The notes beneath the pieces were generated by a model that worked only from the letters and a program-made list of their open reading frames with translations, did not search any database and had not been told where the DNA came from. The position numbers and the translations under genes are program-made. DNA of 64,000 bases from Vreelandella sulfidaeris (GTDB lineage: Bacteria; Pseudomonadota; Gammaproteobacteria; Pseudomonadales; Halomonadaceae), in contig AP019514.1 of NCBI GenBank assembly GCA_007182875.1, positions 3,100,001 to 3,164,000 of the forward strand, in the 5' to 3' direction. Shown one piece after another: positions 1 to 64,000 of the stretch. The first letter of the stretch is position 1. Every line of letters begins with the position of its first letter.

Positions 1-318
1 CCCCAGAGCCTAGGTCGTAGCTTTCGTGTTCGCCGGGCAAATCGGTGCCCCGCGGGCTGGTGTCCGGGCAAACAATCGCCATCCCCAACTCAGCAGCCAA
101 GCGGTGCGCGCCGGCTTTTGCATGAAGTTTTCGTCGTTACAGGTCAACCCAGAGAGCCACCATAGCAGTGGAACACGTTCATTCTCTGCTTGAGGCGGCA
201 GATAAACGGCAAATACCATGTCGCAATCCAGCGCCCGGGAGTAATGGCGGTAGCGTTTATGCCAACCACCAAAACTACGATTGGCGGACACTAGTTCTAG
301 CGTTTCACTCATGCTCAT
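1..318 (-). CDS. fghA: S-formylglutathione hydrolase, partial (runs off left edge), one frameshift
   Basis: Only the N-terminal part is inside the window. FghA hydrolyses S-formylglutathione to formate and glutathione, the second step of glutathione-dependent formaldehyde detoxification in the cytosol. Visible are the esterase-family N-terminal stretch ([20 protein letters not shown], then LTCNDENFM). The reading frame breaks after ENFMQK near 115-118, where one base of an A run seems missing. The repaired frame continues with a [11 protein letters not shown]-like stretch and CPDTSPRG, as expected for the family. The ATG at 318 is preceded by AAAGGA at suitable spacing. It lies downstream of frmA on the same strand, separated by a repeat-containing spacer, so the two are probably cotranscribed. 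Confidence 0.85.
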
Positions 319-404
319 GGGCAGGTTCCTTTAAATGCAGCAAACGCGGCAGGTCCACCCTACCGCGTTTTAGCGTTTTAGACTTGCTAGCTATACGTCT
401 CAAT

Positions 405-461
405 CATGCAGGGTCTGTCATGCAGAACCCCGTCATGTAAAGCCAGACATGTAGAGCCAGT
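405..461. repeat. degenerate 14-15 bp tandem repeat, four copies
   Basis: Four consecutive units each begin CATGYA: starts at 405, 419, 434 and 448 (14, 15, 14 and 14 bp). They share a CATG(C/T)A...CC(A/C)G core. They fill most of the spacer between frmA and fghA. No protein-coding role is apparent. Similar short-period repeats occur in other intergenic regions of this window. Confidence 0.55.
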
Positions 462-471
462 TATACAGCGC

Positions 472-1592
<1,121 letters not shown>

Positions 1593-1625
1593 CTATTCAT
1601 GGCTTCGCAATTAACAACGGAGACG

Positions 1626-2607
1626 CTATTCGTCAGTGGCTAACGGGGCAAACTCAATCGGCAGCCATTGATAACCTTCTTCATTTTCTACGATATGACC
1701 GATACCGGGGAATGGCATGTGGGCGCCGGCTACCCAGTGCTTATCGTCAACAGCGCTTTCAAGCACATCTTCCCGTGTACGCACAGCCTGCTCAGGGTCG
1801 GAATCAAACTCGATAGCAACAGTAGGATCAGCAAACTGAACACCATAGCTATGCACTACGTCGCCCCATACCAGCATGGCATCATCATCGCTCGTCAACA
1901 TAAAGCTTGAGTGGCCAACGGTGTGACCGTGGGTATCTTGAGCAACGATACCCGTAAGCACTTCATCGCCTTCGGTGAAAGGCTTGAAACGGCCTGATTC
2001 CTGATAAGGTGCTACTGCTTTTTGAGCCATGTCAAAGAAGGCCCGGTCGGCTTCAGGAAGCGCTGCTGCACGCTCTTCATCCAGCCAAAAGTCGGCATCG
2101 GCTTGGCTGGCACGTAACTCAGCGTTTGGGTAAACCGCTTCGCCACTCTCATTGGTTATACCGCAGACATGATCAGGGTGCAGATGGGTCATTAACACCG
2201 TATCAACATCCTCAGGCGAGTAACCAGAAGCGCGCAGGTTGCTCTCGACCTGGCCCAACGAAGGGCCAAAGCAGGCAGCAGAGCCAGCATCGACCAATAC
2301 TAGGTTTTCCCCGTATGGATCAAAAGGCGTTCACGGCAGTCTGCATACCACTTTCCGCATCAATAAATAGCGCGTCTAGATGGCGAAGGATTTCATCTTG
2401 CTCCATCCCCTTTAATAGTGACGTGTCGATAGCCGTGTGTCCGTCATGCAGAGCGGTCACTTCGTACTCCCCAACCATCGTGCGAAACCAGCCTGGCGCT
2501 TGTTCTTGCTGCTGGGCGGGTAGCTCTGCCTGAGCAGTGGCTGCCCAGCCAGTAGCCAGAACTATTGCGAGTGCACCGCTCGACAACGGGGATAAGGATT
2601 TAGGCAT
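1626..2607 (-). CDS. secreted MBL-fold hydrolase, methyl parathion hydrolase-like, two frameshifts
   Basis: Metallo-beta-lactamase-fold hydrolase of about 327 residues with an N-terminal signal peptide (hydrophobic core about residues 8-25, cleavage likely after AQA). Metal-binding motif THLHPDHVCG is present, with later histidines in HGHTVGH and GAHMPFPGIGH. The overall order resembles methyl parathion hydrolase and related lactonase-type enzymes: GWFRTMVGEYEVTALHDG near the N-terminus, FGPSLG before the metal motif, and FPGIGHI near the end. The natural substrate cannot be read from sequence. Two missing bases, one in a T run near 2330 and one in an A run near 2310, split the frame; restoring both gives AFLIHTGKNLVLVDAG. 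A LysR regulator is transcribed divergently. Confidence 0.8.
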
Positions 2608-2737
2608 AAGCTATACACTCCATTGATACGCTAACGATGCTAGCAGTGTAGGTCAGCTAGGCGCCGTTGATAAAGCGGGATACACTCATAAGATTATTGT
2701 CACTCAGCAACAATTGCTATCGAGCCAAGGAGCCATC

Positions 2738-3636
2738 ATGCAGCACTGGAGCCGTATCGAAGCGTTTGTCGAAGTGGTGCGTTTAGGCACGTTCTCTGCC
2801 GCAGCCCGCCATTTAAAAGTGTCTACCTCGCATATCAGCCGATTGGTCAGCCAGCTCGAAAACCAGTTAGGCGTACAGTTACTGTACCGCACCACGCGCC
2901 AGATCCGCCTGACCGATGCAGGCGCTACCTACGTAGAACACTGCCGTCATCTGTTTGATGGGCTTCGCGATGCTGAGCAAGCCCTTAGCGAACTTCTCAG
3001 GCCAAGCCCAATGGGCTGCTTAAACTTACCTCGGCCACCACCTTCGGCGAGCGCTTTATCGCTCCACTGGTTAATGACTTTCAATGTTTACATCCGCAAT
3101 TGGACGTTCACATGCACTTTACCAATCGACCAGTGGAGCTGATTGAAGAGGGTTACGATATTGCCATTCGGATGGGGATATTAAAGGATTCCAGCTTGAT
3201 CGCCCGGCGCCTGTGCGACCGGCGTGAGTATGTCGTCGGTTCCCAGAGTTACTTTCGCCAAGCTCCTCGACCACACACATTGTCAGAACTTAGCCAGCAC
3301 CGCTGCCTAATTGGCTCACGGCCTAATTGGCTATTTGAAGTGAACGGCCAACGACGGGAAGTGCGTGTAGAAGGATGCTGGACCAGCAATTCCGGTCCGG
3401 CACTGTTAGATGCAGCGCGTAAGGGGCTGGGGCTTGCGCAGCTGCCGGATTACTACGTAGCACCTTACTTGACCAGCGGTGAGTTGGTGGCGGTGCTTGA
3501 ACCTTTTCAGCACCACGATACCGCCGTTTGGGCGGTCTATCCGCGACATCGCCACTTATCACCTAAAATCCGCCAATTAGTCGACTATTTAGTCACCAAT
3601 ATTGATAGCCTGCTGCCTAATAGCGCGCCGACTTAG
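2738..3636 (+). CDS. LysR-type transcriptional regulator, one frameshift
   Basis: About 299 residues in the usual LysR layout: N-terminal winged helix-turn-helix (residues 1-62, [20 protein letters not shown] then [19 protein letters not shown]), then a ligand-binding domain. The frame breaks near 3000, where one G seems missing. The repaired frame reads [20 protein letters not shown] and joins the downstream part that begins [19 protein letters not shown]. The ATG at 2738 is chosen because the family begins a few residues before the HTH. It is divergent from the MBL-fold hydrolase gene, 130 bp apart, so it probably controls that gene; the inducer is unknown. Its stop overlaps the sdaA stop by 4 bp (convergent). 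Confidence 0.88.
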
Positions 3637-5007
3637 CACTCGATAGCATTGACGGCAAGCCCGCCCTTGGATGTCTCTTTGTACTTGTCCTGCATATCGC
3701 GGCCCGTATCGCGCATGGTCCGGATCACCTTATCCAGTGAGATAAAGTGCTCACCATCGCCATGCATCGCCATACGCGCAGCATTAATGGCTTTGACGGA
3801 CGCAATCGCATTGCGCTCAATACAGGGAACCTGAACAAGGCCACCCACGGGGTCGCAGGTCAAACCAAGGTTATGTTCCAAGCCGATCTCAGCGGCGTTT
3901 TCCACTGCCCTGGTGTGCCACCCAATACCTCGGCAAGCCCGGCAGCAGCCATTGCGCAGGCGGAGCCCACTTCGCCTTGGCAACCGACTTCAGCACCTGA
4001 AATAGATGCGTTCTTTTACATAAGATGCCTACCGCCCCGGCAGTTAGTAAAAAATCCACCACATCGGCTTCACTGGCATCGGGTTCAAACTTCAAATAGT
4101 ACGCCAATACGGCAGGCACAATGCCTGCAGCACCGTTGGTAGGCGCAGTGACCATGCGACGCCCGGCGGCGTTCTCTTCGTTCACAGCCAATGCGAACAC
4201 ATTGACCCAATCCATCACAGTGAAACTCGACACAATCAGGCGCTGATTTTTCGGTGGGTGAAGCAACTGCTGATGCAGCAACTGCGCGCGCCGCCGTACA
4301 TTAAGCCCACCGGGCAAATGACCTGTCGCACGCAATCCATTTTCAATGCTGTCGCTCATCGCGTGCCAAATAGTCAGCAGCTCTTTGCGAATGGCCTCTT
4401 CACTACGCCAGGCTTTCTCATTTTCAAGCATTAACTGGCTGATGCGTAGTTGATGCTGTTGGCATAAGGCGAGCAACTCAGCAGCCGTATTGAAGGGGTA
4501 ACGCAAAGAGGTGCTGTCTTCACCTACCTCGCCTTGATCCGCTTTCGCTTGGTCGACATAGAAACCGCCGCCAAGGGAATAAAACGTATTGGTGGCTACC
4601 AGTTCGTTATTGCAATAGGCACTCAGCACCATGGCATTTGGATGAAATGGCAGGCTCGTCTCATCCCACTCCACATCGCTGCAGACATCAAAAGCAATCT
4701 GCTGGCCATTCGCCAGCAACAACGGCTGGCCATCATTGAGTTGGTTTAGCCGCAAGGCAATAGTGTCTGGATCGATACTTTCGGGCGCTTCACCCATCAG
4801 CCCCATAATTACCGCCTGATCTGTGCCATGACCAACGCCTGTCGCGGCGAGTGAGCCATGTAGCCTTACCACCAACCGAGTGATGGCTTGATCACCAAGC
4901 GCCACAGCAAAATCACGCGCCGCACGCATCGGTCCCACCGTATGAGAACTGGAGGGGCCGATACCGATGCGGAAAAGATCAAACACACTAATAGCCATAC
5001 CCATCAA
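3633..5007 (-). CDS. sdaA: L-serine dehydratase, iron-sulfur type, frameshifted
   Basis: Fe-S L-serine ammonia-lyase of about 458 residues that deaminates L-serine to pyruvate and ammonia. The N-terminus has the [20 protein letters not shown] signature with the SSSHT motif. The C-terminal domain has [15 protein letters not shown] (recovered after repair) and [18 protein letters not shown], which carry the cluster-ligating cysteines. Two missing bases near 4012 (A run) and 3900 (G run) split the gene. The stop codon overlaps that of the convergent LysR gene. Confidence 0.92.
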
Positions 5008-5199
5008 GCCTCACGACATTGTTATTGACTGCCAATTGAATACTTTGCAGCGCCGACGACCAAACGTCGAGTGATTAACCGCAATATCGACGTGCGAACA
5101 TATAAGTGTGACGATATAATGAACATTCAACCATGCATGTTTTCCTATGACCCTGTCATTGCTTAGTAGCAACGCTGCGAACCCACAAAGGATGTTGGT

Positions 5200-5880
5200 A
5201 TGTCTGCCCCCCTGCTTGGCCAATAGCATTTAAAACCATCTTAGTACGTGCGGTGCTATATGTACTGTTTATCGGTGCGATTGCCCAAGGTGCCTATTTA
5301 GAAGCCATCTACCTCCCCCTCAGTACGGTTTTCTGAGCTGGGTTTTACCGAACTGACCCAAACACTGGTGCTGGCCATCTGTTGTGCCATGCTGATCTAT
5401 ATTCGCCAGGTACTTAAGGTATGGCCCACCGTTACCCTTCTATTACTGGCGTTTGTGGCCGCCTCACTGGTTCGTGAACAAGATTATTTTTTAGATAGCT
5501 ATGTAGCTGACAACACTTGGAAGGTACTTGTTGCGTTAATTATTCTCCCAACACTCTTTTGGGTGGTTAAACGACGCCAATGCTTTCTGGACGAATTCGC
5601 TTATTACAGCAATACCTTTGCCTTTGGCTTGTTTACTGCTGGCGTGCTGACCACGTACATATTCTCGCGCCTGTACGGGCGGCAAGAGTTTTGGCAAGCA
5701 GTTCTCGAAGATAACTTTGTGCGTCACTTCAAAGACGTTGCCGAAGAAGTCGTTGAACTACTCGGCTATAGTTTGATTTTAATTGCCACTCTTGAACTAC
5801 TGCTGCTGGCCCGGCGTATCTACTTAACCCGCCAAACCTCCCCCTTAACATCTTTGTTGACCTATCCTGCAGTCAACTGA
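5200..5880 (+). CDS. unrecognised integral membrane protein, frameshifted
   Basis: I do not recognise this family. Repair of one missing C in the 5207-5212 run and one further indel near 5330 gives a protein of about 225 residues. It starts MSAPPAWPIAFKTILVRAV and continues into the long open part that begins LVLAICCAMLIYIRQV. Hydrophobic segments suggest five membrane spans: VRAVLYVLFIGAIAQGAY, TLVLAICCAMLIYI, VTLLLLAFVAASL, WKVLVALIILPTLFWVV and FGLFTAGVLTTYIF, with a further one near the C-terminus (SLILIATLELLLLA). An acidic stretch FVRHFKDVAEEVVELLG precedes the last span. It is divergent from sdaA and followed by a hairpin terminator. Confidence 0.6.
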
Positions 5881-5895
5881 GTAGCTGCTATCGAT

Positions 5896-5933
5896 AAACA
5901 CCGCCTGTGTTATTCCAAGGCGGTGTTTCATTT
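5896..5933 (+). terminator. Rho-independent terminator
   Basis: Perfect 11-bp inverted repeat (AAACACCGCCT at 5896-5906 and its complement at 5918-5928) with an 11-nt loop, followed by CATTTTG. It sits directly after the stop of the membrane protein gene. Confidence 0.8.
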
Positions 5934-6068
5934 TGAATCTGGTTATGCAAAAGCCATTTGCGAGCTGCTGCGCTTCAACGTAGTGTCGCCGCTTACACCT
6001 CAAAGACATATTTTTTACTAAAAAACTCTTCCTTGACGATATAAATATTATGAATAAACGTAAATATA

Positions 6069-7618
6069 ATGAAAAAACCCTACAACGCGGTTTTTTCACC
6101 CGTTTTTGGATAGCGTGGAGTGGCTAGGTAATCTACTTCCTCACCCGGTGACTCTGTTCGCCATACTCTGCGTGTTAGTTGTTGTCGCCAGTGGAATTGC
6201 CGCGGCATTGGGGGTCTCCGTAGCCGATCCCCGCCCTGCTAACGAAGGCGAGTGGATTGCCGTAAATTCACTGCTCAATGCAGAAGGACTGCGTCGCTTG
6301 ATCACCGAGATGGTGACGAACTTTACCAGTTTCGCCCCTCTCGGCACCGTACTAGTGGCCATGTTAGGGGTAGGGGTTGCCGAGCATTCGGGTCTGCTTT
6401 CCGCAAGCATGCGCGCGCTGGTACTTGATCGTTCACCCCGCATCGTCACTTATGCGGTAGTGTTTGCAGGCATTATGTCGAACATGGCGGCCGAGTTAGG
6501 CTATGTCGTGCTTATTCCCTTGGCAGCGATGATCTTCCACTCCTTGGGAAGACACCCACTAGCAGGTCTAGCGGCGGCGTTCTGTGGCGTTTCCGGTGGC
6601 TATAGCGCCAACTTGCTCATTGGCACCGTCGATCCGCTGCTTTCAGGGATTACCCAGGAAGCCGCTCGCTTACTCGACCCAACCTACAGTGTCGGTGCAG
6701 AGGCAAACTGGTTCTTTATGTTTGTTAGCACCTTCTTTGTCACCTTGATTGGCGGCTTGGTCACCGAGCGTATCGTAGAGCCCAAGCTGGGTAAATTTGA
6801 TGCCGCCTATGCGGATAGCGATATTGACCAGCAGCATATGGGAGCTCTGTCTGCGACCGAGAAGCGTGCTTTAAAAGGCACCGGCTTAGCAACATTCGCA
6901 TTAGTCGCTCTCGTCGCAGTAATGGTCGTACCCGAAAGCGGCATACTGCGCGACCCGGAAACGGGCATGATTAGCGGCTCTCCATTTTTACGCGGTATCG
7001 TTGTTATTGTGGCAGTCGCATTCACCGTATTGGGATTCGTTTATGGTCGCCTAGCAGGCACCATGAAAAATGACCGCGATGTTGTCGATGCCATGGCGAA
7101 GAGCATGAGTAATCTTGGTTTATACATCGTGCTGGTGTTTTTCGCCGCTCAGTTCGTAGCGCTGTTTAACTGGAGTAATTTTGGCACGGTGACAGCCGTT
7201 GCGGGGGCAAGCCTATTAGAGTCGATTGGGCTAAGCGGTCCCGGCCTTTTGCCCTATTCATCATCATGTGCGCGTTCGTTAATTTGTCGCTAGGCAGCGC
7301 CTCGGCGCAGTGGGCCGTCACAGCGCCGATTTTTGTACCCATGTTGATGCTCATGGGCTACGCCCCGAAGTGATTCAAGCGGCCTATCGTATCGGCGACT
7401 CAGTCACCAACCTCATCACCCCGATGATGAGCTACTTTGGCTTGATTCTGGCCGTGGCGACGCGTTACCGAAAAGATATGGGCATTGGCACCTTGGTTGC
7501 TCTTATGCTGCCCTATACGCTGTTTATGCTGATTGGATGGAGTCTGCTGTTTTTCGTCTGGGTGTTTGTATTTGGCCTGCCCGTTGGTCCCGGCTCCGCC
7601 ACTTATTACACGTTGTAA
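6069..7618 (+). CDS. abgT: AbgT-family transporter (p-aminobenzoyl-glutamate type), frameshifted
   Basis: Polytopic inner-membrane transporter of about 515 residues, AbgT family (p-aminobenzoyl-glutamate uptake in E. coli; some relatives export sulfonamides). Seen: [18 protein letters not shown] at the N-terminus, [38 protein letters not shown], and the C-terminal [19 protein letters not shown]. The first in-frame codon downstream is a TTG at 6106, but an ATG at 6069 gives [19 protein letters not shown] once two homopolymer bases (A run at 6072-6077, T run at 6103-6107) are restored, which fits the family better. A third missing T near 7250 separates the last 110 residues. Confidence 0.87.
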
Positions 7619-7646
7619 GCTTCCGCACTGCATAAAACAGGCATGA

Positions 7647-7679
7647 AAAAGCCCGCCGTTCATAGAACGGCGGGCTTTT
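7647..7679. terminator. bidirectional Rho-independent terminator
   Basis: Perfect 14-bp stem (7647-7660 with 7666-7679), 5-nt loop, A run on the left and T run on the right. It lies between the convergent abgT and rpoD genes, so it can serve both. Confidence 0.9.
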
Positions 7680-7730
7680 GGTCTTGGCGGCTACTGACAC
7701 TACTGTCTATTCACCACTTTCGATCAGCCA

Positions 7731-9574
7731 TCACTCATCTAGAAACGAACGCAGTGGCTCGGAGCGGTGACGCAGCTTACGCAGCGCTTTGGCTTCAATC
7801 TGACGGATTCGCTCGCGGGTTACGTCAAACTGCTTGCCCACCTCTTCCAGCGTATGGTCGGTATTCATATCAATACCGAAACGCATGCGTAGCACCTTGG
7901 CTTCGCGAGCGGTTAAACCACCTAACACATTGCGCGTCGCTTCAATCAGGCCTTCACCGGTGGCCATATCGATGGGTAACAGCATGGTGCCGTCTTCGAT
8001 AAAGTCACCCAAGTGAGAGTCATCATCGTCACCAATCGGCGTCTCCATGGAGATCGGCTCTTTGGCAATTTTGAGCACCTTGCGCACTTTATCTTCAGGC
8101 ATTTCAAGCGTTCGCCGAGCTCTTCCGGCGTCGGCTCACGACCCATTTCCTGCAACATCTGGCGCGATACGCGATTGAGTTTGTTGATGGTCTCAATCAT
8201 ATGCACTGGTATACGAATGGTGCGTGCTTGATCGGCAATTGAGCGGGTGATCGCCTGACGAATCCACCAAGTAGCATAAGTCGAAAACTTATAGCCACGG
8301 CGGTATTCGAACTTGTCGACCGCTTTCATCAAGCCGATGTTGCCTTCTTGGATCAGATCCAAGAACTGCAGGCCGCGGTTGGTGTACTTCTTGGCAATCG
8401 AGATCACCAAGCGCAAGTTGGCCTCAACCATTTCTTTTTTTGGCACGGCGAGCTTTCGCCTCACCAATAGAGAGCTTGCGGTTCACCTCTTTAAGATCGG
8501 CAACAGAGAGTTGCACCATATCTTCTTCAAAGGCGATTTTGCGCTGCGCCCGAGCGATGTCAGCACGAAGCGGCTCAAGGCGGTCGGCATACTTGCTCTG
8601 CGCTGCCTGGAATTCATCCAGCCATGTTTTGCTCGACTCATTACCAGGAAACGACTTGATAAACGTCTTACGCGGCACCTTAGCTTTTTTCACGCACAGC
8701 TGCATGACCGCTTTCTCTTGGGCACGCACTTGCTCAACACTAATACGCACCTGACCGACCAAGCGCTCAAAGTGCTTAGGCACCAGCTTGATGGGCGAGA
8801 AAAGCACTGCCAAGCGGGCCTGCTCGGCTTTCAGCTCGGGGCTGCCACGACCATGCTTGGCAAATGCCGCTTCGACCAAGGCGTTCTGCTCGCGAATCTG
8901 CTCGAAACGCGCACGCGCCTCTTCCGGATCCGGGCCGCCTTCGCTAGCCGTAGAATCCTCGTCCTCATCGTCGCCGTCGCTCTCAATATCGTCGTCAATG
9001 TCGGCTTCAGGCTCTGGCTCGGGCACCTCTGCCTCGGCCACGCCGGGGAATCCCCCTCGTCTGGATCGATGAAACCAGAGAAAAGATCCGAAAGACGTCC
9101 CGGCGCTTCTTCATCCTGAGTGGCATCGTAAGCGTCTAGGATAGACGCGACGGCACCAAGCAAATAGGCCAGAGGACATCACTTCACGGGTACCCTCTTC
9201 AATCCGCTTGGCGATCTCAATCTCGCCTTCGCGGGTCAGAAGTTCAACCGTGCCCATTTCACGCATGTACATGCGTACGGGATCAGTGGTGCGGCCTACA
9301 TCGCTTTCCACGGCGGCGAGAGCCGCAACGGCCTCTTCCGCAGCGGACTCGTCCGCGGAGTGATCCGACATCATCAATGTGTCTTCATCAGGGGCTTCTT
9401 CAGCGACACTAATACCCATGTCGTTGATCATGCCAATGATGTCTTCCACTGATCCGGGTCGGCGATATCCTCGGGTAGATGGTCGTTGACCTCGGCATAG
9501 GTCAGGTAGCCCTGTTCCTTGCCTCGAGCGATCAACTCCTTCAGACGTGACTGCTGCTGCGCATTTCCAGCCAT
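7731..9574 (-). CDS. rpoD: RNA polymerase primary sigma factor (sigma-70), multiple frameshifts
   Basis: Housekeeping sigma factor of about 615 residues, split over five pieces by small indels. Region 1.1 is at the N-terminus ([20 protein letters not shown]). Region 1.2 is [20 protein letters not shown]. An acidic non-conserved region is rich in D/E. Region 2 has [14 protein letters not shown] and [15 protein letters not shown]. Region 3 has [15 protein letters not shown]. Region 4 ends in [20 protein letters not shown]. The start [10 protein letters not shown] at 9574 matches the family. It is the last gene of the rpsU-dnaG-rpoD operon; a possible internal promoter lies just upstream. Confidence 0.95.
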
Positions 9575-9639
9575 AGAAACCCTATCTCGACGAAGAAGAA
9601 TGAAACACCTGGAGCGCTGAATCGATTAAACTCAACAAG

Positions 9640-9675
9640 CCGAACAGTATAGCGTAAATAGCAGGAAATTTTCCA
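9640..9675 (-). promoter_or_regulatory. possible rpoD promoter
   Basis: On the minus strand a TATACT box follows TGGAAA by about 18 bp, upstream of the rpoD start. The -35 element is weak. The 226-bp dnaG-rpoD spacer (9575-9800) is long enough to hold an internal promoter, as known for this operon in other gammaproteobacteria. Nothing else was recognised there. Confidence 0.35.
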
Positions 9676-9800
9676 GCGTGACGTATTTGCGCGGTCATTC
9701 AGGTGTGTTAGGTTGTTCGGTTAGGCCAGCGCTAGGTGGCTGACCCTATATCTGGTGCTGAAACGCTAGGAATTCAACCCCCATCGTCTTAAACACCGCC

Positions 9801-11664
9801 TTATTGGCGCTTTGCAAGCTCCATTACCAAACTTGCCAGGCGCTTGCGCTGCTCCTTATCCAACTTTTGCCCAGCGCGCTCCTGCGCTAGCAACGCCTCG
9901 TACTCCTCTTGCGGAGAGCGCTGGCGTTGAACGTACTGTAGATGCTCAACCAAACCGTTCAGCTCGGCCTCCCGATCTGCTTTTGGAATCAACAATTCAC
10001 GCTTGGCAAACGACGCCAATGCCGCCCCCTGCTGACTGCCTTGGAAATGAGCTGGTACTACCTGCGGGCTGCGGTAGCGCCCGCTTTAAGCAGTGCAATC
10101 AACTCTTGGCAAAGGGCCGCATCATCATCGTCTGGCAGCCAGTCCAAATGATCAGGTAGTACGGACACCAAGTTGGGCTCATGTAGCAGTAGTTGCACAA
10201 TACGCCCAACAGGATGGAGTGCTTGACTGCGTGAGCGCGACGACTGAGTCGACCCAGTTTGAGCAGCGACAGGCACAGGAGATGGCGTCGAATCGGCCTC
10301 TAACTGTTCGGGCTGCCCTTGCGCAAGATTCTTCAAAGCATGACGCTGAGCCGCTTGGGCACGCTTTTCAAGCAACAACTTCAACTGCTCTTGCGCCAAA
10401 CCACTTCGCTGCGCCAAGGACTCCAACAGTAGTGATTTGAGCATGCCCTCGGGCACTTTGTTCAATGCCTCAAGCACCTGACTGGCAAATCGTTCTCGTC
10501 CTTCCACCGTATTTAAATCGCGCCCTAGGGCCGCTTGTTCGAACAAAAACTCCGACAACGGCATGGCACAAGTCACACGATCTTGAAACGCCTGGGTACC
10601 TTCGCGTCGCACCAGGGTATCCGGGTCATCACCTTCGGGCAGGAATAAGAAGCGCGCTTCACGACCATCAATCATTTGTGGCAATGCTGTCTCCAGCGCT
10701 CGGCTAGCCGCCTGCCTTCCCGCACGGTCACCGTCGAAACAAAACACCACACGACTCACCAACCGAAACAGGCGAGTCAAATGGTCTTCCGTCGTGGCGG
10801 TTCCCAGCGTTGCAACGGCGTTATAGATGCCGTATTGCGCCAGTGCCACGACATCCATATAGCCTTCGACCATGACAAGCTGCTCTAGCTTGTTTGATAT
10901 TTGGCGCGCCTCATACAAGCCATAAAGCTCGCGGCCCTTATGGAACACGGGCGTTTCTGGCGAGTTAAGGTATTTGGGCTGATCATCGCCCATAACCCGA
11001 CCGCCGAAAGCAATCGTGCGTCCCCGCAAATCCCGAATCGGAAACATCACCCGATCCCGAAAGCGATCATAGGTACGCCCAGTATCTTCGCGGTGAATCA
11101 GCAGGCCGTATTCTACCTGAACCGGCTCACCAATACCGCGCTCGCTGAGGTGCTGTTTTAGCGCCTCCCAACCTGCCGGGGCATAGCCAATACCGTAAGT
11201 CTTGATAACGTCTTCTGAGAGCCCGCGAGCCGATAAATAACGCTGGGCGGGCTGGCCCTCCTGCATTTTTAATCGCTCGCGATAAAAACTCGCCGCAAGC
11301 TCGAGCAGGTTAACGCCCTCTTTACGCTTTTTTCTCACGCTGCTGAGCACGTGGGTCCTCAGCACCTTCGCGGGGCACTTCAATTCCCAATCGTCCAGCT
11401 AACTGTTCTACCGCTTCAGGAAAGGGAGTTTGTCATACTCCATTAAGAAGCGTAGTGCATTCCATTAGCTCCGCAGCCAAAGCAATGATAAAACTGCTTA
11501 TCAGCACTGACGGTGAACGACGGGGTTTTCTCTTGATGAAAGGGACATAGCCCGGAGTAGTTACGGCCGGCTTTTTTAAGCTGCACGCGCTCACCGACCA
11601 CCTCGACCACATCAACGCGGCCTAACAGGTCGTCAATAAAACGCTGTGGAATTTGACCCGCCAT
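9801..11664 (-). CDS. dnaG: DNA primase, frameshifted
   Basis: Synthesises RNA primers at the replication fork. The N-terminal CHC2 zinc-binding domain ([11 protein letters not shown], then HCFGCGANG) is followed by the catalytic TOPRIM core ([45 protein letters not shown]). A C-terminal helicase-binding domain ends [12 protein letters not shown]. About 622 residues after repair. Breaks lie near 11440 (after GANGMH) and near 10060, in both cases with clear continuation in another frame. It is the middle gene of rpsU-dnaG-rpoD. Confidence 0.95.
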
Positions 11665-11713
11665 GACCTACAAGCATCCTCGCGCAAAGCGCTTATTCGC
11701 TGACATTTGAGGT

Positions 11714-11758
11714 GCTGTTTAAGGTCATCAGACTCATTGCCAGATCACCTTAAACAGC
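11714..11758. repeat. 12-bp perfect inverted repeat in the rpsU-dnaG spacer
   Basis: GCTGTTTAAGGT at 11714-11725 is complementary to 11747-11758, with a 21-nt loop. It lies about 50 bp upstream of the dnaG start. It could be an RNA hairpin between rpsU and dnaG or a protein-binding dyad. The right arm overlaps the first unit of the adjacent tandem repeat. Confidence 0.55.
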
Positions 11759-11798
11759 GATAGACGTAAACAGCGATAGCCTTAAACAACAAGAAACA
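11751..11798. repeat. 16-bp tandem repeat, about three copies
   Basis: Units start at 11751, 11767 and 11783. The first two share TAAACAGCGATAG exactly and the third is diverged (TAAACAACAAGAA). They sit in the 221-bp spacer between rpsU and dnaG. Confidence 0.5.
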
Positions 11799-11802
11799 GC
11801 CT

Positions 11803-11831
11803 AAAAACAAACGGCCACCTAGTGGCGGCCG
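11803..11831 (-). terminator. possible rpsU attenuator/terminator hairpin
   Basis: On the minus strand CGGCC and GGCCG arms (11831-11812, with an inner GCCAC/GTGGC alternative stem) are followed by TTTGTTTTT. It sits 55 bp downstream of the rpsU stop. A terminator partly uncoupling rpsU from dnaG-rpoD is known for this operon in other bacteria; the assignment here rests on the fold and T tract alone. Confidence 0.45.
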
Positions 11832-11885
11832 CTTGGCATCCCTCTTGAGACGACCAGCTAACTGCTCCGGCCCCTCGGGTACGGA

Positions 11886-12099
11886 TCAATAGAGCCGTTC
11901 GAAACGCTTTTGCTCACGCTGAACTTTCTTGGCGTGGCGTTTTACGGCAGCTGCCGCTTTGCGTTTACGCTCAGCAGTCGGCTTCTCATAGTGCTCGCGG
12001 CGGCGTACTTCAGAGAACACCGGCTTTTTCGCAAGAACGCTTGAAGCGACGCAGGGCGACGTCAAACGGCTCGTTATCACGTACTTTTACAGAAGGCAT
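11886..12099 (-). CDS. rpsU: 30S ribosomal protein S21, frameshifted
   Basis: Small-subunit protein S21. The C-terminal part is unmistakable ([20 protein letters not shown], ending KRFERLY). The N-terminus, in another frame, reads [20 protein letters not shown]. Restoring two T near 12025 joins them into the standard 71-residue protein (214 bp observed plus 2). First gene of rpsU-dnaG-rpoD and divergent from tsaD, the classic gammaproteobacterial arrangement. Confidence 0.95.
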
Positions 12100-12144
12100 T
12101 AAGCACTCACCTACCTTAAGGAGTCTTGAGTTCGGATAGTACGT

Positions 12145-12175
12145 ACACTGCAATATTTCAATTCAAAATGCGGTG
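12145..12175 (-). promoter_or_regulatory. possible rpsU operon promoter
   Basis: On the minus strand, TTGAAT/TTGAAA sequences are followed 17-19 bp later by TACTAT or TATCCG, about 50-70 bp upstream of the rpsU ATG in the 213-bp rpsU-tsaD intergenic region. The match is moderate. The rest of that spacer shows no other recognised element. Confidence 0.35.
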
Positions 12176-12312
12176 TACGACCCAGTTTTACAGCGCACAG
12201 TAGTCTAGTCGCCGCTGGCCATCTTTGCAAATCCTTAAGCTCACCCATAGCGACAATGCTAAACTAGCAATCTTGCTTTTTACCTCTCTATCTTTAAAGA
12301 GTCTCTTTTTTT

Positions 12313-13365
12313 ATGCGTGTTCTCGGCATTGAAACATCCTGCGACGAAACGGGCGTTGCGCTGTATGACACCTCGCTAACCGGCGGCCAAGGGCTTCTTG
12401 CTGATGCGCTGTATAGCCAAATCGCCATGCACGCCGAGTTTGGCGGCGTGGTACCCGAGCTCGCTTCTCGCGATCACACCCGCAAACTGCTACCGCTGAT
12501 TGAACAGGTGCTCAGTGATGCCAAGTTAACGCGTCACGATCTGGACGGCATTACCTATACCGCAGGCCCTGGCCTAGTCGGCGCCTTAATGGTGGGTGCC
12601 AGCACGGCCCATGGCATGGCCCGGGCGTTAAATATTCCCGTGCTGGGTGTGCATCATATGGAAGGGCATCTACTGGCGCCGATGCTTGAAGATGACGCAC
12701 CTGAGTTCCCGTTTGTCGCGCTGCTGGTATCAGGTGGACACACGCAACTCGTCGAAGTTCAAGGGCTGGGACGCTATCAGTTGCTCGGTGAATCGGTGGA
12801 CGATGCTGCCGGTGAAGCGTTTGATAAAGCGGCCAAGATGCTGGGGCTTGCCTACCCAGGAGGACCTCAGGTCGCCAAACTAGCGGAACAGGGTGATCCC
12901 GAGCGCTTTCGCTTCCCGCGCCCCATGACCGACCGGCCAGGACTCGATTTTAGTTTTCGGGATTAAAAACCCACACCATGACGGCTATTCGCCAGTTGGA
13001 AGCGGCCGGGGAACTCGATGCCCAAGCGCGCGCCGACATTGCGCGCGCTTTTGAAGAAGCCGTTGTCGATACACTGGTGATCAAGTGTCGTCGAGCGCTG
13101 GATCAAACCGGCCTAAAGCGCTTAGTGGTGGCGGGCGGTGTCAGTGCCAATTACCGTCTGCGTGAACGCCTACAAGCCGCCTGTGAAAACGTCAGGCACG
13201 AGCCTACTACCCACGGGGACGATTCTGTACCGACAATGGCGCCATGATTGCTTATGTAGGCGCTCAGAGATTAGCCGCAGGTGAGCAGGACGCCCCGGCA
13301 TGATGCAGGCGACACCCCGCTGGCCGTTAGATCAATTGGCACCACCTGCCGCCGCTGATAGTTAA
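12313..13365 (+). CDS. tsaD: tRNA N6-adenosine threonylcarbamoyltransferase, frameshifted
   Basis: Kae1/TsaD subunit that transfers threonylcarbamoyl to A37 of ANN-decoding tRNAs, acting with TsaB and TsaE. Seen: [19 protein letters not shown], the metal-ligand region [19 protein letters not shown], and [19 protein letters not shown]. The second domain has [16 protein letters not shown], followed after repair by [15 protein letters not shown]. Breaks near 12962 and 13200; about 350 residues in total. The ATG at 12313 fits the conserved N-terminus. Divergent from rpsU. Confidence 0.95.
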
Positions 13366-13389
13366 CAGCGCTCACATCAATCAGCCGAG

Positions 13390-13962
13390 TTAAGAGCCTC
13401 GAATCGGGGGCTCATCCCCACGCCTAAGCCGACGAATATTAAGCCCATGACGGGCCAGTACTAATAAGCTGAATCCGCCTACGACGATGACATACTCAGG
13501 CGCCAACCAAGCGCATAGCAGTGGCGCCGCCAAAGCACTGATCAGCGATGCCATCGCCGCCATCCGCAACCGCCATGCCAATAACGACCAAATGACCGCA
13601 CTCAACAACGCAACGCTAGGCACTAATACCAGCAACACTCCAAAGGCACTGGCGACCGCCTTGCCGCCGCGCAAGCGATGCCACAACGGAAAGCTGTGAC
13701 CTAGCAGCACTGCCAACCCAACCAGCCCCTGTAGCCAGACTGGATAGCCCATCCATTTGGCCCCCAGAAGGGCAGGCATGCCCTTTACAGCATCTAGCAG
13801 GAGCGTAACAGCCGCTAAGCGCGGGCCATAAAGGCGTAGCACATTGGAAAATCCAGGATTAAACGAGCCATGTTGACGAGGGTCACCCACGCCAGATAAG
13901 CGGCAAACACTCAACGCCGCCAACCAACTACCGCTTAAATAACCCACTATTATCCACACCAT
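13390..13962 (-). CDS. plsY: acyl-phosphate glycerol-3-phosphate acyltransferase
   Basis: Integral membrane enzyme, 190 residues and intact, that acylates glycerol-3-phosphate from acyl-phosphate in the first step of phospholipid synthesis. Multiple membrane spans are visible, with LLGHSFPLWHRLRGGKAVAS, the conserved GHxFP...GGKxVA signature. The first signature reads GSFNPGFSNVLRLYG instead of the more usual GSxNPGxTNxLR, a modest divergence. Convergent with tsaD and divergent from folB. Confidence 0.92.
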   Translation of the reverse strand: MVWIIVGYLSGSWLAALSVCRLSGVGDPRQHGSFNPGFSNVLRLYGPRLAAVTLLLDAVKGMPALLGAKWMGYPVWLQGLVGLAVLLGHSFPLWHRLRGGKAVASAFGVLLVLVPSVALLSAVIWSLLAWRLRMAAMASLISALAAPLLCAWLAPEYVIVVGGFSLLVLARHGLNIRRLRRGDEPPIRGS

Positions 13963-14065
13963 GGCTCTCTGCTCGCTTTATAGACCGTCTTGATAGCCTG
14001 GCTCGCTGTCGTTTCGCCCCATCCTAACGTACAATCGCCCGCTTGTAGCAGCAGGGGAAAGGTAG

Positions 14066-14446
14066 ATGGACCGCATTTTGATAGAAGCGTTAACTGTCGA
14101 CACCGTCATTGGTGTCTACGATTGGGAGCGCTCGATTCAGCAGTCGCTAAGCTTAGACTTGGTGCTGGCGACCGATATACGCTCGGCGGCAGCCACCGAT
14201 GATTTACGCCTCACCCTGGATTACGCCGCCATCTGCCAGCGCATCCAGCAGTTTGCCGATGTCCATCAATTTGCCCTGGTGGAAACCTTCGCCGAACGCC
14301 TTACCGAATGCTTGCGCGCAGAGTTCCCGATCACCTGGCTGCGTTTAACGGTACGCAAGCCAGGAGCGGTTCCCAATGCCGCTAGCGTCGGTTTGGAAAT
14401 CACCCGCGGCACCCTACCGGAGGCAACGCAGGGGCCTAACGCATGA
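14066..14446 (+). CDS. folB: dihydroneopterin aldolase
   Basis: 126 residues, intact. Converts 7,8-dihydroneopterin to 6-hydroxymethyl-7,8-dihydropterin and glycolaldehyde in folate synthesis. Seen: IEALTVDTVIGVYDWER at the N-terminus, DYAAICQRIQQF, LVETFAERL and a conserved V-RKPGAVPNA near the C-terminus. The stop overlaps the start of folK (ATGA-type), which carries out the next step, so the two are translationally coupled. Confidence 0.95.
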   Translation: MDRILIEALTVDTVIGVYDWERSIQQSLSLDLVLATDIRSAAATDDLRLTLDYAAICQRIQQFADVHQFALVETFAERLTECLRAEFPITWLRLTVRKPGAVPNAASVGLEITRGTLPEATQGPNA

Positions 14447-14990
14447 ACCTGGTCACGGTCAGTTTGGGCAGCAATATTCATCCCACCCGGCATATTCGCT
14501 GCTGCCTTGATGCGCTTGCTGACACCTTTGGCCCACTGCAAATCTCCCGCGTATTTGAAAGCGAGCCGGTCGGTTTCGCCGACAGTCGCAATTTTTATAA
14601 CCTAGTGGTGGCATTTTATAGCGACTGGGCACCGGGCGAACTTCAGGCGTGGAGTAAGCAGTTGGAGATAGAGTATGGACGTCTACCGGACATCGCCAAG
14701 TTCAGCCCGCGCGCTCTGGATATCGACCTGCTAACCGTAGGCAATCTCTGCGGCACCGTTGACGATATAGTCTTACCACGCAGCGAAATAACCCTTAATG
14801 CGTTTGTTCTGCAACCGCTTGCGGAACTGCTTTCCTGCGGAGCGCCACCCTTTACAACGCTTCTTATGCTGCGTTATGGGAAGCTTTCGAGCTAGGCAGC
14901 CAGCGTCTCTGGGCAGTCGATTTTAGCTGGCATGGTCGCTGGATCTCCCAGGCAGACGAGCAGCCTCGCCTGACAGCGGCACGCCGATAA
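14443..14990 (+). CDS. folK: HPPK, 2-amino-4-hydroxy-6-hydroxymethyldihydropteridine diphosphokinase, frameshifted
   Basis: Pyrophosphorylates the FolB product. Seen: VSLGSNIHP at the N-terminus, VFESEPVGFADSRNFYNLVV, the signature FSPRALDIDLLTVG, and LPRSEITLNAFVLQPLAEL. A missing base near 14840 breaks the frame. The other frame continues LYNASYAALWEAFELGSQRL and ends TAARR at 14990, for about 182 residues. Overlaps folB by 4 bp and ends 4 bp before the convergent cca stop. Confidence 0.93.
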
Positions 14991-14994
14991 CTTG

Positions 14995-16142
14995 CTAGTT
15001 CACCGCAGTCGCCACGGCCTGTCCACGGCGCTCACGCAAGGCCTCCCCAGCGCAGCCCCTGATACCCTTCTGCTATTAGCGCCTGTGGACTAACCGCACG
15101 GGCAGCTTGCCAGGCATTATCAAGCCGCTCCACCTGTTCAGGCGCCAGCACATTCACCAATGCCAACTGCTCATCGATCTGGGCAGGCTTGCGCCAGCCA
15201 TCTAAGCGTTCCAGCCAATGCAGCACATTCGAGCCATCCATTTCCCTGGCAAGCAATGCATGAGTGAGGGCCGTATGTCGGGCAAGCTGGGCAACTGCGT
15301 TAGGTAACTTTAGCCGCGTCGCTAACGCATTTCGCTGATCAGAGCTTAGCGGCGATACCAATTGTGCATAGCGCCAATGGGCTACCACTATGGCACTGCT
15401 AACAGGCACCACTTCCAGTGCCGCCAAGCCTTTTGGTAGCGCCGAACCTGCCAGCTCGAAAAACCAAATAGACAACGCCTCGCATCGCTCAAGGGTGGTG
15501 AAATAAACCTCAGGGCTTGGCTCACCTAGCGCCTTTTCGGTTTCAACCCACACGCGCTCGGCGGCCAAATGTTCTAGCTCACCGCTATGACTCACTTGGC
15601 GCATCAATGCTAGGGTTTCTGGTGCAATTGTGAAACCGAGTGACGCATAGCGAGCCAGAAAGCGCGCCGTGCGCAATACACGCAGCGGATCCTCGCTAAA
15701 TGCCGACGAAATATGCCGTAGTACACGCTGCTCAATATCGCCCTGACCATTAAATGGATCGGTTAATTCGCCCTCAGTATTCTGAGCAATGGCATTGATT
15801 GTCAGATCACGCCGTAGCAAATCCTCTTCCAGCGTAACATCGGGGCTTGCGTGAACTTCAAACCCACCATAACCGTGACCGGACTTGCGCTCGGTACGAG
15901 CCAGTGCGTACTCTTCGGCCGTCTCTGGGTGCAGAAAACCGGAAAATCGCGACCCACCGGCTTGAACCCACGCTTGCGCATGGCATCTGGCCTAGCGCCG
16001 ACCACGACCAGTCATTATCGACAACCGGCCACCCCAATAGCGCGTCGCGCACTGCGCCGCCGACACGATAGACGTCCAGACCCGCTAACCGTGGATCAGC
16101 ACTTTCTCCTAACACTGCTTTTCCAGTCACCTTGCTTTCCAT
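14995..16142 (-). CDS. cca: CCA-adding tRNA nucleotidyltransferase, frameshifted
   Basis: Adds or repairs the 3'-terminal CCA of tRNAs. Class II nucleotidyltransferase head: [20 protein letters not shown], then (after a break near 16010) [15 protein letters not shown]. Next come [20 protein letters not shown] and the RNA-binding helices [20 protein letters not shown]. No HD phosphohydrolase domain is obvious in the C-terminal half, consistent with the shorter Cca class. A frameshift near 15035 hides the true C-terminus, [17 protein letters not shown], ending at 14995. Follows apaH on the same strand. Confidence 0.9.
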
Positions 16143-16150
16143 GACAACCT

Positions 16151-16965
16151 CTATGCTCTCCGCTGACAGCTTGCCACGCTAACTCGTTTGCCGCTGTCCA
16201 AATTGAGCGCGGTTAGACGCCCGCCCCAAACGCAGCCGGTATCAAGCCCCTCAACGGGTACCCGCGCCTGGGGAGTTTTCCCTTCCAGTGCAGCCCAGTG
16301 GCCAAACAACAGTTGAATATCATCAGTGCGTGGATATTGAAACCAAGGTAGAAAACCTTCCGGGGCACTATCAAGGCCTTCTTTCGAGGCAAAGTCCAAT
16401 CGACCTTGGGAATCAATGAAACGCATCCGCGTTAGCACATTAACAATAAGACGCAACCTGTCCATGCCGTCCAGGTCATCGCGCCAAGTATCAGGCTGGT
16501 TGCCAAATAGCTGGGTTAAGAATTGCCCCGATGTCTCACTTGTCAGCGCCGCCTGGACTTCCCGCCCGAGCGTTTCGGCCTGGGAGGCGCTCCACTGAGG
16601 AAGCAGCCCCGCGTGGGTCATAAGCGTGTTGTGTTCAAAAATACTAAGCGGCAAGCTTTGCAGCCAGTCCAGCAACGCGTCGCGATCAGGGGCGCTAAGT
16701 ATATCGTTCAAAGTGTCGTTCTTTTCAGCTTACCGCCACCACGGGCCACGACCAGTAAATGGAAGTCATGGTTGCCCAAAACACTTCGTGCCGCGCTACC
16801 CAGCGCACGTACCTCCCTCAAGCACGCTAAAGAGCCTGGGCCACGATTAATTAAATCGCCCACTAACCAAAGCGTATCCCGCGCAGGATTAAAATTGAGC
16901 TGCTCAAGGAGCGTTACGAATTCTGCGTGACAGCCGTGTAAATCGCCGATCGCATAGGTGCTCAT
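16151..16965 (-). CDS. apaH: diadenosine tetraphosphatase, symmetrical, one frameshift
   Basis: Calcineurin-like phosphoesterase that hydrolyses Ap4A to two ADP. All metallophosphatase motifs are visible: [23 protein letters not shown] and [10 protein letters not shown] near the N-terminus, and THAGLLPQW and FGHWAAL later. The frame breaks after GGGKLKR near 16715, and the rest continues [20 protein letters not shown]. About 271 residues. Starts at 16965, downstream of apaG. Confidence 0.95.
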
Positions 16966-17019
16966 ACGTAGGGCCTCATAGCAGCATCAGAGAAGTCATT
17001 TATTAGCACACCTATCCAT

Positions 17020-17063
17020 TGGCGCATAGGGAAGCCTAGGGCTTGGCCCTGTCTATGGCGCCA
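17020..17063. repeat. nested inverted repeats between apaG and apaH
   Basis: Outer arms TGGCGCATAGGG (17020-17031) and a complementary stretch ending GGCGCCA (17048-17063, one bulge) enclose an inner AAGCC-TAG-GGCTT hairpin. There is no T run, so it is more likely a REP-like or mRNA-structuring element than an intrinsic terminator. Confidence 0.5.
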
Positions 17064-17092
17064 GCAGGCATCGCTTACTCCTACCCAAACGA

Positions 17093-17469
17093 CTAATGCA
17101 GTTTGAGAGGCACCGCTAACCTAAACGCCGATATCGCCACTTCAAACACGCGCTGGGTGGAAGTATCCAATAAGGTGTAAGCGCCTTCCATCACTCCCAC
17201 AGGCGTTTGGAGAATGGCGCGGCTGGTGTAGCGAAAACTCTGGCCGGGGCCAATTAGGGGCTGCTGGCCGACAACGCCTTTGCCACGCACTTCTTGGCAT
17301 TCGCCGCTGCCCTGGGTGATTTTCCAGTAGCGTGCCATGAGTTGAACGCTATGGGGCTCTGGTTGTGAACGGTGATGGTGTAGCTAAACACATAGCGCGA
17401 CTCGACATCACTGGACTCATCGGCACGGTAGCTAGGTACAACATTTACCTCGATAGCCAAATCACTCAC
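17093..17469 (-). CDS. apaG: ApaG family protein, one frameshift
   Basis: Small FN3-like fold protein of about 125 residues whose biochemical role is unsettled (historically linked to Co2+ and Mg2+ efflux phenotypes). Seen: EVNVVPSYRADESSDVESRY, the VFSYTITVHN strand, ARYWKITQ, GVVGQQPLIGPGQSFRYTS and VGVMEGAYTL. A GTG at 17469 (overlapping the rsmA stop as GTGA) is preferred over an in-frame ATG at 17484 because it gives the standard SDLAIEV start. One base is lost near 17338. Confidence 0.92.
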
Positions 17470-18292
17470 GCTTGACCGTCCCATTCACCACTCGTCTGCT
17501 CCTCAGCGGCGACACGATTGGCAATCGCCACGTACTCGGCCACTGTCAACGTCTGTGGTCGGCGGATTGGATCAATACCCAATTCTTCAAGAAGTTCAGG
17601 ACTCACGCGTCCTTTAAAGTTATTGCGCAGCGTTTTGCGCCGCTGACCAAACGCAAGTTTTACAAGCTCAAACAGCAACACCGGGTCATCCGCGGTATGC
17701 GGTAGTGTTTCATGGGGCGTTAAGCGCACGATTGCCGAATCCACCTTGGGTCGTGGAACAAAGGCTTCCGGCGGCACAATAAACAGCTGCTCCACATGGC
17801 AATAGTACTGCGCCATCACCGAAAGGCGTCCCCAATCGGGGCCGCCGGGCTCAGCGGCTAAGCGTTCAACGACTTCTTTTGCAACATAAAGTGCATATCT
17901 TCTATCGCACTTCCCGCGGCCAGCAGATGAATGATCAGCGGTGTGGAAATGTTATAGGGCAAGTTACCCACCACGCGCAGCGCAGGCCCATCGCCTTTCA
18001 GCGCGGCAAAATCAAATTTCAGCGCGTCGCCTTCATGAATCACAAAATCAGGGTAATTAAAAAACTGCACTCGCAAGCCAGGAATAAGGTCGCGGTCGAG
18101 CTCTATGACTTCCAGGTGCCCTGCCGCTTCCAGCAGCGGCTCGGTCAATGCCCCCTGCCCTGGACCGATCTCGACGAGACGATCCGCCGAACGTGGGCCA
18201 ACGGCGCGAACGATCCGCGAAATAATGCCAAGGTCACGTAAAAAGTTTTGACCAAAGCGTTTACGAGCGCGGTGCTGAGGCACAGTAGACAT
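17466..18292 (-). CDS. rsmA: 16S rRNA (adenine1518-N6/adenine1519-N6)-dimethyltransferase, one frameshift
   Basis: KsgA/RsmA dimethylates two adjacent adenosines in helix 45 of 16S rRNA. Seen: ARKRFGQNFL, SAM-binding VEIGPGQGALTEPLLE, catalytic motif VGNLPYNISTPLIIHLL and PRPKVDSAIVRLTP. The break after MLQK near 17880 joins to EVVERLAAEPGGPDWGRLSV. The ATG at 18292 is favoured by an AAGGAAC ribosome binding site over an in-frame ATG at 18322. About 275 residues. Cotranscribed with pdxA upstream and apaG downstream. Confidence 0.95.
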
Positions 18293-18345
18293 CAAACAAT
18301 GTTCCTTGGAAGGCGGATTCAATCGAGAGTATTTTGCAGCGTACG

Positions 18346-19406
18346 CTACTCAGAAACAGACAATCGCTGCGCGGCTAAGCGGCGTGCCAGCGCGATCGCG
18401 ACCTTTAAGCTGCCAGGATCGGCCAAGCCTTTACCAGCCAGATCCAGGGCGGTGCCATGGTCGACCGAAGTTCGCACCAATGGCAAGCCGAGGGTAATGT
18501 TAGCGGCCTGACCAAAGCCTGCGTATTTTAACACCGCTAAGCCCTGGTCATGGTACATCGCCAGTACAGCATCGACACCTGCCAAGTGCCGGGGGGTAAA
18601 CAACGTGTCGGCAGGCAAGGGGCCAAGAATATCCATTCCCTCAGCGCGTAGCGCATCAAGTGCGGGGATAATGATATCCAGCTCTTCGCGCCCAAGATGG
18701 CCATCTTCACCGGCGTGGGGGTTTAGGCCGCACACTGCAATACGCGGCTTGGCAATGCCAAACTGGCGCTGCAAGTCGGCTGTCAGCAGGCGACTAATCC
18801 GAGTCACCCGATCAAAGGTAATGGCATCGGCAACGTTGCGCAGCGGCAAATGCGTGGTCACCAGTGCCACACGAAGATCACTACCCTGCCAGCTTGGCGA
18901 CGCCGCATGCAGCGCCGCGTCAGTGGCCAGCATCATCACCACATCATCAACACCACAGGCATCACGTAACCATTCCGTATGGCCAGTAAAACCTGGATGG
19001 CCGCCTTCTATAATCACCCCTTTATGCAGCGGTGCCGTCACCATGGCAGCAGCCTGGCCAAGCTGGCAGGCATCGACTGCCAGCGCCAGTGTGGAAAGCA
19101 CATAATCGGCATTGGCTGGATCAAGAACACCCGGCTTAGCGGGCGCTTTAAGCGCGACAGGCCAAACAGGCAATACTTGAGTGCCCACTGGACACTCACC
19201 TACCGAACACTCGGCCACGGTGACGTTAAGCCCCAGCGCTGCTGCGCGCTGGCACAGCATATCAGGGTCGCCGATGGCCACGGTATTCGAGGGAAGCAGC
19301 CCCGGGCCGCCAACATTAGCGTCAGTTCAGGGCCGATACCCGCCGGCTCGCCAGTCGTCACGACCACCGGTAGGGCATTGCCTAGCAGAGAGGCGTTATC
19401 TTCCAT
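18346..19406 (-). CDS. pdxA: 4-hydroxythreonine-4-phosphate dehydrogenase, one frameshift
   Basis: NAD-dependent enzyme of the pyridoxal 5'-phosphate pathway. Seen: VVTTGEPAGIGPELTL at the N-terminus, VTAPLHKGVI, GHTEWLRDA, GLNPHAGEDGHLGREE and MYHDQGLAVLKYAGFG with metal-binding histidines. The frame breaks near 19300, and the rest continues AIGDPDMLCQRA. About 353 residues. The start overlaps the surA stop (TAATG), so translation is likely coupled. Confidence 0.95.
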
Positions 19407-20427
19407 TAGAGACGAATATCAACAAACGCTTTTGAGCGGATCTCTTGCTGCCAGGTTTCAAGCTCTTCGTTGGCACGCCGCTGGAAAATTGCTTGGCGCA
19501 CCTGCTCCCGTTGACTCTCTTGGGTAACGTTCTGGCGACGGCGTTCTTCTACTTCGATTACGTGGTAGCCGAACTGGGAACGTACCGGCTGAGATATTTG
19601 GTTGACGCTTAAATCACGCATCGCCTCCTCAAAGGCAGGCACAGTTTGCCCTGGGCGTACCCAGCCCAGTTCCCCACCGTTGAGAGCGCTACCGCTGTCG
19701 TCACTATACTCGCGTGCCACCGAAGCAAAGTCAGCGCCTTGTGATAAACGCTCACGTACTTCTTCAGCCCGGGCGCGCCTGGTTTTCATCGCGATTAGGC
19801 GTTAGCGCTATCAGTACATGCCGGGCACGTGTCTCTTCAATAAAGTTCTGCTCGCCAGATTGTCCCTGCTGCTGGTTTAAAAGCGCTCGACGTCACGGTC
19901 ACTGACCGAGACACGATTACTGATTTGGCGTTGCTGCACCTGGCGCATCAGCATTTCTCGGCGAACATCTTCGCGCACACTGGCCAGAGTCATGCCGTCG
20001 GCTTCCACGGCATCAGCAAACTCATCCAGCGTCATACCATTTGATTCAGCAATAGAGCGCACCTGTCTGTTCAGCTCGGTGTCATCAATCGTCAGGCTGG
20101 CATCTTTCGCCATTTGTATTTGGATTTCCTCCATCACCATGCGCTCAAGCACCTGACGCTCAAGCTGCGATCGTGACGGAAGATTACCGCCCTGTGACTG
20201 GACCTGTTGCTCAATTTGCGCCATACGATCATTAAGTTCGCTGCGCATAATGACACCGTTATTGACCACGGCCACGACACTGTCTAGCGCTTGGCGCTGA
20301 GAGGATTGAAAGTTCTGGGCCTGCACTGTAAGCGGGGCCAATGCAAGGCCAGCGCCTATACACAAGGCCAGTAGGCTCCCAGCAGAGAGCTGTGTCATTC
20401 GGCCTAGCAAGGGCTTTTCATTTTCAT
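19406..20427 (-). CDS. surA: SurA-type periplasmic chaperone / peptidyl-prolyl isomerase, frameshifted
   Basis: Outer-membrane-protein chaperone in the periplasm. A signal peptide (SLLALCIGAGLALAPL, cleavage after QAQ) precedes the SurA N-terminal domain (LDSVVAVVNNGVIMRSELND). A parvulin domain follows (ARHVLIAL, then REYSDDSGSALNGGELGWV and FGYHVIEVEERR). Only one parvulin domain fits in about 345 residues, whereas E. coli SurA has two in 428. The ATG at 20427 needs one C restored; later in-frame ATGs exist. A second break lies near 19880. Directly downstream of lptD, one of its clients. Confidence 0.88.
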
Positions 20428-20466
20428 AACAAACGTCTCTTTCATTAGCCATTCTATGGAAGTCAT

Positions 20467-22917
20467 TTACAGGGCAGTTGGTCGATAGCCAGGAATGGTC
20501 TGCTCAAAATAGCTGTCTGCCTCCTGACCTACGCCGCCTAAACCACGAAATACGAAGCGCAAAAATAGTCCGCGATCGTTAAAGTCGTCTTCGATACGCG
20601 CGTTGTCATTATCATCGACCCATTCACGCCAGACGAGCTGCAGGCCATAACAGCAGTCGTTCCACTGCACGCCTGCCATTTGCTCAAGCGAGCGGTCGTT
20701 GGTTTGATCGTGCAGGTAGCGGCCAATCAAATCAATGTTAGTACTGGCTTTCCAGGCAAAAGACAGATCCCACTCTTCGCGGTTATAGTCGCGATAACCA
20801 TCGTCGCCCGGTAAAACGCCGGGATCGAACCCTTCGATCTCCCAACGGTACCCAAGGTTCACTACGTGCCCTTCGGGATGACGATAACGTACATCAACAC
20901 TTGAGTGCTCGGTGCGATCACGGTGATCATCGTAGAGCCATTCTGCTCCGCTGCTCCAACGATCGTTGATCTGCCAATCAAGGCGGGTCACCAACGGCGA
21001 ACGATCCCGAGTCGCCTGATAGTAGCTTTCAGGGTTAACGTTGGGATTCTCTTCTGGCCGGTCCGGCAACGTATCCGCATCGCCCTCGCTACCGATTCGA
21101 CGTTCATCAAAATAAACGCTCTGCCCGATCCCAAACGAGAGCCGGTCACGACCAGACGAATCCTCCACTAGCCGCGATTGAACACCGTAAGAGAGGGCGA
21201 TTAAGGTCACCCACGCGGTCGGTGCCAGAAAAGCGCTGAGCGGACCAGAGCTGATTCCAAGAGAAAGCACGTTCGCGGCTATCAAAATCGGGTAAATCGC
21301 TCTGATCGGTACGTGGCACGTAGGCATAATTAAGCCGCGGTTCTAACGTTTGACGATATTCTCGCCCACCAAGGGCGAGCTCACGCCTCAAAGACCAGTC
21401 CGCTGTCGATTGAGGTAAGTGCAACACTGCGGCTCGGCGAGTCGCCACGCTCCGTGTCGCGCTCACCATAATCCAATTCGTAAGCGGTGTTCCAAAACTC
21501 GGTACGCGGCTCCAGGTAGCCCCAGGGCCGCTCAAAACGCCAGCCAACCACAGGTGTTAGATGCAAACGGCTACCAGTGGCCGCTTCACGCTCCGGCACG
21601 CGGCGCTCATCTACATCGCGCCAGAAATAGGTCGCATTAGAACGCCATTGAGTGTAAAGCCCATTGTCGAACTGCCAGCTAGCGTTGGCGCTTAGACTAG
21701 GCAATTGATAAAGGGTTTATCACTATCGTTAAGCGGGTATTCCAAGCGCTGGAAACCCTGGGCGCGTGCGTCTAACTGCCAGCGCTGGCCGCGGTAGTCG
21801 ACCTGAGCCAAACGCTCCATACTGACGCGATCACTTTCGCCAAACTCACCACCAAAATCATCAAAATAGCGCCCATCACTGGCCGCCCCATAGCGCAGTC
21901 GGTAATTACTGCGCTCGCTCACGCGCCCTGCATGCCGAGCATCCACATACCAACGATCATCACCTTCAAAACGATTCTCAGCGCCACCGGAACCACCGTT
22001 ATCGCTATTTAAATAGCCACCTTCAACGATACCCGAGCTCTCTTCAAACAGGTAGCGGTACTCACCGTTCATCAACAACCCGTGGTCGCTCATCCAACGC
22101 GGCGTGATGGTAGCATCGTGATTGGGTGCGATATTCCAATAGAAAGGCTGTGTGTAATCCAAACTATCGGCTGAGAAGCCAATTGTGGGTGACAACAGCC
22201 CAGTATGACGGCGGTCATCAATAGGAAAACGTAGCCATGGCCAATAAAATACCGGGACATCTTTGACCTGCAAACGCGCATGACGCGCTGTGCCAAATCC
22301 TTCGGCCTGGTTTAACCGAATATCGCTGCTGACCAGTTGCCAGCTATTGGCACCGGGGTCACAGGTAGTGAAGCTTGCATCTTGTAGCCGGTACTCATTT
22401 TCGCCGGTTTGCTCTAACTGTCGTGCTTGACCACGTAAATGCTGTTCATAAAGCACATAGTGGCTGTTGCCTAGCGTCGCGCGGTCTTCGTTTAGCCGGA
22501 GCATCGCCTGTTCGCCACGCACCAGAGCACGCCCGTCGCGTAGCGCAATATTACCTTCAGCATCAACCTGCTCACGGTCGGCGGGTAAAAAAACACGCTC
22601 GGCTTCCAGCTCTTCATTGCCGCGTCGCAACACCACATCACCACGTAGCAACGCCTCACCGTCAGCGGCATAGTCAACGTCACTGGCCTCAAGTGAGAGT
22701 GTTTCCGGGTTTTCTTCCGCTGGCAAACGGTAGTTGGGCATGACATAGCGCCCCGGCACAATTGGCTAGCCGCTTCTTCCTTACTCCAGGCTTTCCAATC
22801 CAACGCTTGCGCGGACATGGTTTGGCCTTGAGCCACCGCCGTAAACGAGGCGCTAGCAAGCAAACTGCCCATCAGCGTATGCGCAACTGGCAACGTGCGT
22901 GAAAATCGCTTGCCCAT
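20467..22917 (-). CDS. lptD: LPS-assembly protein LptD, multiple frameshifts
   Basis: Outer-membrane beta-barrel that inserts lipopolysaccharide into the outer leaflet with LptE. A signal peptide at the N-terminus (TLMGSLLASASFTAVAQG) precedes the OstA-like jellyroll domain (LEASDVDYAADGEALLRGDV). The barrel domain has DDRRHTGLLSPTIGFS and YFWRDVDERRVPEREAATGS, with a C-terminus DSYFEQTIPGYRPTAL. About 817 residues, read from at least five frame segments. The ATG at 22917 (MGKRFSRTLPV) is the natural start. Head of the lptD-surA-pdxA-rsmA-apaG run; divergent from amgK. Confidence 0.95.
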
Positions 22918-22987
22918 GTTCGTTATCCTTGGCATCCAGAATCGGTATTATACAGCCCGCATGATGCCCGACCAGCAAGGAGCTTGC

Positions 22988-24658
<1,671 letters not shown>

Positions 24659-24797
24659 TCCAGGCACTCGGGCAAAGCGACGGGTCCGCCCGTGATGAGC
24701 ATGCAAGAGGATATGAGCAACGGGGAAGAGAGGCGCGCAGGCCAAGAAATGTTATGCTGCGCAACTTACCTTTCGTCGCCTAGATGAGGAGAGCAGC

Positions 24798-25217
24798 GTG
24801 AAAGCACGGGTAAAATGGACAGAAGGCCGTCAATTTGTGGCGGAATCCGGCAGCGGGCATAGCGTTGTGATCGACGGCCCACCCGACCATGGAGGCCGCA
24901 ACACGGGCCCCCGGCCCATGGAAATGTTATTGATGGGCATGGGCAGCTGCACCGCTTTTGATATTTTAAATATTCTTGATAAAGCACGTGCTGATGTCAC
25001 CGACTGTGTAGCTGAGCTAGATGCCGAACGCGCCGATGCAGTGCCCGCTGTCTTTACCAAGATCCATGTCCATTTCGTGGTAACCGGACGCGCACTGAAA
25101 GAGAAGCAGGTTGCACGCGCGGTGGAACTCTCCGCTGAAAAATATTGCAGTGCGTCAATCATGCTCGTCAATGGCGGCGTAGAGATCACGCACTCCTTTG
25201 AGATTATGGAGGCTTGA
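24798..25217 (+). CDS. OsmC family protein (YhfA-like)
   Basis: Intact, 139 residues. OsmC/Ohr-fold protein. Seen: VKWTEGRQFVAESGSGHSVV, RNTGPRPMEMLLMGMGSCTA with the first family cysteine, and SAEKYCSASIMLV with the second. The GSC(T/S)A...YC pattern is the thiol pair used for peroxide reduction in the superfamily, but this YhfA-like subgroup has no established substrate. GGAGAGCAGC just before the ATG is a good ribosome binding site. Confidence 0.88.
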   Translation: MKARVKWTEGRQFVAESGSGHSVVIDGPPDHGGRNTGPRPMEMLLMGMGSCTAFDILNILDKARADVTDCVAELDAERADAVPAVFTKIHVHFVVTGRALKEKQVARAVELSAEKYCSASIMLVNGGVEITHSFEIMEA

Positions 25218-25478
25218 GCCGCTTTTGCGCGATCAGTGCTTAGCGCCCTCGCCTCGCCTCGTCGCTCATTTAACCGTGGCGGCAAAAAAAGTAGTTCAGT
25301 CGGATGCAACCCGCCGCCTGGACGGGCATAATACGCCCGCTCGTTTCTCCTTCAACTGCGCCGTGACGGCTCTGCTTGGTTGCCTGGCAGGGTTACACCG
25401 CAGCGATGGTGACAACGTCTTATCGGTTCCGGCGCTGGCTCGTCGGGGTGTCTTCATCTGCCATAAGGAGGTTCGGAC
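25218..25478. other. 261-bp spacer between the OsmC-like gene and speD
   Basis: An open frame of about 90 codons runs through it and overlaps both neighbours, but its composition (many R, S, P, C and no family features) does not look like a real protein. A short CGGGC/GCCCG inverted repeat around 25325 surrounds a CATAAT. The region probably carries the speD promoter and leader; speD has a strong AAGGAGG at 25464-25470. Confidence 0.4.
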
Positions 25479-26272
25479 ATGACAGACAATCTCCGACTCC
25501 ACGGGTTTAATAACCTGACAAGCTCGTTGAGCTTTAACATTTACGACATCTGTTACGCCAAAACCGAAGAGCAGCGTGCGGCTTACATCGACTATATCGA
25601 TGAGCTCTACAACGCCGAGCGTTTGACGCAGATTCTTAAAGACGTTACCAATATTATTGGTGCTCATGTACTCAACATCGCCCGCCAGGACTACGAACCT
25701 CATGGCGCCAGCGTAACGATCCTGATTGCCGAGCATGAGCTGGATGACACAGCGCCTGAGCAAATCAAACCGGGCCCGGGCCCGCTGCCGGAAAACAGTG
25801 GTCGGTCACTTGGATAAAAGCCACGTGACGGTGCACAGCTACCCTGAATCGCACCCTGATAACGGCATCAGCACATTCCGGTTGGACATTGATGTCTCCA
25901 CCTGTGGTCATATCAGCCCGCTAAAGGCGCTGAACTATCTAATTCACAGCTTTGACTCCGACATCGTCACCATGGATTATCGGGTGCGCGGTTTTACCCG
26001 CGATGTGGATGGCAAAAACTGTTTATTGATCATGGCATTACCTCCATACAAGATTACCTTGCTGAAGATACCAAGCATGCGTATCAGATGATGGACGTCA
26101 ATGTGTATCAGGAAAACATGTTCCATACCAAGATGCTGCTCAAAGATTTCGAACTGGATAATTACCTGTTCGGCACGTCGCGCCGAGATATTACCTTTGA
26201 AGAAGCGCGAGACATTGAGAGCCGTTTGCGTAAAGAGATGCTTGAGATTTTTACTCCCGCAATTTGGATTAA
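25479..26272 (+). CDS. speD: S-adenosylmethionine decarboxylase, frameshifted
   Basis: Pyruvoyl-dependent SAM decarboxylase that supplies aminopropyl groups for spermidine. Seen: [19 protein letters not shown] at the N-terminus, the self-cleavage site region [18 protein letters not shown] (the serine after LDK becomes the pyruvoyl group), [20 protein letters not shown], and [20 protein letters not shown]. Breaks near 25790, 26040 and 26250; the last restores the C-terminus EIFYSRNLD, giving about 264 residues as in E. coli. Confidence 0.94.
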
Positions 26273-26290
26273 ACCCAGTCTCTGCATGCC

Positions 26291-26318
26291 AAAAGCCAGC
26301 TAACTGCTGGCTTTTTTT
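26291..26318 (+). terminator. Rho-independent terminator after speD
   Basis: A 10-bp stem AAAAGCCAGC (26291-26300) with its complement at 26306-26315 and a run of seven T. Confidence 0.88.
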
Positions 26319-26363
26319 ATGTATCAACTGGATATAGCGTCAACGCAAAGTACCTGCCTAACA

Positions 26364-26445
26364 TGTCATTGCGAGGAGCCTGCGACGAAGCAATCTCTAC
26401 GGTGGCCACTTAAGCCAAGATCGCCGCACTACACTCACGATGACA
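26364..26445. repeat. imperfect palindromic interspersed repeat (TGTCATTGCGAGG type)
   Basis: The element begins TGTCATTGCGAGGAGC and ends with the complementary ACTCACGATGACA. Inner arms GACGAAGCAATCTC and AGATCGCCGCACTAC are partly complementary. This terminal sequence is familiar from palindromic intergenic repeats in many bacterial genomes. It occupies the convergent spacer between speD and lpxL, a typical position for such elements. Confidence 0.7.
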
Positions 26446-26462
26446 GGCTGGGCTATTGCGGT

Positions 26463-27376
26463 TTAATAAACGCCTGGCTCGCCTTCAGGGCGGGTCTTGA
26501 AGCGTCGGTGCAGCCAAAGATACTGCTCTGGGTGCTTGCGAATGGCTTGTTCAATAAACTGGTTGACCTTTGTCGCGTCGGCGACCTCATCATCGCTCGG
26601 AAAATTCTCCAACGCAGGTAAGCTTTCAATTGTATATGTCGCGTTATCGGGGTTGCGGTGAAACATCATCGGCACCACCGGCGCGCCGGTCATCCGCGCA
26701 AGCTTGGCTGTTAAGCGAATCGTCGCGGCCTGCTGGCCAAACAAGGGCGCAAACACACTCACATCACGGCCAAAATCCTGATCGGGTGAGTACCACACCA
26801 TACGGCCCGCCTTGAGCTGACGGACCGCCCCGCGCAGATCATAGCGGTCAATCGCAACACCAAAGTTGCGTCCGCGAGCGCGAGTCATAAAGCGCTCAAA
26901 CAAAGGATTATTGTGCGGGCGATAGACCGCATCGGCAGAGAAAATAGCGCGTGCAGGGCACCGCCCAAATCGAGAGAAGAGAAGTGAACGCCGACGATGA
27001 TAACGCCTTTGCCTCGTGCTTGCGCGCGGGCCATGTGCTCTTCACCGATATAAGCGACTCGATGGCGCAGGCTTTCGCCGTCGCGGCACCAGCCCGTCGC
27101 GGTTTCAACAAGACCAATGCCATTAGCGATGAATGAGTCTTTAACTAGCTGCCGCTGTTGCTCGGCGTTTTTTTCGGGGAAGCACAGCGCTATGTTGGTG
27201 TCGGTAATATGCCGCCGCCGCTTGGCAAAGCGCCAGGCGAGTAACCCAAGCCCTTTACCAATGGCCATTTTTAATCGCCAAGGCAACCAGGCGGCGACAT
27301 ACATAGCGCCGATTCCGAACCAGGTAGGCCAGTAACGCGGGTGGGCGAATGAGCGGGGATAACGTGATTTCGACAT
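26463..27376 (-). CDS. lpxL: lipid A biosynthesis lauroyl acyltransferase, one frameshift
   Basis: Inner-membrane acyltransferase adding a secondary acyl chain to Kdo2-lipid IVA. Seen: HPRYWPTWFGIGAMYVAAWL near the N-terminus, the catalytic HX4D-type motif GVHFSSLDLGGALH, YSPDQDFGRDVSVFAPLFG and QYLWLHRRFKTRPEGEP at the C-terminus. The break near 26940 joins HALF to YRPHNNPLFERFM. About 304 residues. LpxL versus a paralogous LpxM/P is not certain from sequence alone. Lies 12 bp downstream of alr. Confidence 0.87.
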
Positions 27377-27388
27377 AGAACCAACCGT

Positions 27389-28486
27389 TTAAACAGAACG
27401 CCCATGATAACGCCGCGGTGCCCGGGGCAGTACCCCGTCAGCAGCGTATAGCTGATCGTATCGCAGTAGCGAGCCACTTCATCCACCGGCAGTATCACGC
27501 CGTTACTGGCTCTACCCCACAACACGACTTCACTGCCAATCACGGCATCGGGTACGTCCGTGACATCCACGGTGAGCATATCCATAGAAACCTTACCGGC
27601 AATGGCGCAGCGCTGGCCGTTCACCAGTACCGGCGTGCCGTCGCGTGCATGACGGTCATAGCCGTCGCCATAGCCACAGGCCACTACTGCAATACGTGAA
27701 CGCCGCGGTGCACGCCAGCGCCCGCTGTAGCCGACGGGCTCGCCCTCTTCTAACTCCCGCATGGCAATGACTTCTGAGCGCAGGGTCATCACCGGCTGCA
27801 GTTGCTGGTGATGTCATTGGCGACTTCCAAAGGGTCGCTGCCATATAGCATTACACCCGGTCGGTTCCAGTCACCATGCGCAACCGGCCACGCCAGCGTA
27901 GCCGGGGAATTGGCTAGGCAGAGCGGCGCATCCAGTTCCTTGGCAAGTCCCTGAAGGCGTGCCATTTGTTGGTTGAAATAGCGACTATCTTGCAAGTCGG
28001 CGGTGGCAAAGTGGCTCATGAGGTGAAGTGCCGTCACATTCGGCGCTGCGCTAAGCTTGCGCCAGATGGCAGCAGCCTCTTCGATGGCAAAGCCCAAGCG
28101 ATGCATACCTGAGTCGACTTTTAACCACACTGGAATAGGCTGGCTCGGCGTCGCCGCCAAAGGGCATCTATCTGCCACTGACTGTGTACCGCGATCCAAA
28201 AGCCGTGGGCATCCACAAGCGCCAGCTCATCGGCGCTAAAAATACCTTCTAGCAATACGATGGGGTGGTAACCCCACCCTGGCGCAGGGTGATCGCCTCT
28301 TCGATACAAGCAACGGCAAACGCCGGAGCATCGCGCTCAAGCGCTTGGGCGCACGCTAGCGCACCATGACCGTAAGCATCGGCTTTGATAACGGCCACTG
28401 AGCGGCTTTTTTGGCGCGCAGCGGCACGCTAATTGATAATTATGACGCAGCGCGTCCAGATCAATATCAGCCACAAGGGGGCGCAT
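27389..28486 (-). CDS. alr: alanine racemase, multiple frameshifts
   Basis: PLP enzyme making D-alanine for peptidoglycan. Seen: [19 protein letters not shown] at the N-terminus, the PLP lysine motif [14 protein letters not shown] (after repair near 28410), [22 protein letters not shown] and [10 protein letters not shown]. The C-terminal domain has [34 protein letters not shown] with the catalytic-tyrosine region, and [15 protein letters not shown] after repair of the last break near 27430. About 366 residues. Starts at 28486. Confidence 0.93.
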
Positions 28487-28511
28487 ATGCTCTCTCACTT
28501 ACCTGTTTCAG

Positions 28512-28571
28512 CATCAAAAACTCAAGCAATAAAAAGTGCAACAATAAAAAGTACAACAATAAAAAGCCGAG
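28512..28571. repeat. 15-bp tandem repeat, four copies
   Basis: Units begin at 28512, 28527, 28542 and 28557. Copies 2 and 3 differ at one base (CAATAAAAAGTGCAA and CAATAAAAAGTACAA); copies 1 and 4 are more diverged. They fill the spacer between rpoS and alr. Confidence 0.75.
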
Positions 28572-28647
28572 TAAGCGCTCAATGGCACTCGCCCGGCTTC
28601 AGGGGTGTCGCTTTCTATCGTTCGTTTAGCTTTCTAACAAACGTCGC

Positions 28648-29621
28648 CTACGTTTCAAACAGAGCTTCCAGGGAAAGGCCCTGTTTTTCTAACGAGCGGC
28701 GCAGTTTTTTGAGAGCTTCCACTTGGATCTGGCGCACTCGCTCGCGGGTCAGGCCGATTTCAGCGCCCACTTCTTCAAGGGTCGCCGACTCATGGCCACG
28801 CAACCCAAAGCGGCGCACTACGACTTCACGCTGCTTTTCGCTCAACTCATCCAGCCAAAGATCAACATGCTCTTTAACATCGCCATCCACTAAGCAGGCT
28901 TCTGGGCCCTGTACTTCGTCATCGGCCAAGGTGTCGATCAGCGGTTTATCGCTTTCACCTCCCATGGGGTAGTCGACCGACGACACGCGCTCATTAAGGC
29001 CGAGCATCTTTTAACGACCTCGACCGGCTTATCCAGATGATCGGCGATCTCTTCGGCAGTCGCTTCATGGTCAAATTTCTGCGTTAACTCACGCGCCGCG
29101 CGCAGATAAATATTGAGCTCTTTGACCACGTGAATCGGCAAACGAATGGTTCGCGTTTGATTCATCAACGCACGCTCAATGGTTTGTCGAATCCACCAGG
29201 TGGCATAAGTCGAAAAACGAAAGCCGCGCTCGGGGTCAAACTTCTCCACCGCGCGGATCAAGCCCAAATTGCCCTCTTCGATCAAATCCAGCAGCGTTAA
29301 ACCGCGGTTAAGATAGCGGCGGGCAATTTTAACCACCAGCCGCAAGTTGGATTCGATCATCCGTGAACGACCTAAAGGGTCTCCCTTTCGCGCTAAGCGA
29401 CCGTAATAGACTTCCTCTTCCGGTGTTAACAGCGGTGAAAACCGATTTCGTTGAGGGTAGATTTGCGTTGCATCCAAGCTTTGGGCCGATTGACGGTCCT
29501 CACGCCCTAGCGCTTTCTCAAAAGCATCTTCTTCTACCGTAATCTCGTTATCGGTATCTTCAAGCGCTTCCTCGGCAGCATCCAGGTCTACCTCCTGTAG
29601 ATCTTTCTCCAACATACTCAT
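28648..29621 (-). CDS. rpoS: stationary-phase sigma factor RpoS, one frameshift
   Basis: Sigma-38 of about 324 residues. Acidic N-terminus ([15 protein letters not shown]), region 1.2 ([20 protein letters not shown]), region 2 ([18 protein letters not shown] and [20 protein letters not shown]), region 3 ([20 protein letters not shown]) and region 4 ([20 protein letters not shown]). A single break near 29010 after EVVKR. It is shorter than RpoD and lacks region 1.1, as expected. Downstream of nlpD, as in most gammaproteobacteria, so rpoS is probably also transcribed from within nlpD. Confidence 0.95.
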
Positions 29622-29786
29622 GGCTTTACCCCTCGTTTGTCGCCTATCCGCCATTTAGAAAGTCAAAGGTGGGCGCTCAGGGCGCACACCATATTGTTAT
29701 GTGACAATTGTTGTATGACGCTCGAATTCAGCGATTCGGGCAACTTCCAAGTTAAACGCTGTTTTCTCACTCTATCGGTGAGTGCA

Positions 29787-30855
29787 CTAGCGGGAAGGCA
29801 GAAAATCCATGGGATCTTGAGGTTGCCCATCACGGCGAACCTCAAAGTGCAACCCTCACGTTCTCCGCATCACTATCACCCATCGTGGCAATGACTTCAC
29901 CCGTCTCTACCACGTCATTTTCACTGACCCGCAAACTATCATTATGTGCATACGCACTCAGGAATTGGTCGTTGTGCTTGAGGAGAATAAGGTTGCCGTA
30001 GCCCCTTACGCCACTGCCCGCATATACCACGATACCAGGGCCAGCCGCTTTAACAGGTTGCCCCTTTTGACCAGCGATATCAATCCCGGCAGTGATACTA
30101 TCGCCCTCTCCAAATTCTCCAACTACGCTACCATCGGCTGGCCACTGCCAATCAATCGTTTCAGCGGGCGTATAGGTACGCGAGGAGCGGTCTTCACTGG
30201 CACTTTGTGTGGCCGGAGCCGCTTCGGGCTGTGTTTCGGGTTCAGATTCTTGTGGCGGCTCTGGTTCGGATGCTGGCTGAGGCTCTGACTGCTGAGCAGG
30301 TTCAGGATCAGCAGCCGCGACGACTTCAGGCTCCGGCGTCGAAGCAGGCGTGTCGCTAGAAGATTCCGCTACTTGTTCAGCCGCATCGACGGCGTCGCGT
30401 TCAGCAGTCAGGCGCTGGTTGCGCTGAATGGCTGATTCGTCAGGCAACAACCAATCGAGTTCCTGGTCATTACTGGCCACTGAAGCCGCCTGAGGATTCA
30501 GTCCGGTTGCTACCGCACCACCGCCACCAGAGGAGCTTTCAGCCGGCTGGTTACTTGCGGTAGCCATTGACGCGGCATCTTCACGCAGGGCAATGGTTTG
30601 CCCTGGCCGAATTTGGTAAGGCGCATCAATGTTATTGATTGCCGCCAACTGCCGATAATCCAAATTGTGCTGCCATGCAATGCCATACAGGGTATCACCC
30701 GCTTTGACGGTGTATTGGGGCGAGTTTTCCAGCGCCTGGCGGGCTTGGCTTAAATCGCGCACCTGGGGGCTCCCACCTTGTTGGCTGGCACAGCCAGCAA
30801 TGGCAAAGGCCAGCACCGACATCATGAGTATTTTAAGTTTGTAACCTTTATGCAT
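29787..30855 (-). CDS. nlpD: NlpD lipoprotein, amidase activator, one frameshift
   Basis: Outer-membrane lipoprotein that activates cell-division amidases. The signal sequence ends in lipobox FAIAGC. A LysM domain (QYTVKAGDTLYGIAWQHNL) follows, then a low-complexity E/P/Q/S linker and a degenerate LytM/M23 domain (GIDIAGQKGQPVKAAGPGIV, VYAGSGVRGYGNLILLKHND). One extra G near 29853 displaces the true C-terminus RLHFEVRRDGQPQDPMDFLP. The ATG at 30855 has AGGAG upstream. Located between DUF368 and rpoS. Confidence 0.92.
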
Positions 30856-30862
30856 ATAACCC

Positions 30863-31821
30863 TTACTCCTTTTCAGCGCCAAGCTTGGTATCGGTTGGTC
30901 GACGATCTGCGTGCCGATTGAGTAGCACTACAATAAGCGCACCTAAGGCCATTAGCGTGACAACGCCAGCCACTTGCGCCGAATCACCGGTTAATACGGC
31001 ATAGTCAGCGGGTAGCAAATAACGGTGTTCCAGAGGAATCATTTGTCCTTCCGGCCCCATTTGGTAGCGCAATAGTTCGCGCCAAGGCCAGAGCACCGGT
31101 AGCGAGCCGACAATAAAGCCTAGTAAAAGCTGCATAGTGGAAGTGTGGTGGCGTCTTAATAGCCAGGACAGCAACCGTGAAAACAGCGCTAAACCAACGA
31201 CGCAGCCCATTCCAAACAGCACAATGATACCCAGATCCAAACTACGAATCGCACCCATGATGGTGCCGTAGAGGCCCATTGTCAGCAACAGAAAGCTACC
31301 TGATACACCGGGTAGCAGCATGGCGCTAATCGCAATGCAGCCTGCCACCATGATGACTAGCGCCTCGTTACCCAGCAACAGTACCAGCGGCATCATGCCT
31401 GGCAAGGTTTGGGCCAGCAATAAGCCCGCTAGCAACGGTAACAAGTACCAGAGTTTCCAGCCGACACTTGCTTGCCCAACCACCAACGCTGAGGCGGCGA
31501 CCAAGCCAAAAAAGAAACCATCCAGCAGTAGCGGATGCGCCGCCATTAACCACAGCGCCAGATGCGCGACACTAAACAGGCTAACCGCCACACCGGCTAA
31601 CAGCGGCACGAGAAAGGCGAGATTCAAATGGTGACTCAGAGCCCGCCAGCCTCCTTGACGCCATGCGCTAATGGCACTTGGGCCAAACTGCTTAATGGTG
31701 TTAATCAGCTCTTCATAAATACCGCTAATAAACGCAATCGTACCTCCTGACACGCCGGGTACCGCATCGGCGGCCCCATCCCTGCGCCTCGTAAAAATAT
31801 TCCCAAGGTTCGCCGCTTCAA
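30863..31821 (-). CDS. DUF368 integral membrane protein
   Basis: About 319 residues of polytopic membrane protein. Hallmark N-terminus after repair: LGIFLRGAGMGAADAVPGVS then GGTIAFISGIYEELI, and an internal GVSGSFLLLTMGLYGTIM. DUF368 proteins have been linked to polyprenyl-phosphate recycling in some bacteria, an established-knowledge hint not testable here. As sequenced, its frame appears fused to pcm, but restoring one G near 31775 and one C near 31845 gives a TTG start at 31821 overlapping the pcm stop (TTGA). Confidence 0.85.
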
Positions 31822-32494
31822 TCCACCACTCCTTGTAGTAGGGTACAAAACGCACGGGCTCAAGCCGGCGTTTTTCAAAGGCACTGCCAATGCGCTTTAC
31901 TTGTGTAAGCCATTGGCTACCATCAAGCTCTTCTAACGGGGCAATCAACACCCCGTCGTGACTCAATTGTTCTAATAGCGATGTGGGTAGCGTCTGGGCA
32001 CAGGCGGTCAATAAAATCACGTCAAACGGTGCCACTTCAGGCCAACCATAACCGCCGTCCGCCACCGCTAACGTGGCCGGTGCCGCTAGTCGTCGCAAGC
32101 GCTCCGCTGCCCGCTCGTGCAGCGCACTGATACGCTCAATGGAGTACAGTTGCTCGACCAACCGGGACAGAATTAATGTTTGGTAGCCGGAACCCGTGCC
32201 CAATTCCAATACTCGATGCGGTGCGGCGCGCAAGACAAGCTCTGTCATGCGCGCCACAATGAACGGTTGCGATAACGTTTGGCCAAAGCCAATCGGTAAA
32301 GCGGTATCTTCATAAGCGCGATGCGCCAACGCCTCATCGACAAACAGATGACGCGGTTCATTGGCCATAATCTCCAATACGCGAGCATCGGTAATACCTT
32401 GTTGCATGAGGCGCTCGACCATACGGTCACGGGTGCGCTGAGAGGTCATACCGCGACCACGCAGTTCACCTGGGGAAATATCAGGCAAAAACAT
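31818..32494 (-). CDS. pcm: protein-L-isoaspartate O-methyltransferase
   Basis: Repairs isoaspartyl residues in aged proteins. Seen: [40 protein letters not shown] and the SAM motif [18 protein letters not shown]. After repair of a C run near 31845 it ends RFVPLLQGVVD at 31818, the family's normal end. An ATG at 32494 with AGGA upstream overlaps surE by 14 bp; the alternative is ATG 32449 (MTSQRTRDR). Between surE and DUF368 on the same strand. Confidence 0.93.
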
Positions 32495-33228
32495 CCAACC
32501 AATCCTGCACATCATTACGCGCGGGGTGGCGCGTTAGGTCTGTTTGTAGAGGGGTAATCGACACATACCCCGCTTCGATGGCGGCAAAATCTGTATCTTC
32601 CCCATCATCGGCGTTCGCTGCTACGGGCGCAATCCAGTAGCGCGTACGCCCACGAGGATCTTGAACCGGCAATGGTTTCTCTGCCGGTCCTCGATAACCT
32701 AATCGAGTAACCTTAACGCCTTTAATTTCCTCCCAGGGCACATCGGGCACATTGACATTGAGCAGCGTACGCGGCGGTAAAGAAAGCTGATCCGCGGCAC
32801 CAATCAAGGTGGCGGCGACTCTTGCCGCAGTAGCAAAATGGCGCTCTCCACACAGCGACATGGCAATGGCGGTCATACCTAGATTGCGCCCTTCCATGGC
32901 CGCCGCGACGGTCCCAGAATAGAGCACATCATCGCCCAGATTACTGCCGTGGTTGATGCCGGAGATAACTAGATCTGGTTTTTCGTCCCATACGCCGTTA
33001 ACACCTAAATAAACACAATCAGCGGGCGTTCCATCAACACTATAAAAACCGTTGTCGAGCGGCATCAACGAGAGTGGCCGTGATAAAGTGAGCGAATTAC
33101 TGGCGCCGCTACGGTCTCGGTCAGGGGCTACTACACGAATATTGGCATGCGCCAGCAGTGCATCGTGCAGTGCTCGCAATCCAGGCGCGTGCACCCCATC
33201 ATCATTTGAGAAGCAGTAGTCGCCGCAT
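32481..33228 (-). CDS. surE: 5'/3'-nucleotidase SurE, one frameshift
   Basis: Stationary-phase survival phosphatase for nucleoside monophosphates. The N-terminal [20 protein letters not shown] appears after repair near 33210 (start MRRLLL). Also visible: [31 protein letters not shown] and [20 protein letters not shown]. About 249 residues. Head of surE-pcm-DUF368-nlpD-rpoS. Confidence 0.95.
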
Positions 33229-33363
33229 GGCGGGCTCCCCTATTCATAAGCTCAAAAGCATAAGTGCGAAACGTGGCGGCTCATATCCATCACTTTTACT
33301 AACCTTTCTGACTACTTATAACAGTTTTGACGGCTAAAGCAGCTCACCACTATCAATTCAATA

Positions 33364-33420
33364 CCCTTTTTAACGCCCTCTTTTAATGCTCCCTTTTATT
33401 AATATTCTCTTTTCACCACC
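33364..33420. repeat. weak pyrimidine-rich tandem repetition
   Basis: CTTTTTAACGC, TCTTTTAATGC and CCTTTTATTAA follow one another with a 13-bp period in the truD-surE spacer (33229-33421). The similarity is low and may be chance in a T-rich leader. Confidence 0.3.
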
Positions 33421-33421
33421 A

Positions 33422-34452
33422 TCAGTTCGCCACTAGCAGCTCTCCAAGCACGGCAGTGGCAAAACTACCGCGCGGCAAGACAAACGAAAGCCTAACGGCA
33501 CCCGTCTCCCAGGCAAGCTGTGGTTCGAGCAGGCGCATACGCAGTGCGCGGCGTGCTTGCTTTACCCCACTGCGCTCCAGGCCACTACAAAGCGCGGGAT
33601 GCTGCTGCAATAACTGTGCTTCGTAGCTAGCAGCGTCACCCTGGCCAGCACCGCCAACGCCCCAAAGCACGCCGGTGGGATGAACATCCAGCGCAGCCGC
33701 GCGAGCCATGAGCGTCGCATCAGTGGCGTCAATACTAAACACGCTTTGCGTGCCGTCCAGCATTAAGGTATCGCCCGCCAGGGGCTGCGACCATGTATCA
33801 TCCGTAATGCGTGCACTGAGTAGTTCATTGAACAAAAGCTGCGTGCTGTAGAGAGCATCATACCTTGCCGATCGTCACGTTTACGCCAACCTCGGTTAAG
33901 TAACGCTTCTGCGCGCTGAAGATTATGTCCTTTATGACCAAAACGCTGGGGCCCAAAATAGTTAGGCACGCCATACTGACATAGTGCCTCCCAGCGGCCG
34001 GTAAAATCTTCGCTTTCAGTGGCTTCACCGCTAAGGCGCAAGACAAACCGGTTAGTGCGATGCACACCGCGTTTAAGCTTACGCGGGTGGCGCACCTGCT
34101 CAACGACAGTGATCCCTTGCGCGTTAAGCGAATGCGCGAGCGATGACGGCGCATCACGACCGGGTAAATGCACACTCAACCACTGGCGGGTCACGGCAAT
34201 ACGGTCTTTCATCCCCGAGTAACCAATATCACGGGGAGTTACGTCACAAAGCGAGCCTAATATTCTTACCACATCCAGCGTGGTTTGATTGCGTTTTTCC
34301 ACTCGCAACCACAAGTGCTCGCCATGCGCCTCGGGCGTAAAATCAAGCTGTTCATCGACCCAAAAATCTTCCGGCTTCGCACGGTACTGACCCGGTTTGG
34401 GCGGACCCAATTGAGCGTCCAAACAGCGCTGCCACTCAGGCATATTAATCAT
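33422..34452 (-). CDS. truD: tRNA pseudouridine(13) synthase TruD, one frameshift
   Basis: Makes pseudouridine 13 in tRNA-Glu. Seen: [40 protein letters not shown], the catalytic [19 protein letters not shown], and [18 protein letters not shown]. The frame breaks near 33830, continuing [17 protein letters not shown]. About 343 residues. The ATG at 34452 (MINMPEW) overlaps the ispF stop; ATG 34443 is the alternative. Classic truD-ispF-ispD-ftsB order. Confidence 0.94.
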
Positions 34453-34933
34453 TAAGCGCCTCTGCACGATCAAGCAACACCACTGCCTCAGCAGCAATGC
34501 CTTCACCGCGCCCGGTAAACCCCAGCCGCTCGGTGGTCGTGGCTTTTACGTTGACCTGATTTAGCGCAATGCCGAGATCAGCAGCAATGACGGCCCGCAT
34601 TGCCTCGATATGAGGCGCCATTTTAGGTGCTTGCGCCATCAATGTGGCATCAAGGTTAACGACGCCATAGCCTTGTTCCTGAACAAGGCAAACCACATGG
34701 CGCAACAGCTTACGGCTATCGGCCCCCGCCCATGCTGGGTCAGTATCGGGGAAATGGTGGCCAATATCGCCCAGTGCACAGGCCCCCAATAATGCATCGC
34801 TAACGGCGTGTAACAGCACATCGCCATCGGAGTGGGCCACAAAGCCGTGTTCAAATGGCAGCTTGATGCCACCGATCATTAGATGATCGCCGGGGCCGAA
34901 ACGGTGCACATCAAATCCGTGGCCGATACGCAT
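34445..34933 (-). CDS. ispF: 2-C-methyl-D-erythritol 2,4-cyclodiphosphate synthase
   Basis: Intact, 162 residues. MEP-pathway enzyme. Seen: [20 protein letters not shown] with metal ligands D and [32 protein letters not shown] and [15 protein letters not shown]. Downstream of ispD (50-bp gap) and overlapping truD. Confidence 0.97.
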
Positions 34934-34983
34934 TATAAGCTCCTATTTATTTAGCTCTTTTAATCAACATCTGCTTATTAAGC

Positions 34984-35685
34984 TTAGGCAGATGGATGAA
35001 CAGCTTGCGCCGCCAGAATGGCTGCTGCCAGCGCTAAGTCGTCCGGGTGAGTAATTTTCAGATTATCGCGTCGTCCGCTCACTAGCAGTGGACTCTCGCC
35101 CAAGGCTTCAATGGCTGAGGCCTCATCAGTCACCATGGTCTGCCGCTGGCGGGCAGTTTCAAGGGCACGGCGCAGCAACGCATAGCGAAACCCCTGGGGC
35201 GTCAAGGCGTGCCATAAATGCTCCCGGGGCTCGGTTCGCGTGCTCAAACCCTGGTCATCGGCGCGCTTCATGGTATCAGCGACCGGCATGGCCAGGAGCG
35301 CGCCGGCAGGATTTGTCGTGGCGGCCTGATAGAGCGCCAGCAGGTCGCCCTGGGTAATGCAGGGGCGCGCTACATCGTGCACCATCACCACGTCGTCATC
35401 TGTGGCCGTCATGGCATGCAGCGCATTTAATACGCTGTCCATTCGCTCGCTACCGCCCGCCACACGCTGCCAATTTGTAAAAGGCACCCACTGCGGTAAA
35501 AACCAGCGGTCATCTGCATCTAAACAAAGCACCAAACGGGCGCTAGGAAAGGCACCGTGTAGGCGGGCCAGCGTATGTGCCAGCACCGGCTGACCATCGG
35601 CCAAGGTTAAATATTGCTTGGGCTTATCGGCTCCCATTCGGCGCCCTTGACCCGCCGCAGGAACAATTAGCCAGGTGTGACTCAC
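34984..35685 (-). CDS. ispD: 2-C-methyl-D-erythritol 4-phosphate cytidylyltransferase
   Basis: Intact, 233 residues. Seen: WLIVPAAGQGRRMGADKPKQ, then YLTLADGQPVLAHTLARL, VMVHDVARPCIT and MVTDEASAIEALG. Supplies CDP-ME for the IspF branch. Its ATG overlaps the ftsB stop by 4 bp (ATGA). Confidence 0.97.
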   Translation of the reverse strand: MSHTWLIVPAAGQGRRMGADKPKQYLTLADGQPVLAHTLARLHGAFPSARLVLCLDADDRWFLPQWVPFTNWQRVAGGSERMDSVLNALHAMTATDDDVVMVHDVARPCITQGDLLALYQAATTNPAGALLAMPVADTMKRADDQGLSTRTEPREHLWHALTPQGFRYALLRRALETARQRQTMVTDEASAIEALGESPLLVSGRRDNLKITHPDDLALAAAILAAQAVHPSA

Positions 35686-36023
35686 TGCGGCAGCTCCTGA
35701 GGCGTGACTAGCCCCGCGTTGATGCCGATCAGCTCATTTTCAATCGCAACGCCTGGTACCCAGAAGAACTGTTCGTCGGTACGCACCATACCCATATCGC
35801 TACGGGCACGCTCTTCAATGGCATCTAAGCCGGTTTTTAGATCTGTCACCTCAGCGGCCAGTCGAGCATTGCGCTCGCGCATAGGCATATTGGCGGCCTC
35901 TTGCACCGCGACCCGCTGCTCTACGCGCTGCAAATCGCGCCAACCGCCGTTGCCTAACCATAACTCGTATTGAAGAAGCGCCAGCACTGCGAGCAATGTC
36001 ATTACTAGCCATTTGCGCATCAT
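35682..36023 (-). CDS. ftsB: cell division protein FtsB
   Basis: Intact, 113 residues. Bitopic divisome protein: one N-terminal membrane span (WLVMTLLAVLALLQYELWLG), a coiled coil (VEQRVAVQEAANMPMRERNA), then the ERARSDMGMVRTDEQFFWV motif typical of FtsB. Overlaps ispD. Upstream is a repeat-bearing spacer instead of eno, which precedes ftsB in many gammaproteobacteria. Confidence 0.95.
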   Translation of the reverse strand: MMRKWLVMTLLAVLALLQYELWLGNGGWRDLQRVEQRVAVQEAANMPMRERNARLAAEVTDLKTGLDAIEERARSDMGMVRTDEQFFWVPGVAIENELIGINAGLVTPQELPQ

Positions 36024-36066
36024 TGCTCTCCTGTGGAACCTTGGTTGAAATTATTTAAAGCTGGAC

Positions 36067-36141
36067 GTAATGAAAACTGGTGTACTGAAAACCGGCATAC
36101 TGAAAACCAGAGTACTTAAAACCAGAATACTGAAAACTGAG
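36067..36141. repeat. 15-bp tandem repeat, five copies
   Basis: Units start at 36067, 36082, 36097, 36112 and 36127. Consensus is (G/A)TACTGAAAACCRG plus one or two variable bases; a sixth, decayed unit follows. Located about 45-120 bp upstream of the ftsB start. Confidence 0.78.
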
Positions 36142-36211
36142 TTAATTCAATACAGAACACTTATCGGCGCGCGTATTATGCCATTAAGGGATTACACCAG
36201 CGAGCCGTGCC

Positions 36212-37384
36212 TTATTTATATGACCGATTAACTGGCAGCTTAAATGGCAGCGCTTGATGGGCCGCCTCGCGGTAAGCGCTAACCTGCTCGCCCTCCTCAT
36301 GACAAAACTGGGCGACACCGGCGGCAAGACCGGGATGGCGAATATAGTGCAGCGAGCGCACTCGCTGAGGTGCAAATCCGCGTACCAGCTTGTGCTCGCC
36401 TTGGGTGCCTGGATCAAACAGCGTTAAGCCACGCTGCAGGCAGTATTCAATGCCTTGGTAATAACACGCCTCAAAGTGGAGGCAGTCAGCGACGACTTCG
36501 CTGCCCCAATAGCGCCCGTATAGTGTGCTAGTGCCACGAAAGTAGAGCGCTGCCGCTACCGGGCGACCCTCAGCGTAGGCTTGTACCAGCACTAGCGCTT
36601 CCGGCATCGTTTGGCGCAGGCGTTCAAAGAAGTCATGGTTTAAATAAGGTGGTCGACCACGCTCATGATAGGTAATCGCATAGCAACGATAAAAGTGCGC
36701 CATGGCAGCAGAAGTGATGGCATCGCCTTCCAGGCGAGATACGTTTAAACCTTGCTCGGCCACCAAGCGACGTTCACGTTTAATCATTTTGCGCCGCTTT
36801 GAGGTAAGGCTGGCCAGAAAGCCGTCAAAATCAACGAACCCTTGATCACACCATTGAAATTGTACCCCTTCACGGCTGATAAGCTCGGGGCATTGGGCCT
36901 GCCAGGCGCTAACGTCCGCTTCATCGGCAAACAACAAATGCCAGCTTGAGAGGGCCTGGCTATCGCACTGTTCGCGCCATGCATCGGCCAGTAGTGTACG
37001 CACTGCCGTGGCATCCGCTTGCGCAGCGATCAGCGTTCGCGCGCCGGGCACTGGCGTGAATGGCACCGCGCTAAGCGCCTTGGGGTAGTAGCGACCACCC
37101 GCCCGCTCTAAGGCTTCCGCCCAGCCCCAATCAAACACATACTCACCATAAGAGTGATGTTTACGGTACATCGGCAACGCCGCGACGAGCTGCCCCTCCT
37201 GCCATACACTCAGGTGACAAGGCTCCCAACCAGTGGCCACACTGACGGAACCACTGGCCTCCAGCGCCTGTAAAAAAAGCATGGCGTAAAAGGGCTGATC
37301 TTTATCGACGAGCGAATCCCACTGGCTTGCGGCTACTGCTTCAATGGTGGGTAGAATAGTGATCGACAGTGGGTGTAACGACAT
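36212..37384 (-). CDS. DUF482 / FemAB-like GNAT acyltransferase family protein
   Basis: Intact, 390 residues from ATG 37384, which has GGAAGG upstream and begins MSLHPLSITI; the open frame extends 21 codons further up. The family (COG3146, DUF482) has a FemAB/GNAT-like fold and no proven substrate. Seen: DPGTQGEHKLVRGFAP near the C-terminus, a family signature, with LTSKRRKMIKRERR, AAALYFRGTSTLYGRYWG and FEACYYQGIEYCLQRGL. Stands alone between ftsB and the aldehyde dehydrogenase (divergent). Confidence 0.82.
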   Translation of the reverse strand: MSLHPLSITILPTIEAVAASQWDSLVDKDQPFYAMLFLQALEASGSVSVATGWEPCHLSVWQEGQLVAALPMYRKHHSYGEYVFDWGWAEALERAGGRYYPKALSAVPFTPVPGARTLIAAQADATAVRTLLADAWREQCDSQALSSWHLLFADEADVSAWQAQCPELISREGVQFQWCDQGFVDFDGFLASLTSKRRKMIKRERRLVAEQGLNVSRLEGDAITSAAMAHFYRCYAITYHERGRPPYLNHDFFERLRQTMPEALVLVQAYAEGRPVAAALYFRGTSTLYGRYWGSEVVADCLHFEACYYQGIEYCLQRGLTLFDPGTQGEHKLVRGFAPQRVRSLHYIRHPGLAAGVAQFCHEEGEQVSAYREAAHQALPFKLPVNRSYK

Positions 37385-37564
37385 AGCACCTTCCTGAGAA
37401 TGTTGGGCCAAAAGAATGTGCGGGGCTAATTTGCGGGCTTCAGGCAATTTTGCGGGACTTGCGCAATAAACATAACCATTGCCACTTTACACTAACCAAA
37501 AGCAGTTGCGGCTCTTACCTGTACTGCTTATCACCCCGCCGATAGTGGCGTACAAGGAGAGGCC

Positions 37565-38921
37565 ATGAAGCGCGATCTAAAGAGTGACTTCCAAGCGCAG
37601 CGTCAAGCTGCCGATCAAATGCCCCACCCGACGCTAACAATTCGACGTGACCGGTTAGCCCGCTTAGCGCGTATGACCAAGCATCATCGGCTTGAGATTA
37701 TCCGGGCAATCCAAACGGATTTTGGCCAGCGCAGTGACGTAGAAATACGAATGGCCGAAATCAGTGCTGTGGTGCACGCTATTCGCCACGCAAGACTCCA
37801 TCTATGGCGCTGGATGCGCCCTCGAGCAGTCAGCATGCCGTGGCGACTACTGCCTGCACGTGCCCGAACCGCGCCTCAACCGCTGGGCGTTGTAGGCGTA
37901 ATGTCACCTTGGAACTATCCCTGGAGCTTAGCGCTAATGCCAGTGGTCGACGCATTTGCAGCGGGTAATATAGTGATGCTCAAGCCCAGCGAACACTCGC
38001 AAGCTACCAGCGCCCTGCTTAAACGGCTGGTGCCGCAATACTTCACGCCCGAAGAATTCAAAGTGGTGGATGGCGATGTCGAGGTATCACGTCGCTTTAG
38101 CGAGTTGCCGTTCGATCACTTAGTATTCACCGGCTCTACCGAGGTGGGTCGCCAGGTAGCGCAAGCGGCTGCGGCGAACTTGACGCCTACGACACTTGAA
38201 CTGGGCGGCAAGTCGCCCGCGATCGTGGCAGGCGATGCGGATTTCGGCAAAGCAGCAGCAGATATTATTTTTGGCAAAGGCATGAACGGCGGGCAGACCT
38301 GCATTGCTCCTGACTACGTGCTGGTAGAGAGCCGCCATATCAGCGCCTTGACCAAGGCGCTAAGCGATGCCATTCAGCGTCAGCGACCCGATGACCACGC
38401 GGCCACTCATGCAATTAACGCGGCTCACCAACAGCGGCTAGATGACATGTTAGCGGAAGCCCGCAACCACGGTTGCAGAATCATTGATCACGGCCCCCAC
38501 GCACCCGCCCTGATTATCGACCCCCACCAGACCCCTGCAAGTGATGCGTGAAGAAATTTTTGGTCGCTACCTACCCGTCATCGGTGTTAGCGATATACCG
38601 GCCGCACTGAACTATGTGAATGCCCGGCCTCACTCATTAGTACTCTATGCTTTTACACGCGATAAAGGCTTGCAGCAGCAGATGCTGCAATTGACTCGCT
38701 CAGGGGCGTTGGTTTTTAACGCCACGCTTCTCCATCACGCAGTACCGAACCTGCCCTTCGGCGGCGTCGGCGAGAGCGGCATGGGTGCCTACCATGGGCG
38801 CCCTGGCTTTGAGCGTTTTAGCCATTTACGCGGCGTGTTTTATCAAGCTAAACGTTCACCTAGTCGTGTGCTTTACCCGCCTTACCGGCGCTGGTTAATG
38901 AAACTACTGGGTCTTGGTTAA
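37565..38921 (+). CDS. aldehyde dehydrogenase, coniferyl aldehyde dehydrogenase type, one frameshift
   Basis: NAD(P)-dependent aldehyde dehydrogenase of about 452 residues, the shorter class that ends soon after the active domain. Seen: VVGVMSPWNYPWSLALMPVV, KPSEHSQATSALL, FTGSTEVGRQVAQAAAANLT, catalytic Glu in LELGGKSPAIVAG, catalytic Cys in GMNGGQTCIAPDYVLVES, and a C-terminal NLPFGGVGESGMGAYHGRPG. The break near 38535 sits in TPASD/LQVMREEIFGRYLPVI. The C-terminal extension resembles coniferyl aldehyde dehydrogenases; substrate not provable. Confidence 0.88.
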
Positions 38922-39007
38922 AGATTAAGGGCGAATAACCGATATTTAATGACCTATTGGTAATCAAACCTTATGTTATATTTCATTAATTCTCTTCTTT
39001 GGAATGA

Positions 39008-39181
39008 AAATACAAGCCCCACACGGGCCAATCTTCGCTGGCGTATACCATTACTCAGCTGGCGCATAGCGTGGGCTGCGACGTAGTGGCAGAAGGCATC
39101 GAGAACTCCGCCCAAGCGGCGCATTTAAGCTCCATCGACTGCGAAGCCGCTTCTTTCGACTACTCACATGGAGGCCGTTAA
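39008..39181 (+). pseudogene. C-terminal remnant of an EAL-domain (c-di-GMP phosphodiesterase) gene
   Basis: An open frame of 57 codons without a start codon. It reads [20 protein letters not shown] then [20 protein letters not shown], which matches the ITxLAHSLGxxVVAEGVE...QxxxLxxxGCDxxQG end of EAL domains. The later GYxxS segment is replaced by SFDYSHGGR. No upstream EAL sequence is found in 38922-39007, so the rest is lost. Its TAA overlaps the hexR ATG (TAATG). Confidence 0.72.
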
Positions 39182-40044
39182 TGGCTCATGACTTACTTGA
39201 CCGCTTACGCGAACGTTTAGAAGAACTCAACCGCTCGGAGCGTAAAGTCGCCAATGTAATTCTTGAAGACCCTACGGTCGCCACCAGCCTTAGCATTGCC
39301 AGCTTGGCTCAGGCGGCAAGCGTAAGTGAGCCTACGGTTAACCGTTTTTGCCGTAACTTTGGTGCTAAAGGCTACCCGGATTTCAAAATCAAACTCGCCC
39401 AGAGCTTAGCCGGCGGCACACCCTACGTCACCCGCGCCGTGGAGCCTGGCGACTCCGCCACTCAGTACACTCACAAAATTTTTGGCGCCACCATCGCCGC
39501 CCTTGATGAAGCTCAGCGCGAAATCGACATGGCCGCCATTGAGCGCATGGTCGACTACCTCACCCAGGCCAAGCAGATTCACATTTTTGGTTTGGGCGCA
39601 TCCGGCGCGGTAGCCCAGGATGCCCAACATAAATTCTTCCGTTTTAATCTACCGGTGATGGCCTACATTGATGTACTGATGCAGCGCATGGTGGCCGCCG
39701 CCTGCCATACCGGGGACGTAGTGGTGATTATCTCCTACACCGGTCGCACGCGAGAGCTGGTGGATATCGCCCGCCTCGCACGGGATGCAGGCGCCGTGGT
39801 ACTCGGTATTACGGCACCCAACTCCCCCCTAGCGAACGAATGTACCGCTACGCTGGATGTCGCCACGCCTGAAGACACCGATCACTATATGCCGATGACC
39901 TCCCGGGTGATCCAATTAACGCTAATCGATGCACTGGCCACGGGCGTGACCTTGAGACGTGGCGAAGACTTTCTCCCTCACCTAAAGAAAATCAAAGACA
40001 GCCTGCGTGACACACGTTTTCCGGTGGAGAAACCCGGCAAGTAA
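39181..40044 (+). CDS. hexR: MurR/RpiR-family regulator HexR
   Basis: Intact, 287 residues. N-terminal RpiR-type helix-turn-helix ([40 protein letters not shown]) and a SIS sugar-phosphate-binding domain ([38 protein letters not shown]). HexR represses central carbon genes (zwf, eda, gap) in pseudomonads and relatives and is released by KDPG. None of those targets is adjacent here, so regulation would be in trans. Confidence 0.87.
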
Positions 40045-40062
40045 GCGGTAAAGCCTGAAGCG

Positions 40063-40419
40063 TTAGCTGACGGCGGTAGTGACGGTAATCTCCACTTTCA
40101 GCTCATCAGAGGGCATCGGTGCACAGACACAGGTGCGTGCTGGCGCATAGCCTTCCGGTACCCAGGCATCCCACACCTCGTTCATGGCGGCAACGTCGTT
40201 GCCGTCTTTTAAGTAAATCGTCGCGCTCAGCAATTGCTCACGGCTTGAACCAATCTCTGTTAACAACGCGTCTACCCGTGCCAGCATGCTTTCGGTCTGG
40301 GCCGTAATATCACCATTGCGGGCCTCGGGGCCAGCTACTTGGCCACACAGATAGGCAACGCCCTGGTGAATCACCGCACGGCTCATGCGGGCTTTTGTAT
40401 CGTGTCGCTGAATGGTCAC
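40063..40419 (-). CDS. RidA family protein
   Basis: Intact, 118 residues. RidA/YjgF fold; archetypal members hydrolyse reactive enamine/imine intermediates from amino acid enzymes. Seen: [53 protein letters not shown] and the arginine motif [20 protein letters not shown]. It lies 71 bp downstream of an Lrp-type regulator on the same strand, a common pairing for amino acid catabolism. Confidence 0.88.
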
Positions 40420-40490
40420 AGTCTGAACTCCTAACAGGTTTAAAAAGTCAGTCTAAACCGCTTGGCTAACCCCTGACCATGGCTTCTTGA

Positions 40491-40980
40491 TCAGAAGAGC
40501 CGATCGGTGGGCACCGGGCGATGCTCAAAGACCCGTCGCAGCACAAAGCTGGTGTGTGCGCCCGTCACCCCTTCAATGCGGTTAATCACGTGGAGTAGCA
40601 GGTGCTGATAGTCGTCCATATCGCGCACCAAAATCTTGAGCTGAAAATCCGCTGCCTGGCCGGTAATAATCAAGCACTCGATGACGTTGGGTATCTCACG
40701 GATATGGCGCTCAAAATTATCGAAGCGTTCCGGCGTATGTTGGTCCATGGAAATATGCAGTAACGCCATTAGCTGATAACCCAGTTGGCGGGCGTCCACC
40801 TCAGCGCGATAATGCACTATTAAGCCGTGCTCCTCCAAAGCACGTACTCTGCGTAAACAGGGCGAAGGCGAAAGCCCGATTCGATCGGCCAGCTCTTGGT
40901 TACTGATCCTCCCCCTCCTGCTGCACTATATCCAAAATGTGGCGATCAAAACGGTCCAGCACCAGTGGTGATACCGGCAT
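40491..40980 (-). CDS. Lrp/AsnC family transcriptional regulator, one frameshift
   Basis: About 163 residues. N-terminal HTH (LDRFDRHILDIVQQEG, then after repair near 40905 SNQELADRIGLSPSPCLRRV, RALEEHGLIVHYRAE). C-terminal RAM/AsnC ligand-binding domain (FERHIREIPNVIECLIITGQ, DFQLKILVRDMDDYQHLLLH). The ATG at 40980 (MPVSPLVLDRF) fits the family length. It probably controls the downstream RidA gene and/or itself. Confidence 0.88.
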
Positions 40981-41210
40981 AACGAGCAGCTCCTGCCAAA
41001 AAATAAACCATTAAAGAAATTAAATGCCAATTATTGCGCCACCAACCCTATTTTCGCAAGAACCTAGCGCAGCAAACCCCTTACACTAGGGGGGAACTGC
41101 CAAAAGCAGCGAATTATCAATACGGCCGCCACAAGCAGCCGATCTCCATAACGTCACTATGTTCTGGAAGCCGCTATTTTCTGTAAGACCTCTACTTTAG
41201 GAACACCGCT

Positions 41211-42897
41211 ATGCCTGCTTTCGATCATCGCAAATATCGCCCTGCGCCCCGTGTCCCCGCTTTCAATCGCCAATGGCCGGATCGTGATCTTGATCGCGCC
41301 CCGATCTGGGTGAGCGAAGACCTACGCGACGGCAACCAGGCGTTACTAGAGCCGATGACCGTTGAGCAAAAACAGCGCTTCTGGCATCAGATCGTGAAAG
41401 TGGGCATTAAGGAAGTGATGGTTGGATTTCCCTCGGCCAGCCAACCCGACTATGACTTCGTACGCTGGCTGATCGAAGAGGACCAAATTCCCGAAGACGT
41501 CACGATTGCCGTACTGGTGCAGTGTCGTGAACATCTGATTGAAAAGACCTTTGCCTCGCTGGTAGGCGCCAAGCGCGCCATTGTTCACCTGTATAACTCC
41601 ACCTCCACCATTCAGCGCGAGCGAGTGTTTGAGATGGATCGTGCTGGCATTATTGATATCGCGGTACAGGGGGCGACCTGGGTCAAGACCTACGCTGACC
41701 AATACCCCGAGATCGAATGGTGTTTCGAGTACACCCCGGAAAGTTTTTCCAGCACTGAGATCGATTTTTCGCTGGAGATCTGCGAAGCAGTAATGGATGT
41801 GTGGCAGCCAACGCCGGACAACAAATGCATCCTCAACCTGCCGACCACAGTAGAAGTGGCTGGGCCGCACCATCACGCTGACCAGATTGAGTACTTCTGC
41901 CAGCATATTAGCCGCCGCGACAGTGTGATTATCTCGGTACATACGCACAACGATCGTGGTGGTGCGGTGGCTTCTGCTGAACTCGCCTTGCTGGCCGGTG
42001 CCGAGCGGGTAGAAGGCACCCTGCTGGGCAATGGTGAGCGCACGGGCAACATGGATATCGTCACATTGGCGATGAATCTCTACAGCCAAGGCATCGACCC
42101 CGAGCTTGATCTGTCCAACCCCGATGAAATCATTCAAGTGGTTAATGAGTGCACCGGTATTGCTATGCATCCGCGCCACCCCTGGGTAGGCGAAATGGTC
42201 TATACCGCCTTCTCAGGCAGCCACCAGGATGCGATTCGCAAATCGCTCAAGCATCAAAAAAGCCGGCGAGCCATGGCAAGTAGCCTATTTACCCATCGAC
42301 CCGCACGATATCGGGCGCGATTATCAGGCGGTGATTCGCGTCAATAGCCAGTCTGGCAAAGGCGGCATGGCCTTCCTGCTTGAGCGCGACTACGGCATTA
42401 ATCTACCGCGCTGGATGATGCTGGCCTTGGCGCCTTACGTGCAGCAAGAGAGCGAAAAGCGCGCCAGTGAGCTTTCAAGCGAAATGATTCGCCAAGTAAT
42501 GTTCAATAATTTCACCCAGGAAGTGCCCTTATCACTGATCGATTACCAGCTCTCCAAAGGAAAGCAGGAAGGCATTGAAGTCACGCTACAACAGGGCGAT
42601 GAGTTGCTTCACCTGTCTGGCAAGGGCAACGGCGCGATGTCCGCGTTTACCGACGCGTGGCAACGCCATTCTGGCAGCAGTGTAGGGATTATTGATTACA
42701 GCGAGCACTCCCTCGGTGCCAGCAGTGAGGCCAATGCGATTGCCTTTGTGCAGCTCAATATCGATGGCCAGCGACTCTGCGCGGTGGCCGAGGATAGCGA
42801 CACCGTGAGTGCATCGCTTAAGGCGCTGCTATCCGGCATTAACGCAGCCCAGGCAACTGAACAGCACCAGCAGAAAGAGGCTGCTGTCGAAGCGTAA
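41211..42897 (+). CDS. leuA: 2-isopropylmalate synthase, one frameshift
   Basis: First committed enzyme of leucine synthesis. The N-terminal TIM barrel has [20 protein letters not shown] (metal-binding D), [15 protein letters not shown], and [20 protein letters not shown] with HxH ligands, then [20 protein letters not shown]. The C-terminal regulatory domain begins after [20 protein letters not shown]. The break near 42260 is in an A run. About 562 residues, the longer LeuA form. Upstream 41040-41210 shows no clear leucine-rich leader peptide. Confidence 0.95.
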
Positions 42898-42915
42898 GCT
42901 TCCAGGATTTTGGGG

Positions 42916-43257
42916 CTAATCGGCACACTCAATGCATTTCAGCACTAACGGGTCCCAAGTGAGGCGTTTGGCTCCAATCCATTCGCCGCACTCGATACAC
43001 TCGCCAAAGCTTTCACTCTCGATGCGTTGTAGGGCAGCGGTAATCTGCTTCAGCTTTAGCTGACGGCGCTGCTCACCTGCTTTGGCCATCGCCTGCCCCT
43101 GCAGCGCATCCATACGCGACAGCCGACCCACCGACGTTTGATCCAACATCACCGTATCCCGGGAGTCTTCACTGTTGGCGCTCTCCTCGCGAAGCGTGGT
43201 GTCGAGTGTTAGCAGTTTCTCACGGATAACGGCTATATCCACCTCAGGGTGATTCAT
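42916..43257 (-). CDS. DksA/TraR-type C4 zinc finger protein
   Basis: Intact, 113 residues from ATG 43257 (GGAGA upstream); an ATG at 43284 would add nine. A C-terminal C4 zinc finger CIECGEWIGAKRL...CIEC with a preceding helical stretch (KAGEQRRQLKLKQITAALQR). Shorter than DksA (about 150) and close to small DksA-like/YbiI proteins that may modulate RNA polymerase. Divergent from the MFS gene. Confidence 0.85.
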   Translation of the reverse strand: MNHPEVDIAVIREKLLTLDTTLREESANSEDSRDTVMLDQTSVGRLSRMDALQGQAMAKAGEQRRQLKLKQITAALQRIESESFGECIECGEWIGAKRLTWDPLVLKCIECAD

Positions 43258-43337
43258 CTGCGTCTCCAGTTGGCCTACAATCATTTACCAACAATCGTTA
43301 ACCTACTAATTTGTTTGATCGCGTAAGGGATTATTCG

Positions 43338-44530
43338 ATGGGCTATCGCACCCTGCTGCGCGATCACCGCAGCGTACTCAGTATCGCTTTTCTAGCGATG
43401 TTTAGCTCAAGCCTTGGGCAGAGCTACTTTATTGGCCTTTTCAAGCCCCCCTTTCAGACCACCTGGGGCTTAGTGTCGGCCAGTTTGGCACCGCTTATGC
43501 TGTGGTTACGCTGATAGCGGGTTTTTGCATGCTGCGCTTTGGACCCTCCATTGACTGGATCAACCCACGGCGTTTCGCAGCAATCATATTGTCGCTGCTA
43601 TTAACCGGCGTTGTGCTGCTTACCTTATCGCCCTGGTGGTGGCTGGGGATAGTCGGCCTTGGCATAGTGCGGCTATGCGGCCAGGGTATGTTGACCCACT
43701 TGGGCAACACGCTCGCCGCTCGTGAGTTTTCCACCATGCGCGGCCGTGCCATTGGGCTGGCTAATCTAGGCATTCCACTAGGCGAAGCGCTGCTACCCCC
43801 ATTGGTAGCGGCGGCGCTTATCTGGAGCAGTTGGCAAACTTTTTGGTGGCTGCTGTGCGGCACTATTGCACTTCCCTGGCTGTGGCTGTTAATGAAAGCC
43901 CCTGGCCCAGTGCACCGGGCGTTAAACCAACCAAACAAACACCCCACGGCCCTCGCCCCTTTCGTGATAAACGCTTTTGGTTGTTGCTGCCTCTGTTAAT
44001 GTCCTTGCCTATCACCATGACAGGTCTGTTTATTTATCAAGCGCAGCTAACCGAAGCACTCGACAGTTCGCTGACGATTTATGCACTGGCGCTGACCGGC
44101 ATGGGGATCGCCAAGCTGCCGGGGGCGTTACTAGGCGGCCGTTGGGTCGATAAATGGGGGCCCGCGAAGCTAGCGCGTCTTTACTTATTGCCCTACGCCT
44201 TCGCTATGGTGATGGCGTTAACCTTCGGCGGCAATATCAGCGTTTGGGGGTTAATGGTCGGTGGCGGGTTGGCCATGGGCGCCCAGGAACTTATTGCCTC
44301 TGGCCTGTTGATCAAGCTGTGGGGGCTGAGCATCTTGGCAAGGTTCGCTCAGCCCTTAGCGCGTCCATGGTGTTCTCCACCGGCATTGCGCCTGCGGTAC
44401 TGGGGTTAGCCCTTGGCGCAGGAGCGCCCTTTATACGCTTTTATTTGGCATGTTGGTGTTTATCATTGCCGGTTGGCTATTGGCCCAGCGCGTGCTGCGT
44501 GAAGCCGCCAACAGCACGGCCGAGCAATAA
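43338..44530 (+). CDS. MFS transporter, multiple frameshifts
   Basis: Major facilitator of about 398 residues, read from at least four frame segments. N-terminal half: HRSVLSIAFLAMFSSSLGQS, TWGLSVGQFGTAYAVVTLIA (after repair near 43475), MRGRAIGLANLGIPLGEALL. C-terminal half: LLLPLLMSLPITMTGLFIYQ, ALTGMGIAKLPGALLGGRWV, SALSASMVFSTGIAPAVLGL and a final LFGMLVFIIAGWLLAQRVL. AAGGGA before ATG 43338 supports this start. Substrate not identifiable. Confidence 0.82.
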
Positions 44531-44564
44531 ATAGCAAGCAATGAAAATGAGCGCTCAAGAAGGC

Positions 44565-45418
44565 TCAGCGCAAAATTAATACCGGCAACTGGGCTTTACG
44601 TAGCATTGCCGTGGTAGTGCTGCCAACCAATAGGTGACGAATGCGGGAGTGGCCATAGGCGCCCATTACCAGCATATCGATACTATGCTCCTGCTTATAG
44701 GTTCGCAGCGTCTCTTCCACTTCGCCCGCGCGAATAGCCCCTTCGGCGGTGTGCCCGGCTTCGCGTAAGGTTTCCAGTGCCCAGTTTAACTGAGAGCGGT
44801 TTTCAGCCGTTTCCGCGCCCACAATCACTACGTGGCAGGTGGCGCCTTCAAACAGAGGGCTCTTGGCCAGCATTTCCACACCTTTACGCGCAGTGTTGCT
44901 GCCATCGAACGCCATCAACACGTTGTGCGGCGCCGTAAACTGTTTAGGCACCATCAGAATCGGCCGGTGTATTTCCCTTACCACACGCTCAAGGTTGGCC
45001 CCCAAATGCCCGCTTGCCTGATGCGCCTTCTCCCCACGCTTACCCACTACCAGCAAGCGCACTTCTTTTCATTCTCGACCAGTGTTTCCACCAGGGTGCC
45101 GTTGCGCTGTAAGCATTGCGGGTCAGCAATGCCAGCGTTAATCGCTCGCTCTTTGGCGGTGTTTAGCAACAGGCGGCCTCGCTCACGGGAAACTTTTGCG
45201 TGCTGCTCTTCAATGTCAGAAAGTTTTTCCAACAGGTGCTCCCGAGTACCTAATCCTAAGTTTCCGGTTAAGTCGGGCTCGGCGAGCTGAGCATGGTTAT
45301 CCACGGTATGAATAAAGCTGAGTGGAGCATTTAGCGCTTTAGCGGCCCAGACCGCATAATCACAAACGCCTTCTGAAAACTGTGAGCTATCAATAGCGGC
45401 CAACACGCGATCTGACAT
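44565..45418 (-). CDS. double universal stress protein (USP), one frameshift
   Basis: About 284 residues made of two UspA domains. Domain 1: VLAAIDSSQFSEGVCDYAVW. Domain 2: PHNVLMAFDGSNTARKGVEM, ending in the ATP-binding type motif MGAYGHSRIRHLLVGSTTTA. The break near 45070 is in an A run. Closely similar to the second double USP at 48670-49525. Confidence 0.88.
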
Positions 45419-45585
45419 GAGTTACCTCTCCTTGAGCGGGTGCATTATTGTTATATTCTCCTCCCTTTTCTACACGAACTCATTGACGCGTGACACCCTA
45501 AAACGTACTTGATCCAACTTCTATCCTTCGTATGACCGCATGCTACACTTAGCGGCCTATTGAAGTGGGCGCCTGAGGTAACGGC

Positions 45586-45972
45586 ATGGAGTATGGCCTA
45601 ATAAACGTACTGTTAGTCGCAATAGGCGGCGCGATAGGCGGCATGGGACGGTTTGCGGTATCAAATTTACTCGCCCGCTATTTAGGCAAGGCCTTTCCCT
45701 GGGGAACCCTGGCGGTTAACGCCAGCGGCGCCTTTCTCGCCGGGTGGCTACTGGGCAGCCTAGGCATAGCCAGCGCTCCTTCCTCTTTATGGCTGTTTAC
45801 GGTGACTGGTTTGCTGGGCGGCTACACCACCGTTTCCTCTTTTAGCTTACAAACCATAGAACTATGGCAGAACGGCCAAACGTTGCGCGCCAGCATTAAT
45901 ATTGGCGTCACATTGCTTTTGGGCCTCGCCATGGTGACGCTTGGTTGGCTATTGTCAGGAGCGAGCTTATGA
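45586..45972 (+). CDS. crcB: fluoride channel subunit FluC/CrcB, first copy
   Basis: Intact, 128 residues. Four-span Fluc fluoride channel subunit. Seen: GGAIGGMGRFAVSNLLARYL, FPWGTLAVNASGAFLAGWLL, and GLLGGYTTVSSFSLQTIELW. GAGGT before ATG 45586. The stop overlaps the second crcB by ATGA, so the pair may form a heterodimer. I looked for a fluoride riboswitch upstream (45419-45585) and saw no convincing match. Confidence 0.92.
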   Translation: MEYGLINVLLVAIGGAIGGMGRFAVSNLLARYLGKAFPWGTLAVNASGAFLAGWLLGSLGIASAPSSLWLFTVTGLLGGYTTVSSFSLQTIELWQNGQTLRASINIGVTLLLGLAMVTLGWLLSGASL

Positions 45973-46354
45973 GTGCCTGGAAAGCGTACCTTGCGGTGGG
46001 TATCGGCAGCGGTGTGGGCAGCGTTCTACGTTACGGCGTTTCGCTGTTATCGCAAGCGGCACTGGGCGGCTATTTTCCTTGGGGAACACTCATCGTCAAT
46101 GTACTGGGTTCTTGTTTAATCGGCTGGTTGGCTGCCACCCTCTCGCGCGCACCTCACAGCCCACTCGCGCGCTTGCAACCGTTACTGGTCGCCGGGTTTT
46201 GCGGCGGATTTACCACCTTTCGCTGTTTAGCTTAGAGACGCTGTATCTGGTGCAGGTGGGTAAACCAGCAATGGCGCTGGTGTATATCGTGTTCAGCCTG
46301 CCGCTTTGGCTGGGCGCCGCCTTGGTGGGTGAACGCATGGCGCTTTCTCGTTAG
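45969..46354 (+). CDS. crcB: fluoride channel subunit FluC/CrcB, second copy, one frameshift
   Basis: About 128 residues after restoring one T near 46220. Seen: AVGIGSGVGSVLRYGVSLLS, YFPWGTLIVNVLGSCLIGWL, then GGFTTFSLFSLETLYLV, the phenylalanine-rich pore motif. Paired and overlapping with the first copy, an arrangement typical of two-gene Fluc systems. Confidence 0.9.
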
Positions 46355-46383
46355 CAAAACCGTCAGTCAAAGGACGAGCCAAT

Positions 46384-47349
46384 ATGCGCGACCAGATGGA
46401 AAAGCATCAGTCTTGGCTTTATCTGATATCCATTAGTTTGGGGTTAGCGTTAGGCGCTTGGGCGCCGGAATTTGCTAAGCGGCTAGAACAGCTAGTATGG
46501 CCTTTGTTAGCGGTGCTGCTTTACACTACTTTTACTCAAATTCCCTTACTGCGTATTGCGACAAGCTTTAAAGATAGCCGCTTTATGGCAGCGCTAATGG
46601 TGGGTAACTTTATTGCCATACCCGCCTTTTTAGCGCTAACCGTTATATGGCTTCCGCTTGCCCCGGCGGTGATGGCAGGTATTTTACTGGTACTGCTGGT
46701 ACCCTGCACCGATTGGTTTATCACCTTCACGCACTTAGGCAAAGGCGATAGTGCCAGGGCGGTTGCTGCCACGCCCTTATTGCTGTTAGTGCAGATGGTT
46801 GCGCTACCTATTTATATGTGGCTATTTTTAGGCAGTGAGTGGTTTCAGCTAACGTTTTCTATAGAGCTGCTGATTGCGTTCACAGGGCTTATTCTCACGC
46901 CATTAATACTCGCTTGGCTGACCGAGTACCTTGCCCAACGTCACCGAGTGATTACACGCAGCGTTACCTCTATGGGACTACTGCCAGTTCCGTTATTGGC
47001 GTTAGTGGTGTTTATAATTGCCACTTCTCAGGTCAACGCAGTGTTCGGTCTTAGCGACGTATTGGCTCAGGTCGTCTTTATTTTCGTGGGTTTCTTAATT
47101 TTCGCTGCACTACTGGGTAAAGGGCTCGGCAAGCTGTTTGTACTGCCACCCAGTAGCGCCAGAACCCTGGCCTTTAGCTTTGGCACGCGCAACTCCTTTG
47201 TGATGCTGCCTATTGCATTGACGCTGCCCAGCGCGTGGCAACCAGCGGTGGTGGTGATTGTTTTCCAATCACTGGTAGAGCTCTTCGGCATGGTGGCTTT
47301 CTTACGCTGGGTGCCCGGCAAATTGTTACCAGAGCGCGCTGTTAACTAA
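46384..47349 (+). CDS. ACR3/bile acid-sodium symporter superfamily permease (arsenic resistance protein type)
   Basis: Intact, 321 residues with about ten membrane spans. Seen: AALMVGNFIAIPAFLALTVI, VLLVPCTDWFITFTHLGKGD with the conserved cysteine of ACR3-like carriers, AAATPLLLLVQMVAL-type spans, and FSFGTRNSFVMLPIALTLP. ACR3 exports arsenite; more distant members move other solutes, so the substrate is inferred. No arsR or arsC is adjacent. Its stop overlaps the convergent cfa stop by 8 bp. Confidence 0.8.
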   Translation: MRDQMEKHQSWLYLISISLGLALGAWAPEFAKRLEQLVWPLLAVLLYTTFTQIPLLRIATSFKDSRFMAALMVGNFIAIPAFLALTVIWLPLAPAVMAGILLVLLVPCTDWFITFTHLGKGDSARAVAATPLLLLVQMVALPIYMWLFLGSEWFQLTFSIELLIAFTGLILTPLILAWLTEYLAQRHRVITRSVTSMGLLPVPLLALVVFIIATSQVNAVFGLSDVLAQVVFIFVGFLIFAALLGKGLGKLFVLPPSSARTLAFSFGTRNSFVMLPIALTLPSAWQPAVVVIVFQSLVELFGMVAFLRWVPGKLLPERAVN

Positions 47350-48494
47350 CGCGGTGATAGCCCCCAAGCACACCTTGCTTGCTCATCACCAACTGCCAAA
47401 GATGGATTTCCCTGGCTCGGAAAGCACCAGCGCAACTTAATAAGTAGTAGCACCACATGCGATAAAAACGCTCGCCATACTGGGCTTTAAAGGTTGGCCA
47501 GTGAGCCTCGAAATTACGATACCAAGCCATCAGCGTCCGATCGTAATCCGCCCCAAAATTATGCACATCCTCTACGACGAAAAGCGCTTCAGCGGCATCC
47601 ATGATTTTGCCTAACGTGGGCAGCTCCCCATTGGGAAAAATGTACTTATCAATCCATGGGTCGGTGACTGTATTACTCAGGTTTTTCCAATGGTATGTAA
47701 CAAAAATAGCCCGTCATCTTTTAAGCAGCGGTTGGCCACGGTCATGAATTCACGATAGTTTTTATGCCCGACGTGCTCGAACATACCGATGCTGACAATA
47801 CGGTCAAACCGTTCATGCTCATTGCGGTAATCCTGTAACCGAAACTCAACCGGCAAGCCTTTTTAATCAGCCGTTGTCCAAACTCTGCTTGCTCTTTCGA
47901 GATGGTAAGACCTACGCATTCAACACCGTATTGCTCGGCAGCGTAGGCCATAAAACTGCCCCAACCACAGCCGATATCCAGCACCCGCATGCCGGGTTTT
48001 AGCTCCAGTTTGCGGCAGATGAGATCCAGCTTTGCTTCCTGGGCTTGATCAAGAGTTTTGGCATCTTTCCAGTAACCACAGGTGTATGTCATACGCTGAT
48101 CAAGCATGGCTGCATAAAAATCATTGCCCAGATCGTAATGCTTTTCGCCCACTTCCCATGCGCGCTTAATCGTTTGACGGTTCAGCAGACGCGAACGTAA
48201 TGAGTAATACATCAACTGAGTAGGCTTGATACGCTGCCCGAGCTGGGCACGCATCAATCGATAAAACAGTTCGTCCAGCTGTTCAGCGTCCCACTCCCTC
48301 TCATATAGCTTTCGCCAAGCCCTAGGTTACCTCGCGAAAGGGCGCTATCGATAACGCCGGGTACTTTTAGCTGTATGTCCCAGGGCCGACGACCATCCAG
48401 TTGAATATCGGCTTGAGCCAGCAACTCGACGACAAAACGATGGGAAGGAGGCTTCATCGAACCCAACAGGGACAGCTCTTTCTAAGATCGGCAT
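47342..48494 (-). CDS. cfa: cyclopropane-fatty-acyl-phospholipid synthase, multiple frameshifts
   Basis: SAM-dependent methylenation of unsaturated phospholipid acyl chains at the inner membrane. About 384 residues. Seen: SRGNLGLGESYM near the N-terminus, WEVGEKHYDLGNDFYAAMLD, QRMTYTCGYWKDAKTLDQAQ, the SAM motif VLDIGCGWGSFMAYAAEQYG, SIGMFEHVGHKNYREF (recovered), and DRTLMAWYRNFEAHWPTFKA. Breaks near 48460, 48290, 47860 and 47690. Start ATG 48494 (MPILERAVPV) is likely but lies before a break; ATG 48457 is possible. Confidence 0.92.
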
Positions 48495-48617
48495 ATTCAA
48501 GGCAGGCTCCCCGCACTTTTCCAATGAGTGGATAAGAAACAACCTGCCTATTAGCATAGAACCGCATGGCAACATTAGCTTAGTTAAATGAACGTCTTTA
48601 ACGCCGGTTAAGTACAA

Positions 48618-48652
48618 AAACCGGCCTTCTCAGTTTGAGGAGGCCGGCTTAA
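48618..48652 (-). terminator. Rho-independent terminator
   Basis: On the minus strand an 11-bp stem with one G-T pair (CCGGCCTCCTC against GAGAAGGCCGG) followed by TTTTTG. It ends the double-USP gene at 48670. Confidence 0.82.
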
Positions 48653-48669
48653 AAGCAACACAAGTATCG

Positions 48670-49525
48670 TTACCGCAGTATCAAAACAGGAATTCGACTA
48701 CCACGTAGCATGGCCGTGGTTGTACTACCTACCAGCAAGTGGCGAATACGCGAGTGTCCGTAGGCGCCCATCACAAGCAGGTCAATGCCGTGCTCTTTTC
48801 ATAGGCTTGTAGAGCCTCGTCCACCCTCGCCAGCACGAATAGCGCCCTCGGCTTGATGGCCCGCTTCGCGCAACGTACTTAGCGCCCACTCAAGCTCGGA
48901 GCGGTGTTCCGCCGTTTCTGCCCCCACAATCAACACATGACACTCTGTGCCTGCAAACAGCGGTGAACGGGCCAGCATTTCCACACCTTTACGGGCGGTT
49001 TTACTGCCATCAAAAGCCATTAATATTTTTCAGGACGCTTGAAGGTTTTCGGCACCATCAGGATCGGGCGGTGCATTTCACGCACCACCCGCTCTAAATT
49101 AGAGCCAAGATGGCCACTGGCTTGGTGAGCGGTTTCACCGCGCTTACCTACCACCAGCAAGCGTACGTCTTTTCAAGCTCTACTAACGTTTCAACCAGAG
49201 CACCGTTGCGCTGGCGAGTGATGGGATCGCTGACCCCATCTTCTATCGCCCGTGCTTTGGCAGCTTCCAACATTAGCTTGCCCTGCTCGCGGTTTACCTT
49301 CGCACGTTGCTCATCAAGCTCAGAAAGCTCTTTCATCAGTCTTTCGCGGGCACCGAAGTGCAGATTACCGGAAAGATTCTGCTCTTCGGGGGCTTCGGAA
49401 TGATTGTCGACCACATGCACAAAGGTTAACGGTGCAGCCATGGCCAAGCTTGCCCAGGCGGCATAATCGCAGACGCCTTCGGAAAACTGGGAGCCGTCAA
49501 TAGCGGCTAATACCTGATCTGTCAT
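48670..49525 (-). CDS. double universal stress protein (USP), second paralogue, frameshifted
   Basis: About 285 residues. Domain 1: VLAAIDGSQFSEGVCDYAAW. Domain 2: ILMAFDGSKTARKGVEMLAR and MGAYGHSRIRHLLVGSTTTA, nearly identical to the USP at 44565. Breaks near 49170, 49025 and 48805. It sits 19 bp downstream of the SulP gene, on the same strand, and probably belongs to that operon. Confidence 0.87.
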
Positions 49526-49544
49526 GTTGCGCTCCTTGCGTTAG

Positions 49545-51033
49545 TTAGTGGCCGCCCATCAACTTTTCAACCGCTTCGGGGTCGTTATGAACCGCATAAC
49601 GATCCACCACCGTTGCGCTGGCTTCGCTCAAGCCCACCATTTCTACCTCGGTACCTTCACGGCGGAATTTAATCACCACGCGATCCAAGGCCTGTACGGC
49701 GGTAATGTCCCAGAAGTGTGCACGGGAAAGGTTGATGGTGACTTTATCGATACTCTCTTTGAAGTCAAAAGCGCCGATAAATCGCTCGGATGAGGCAAAA
49801 ATACCTGACCAACGACTTCGTATTCACGCTCTTTACCCGGTTCGATTTCTTTGGAGCCGATATACATAATATTGCCGACTTTGTTGGCAAAGAACATCGC
49901 CGCCAGCAGCACACCAACAAAGACGCCAATCGCCAGGTTGTGAGTACCCACAGTCACGACAACTGTCGCCACCATAACGATATTGGTGCTTAACGGGTGT
50001 TTCTTCAGGTCGCGAATCGACTCCCAGCTAAAGGTACCGATCGATACCATAATCATTACCGCTACCAATGCCGCCATCGGTATCTGCGAGACCCAATCCG
50101 CCAGGAAGACCACCATCAACAGCAGCGCAATACCGGCAATTAAGGTAGAAGTACGACGACGACCGCCGGATTTAATATTGATCACTGATTGACCAATCAT
50201 GGCGCAGCCCGCCATACCGCCAATTAAACCAGCACCGATATTGGCAATGCCCTGGCCTTTACACTCGCGGTTTTTATCGCTTTTGGTATCAGTGAGATCA
50301 TCGATGATCGTTGCGGTCATCATCGACTCAAGCAGGCCTACCACTGTCAGCATTAGTGAATAAGGCAGGATAATCATCAGGGTTTCGAAGTTCAGAGGCA
50401 CATCGGGCCACAAAAACATCGGTAGGCTATCGGGTAGTTCACCCATATCACCAACGCTTCGGATCTCCATGCCGGTCAGCATGTACACGGCGGTGAGTAC
50501 AACAATACATACCAGTGGCGAAGGGATCGCTTTGCCTATGACTGGCACATAGGGAAAGCCATAAATAATAGCTAAGCCCGCAATGGTCATGGCGTATACA
50601 TGCCAGGTAACGTCGGTTAATTCAGGTAGCTGGGCCATAAAAATAAGAATGGCCAAGGCGTTAACGAAGCCTGTGACCACCGAACGCGATACGAAGCGCA
50701 TCAGCTCAGCAAGCTTTAGATAACCTGCCACAATCTGTAGCACACCGGTAAGCAGCGTGGCGGCCAGCAGGTATTCTAAACCGTGCTCTCACCAGCGTAA
50801 TCATCAATAGCGCCATGGCGCCCGTTGCTGCGGAAATCATGCCGGAGCGGCCGCCGGTAAAGGCGATAATCACACAGATAGCAAACGAGGCGTAAAGGCC
50901 GACCTTAGGGTCAACACCGGCAATAATTGAGAACGCGATGGCTTCGGGAATTAGCGCAAGGGCCACGACAATCCCCCGCAAGGGCGTCGCCCTTGAGGTT
51001 GGAAAGCCAAGATTGTTTAAACTTTTCGTACAT
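49545..51033 (-). CDS. SulP family inorganic anion transporter with STAS domain, frameshifted
   Basis: About 496 residues. SulP (SLC26-like) membrane domain: [40 protein letters not shown] (phosphate-like [13 protein letters not shown]), [21 protein letters not shown]-terminal STAS domain: [20 protein letters not shown]. Breaks near 50985, 50770 and 49800. Some SulP proteins with a USP partner are bicarbonate transporters, others carry sulfate; specificity is not readable here. ATG 51033. Confidence 0.88.
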
Positions 51034-51621
51034 GCGATGGGTCCATGATTTTGGGTTAACGATAAGCCAAAAGCGGTCTAACAGCGCAGCCAACAAAGGG
51101 CAGCACCGCCAACACATTGGCACGCTGGGATAATCAGCTTGTTGTTTTTAAATAGTGGAGAGCTAGCGTTAGGTACTGCTACGTTCACGTACTAGGAAAC
51201 CCAGCACTGAAGAACTAAATACCAGAAAGCGATGACAGCACAGTGAAAGCGCTATCAGCACCTTTTAAAGGAGGGGGCGTCTGGTTAGGGGTGGAGTCAT
51301 CAACCCTGAAAAAGATGTGTAGATGCAGTCATTGGCAGAGATTCTTTTACAGAAAACCTTTTGCAGAAAGTCCAGGTGCGGCAAAGTGACGTATCCTACC
51401 AGCAAACCTGGCGCATTGCACCCAACGTCTTATGCTGCCAACGAGGCCCACCCACTAGGCAATCAACCACTACTTTAGGCAGAGTGACCACAGGTTCATT
51501 TTTAACGTACCATTGCGCCACCAAATGAGACATTGATTCCCAACTTTTCACGTTGAAGCGGTACTTTTTTTATTTTGAAGATAAGTGCCGAATAAGCCTT
51601 ACGCTAAAAGAGGAGTAGCAC
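51034..51621. other. 588-bp intergenic region between SulP and isocitrate dehydrogenase
   Basis: Divergent neighbours. No convincing open frame, RNA gene or perfect repeat seen. AGAGGAGTAGCAC directly before ATG 51622 is the ribosome binding site of the dehydrogenase. Promoters for both genes presumably lie here, but none is clear enough to mark. Confidence 0.5.
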
Positions 51622-52636
51622 ATGAGCCAATCTATTGCAGTCATCAAGGGCGACGGCATCGGCCCTGAAATCATGGATGCCACGCTGCGTGTCCTTGACG
51701 CGCTAGATTGTGGCTTAACGTACCAGCATATTGATGCTGGCTTAGGCGCTCCTTGAAAAGCATGGCACGCTGATTCCCCAGGAATCGCTGGATGCCATTG
51801 AAAAATACGGCATTGCGCTTAAAGGCCCCCCTCACGACGCCGATTGGCAAGGGCTTCTCCTCAATTAACGTACAGTTGCGCCGTCACTTTGATCTTTACG
51901 CCAACGTGCGCCCCGCTATTAGCTTCCCCGGCACTAAATCGCGCTACGACGACATCGATATGATCACCGTGCGCGAAAACACCGAAGGCGCCTATCTTTC
52001 CGACGGTCAGGAGATGATTGACGACGGCAATACCGGCATTTCGGTCATCAAAGTCACCCGCAAAGGGTCCGAGCGTATTGTGCGCTATGCTTTTGAGTTG
52101 GCTAAAAACAATGGCCGCAAAAGGTCACCGCGGTACACAAAGCCAATATCATCAAAACCAGCTCAGGGCTGTTTTTGGACGTTGCGCGTGAAATAGCTAA
52201 AGAGTACCCCGAGATCGAATTCCAGGAGATGATCGTCGATAACGCCTGCATGCAGCTGGTGATGAACCCACACCAGTTTGATGTCGTGGTCACTACCAAC
52301 CTGTTTGGCGATATTCTCTCTGACCTATGCGCTGGATTAGTCGGCGGCTTGGGCCTGGCTCCTGGAGCGAACATCGGGGAAAAAGCGGCGATTTTTGAAG
52401 CCGTCCACGGTTCAGCACCGGATATCGAAGGTAAAAACATCGCCAACCCTTGCGCCTTGCTGCTAGCCGCCGCACAAATGCTGGACCACCTGAGCATGAA
52501 CGAAAAAGGCGACGCAATCCGTCAGGGTATTCGTACCGTGCTGGAAACCCGCCGCGACATGGTCACCCCGGATATGGGCGGAACCGGCAGCACCGATTCC
52601 TTTGCCCAGGCGTTAGTGGAGTATGTGCAAGGATAA
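51622..52636 (+). CDS. isocitrate dehydrogenase, NAD-type (IDH/IPMDH family), frameshifted
   Basis: Beta-decarboxylating dehydrogenase of 338 residues. Seen: SIAVIKGDGIGPEIMDATLR, GFSSINVQLRRHFDLYANVR (substrate arginines), MITVRENTEGAYL, DVVVTTNLFGDILSDLCAGL, and HGSAPDIEGKNIANPCALLL. The short length and SINVQLRR suggest the NAD-dependent isocitrate dehydrogenase class, though a homoisocitrate or isopropylmalate role is possible. Breaks near 51750, 51830 and 52120. Confidence 0.85.
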
Positions 52637-52662
52637 CCAAGGGTAACGGCGCTTGCGCTCAA

Positions 52663-54812
52663 CTACGCTCCAATGTCGTTAAAGCGGTAACGCAATAAGT
52701 GCAATGCATTGAGGGTGACCAGCACGGTCGCCCCAGTGTCGGCCATTACGGCGACCCACATCCCCGTTATTCCCAGCGCGGTAGAGACCAAAAATAGTGC
52801 CTTAAAGCCAAGCGCCAGCGCCACGTTGGTTTTAACGTTGCGCATGGTCACCCGAGAGGGCGATCATTTCGGCAATCCCGCTTACCCGGTTTTTAAGCAG
52901 CGCGGCATCGGCAGTTTCAAGTGCCACATCGGTGCCACTGCCCATCGCGATGCCCACTTCTGCCGCTGCGAGCGCTGGGGCATCATTAATGCCATCGCCT
53001 ACTTTGCCTATTGGGCCAAGTCCTTGTGCTTGCCATTGGCGCACGCGCTGCGCTTTATCTTCCGGCATCAGCTCGCCTTCCGCTTCAATCTCCAGTCGTT
53101 CGGCGATGACAGCCACACTGCGGGCATTGTCTCCACTGAGCATGATGGCTTGTACGCCCAAGCGCTCTAACGCTTGGAGGCCCCTGCGAGCATCTTCACG
53201 CGGCTCATCGCGTAATGCGATGAGTCCCAAAGGACGCTCTCCCTCTATCAGCACCGCTAAACTTTTGCCCTGCGCTTCCAGCGTGGCAATGCGTGCTTCC
53301 ACCTCATCAGAGCGCTGGGAGAAGCGCTGCAAGTAGCGTGGGCTCACCAGGATTAACTCACGTCCTTCCACCTGCCCGGCAACGCCCTGCCCTGCTAATG
53401 CTCGAGCACCTTGCACTGTCGGAATCTTTTCCCCATCTGTTGGCGAGCATAGTCACTAATCGCGATGGCGAGCGGGTGACTTGCCCCCTGTTCGAGGGCA
53501 GCGGCAAGCCGCAATACATCGGCGGCACTACTGTCATCGGCCAGACTCTCCACCTCAGTGACCGCGGGGGTGCCCGCCGTCAGCGTACCGGTTTTATCCA
53601 AGGCGACGCGTTTGAGCTTACCTAACTGCTCTAATACCGCCCCGCCTTTCATTAATAGGCCATGCCGAGCACCTACCGATAACCCGGCAGCAACCGCCGC
53701 GGGGTCGAGATTACCAGCGCACAGGGGCAAGCAATCAGCAGTAGCGCCAACGCGCGGTAGATGGATTCTGACCACAGCATCGTCGACACCAGCGGCGGTA
53801 CGACAGCAACCAACAGCGCCACCCCAACCACCGCTGGCATATAGTAAAATGCAAAGCGGTCAATAAAGCGCGCGACCGGTGCTTTCGCCGCCTGAGCTTC
53901 TTCCACCAGTTGAATCACACGGGCAATGGTGTTGTTTTCAGCGCTGCGGGTCACCTCCACCTCAAGCACGCCATCGAGATTAACGGTACCGGCAAACACC
54001 GCCTCGCCTTCTGCTTTCTCCCGTGGCACCGATTCGCCATTAACGGGAGACTCATCGATTGAAGAGTGACCGGCAATAATGTTGCCATCACAGGGCAATC
54101 GGTCGCCGGGGCGCACCTGTACCCGCTGGCCGGGCACAAGCGAAGCAGCGGCAACTTCGCGGGGTTCGCCCTGTTCCAATAACCGTGCGGTTGAGGGTGT
54201 TAGCTTGGAAAGCGCTGAGATACTCCGGCGCGCCTGAGCAGCGGCGACCCCTTCCAGCATTTCGCCCACCGCAAATAGGAACACCACTACCGCGGCCTCG
54301 GCGGCTGCGTTAATGGCAAGCGCCCCCAGGGCGGCAATACTCATCAGCATTTCGATGGTGAAAGGATTACCCATCTTAAGCGCCTGCCCAGCACGCTGAA
54401 CAATCGGCACAAGGCCAACCACTGTCGCGGCGACAAACGGCCAAGTTCCCAGGCTAGGCCAAGCAAATTTAAGCGCCCAGGCCAATGCCAGCAGCGTCCC
54501 ACTGACAAGCACTAAACGCCCTTTAGGCGTACGCCACCATGGGGCAGATTCCTTCGCGCCAGGCGTGGCCACCGACTCATCAATTACCTGATAGCCCAAC
54601 GCATTGATGGTCGACTCAATTTCAGCACGCTGTAGTGTTTTCCCAGGCGGTGCTGTTAACCGCACGGAGCCCGTGACGGAACTCGCGGAAACGTGCTCAA
54701 CGTGGCTTAAGCGCGTTAGCGCGGATTCAACTTTACGTTCGCAGCCGCCGCAGTCCATGCCCTGCACGCGCAAGGTCGTCGGCGCAGCCGTTGTGGATGT
54801 TGTGTTACTCAT
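52663..54812 (-). CDS. zntA: Zn/Cd/Pb-transporting P1B-type ATPase, frameshifted
   Basis: Heavy-metal efflux ATPase, about 717 residues. N-terminal HMA domain with GMDCGGCERK; membrane metal site CPC in LLIACPCALVIST; phosphorylation motif LDKTGTLTAGTPA; SHPLA locus; and GDGINDAPALAAAEVGIAMG. C-terminal spans end in LLRYRFNDIGA. The CPC site and lack of extra HMA domains suggest Zn2+/Cd2+/Pb2+ rather than Cu+. Breaks near 53690, 53420 and 52845. Divergent from its likely MerR regulator. Confidence 0.93.
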
Positions 54813-54846
54813 CGCATAGAGCTCCAAGTTCGTCTATCTTAGCGAC

Positions 54847-54877
54847 AGCGTAATACCTGTAGCGACTAGAGGTTCAA
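54847..54877 (-). promoter_or_regulatory. MerR-type operator-promoter for zntA
   Basis: In the 68-bp zntA-merR intergenic space, a 19-bp imperfect dyad at 54855-54873 (ACCT and AGGT ends, TAG/CTA inside) lies between TTGAAC (minus strand, 54877-54872) and TACGCT (54852-54847) with a 19-bp spacer. An overlong spacer with a central dyad is the hallmark of MerR-family activation. Confidence 0.7.
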
Positions 54878-54880
54878 GCG

Positions 54881-55361
54881 ATGAAAGAGAATCCCCCGCA
54901 GCCCACTAGCACTGAGCGCTATATTGGCATTGGCGAACTGGCACGCGAATCAGGCTGCAAACCAGAAACGGTGCGCTATTACGAACGCATTGGCTTACTG
55001 CCTGCAGCGCCGCGTAATGAAGGCAACCAACGGCGCTATACGGCCTCGGCTATCCGTCGCTTGACGTTTATTCGCCATGCGCGAGATTTTGGTTTTTCAG
55101 TTGAGGGCTGTACGAGAGCTTTTACAAATGGCGGATCACCCCGCCATGCCCTGCGGCGAGGTAGACGCATTGGCAAAGCATCATCTTGCTGAAGTTGAGG
55201 CCAGACTCGCACGGCTCACCGCAGTGCGCGATGAGCTTCAGCGAATGATTAACCAGTGTGCCGGAGGCAATATTGGCCATTGCCATATTATTGACGTGCT
55301 CAGCGATCATCGCCTTTGCCATCAAGCAGGCCCCCATGGCGGCGCGGATGTATTGCGCTAA
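54881..55361 (+). CDS. MerR family metal-responsive regulator (CadR/ZntR/PbrR type), one frameshift
   Basis: About 160 residues. N-terminal HTH (IGIGELARESGCKPETVRYY then ERIGLLPAAPRN). A long dimerisation helix (AKHHLAEVEARLARLTAVRD) follows, then the metal-binding loop QCAGGNIGHCHIIDVLSDH, with an earlier cysteine in MPCGEVDAL. This cysteine trio is the Cd(II)/Pb(II)/Zn(II) site of CadR and PbrR regulators. The break near 55105 is in FSVEG. Divergent from zntA, its presumed target. Confidence 0.9.
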
Positions 55362-55368
55362 CGCTTGC

Positions 55369-56152
55369 TTAACCCAGCCATACATCCAGGAAGAGCATGA
55401 TGACCAGCCCCATCGCCAGGCCGAAGGTGGCTTTTTTCTGATGCCCGCAGCGGTGGGTTTCGGGGATGATTTCGTGGCTGATCACATAGAGCATGGCGCC
55501 TGCAGCAAATGCCATCCCCATGGCAGCAATATCTGAGAGACACTGACAATACTAGCGCCGAACAGGCCTCCGATAGGCTCGATTAGTCCGGTTAAGGCGG
55601 CAATCGACCAGGAACGCCACTTTGAATAACCCTCTCCCATTAAGGCAACCGCAACGGCCAGCCCTTCCGGAATATTCTGGAGACCAATACCGATCGCCAG
55701 TGGCATACCGCCCTCTAACCCATTGGCACCAAAGCCAACACCAACTGCCATGCCTTCCGGCAGGTTGTGAATAGCAATGGCAAACACAAACAGCCAGACA
55801 CGACGCAGTGAGGGCGGCTTCCGGCCCTCGCGGCCCTGTGTGAAATGCTCATGGGGAAGATATTCATTAAGCAGCGCAATCGCCCCCATGCCCAACAAAA
55901 TAGCCGCGCAGACAATCGCGGCGGGTACCGGGCCACCCGCATAATAAATTTCCGCGGCATCAAGCGCTGGAATAATCAGCGAGAAGAACGATGCCGCCAG
56001 CATAACACCTGCAGCAAAACCCAGCGCTAGATCGCGAAACCCTCGGCTGGGTGCTTTACCAAGCAGCACGGGCAGTGCGCCCACAGCGGTAAGTAACCCG
56101 GCAGTTAAGCTGCCCAAAAACCTAATAACAACGTATTTTCCATGGACAACAT
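55369..56152 (-). CDS. ZIP family metal transporter, frameshifted
   Basis: ZIP divalent cation uptake permease, about 262 residues. Seen: GFLGSLTAGLLTAVGALPVL, FAIAIHNLPEGMAVGVGFGA and GIGLQNIPEGLAVAVALMGE, the two HNLPEG/QNIPEG metal-site helices, and ALTGLIEPIGGLFGA. The C-terminus after repair near 55530 reads GMAFAAGAMLYVISHEIIPE. Start ATG 56152 (MLSMENTLLLG) requires one T restored near 56120. Convergent with merR; with zntA it balances import and export of metals. Confidence 0.85.
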
Positions 56153-56487
56153 AAACTCGGTTAGCATTTAAAAAGCATAGATAGAGAAAGACACAGCGTA
56201 GTCTAACGCAGTACCAACGCGTACTTTAACGCACTAATACCTAATGAATAAATAACGACGGCCTTCATGGACATGAGCTAAGTCCATGCGCCAAAGGCAC
56301 TTACCCTAGGGATCAACCTGTCTCTTAACGCCACGCTAGAGAGTTTTAAAGTAGCCGTGACGGTTTGGCCCAGCAAAACGAAACCGACAATCCGAGTCGT
56401 GAAGCTTATCGTCTTAGACTACGTTGTGATGAACTACTTCAACCACAACGGTATGTCGAGACGATATTTCCTAACTGGGGTAACTTG
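56153..56487. other. 335-bp intergenic region between ZIP and CaCA genes
   Basis: The frame of the CaCA gene is open from 56365, but the added 41 codons (MAQQNETDNPSREAYRLRLR and on) are polar and unlike the family N-terminus, so I treat it as leader. GGGGTAAC before ATG 56488 is the ribosome binding site. No other element recognised. Confidence 0.45.
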
Positions 56488-57521
56488 ATGCTCACATCAC
56501 TTAATGATATTTCTCTCACGGTCGCTTTCGCCCTGTTCAGCTTTTGCGCCGTTGTCATCGGCATCATCGGTACCCGGCTAGCGGGGATTGTCGACGACCT
56601 CGCCGACCGTACTGGTCTAGGCGAGGCCATTGCGGGCGCTGTCTTACTTGGGATGGCTACCTCCCTATCAGGCATTGTGGTATCTGTCACCGCAGCCTGG
56701 ACCGATAAGCCTGAACTCGCGATGAGCAATGCTCTGGGCGGCATTGCAGTTCAGACTCTATTTTTAACCATTGCCGATATGGCGCATCGACGTGCCAATT
56801 TAGAACACGCGGCAGCCTCGTTGGGAAACATAATTCAGGCGGCTCTACTATTATGTTTGCTTAGTCTATTGATGGTAGGGCGTTTTGCTCCTGAGTGGAC
56901 AATCTGGCACGTACACCCTATTACGCCACTGTTATTTATTGCTTACTTATTCGGCTTACGGCTGGTTAGGAGTTCCCAGCAGCATCCTATGTGGAGCCCC
57001 GCTAGAACCCGTGAAACGCGTGAAGACCAGCCCGATGAGACACCAGGAAAGCTGACATTGATGCGGCTATGGCTCATATTTCTGGGCCTTGCTTTTACCA
57101 TTGGCTTTACCGGCTGGCTGCTTGAACGCAGCGCTACGGTTATCGCGGAAGAAACGGGGCTTAGCCAAGCTGCCGTCGGTGTGCTGATGACCTCGATAGC
57201 AACATCGCTGCCTGAGTTGGTAACAACCGTCGCGGCCGTGCGCCGGGGGCATTAACGTTGGCGGTCGCCGGTATTATTGGCGGTAATGCATTTGACACAC
57301 TGTTTGCCGCCGCGTCAGATGTGGCTTATCGAGGCGGCTCTATTTATCACGCAACGCCCGATCATGTAATGTTGTGGGTTTCCATTTCAGTACTAATGAC
57401 TGGGGTGCTGATGCTGGGATTATTACAGCGACAAGAACAAGGACCTGGCCGCATTGGCTTTGAAAGCATGGCAATAATCGGCCTATACCTAGTAGGAATA
57501 GCCATGCTAATGGTGAACTAA
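56488..57521 (+). CDS. Ca2+/cation antiporter (CaCA) family protein, one frameshift
   Basis: About 344 residues. Two alpha-repeats typical of the superfamily: GEAIAGAVLLGMATSLSGIV in the first and MTSIATSLPELVTTVAAVRR in the second, with IIGGNAFDTLFAAASD after repair near 57250. Eight to eleven membrane spans with a central polar loop (PARTRETREDQPDETPGKLT). Sodium/calcium or proton/cation exchange is inferred; ion not identifiable. Followed 44 bp later by a K+ channel gene. Confidence 0.82.
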
Positions 57522-57565
57522 TAGCTCGCAAGGCAGCGAAGTTGTATAAGAAAGGAGCGTTAACC

Positions 57566-58583
57566 GTGATTGGAAGTACGTTAGCAGGGATGGTGGGGGT
57601 CTTACTCATTTTGCTGGTGGTGTACGACGCCATTCGCACCACGCTATCGGTGTCCAGCTCAGGCGGCCCACTCACCAACCGGTTGGTGAGTGGCTTATGG
57701 TTTGTTCTGTTGGGTATTCACCGTCGGCAAAAAAGCCATGCCATGCTGTCCTCTGTGGGTCCATGGATAACCGTGACATTACTGATGACATGGTTTCTTG
57801 TCGCTTGGCTGGGTTGGTTTTTGCTATTTTGTAGTGCACCACAGGCAGTGGTGGTGTCCACTACAAAGGCCACCGCTAGCTTAATTGAACGCGCCTACTA
57901 TACGGGCTATACCCTCACGACGCTGGGCTATGGTGACTATGTCCCAGGCACTGATGGTTGGCGAACTCCCCGTCATTGCAGCTGCTAATGGTTTTTTTCT
58001 TTTTACCCTGTCTATTACTTATATTCTCAATATCATCACAAATGTTATTCAGAAACGCCAAACAGCCTTGTCTATCAACGCACTGGGAAGGGACCCAAGG
58101 CAAATAATCGCCGCTACTAACGATGATGGAAAATTTGCAACGTTAGTAAGCCAACTCCAGCCGTTACAACAATCAATTAGTACGCTAGGCCAGCAGCATT
58201 TAGCCTATCCAATCCTGCACTATTACCATAGTGAGTCGAGCAGCAAAGCGCTTTCGCTAGCGATCGCAAGGCTTTATCAAGCCATCTCCCTTGTCTACTT
58301 TGCCAGTCCAAAGCTAGATACCACTACCCGTGAACAGTTATCAATCTTCCAAAGGGCACTTGAGCAATTTCTTGACACACTCGGCGGCACCTTTATCCAG
58401 CCTAACCATAATATTCCTCACATTCCTGAGCTTAACGGATATGCTGAATTACCAGGGTTTGATAAATCGAGTACTGAAATGCACGACTATTTAGCGTCGC
58501 TGCCCTACCAGAAAATATTGGTAGCTTACGTCCAGAAGGATGGCTGGGACTGGAAGAACGTTTGGCAAACAGAGCAAGAGTAA
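57566..58583 (+). CDS. two-span potassium channel family protein, one frameshift
   Basis: About 338 residues. GTG at 57566 with AAAGGAG upstream is preferred to TTG 57542. N-terminal span (GMVGVLLILLVVYDAI), second span, then the K+ selectivity filter TLTTLGYGDYVPGTDGW and inner helix ANGFFLFTLSITYILNIITN. A long C-terminal cytosolic region (about 200 residues, SINALGRDPRQIIAATNDDG on) has no domain I can name. The break near 57955 is in a G run. Confidence 0.82.
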
Positions 58584-58641
58584 AAAGAATAAAGCGTAGC
58601 GCACTCGCCGTCTTAAAATTGCTAACCCGTAATACCAAGCT

Positions 58642-58668
58642 CATTGCTCGCGTTTAGCGTGAGCAATG
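58642..58668 (+). terminator. hairpin after the K+ channel gene
   Basis: CATTGCTC (58642-58649) pairs with GAGCAATG (58661-58668), with three further pairs inside including a G-T. No T run follows, so termination is only possible. Confidence 0.35.
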
Positions 58669-58796
58669 TTGCTAAGCCCGCCTCCTCTCCCTCTCGTCAA
58701 TGGCTACATCGCTAGCCTCTCTTACCTAATCACCGCACCGCTCAGCGGCAGCTATAAACTCATCCGTTGTTAATTAAATAAAGCCACCTGTACTGC

Positions 58797-58825
58797 TTTG
58801 GTACAAAAAGTGCTTTCATACCAAA
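58797..58825. promoter_or_regulatory. TTTGGTA/TACCAAA inverted repeat upstream of the chemoreceptor gene
   Basis: Perfect 7-bp arms at 58797-58803 and 58819-58825, 15 bp apart, about 55 bp before the chemoreceptor ATG; TACCAAA recurs at 58857-58863. It could be an operator. No regulator is assigned. Confidence 0.35.
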
Positions 58826-59911
58826 ATTCATTTACCCTTATATCTATACAAAACCTATACCAAAGAGAAAAGGGATAAATGTTAACCATTCAGCGTTTTT
58901 CATCTCACCATAGCGCCCTGATGCAACACATGGCCTGTATTTCCTTCACACCCGCTGGCATGATTAAAGAAGCGAGCCCTCCCTTTTTAAAAGACCATGG
59001 GATACACGCTTAAGGAGATTGCCGGCCAACATCACCGCATGTTTTGTGATGTCGCTGAGACAGCCACTCAGGCATATCAGGATTTTTGGCGTGCTCTTGC
59101 TAGCGGTGAAAGCCGCCAAGGCACTTTTAGGCGTATAAATGCTCAGGGTAGCGATATCTGGCTAGAAGCTACCTACTTGCCGATAAAAAATCGGCGCGGC
59201 AGCGTCATTTCAATACTTAAAATTGCTAATGATATAACGGCAGCCCACCAGGAGGCAGAGCGCAAAATGCCGTATTAGAAGCACTCGATAGCTCCATGGC
59301 GGTAATAGAATTTACCCCAAGCGGTGACATTCTTAATGCTAATCCAAATTTTGAGCGCACGATGGGTTATCGCAATGAAGAAATTACAGGCGCACATCAC
59401 CAAATGTTTTGCCCTACCGACTTCTTCCAAACCAACCCAAACTTCTGGGAACGCCTTGCCCAGGGCGAGTACATGCAAGGTAAGTTTGAACGGATAAATT
59501 CTCGTGGTGACAGCGTCTGGCTTGAGGCTACCTATAATCCCATCCGTGATAGCCATGGCAATGTGGTCAAAGTCGTTAAATTTGCCACCGATATTACTCG
59601 CTCTGTTGAAGCAGCTAATTCAGCGACACGTGCCGTCACGAACGCCCAAAGTACGTCTTCTCAAACAGAACAGATTGCACAGAATGGACTTAGCCATTTA
59701 CAGCGCGTTATGCAGGACTCTAAACAAGCGGCGCAAACGTTAGCAGAAGCGCAGCAGTTAATCGCCGCGCTTAATCAACAGGCGAAAAGCATCAATAGCA
59801 TTACAGAATCGATTGCACAAATTGCCAATCAAACCAATCTGCTATCTCTTAATGCTGCTGTAGAAGCAGCGCGGGCAGGCGAACAAGGCCGAGGGTTCGC
59901 GGTAGTCGCCA

Positions 59912-59920
59912 ATGAAGTGC
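59912..59920. repeat. target-site duplication, left copy (ATGAAGTGC)
   Basis: Nine bases directly repeated at 61305-61313, flanking the IS256-family element. Joining the flanks restores the chemoreceptor frame as VANEVRRLAKGS. Confidence 0.88.
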
Positions 59921-61304
59921 GAGTTAAGCTCAAGTCTGGTGTATGGGAGGAGGTAGGAAGGGTGGCGTATCCTGTTGATTGATCACGACCAAGATCTCAA
60001 CCAACACGAGTGGATACGCCATGGCCGATTCTACCCTCCGGACTCTTTCACAACCAGAACCCCAGGTCGCTGACCCGCTGCACGAGCTGCTGCGCCAAGG
60101 TGCCCGTGACCTGATCGCCAAGGCCGTCGAGGCCGAGTTGGCCACCTTTCTGGCGCAGTATGCCGATCAGCGGCTCGACGATGGACGCCAGGCCGTGGTC
60201 CGCAACGGCTACCTGCCCGAGCGCACGGTCCAGACCGGGATCGGGGATGTCAGCGTGCAGGTGCCCAAGGTGCGTGACCGCAGTGGCGGTGGCGCTCGCT
60301 TCAACAGCAGCCTGCTGCCGCCCTATCTGAAGCGAGCCCGCAGCATCGAGGAGTTGATCCCTTGGCTCTACCTGAAGGGGGATCTCCACTGGCGACTACC
60401 AGGAGGCGCTGGCGGCACTGCTGGGCGACCAGGCCAAGGGTCTGTCGGCCAACACTGTGTCACGGCTCAAGAAGCAGTGGGAGGACGAGCATACCGAGTG
60501 GCGAAAGCGGGACCTGTCAGACCGTCGCTACGTCTACTGGTGGGCCGACGGGGTGTACAGCAACGTGCGCATGGATGACCGCCTGTGCCTGCTGGTGATC
60601 ATCGGGGTCACCGAGCAGGGCCGCAAGGAGTTGGTGGCCGTCGAGGACGGCTTCCGCGAGTCGGCGGACAGCTGGAAGACCCTGCTGACAGGCCTGCGAG
60701 AACGCGGCCTGACCCAGGCTCCCAAGCTGGCGGTGGGCGACGGCGCCATGGGGTTCTGGGCGGCCCTGAGCAAGATTTACCCGGAGACCGACCATCAGCG
60801 CTGCTGGGTTCACAAGACGGCTAACGTGCTGAACAAGCTGCCAAAGTCAGTACAGCCCAAGGTCAAGGCCGACCTGCATGACATCTGGATGGCCGAGACC
60901 CGCGACGAGGCGCACAAGGCCTTCGATCGCACGCTGAAACGCTTCGAGGCCAAGTACCCCAAGGCGATGGCGTGCCTGGCCAAGGATCGGGAGGAACTGC
61001 TGGCGTTCTACGACTACCCGGCAGAGCACTGGGTGCATATCCGCACCACCAACCCGATTGAGTCGACCTTCGCCACGGTCCGCCTGCGGAGCAAGCGCAG
61101 CCGGAACTGCGGCTCCAGAGCGACGACCCTGGCGATGGTCTTCAAGCTGCTCCAGAGCGCCGAGAAGCGCTGGAAGCGCATCAAGGGGTTCAGCAAGCTG
61201 GAACTGGTCGTGAACAACGTCCGGTTCCAGGATGGAGAGCAAGTAACCGATCAGTCAGACAGGACTGCCGCCTGACCGCCATCCACCAGATTTGACTATA
61301 ACTC
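59921..61304. mobile_element. IS256-family insertion sequence, 1384 bp
   Basis: Ends form an imperfect inverted repeat of about 26 bp (left GAGTTAAGCTCAAGTCTGGT, right complement GAGTTATAGTCAAATCTGGT). It is flanked by a 9-bp direct repeat, within the range for IS256-type elements, and contains a single transposase gene. Its DNA is visibly richer in G+C than the host genes on either side. It has no passenger genes. Confidence 0.93.
60021..61275 (+). CDS. IS256-family transposase (DDE), one frameshift
   Basis: Mutator-like DDE transposase of about 417 residues. N-terminal DNA-binding part: [49 protein letters not shown]. Catalytic residues fit D near 175 ([12 protein letters not shown]), D near 239 ([10 protein letters not shown]) and E near 347 ([14 protein letters not shown]), with the [18 protein letters not shown] motif of the family. 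ATG 60021 ([11 protein letters not shown]) lies just inside the left end. An extra G near 60375 breaks the frame. Confidence 0.93.
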
Positions 61305-61313
61305 ATGAAGTGC
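61305..61313. repeat. target-site duplication, right copy (ATGAAGTGC)
   Basis: Identical to 59912-59920; the chemoreceptor reading frame resumes here. Confidence 0.88.
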
Positions 61314-61551
61314 GTCGTTTAGCCAAAGGCTCAAGCGAAGCCGTTGCAGAAATTACCCAGGTGCTTAAAGAGAATAGTGCACTAGTAGAACGTACAACCC
61401 ATTCTATGCAGCAGGTAGTCGAGCAAGGGAAATCGAGCCAAACCAGCGTAGGCGAAATTGAGACTATCGTGAACGAGATACTCACCGGGGCCCGAAATGT
61501 TTCAAGTTCAATTGAGCAATTAGCGCTGGAATCCCCACGATGAGCCAATAA

Positions 61552-61578
61552 AAAGCCAGCACTTTAAGTACTGGCTTT
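61552..61578. terminator. Rho-independent terminator after the chemoreceptor gene
   Basis: A 13-bp stem with one mismatch (AAAGCCAGCACTT at 61552-61564 against 61566-61578). T residues follow on both strands, so it may also serve the convergent peroxiredoxin gene. Confidence 0.75.
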
Positions 61579-61597
61579 GATGCTTACCGATACTGCC

Positions 61598-62248
61598 TTA
61601 ACGTAGCGGTGTTTTGCGCAAATACGGCAGAACTGTTTCGTATTCGCCATATTTCTGCTTAGCATCTTCATTAGAGACACTGGGCGGAATAATCACATCT
61701 TGGCCTACCATCCAGTCGGCCGGGGTAGCAACGCCGTGTTTTGCCGTGGTTTGCAGCGCATCCAGGGCGCGTAGAATTTCAGCAAAGTTACGCCCCACGG
61801 TCATGGGGTAAGTCATCGAAAGCTTCAACTGCTTATCCGGCCCGATAATAAATACCGAGCGAACCGTCGCGCTATCTGCTGGCGTGCGACCATCAGGTAA
61901 GTAGGCGTCTTCAGGCAGCATATCGAAGAGCTTGGAAACAGTCAGACTATCGTCAGCAATGATAGGGAAATTAACATCGCTACCGCATACGTTTTTAATG
62001 TCCGTGCCCCAGCGTTTGTGGTCTTCCACGCCGTCTACCGATACACCGATCACCTTGGTACCGCGTTTTTCCACTCGTCGCTAAGGGGTGGCAACGGCGC
62101 CAAACTCGGTGGTGCATACCGGTGTGAAGTCTTTGGGATGCGAAAACAGAATTGCCCAGCTATCGCCAATCCAGTCATGAAACCGTATAGGCCCTTGGCT
62201 AGTCTCGGCTTCAAAATCAGGCACGACTGCATTGATACGTAATGACAT
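61598..62248 (-). CDS. 1-Cys peroxiredoxin (Prx6 type), frameshifted
   Basis: 216 residues. Active site [15 protein letters not shown] with the peroxidatic cysteine; [13 protein letters not shown] and [20 protein letters not shown] are Prx6 features, and no resolving cysteine of the 2-Cys type is obvious. Reduces peroxides in the cytosol. AAGGAGG before ATG 62248. Two compensating indels near 62080 and 62065. Confidence 0.92.
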
Positions 62249-62399
62249 GCTTTCCTCCTTAATGGGCATTGAATACCCTAATACCTTATATGACTTACAA
62301 CACCCTCACTATAGATCATTCAGTACTAAGACAGCCAGTGGTGGGACAATGTTCACTCTCGTCGCCAAGCGCGTATAAAAGCCTGGCTATCAGAAGCAG

Positions 62400-62423
62400 A
62401 ACGGCGCCCGAAGGCGCCGTTTT
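62400..62423 (-). terminator. UUCG-capped hairpin downstream of the CNNM gene
   Basis: A 9-bp GC-rich perfect stem (62400-62408 with 62413-62421) whose loop reads TTCG on the minus strand, a very stable tetraloop. The T run is on the plus-strand side, so intrinsic termination of the minus-strand gene is likely but not certain. Confidence 0.5.
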
Positions 62424-62454
62424 AGACCAAAAACAGAGCCCCTCTTCTTAGGGA

Positions 62455-63491
62455 TTACTCACCTGTTTTGGCGTCCTTATCTTCCCGCTTAACGCGCTTT
62501 AACCACTGCTGCTTCGCGTAGTGGCGCAAATTAGCGACATTATCAGTTTCATCGACAATATCTTGGCCGAGAATGGTTTCGATGATGTCTTCAAGCGTAA
62601 TCAGGCCCACAAAGGTGCCGTGTTCGTCGTATATCACACGCATATGCAAGTGATCTTTAAGCATCGAAGTAAACACTTGCTCAACATTGTGAGAGATGTC
62701 CACGCTACCAATCGGGTGCATCAGTTCGCGCATCGTTTTGGCATCGTCTGCATGGTACATATCGGCTTTATGTACATAGCCAAACGCTTGCTCGCCGTTA
62801 TCCATTACCGGGAAACGCGTAAAGGGTGCTTTGCCATACTGCTCATCAAACTCTGCCACGGTCATATCGGGCAGCACCGTGATACAAACCGTACGGGGCG
62901 TCATGGCCTTGCTCACCAGGATATCGTGCAAGTTGAGCATATTGATAATGGTGCGTGACTCGTCCGCGTCCAGCACTTTTTCTTCCAGACCTACACGAGC
63001 TAGCACTTTAATTTCATCACGCAGGTCGACATCGTGCTCTGACTTACCCAGGCGGCGGGTGATCTGCTCTGACATCCAGATAAAAGGCAGCAAGCCAATG
63101 ATCATCGGTTTTAAAAAGCGTGGCAAAACGGGGACAACCCACGCCAATACGTCGCGCCAATAGTCTTGGGAATAATCTCCGACAGGATCAGAATCAGCAT
63201 CGTCATGACCGCCGAGACAATGGCAATAGAGGCCTCGCCAAACACCACTGCCGCTTGGGCACCTACCGCAGTTGCCCCGACGGTATGAGCGATAGTGTTG
63301 AGCGTCAAAATAGCCGCAAGTGGCCGGTCGATATTAGCTTTTAAGTGCTTAAGCGAGGCGTGCAACTTAGGATTATCTTCTTTCTGCTTAGCAATATAAC
63401 TAGGCGTGATCGAAAGAAGCGCTGCTTCAAGGATGGAACATAAGAACGAGAACGCGATTGAAAGGGTAGCAATCGTGATTAAGAGAAACAT
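62455..63491 (-). CDS. CNNM/CorC-family protein with DUF21 and tandem CBS domains, one frameshift
   Basis: About 345 residues. N-terminal DUF21 membrane domain (IAFSFLCSILEAALLSITPS, LTLNTIAHTVGATAVGAQAA, MLILILSEIIPKTIGATYWR) then two CBS motifs (ILVSKAMTPRTVCITVLPDM and VFTSMLKDHLHMRVIYDEHG, TFVGLITLEDIIETILGQDI). CNNM proteins are linked to Mg2+ (and possibly Co2+) transport; this is family knowledge. The break near 63140 is in a G run. No transporter-associated CorC_HlyC domain follows the CBS pair. Confidence 0.88.
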
Positions 63492-63589
63492 GAGGGCCTA
63501 GAGTGATGGGTTGTCTCTGGTTTATAGGGGCACCAGATAAGGAAGTCAATGGTTATCTATCGCGCACTCGCCGACTCCGTTAACTGTAT

Positions 63590-64000
63590 TTACGTCCTAA
63601 GCGGCAACGCGGTGCCAATGGCGATGAAGATGCCGCCACAGGTGCGGTTGAATCCTCGGCCGACGCGCTTTAACCAATGGCGAATTCGGTTGGCCAACTT
63701 GGCAAGTAAGCCTTCCACAGCACATTCGATCACGATAAAAGTGCCTGCTAGGACGAAAAACTGCACCACCAGGTTACGCTGTGGGTCGATAAACTGAGGC
63801 AGAAAAGCGCTGAAAAACAGCAGCACCTTGGGGTTGGTAACCGATGCCAGAACGCCCTGACGATAAAGCTGCCAGCCGCTCGCTCGGCTTGCATTAACAT
63901 CGATCTCACCGGTAATGGGCGGCGAGCGCCATACCTGAATACCCAGCCAGACAAGATAGGCCCCACCCAACCATTTTAATACCGTCAGCCAAACGACCGA
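63590..64000 (-). CDS. LysE/RhtB-family amino acid exporter, partial (runs off right edge)
   Basis: The C-terminal two thirds are in the window. Seen: KWLGGAYLVWLGIQVWRS, RQGVLASVTNPKVLLFFSAF, LPQFIDPQRNLVVQFFVLAG and the terminal GRGFNRTCGGIFIAIGTAL, a typical RhtB layout. Likely exports a neutral amino acid such as homoserine, threonine or leucine; substrate not readable. The frame is open to the window edge. Confidence 0.88.
   Translation of the reverse strand, partial: SVVWLTVLKWLGGAYLVWLGIQVWRSPPITGEIDVNASRASGWQLYRQGVLASVTNPKVLLFFSAFLPQFIDPQRNLVVQFFVLAGTFIVIECAVEGLLAKLANRIRHWLKRVGRGFNRTCGGIFIAIGTALPLRT

Follow-up and report, generated by a model that had tools for sequence, protein, structure and literature searches.

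The short open reading frame at positions 39008-39181, immediately upstream of hexR in the 64,000-nucleotide stretch of Vreelandella sulfidaeris DNA analysed here (the window; the parts of the locus from the aldehyde dehydrogenase gene to hexR lie on its forward strand), is very probably the scar left by deletion of a pair of genes, one for a histidine kinase and the other for a likely c-di-GMP phosphodiesterase. The ancestral order would have been an aldehyde dehydrogenase gene, then, overlapping one another, a hybrid kinase gene (GAF-GAF-HisKA-HATPase-REC), a response-regulator gene (REC-GGDEF-EAL) and hexR. One deletion would have taken the kinase from about its sixth codon and the greater part of the response regulator; a further two, smaller and at short direct repeats (90 and 71 bp), would have trimmed the remainder of the regulator. 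Because what lay upstream of the kinase gene is still there, as is the ribosome-binding site of hexR, transcription of hexR would now probably begin at the former operon start and read through the scar as a leader. The scar is seen in one assembly, and the genomes compared with it below (denoted by G numbers) are of other species.

Three junctions upstream of hexR

The frame has no ATG and its closing TAA overlaps the hexR ATG at 39181 (TAATG). The first-pass annotation took it for the tail of an EAL-domain phosphodiesterase directly abutting hexR, and the tail is real. Its peptide (the frame plus the four residues that precede its upstream stop) matches Pfam PF00563 (EAL) at profile positions 190-227 of 236 with E 3.1e-6 and 27.2 bits, below the gathering cut-off of 31.3 that a full EAL domain would pass; the second-best match to the peptide in its own genome has 44% identity (E 4e-4). 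The catalytic motifs of EAL domains are ExLxR, TE, DDFGTG and AEGIE; of these, the window has kept no more than AEGIE and the TG of DDFGTG. At the DNA level the remnant is 82-88% identical over 113 bp to seven of ten relatives in which the locus is intact and 76-78% identical over 104-110 bp to the other three, and so is no chance resemblance.

Read from left to right, the scar is collinear with the intact locus and interrupted by internal deletions at three junctions. The ancestral upstream neighbour, the aldehyde dehydrogenase gene, occupies 37565-38921 and is split near 38530-38545 by a one-base indel, an extra base relative to four relatives (the fourth alignment being partial); its two ORFs, 37565-38551 and 38541-38921, each match Pfam Aldedh. 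The segment that follows (38922-39003) aligns with the region upstream of the kinase in 19 intact relatives and is probably the old operon promoter. The next 18 nucleotides (39004-39021: ATG AAA ATA CAA GCC CCA) are homologous to the kinase starts of relatives, so that the EAL-derived part of the frame begins only at about 39022 and what precedes it belongs to another gene. Deletion A (~3.66-4.03 kb) comes before a first EAL scrap at 39022-39046 (TGQSSLAY, corresponding to residues 480-487 of the 588-residue G005 response regulator), which is found as a separate blastn match of 25-26 bp at 88-92% identity in four of ten intact relatives (E 7e-6 against G017). Junction B, at 39038-39047, lies in an imperfect 10-bp repeat, CTGGCGTATA, where overlapping matches stand 90 bp apart and 30 codons are missing. 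It leads to a second scrap at 39047-39151 (residues 518-552), which carries the Pfam EAL match and the DNA identity to the ten intact relatives. At junction C (39143-39150) the repeat is GAAGCCGC, the overlapping matches are 71 bp apart and the corresponding 71 bp are missing, out of frame. The end of the response-regulator gene (39151-39180), with the hexR ribosome-binding site GGAGG at 39170-39174, again aligns with relatives.

The same succession is seen when the window is set against G017 alone: a continuous match runs from the aldehyde dehydrogenase through the intergenic region into the kinase start (to ~39021-39024), jumps ~3.66 kb to a 26-bp EAL piece (92%), jumps 90 bp at the first repeat to a 113-bp EAL piece (85%) and 71 bp at the second repeat to the hexR-proximal end. 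(With G020 as the reference, whose kinase is longer, the first jump grows to ~4.03 kb.)

Jump B preserves the reading frame and jump C does not: tblastn places regulator residues 515-552 in one frame and residues 574-588 in another, and it is this second, native tail frame that continues into hexR, in the window as in relatives. The final nine codons ahead of TAATG (SFDYSHGGR) are thus out of the native frame, and the closing TAATG is not a preserved C-terminus. Reading from the kinase ATG at 39004 does not give the EAL frame either, and meets a stop at 39069. The first-pass annotation had regarded the frame as preserved; with the out-of-frame 71-bp deletion and a kinase start codon in another frame, this is not supported.

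The intact locus and its repeated loss

Relatives were found by DNA search of 58 genomes and then of 82 genomes of the genus (those with names are Vreelandella or Halomonas). All 82 have hexR, in G084 as two pieces. In the hexR upstream regions of the 81 other genomes, the aldehyde dehydrogenase, kinase and response regulator were placed by tblastn. A REC-GGDEF-EAL gene, whole or nearly whole, lies upstream of hexR in 67 of the 82 genomes, at the same place as the scraps in the window, and a hybrid histidine kinase precedes it in 66; both are lost in 15, the window included. (A contig end truncates the kinase of G084. In G002, locus L196, 7880-9640, a response regulator of 56% identity adjoins hexR and there is no kinase match upstream.) V. 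boliviensis LC1 (G061), V. maris QX-1 (G020) and V. neptunia HM116 (G031) are among the species with the intact locus. In contrast to these, the window lacks the body of the kinase and ~90% of the response regulator, with what is left collinear.

A full EAL gene before hexR in so many relatives points to its deletion in the window, as the first-pass annotation had proposed. That proposal stands in so far as an EAL gene was lost; the loss was not of one gene, since the kinase start also lies within the scar, but of the kinase and the response regulator together. Relocation of the pair is likewise rejected, no close orthologue of either gene having been found elsewhere in the assembly: the best-scoring other match to the regulator is 35% identical (short pieces reach at most 47%) and that to the kinase 32% (with a piece at 39%).

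The domains of the lost proteins are read from G005, where Pfam finds GAF, GAF, HisKA, HATPase and REC in the kinase and REC, GGDEF and EAL in the regulator. Of the 83 rows (the 82 genomes, one of them split in two), 63 supplied an intact regulator gene for analysis; G002, the 15 loss genomes, both G084 pieces (contig ends) and G074 and G070 (several frames) were set aside. All 63 keep the four EAL catalytic patterns and none has a GG[DE]EF pattern, indicating that the protein is probably a phosphodiesterase rather than a cyclase; it would probably act on c-di-GMP and be controlled by phosphorylation. The genes are tightly packed: those of the kinase and the regulator share 4 nt in 52 of the 63, and in 59 the end of the regulator gene runs into the start of hexR (by 11 nt in 30 genes, by 1 nt, which gives TAATG, in 22, by 20 nt in five and by 49 nt in two). 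The overlap of the preceding stop with the start of hexR is therefore ancestral and ordinary. Among 151 genomes drawn from the family, 46 match the regulator at E ≤1e-100, 22 of them within the genus; hexR was found at none of 14 regulator loci in other genera within ~1.7-1.9 kb past the regulator, so that, within this sample, the link to hexR looks particular to the genus.

A hexR tree was built from 81 rows (the two pieces of G084 were too short to include, and G002 was left out of the count). On it, presence and absence of the pair require a minimum of 12 changes, with 12 loss lineages: the window, G093, G008+G028, G095, G063, G004+G021, G011, G101+G090, G016, G018, G009 and G097. Several of their placings are weakly supported. 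The G016 and G018 scars match on both sides and have like end points, and the data do not reject a tree in which the two are constrained to group (p 0.18); a single loss may account for both, and the total is therefore given as 10 to 12. (G011 and G101/G090 have similar ends on the aldehyde dehydrogenase side, but the tree that joins them is rejected, p 0.012.) Judged from this tree, the kinase-regulator pair has been lost 10 to 12 separate times in the genus. The loss genomes include V. titanicae BH1 (G008) and V. sedimenti QX-2 (G028). In V. titanicae BH1, G093, G095, G063, G004/G021, G016 and G018 the pair is gone, as in the window, and hexR and its ribosome-binding site are kept; their breakpoints differ from those of the window, which makes them separate events. 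In G093 (L088) the body of the aldehyde dehydrogenase upstream of hexR is gone as well, and what is left of its start continues into decayed EAL scraps that contain a stop.

Repeated, independent removal of the pair from a shared transcription unit might be adaptive, leaving hexR under the former operon control, re-setting the control of sugar metabolism and removing a c-di-GMP input, but we think this quite unlikely. General capture of a promoter by hexR in these losses was considered and rejected. The end of the matched upstream part was measured in each case against a chosen intact relative. In the window the match extends into the kinase codons; elsewhere it stops short of the kinase start by 8 bp (G095), 34-42 bp (G004/G021), 54-59 bp (G063), 81 bp (G097), 96 bp (G011), 112 bp (G101/G090), 124 bp (G016), 144 bp (G018) and 220 bp (G009). 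For G008/G028 the distance is 85 bp with V. boliviensis LC1 as the reference, but against the window the match continues.

The accessible portions of the open-licence literature on HexR and on Halomonas/Vreelandella contain no description of the kinase-regulator-hexR locus, and those of two accounts of HexR (PMC6531821, PMC12844025) do not describe such an arrangement of genes. What began as an odd EAL fragment is a clear case of gene decay in a genus in which hexR usually comes last in a row of closely overlapping genes, after those for a sensor kinase and a probable c-di-GMP phosphodiesterase, a pair that is dispensable and has been lost repeatedly. A possible link between c-di-GMP signalling and the regulator of the Entner-Doudoroff pathway would be testable in the species with the full row.

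The remnant and the expression of hexR

HexR proteins belong to the RpiR family, regulate the Entner-Doudoroff pathway and bind KDPG. The window's hexR (39181-40044) is intact, with the RpiR-type helix-turn-helix and SIS domains of that family (Pfam HTH_6, 1.2e-25; SIS, 4.6e-24), and its product is 98% identical to that of G017, in a single piece. The HexR operator consensus is given as TTGT-N7-8-ACAA in PMC6531821. A scan of the window for it yields one site, at 31833, which is at chance level, and none at the hexR locus.

Could the remnant still be translated, its ribosomes re-initiating at hexR by way of TAATG, with the frame held open by selection? The first-pass annotation had raised something of this kind as one possibility, that the remnant feeds hexR. 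Coupling through overlapping stop and start codons is ancestral at this locus, as the 59 of 63 intact genes attest; most changes in the EAL-derived codons fall at third positions; deletion B preserves the frame; and the remnants of G095 and G016 still have an open native tail frame. Against these points, the frame in the window has no ATG, the kinase ATG belongs to a different frame that closes at 39069, deletion C shifts the frame, and a GGAGG of its own precedes hexR. (A GGA within 16 nt of the hexR start is found in all 82 rows.) Stops or frame changes mark the remnant of the window and also those of G093, G063, G004/G021, G101/G090, G018 and G097, most of the other loss lineages with a remnant; in G009, G011 and G008/G028 just 9-13 residues match, and weakly. 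No positive evidence for the proposal was found, selection for the frame is rejected, and we regard translation of the remnant with re-initiation at hexR as very unlikely.

The retained tail might alternatively serve as a promoter of hexR, or as some other conserved control element, since ~60 bp or more of the regulator end beside hexR is kept in ten of the 12 loss lineages. The other two (G008/G028 and G011), however, retain merely 14-15 bp, as judged by DNA match, and a scan for the sigma-70 consensus found no match in the scar or the region upstream of it. Fourfold-site diversity in the 63 intact genes is, moreover, flat (0.55-0.62 in five blocks of 20 columns, mean 0.58) and drops only in the last eleven or so codons, which directly follow these blocks (0.37 over seven sites, 0.1 at one). 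Nothing in it hints that the tail contains a conserved promoter; the ribosome-binding site alone stands out there. A conserved promoter is rejected by that scan, and retention of the tail for control of hexR is highly improbable.

The preferred reading, then, is that the scar is ordinary gene decay, for which any remaining function is unlikely. The loss in the window is probably recent, as the first-pass annotation had suggested, to judge from the pattern of codon changes. Compared with 16 intact relatives over 43 codons (three of the 19 relatives were skipped), the remnant differs at 2-6 of 86 first and second positions and at 14-23 of 43 third positions. In the hexR tree the window's end branch has a length of 0.092 changes per site, mostly at third positions, and we estimate that a remnant free of constraint over that whole branch would have about twenty or more changes at the 86 positions. 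The small number found suggests that most of the divergence arose while the gene still worked. (Continued selection on the remnant would also fit.) Four codons are new in comparison with all 19 relatives, two of them synonymous and two replacing invariant residues (Y to H and G to D); in a leave-one-out control, one or two such novelties also turn up in four of the 19 intact relatives, so two replacements are not exceptional.

Assembly quality and other damaged genes

The assembly has a completeness of 74.6 and a contamination of 5.9, and genes of the window are often broken: of 33 G017 ORFs of at least 200 residues that match it, 21 do so in several pieces (17472-63491). (The 21 include two paralogues that match each other, the remnant itself and a gene with an insertion.) G074, at 86% complete and 6% contaminated, shows the same splitting at its hexR locus. 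The window-G017 alignment has 119 one-base and 13 three-base gaps, or 2.8 one-base gaps per kb, but seven control pairs of relatives compared over 5-6.6 kb span 0.36-3.12 per kb, so that the gap count alone is no mark of sequencing errors. Either sequencing error or decay may have caused the splitting; our tentative reading is that it is mainly sequencing error. Exact statements about single-base frames are accordingly uncertain here, and the splits of the aldehyde dehydrogenase gene and of the gene at 41211-42897, in a window in which splitting is so widespread, are no evidence of loss.

These properties bear on the suspicion that the deletions themselves are artefacts of assembly and that the real genome has the full genes. 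The low completeness, the contamination and the broken ORFs speak for it, and the splitting has led us to weight it up slightly. Nevertheless, three collinear junctions fall within 150 bp, two of them at short direct repeats, the same pair is lost at the same locus in 14 other genomes, and no copy of the pair was found elsewhere in the assembly. An artefact is, in our judgement, extremely improbable, and we retain the reading of the locus as a genuine deletion scar.

A second biofilm-related gene had also been described as damaged. This is confirmed in part: a BdlA-like PAS-PAS-MCP gene (59296-61534) is interrupted, between ~59964 and 61298, by an insertion of ~1.3 kb with a transposase of the Mutator family (PF00872), which is itself in two frames. 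The window also contains two paralogous genes some 4 kb apart, at 44568-45436 and 48673-49534, each of which is matched by both of two G017 ORFs.
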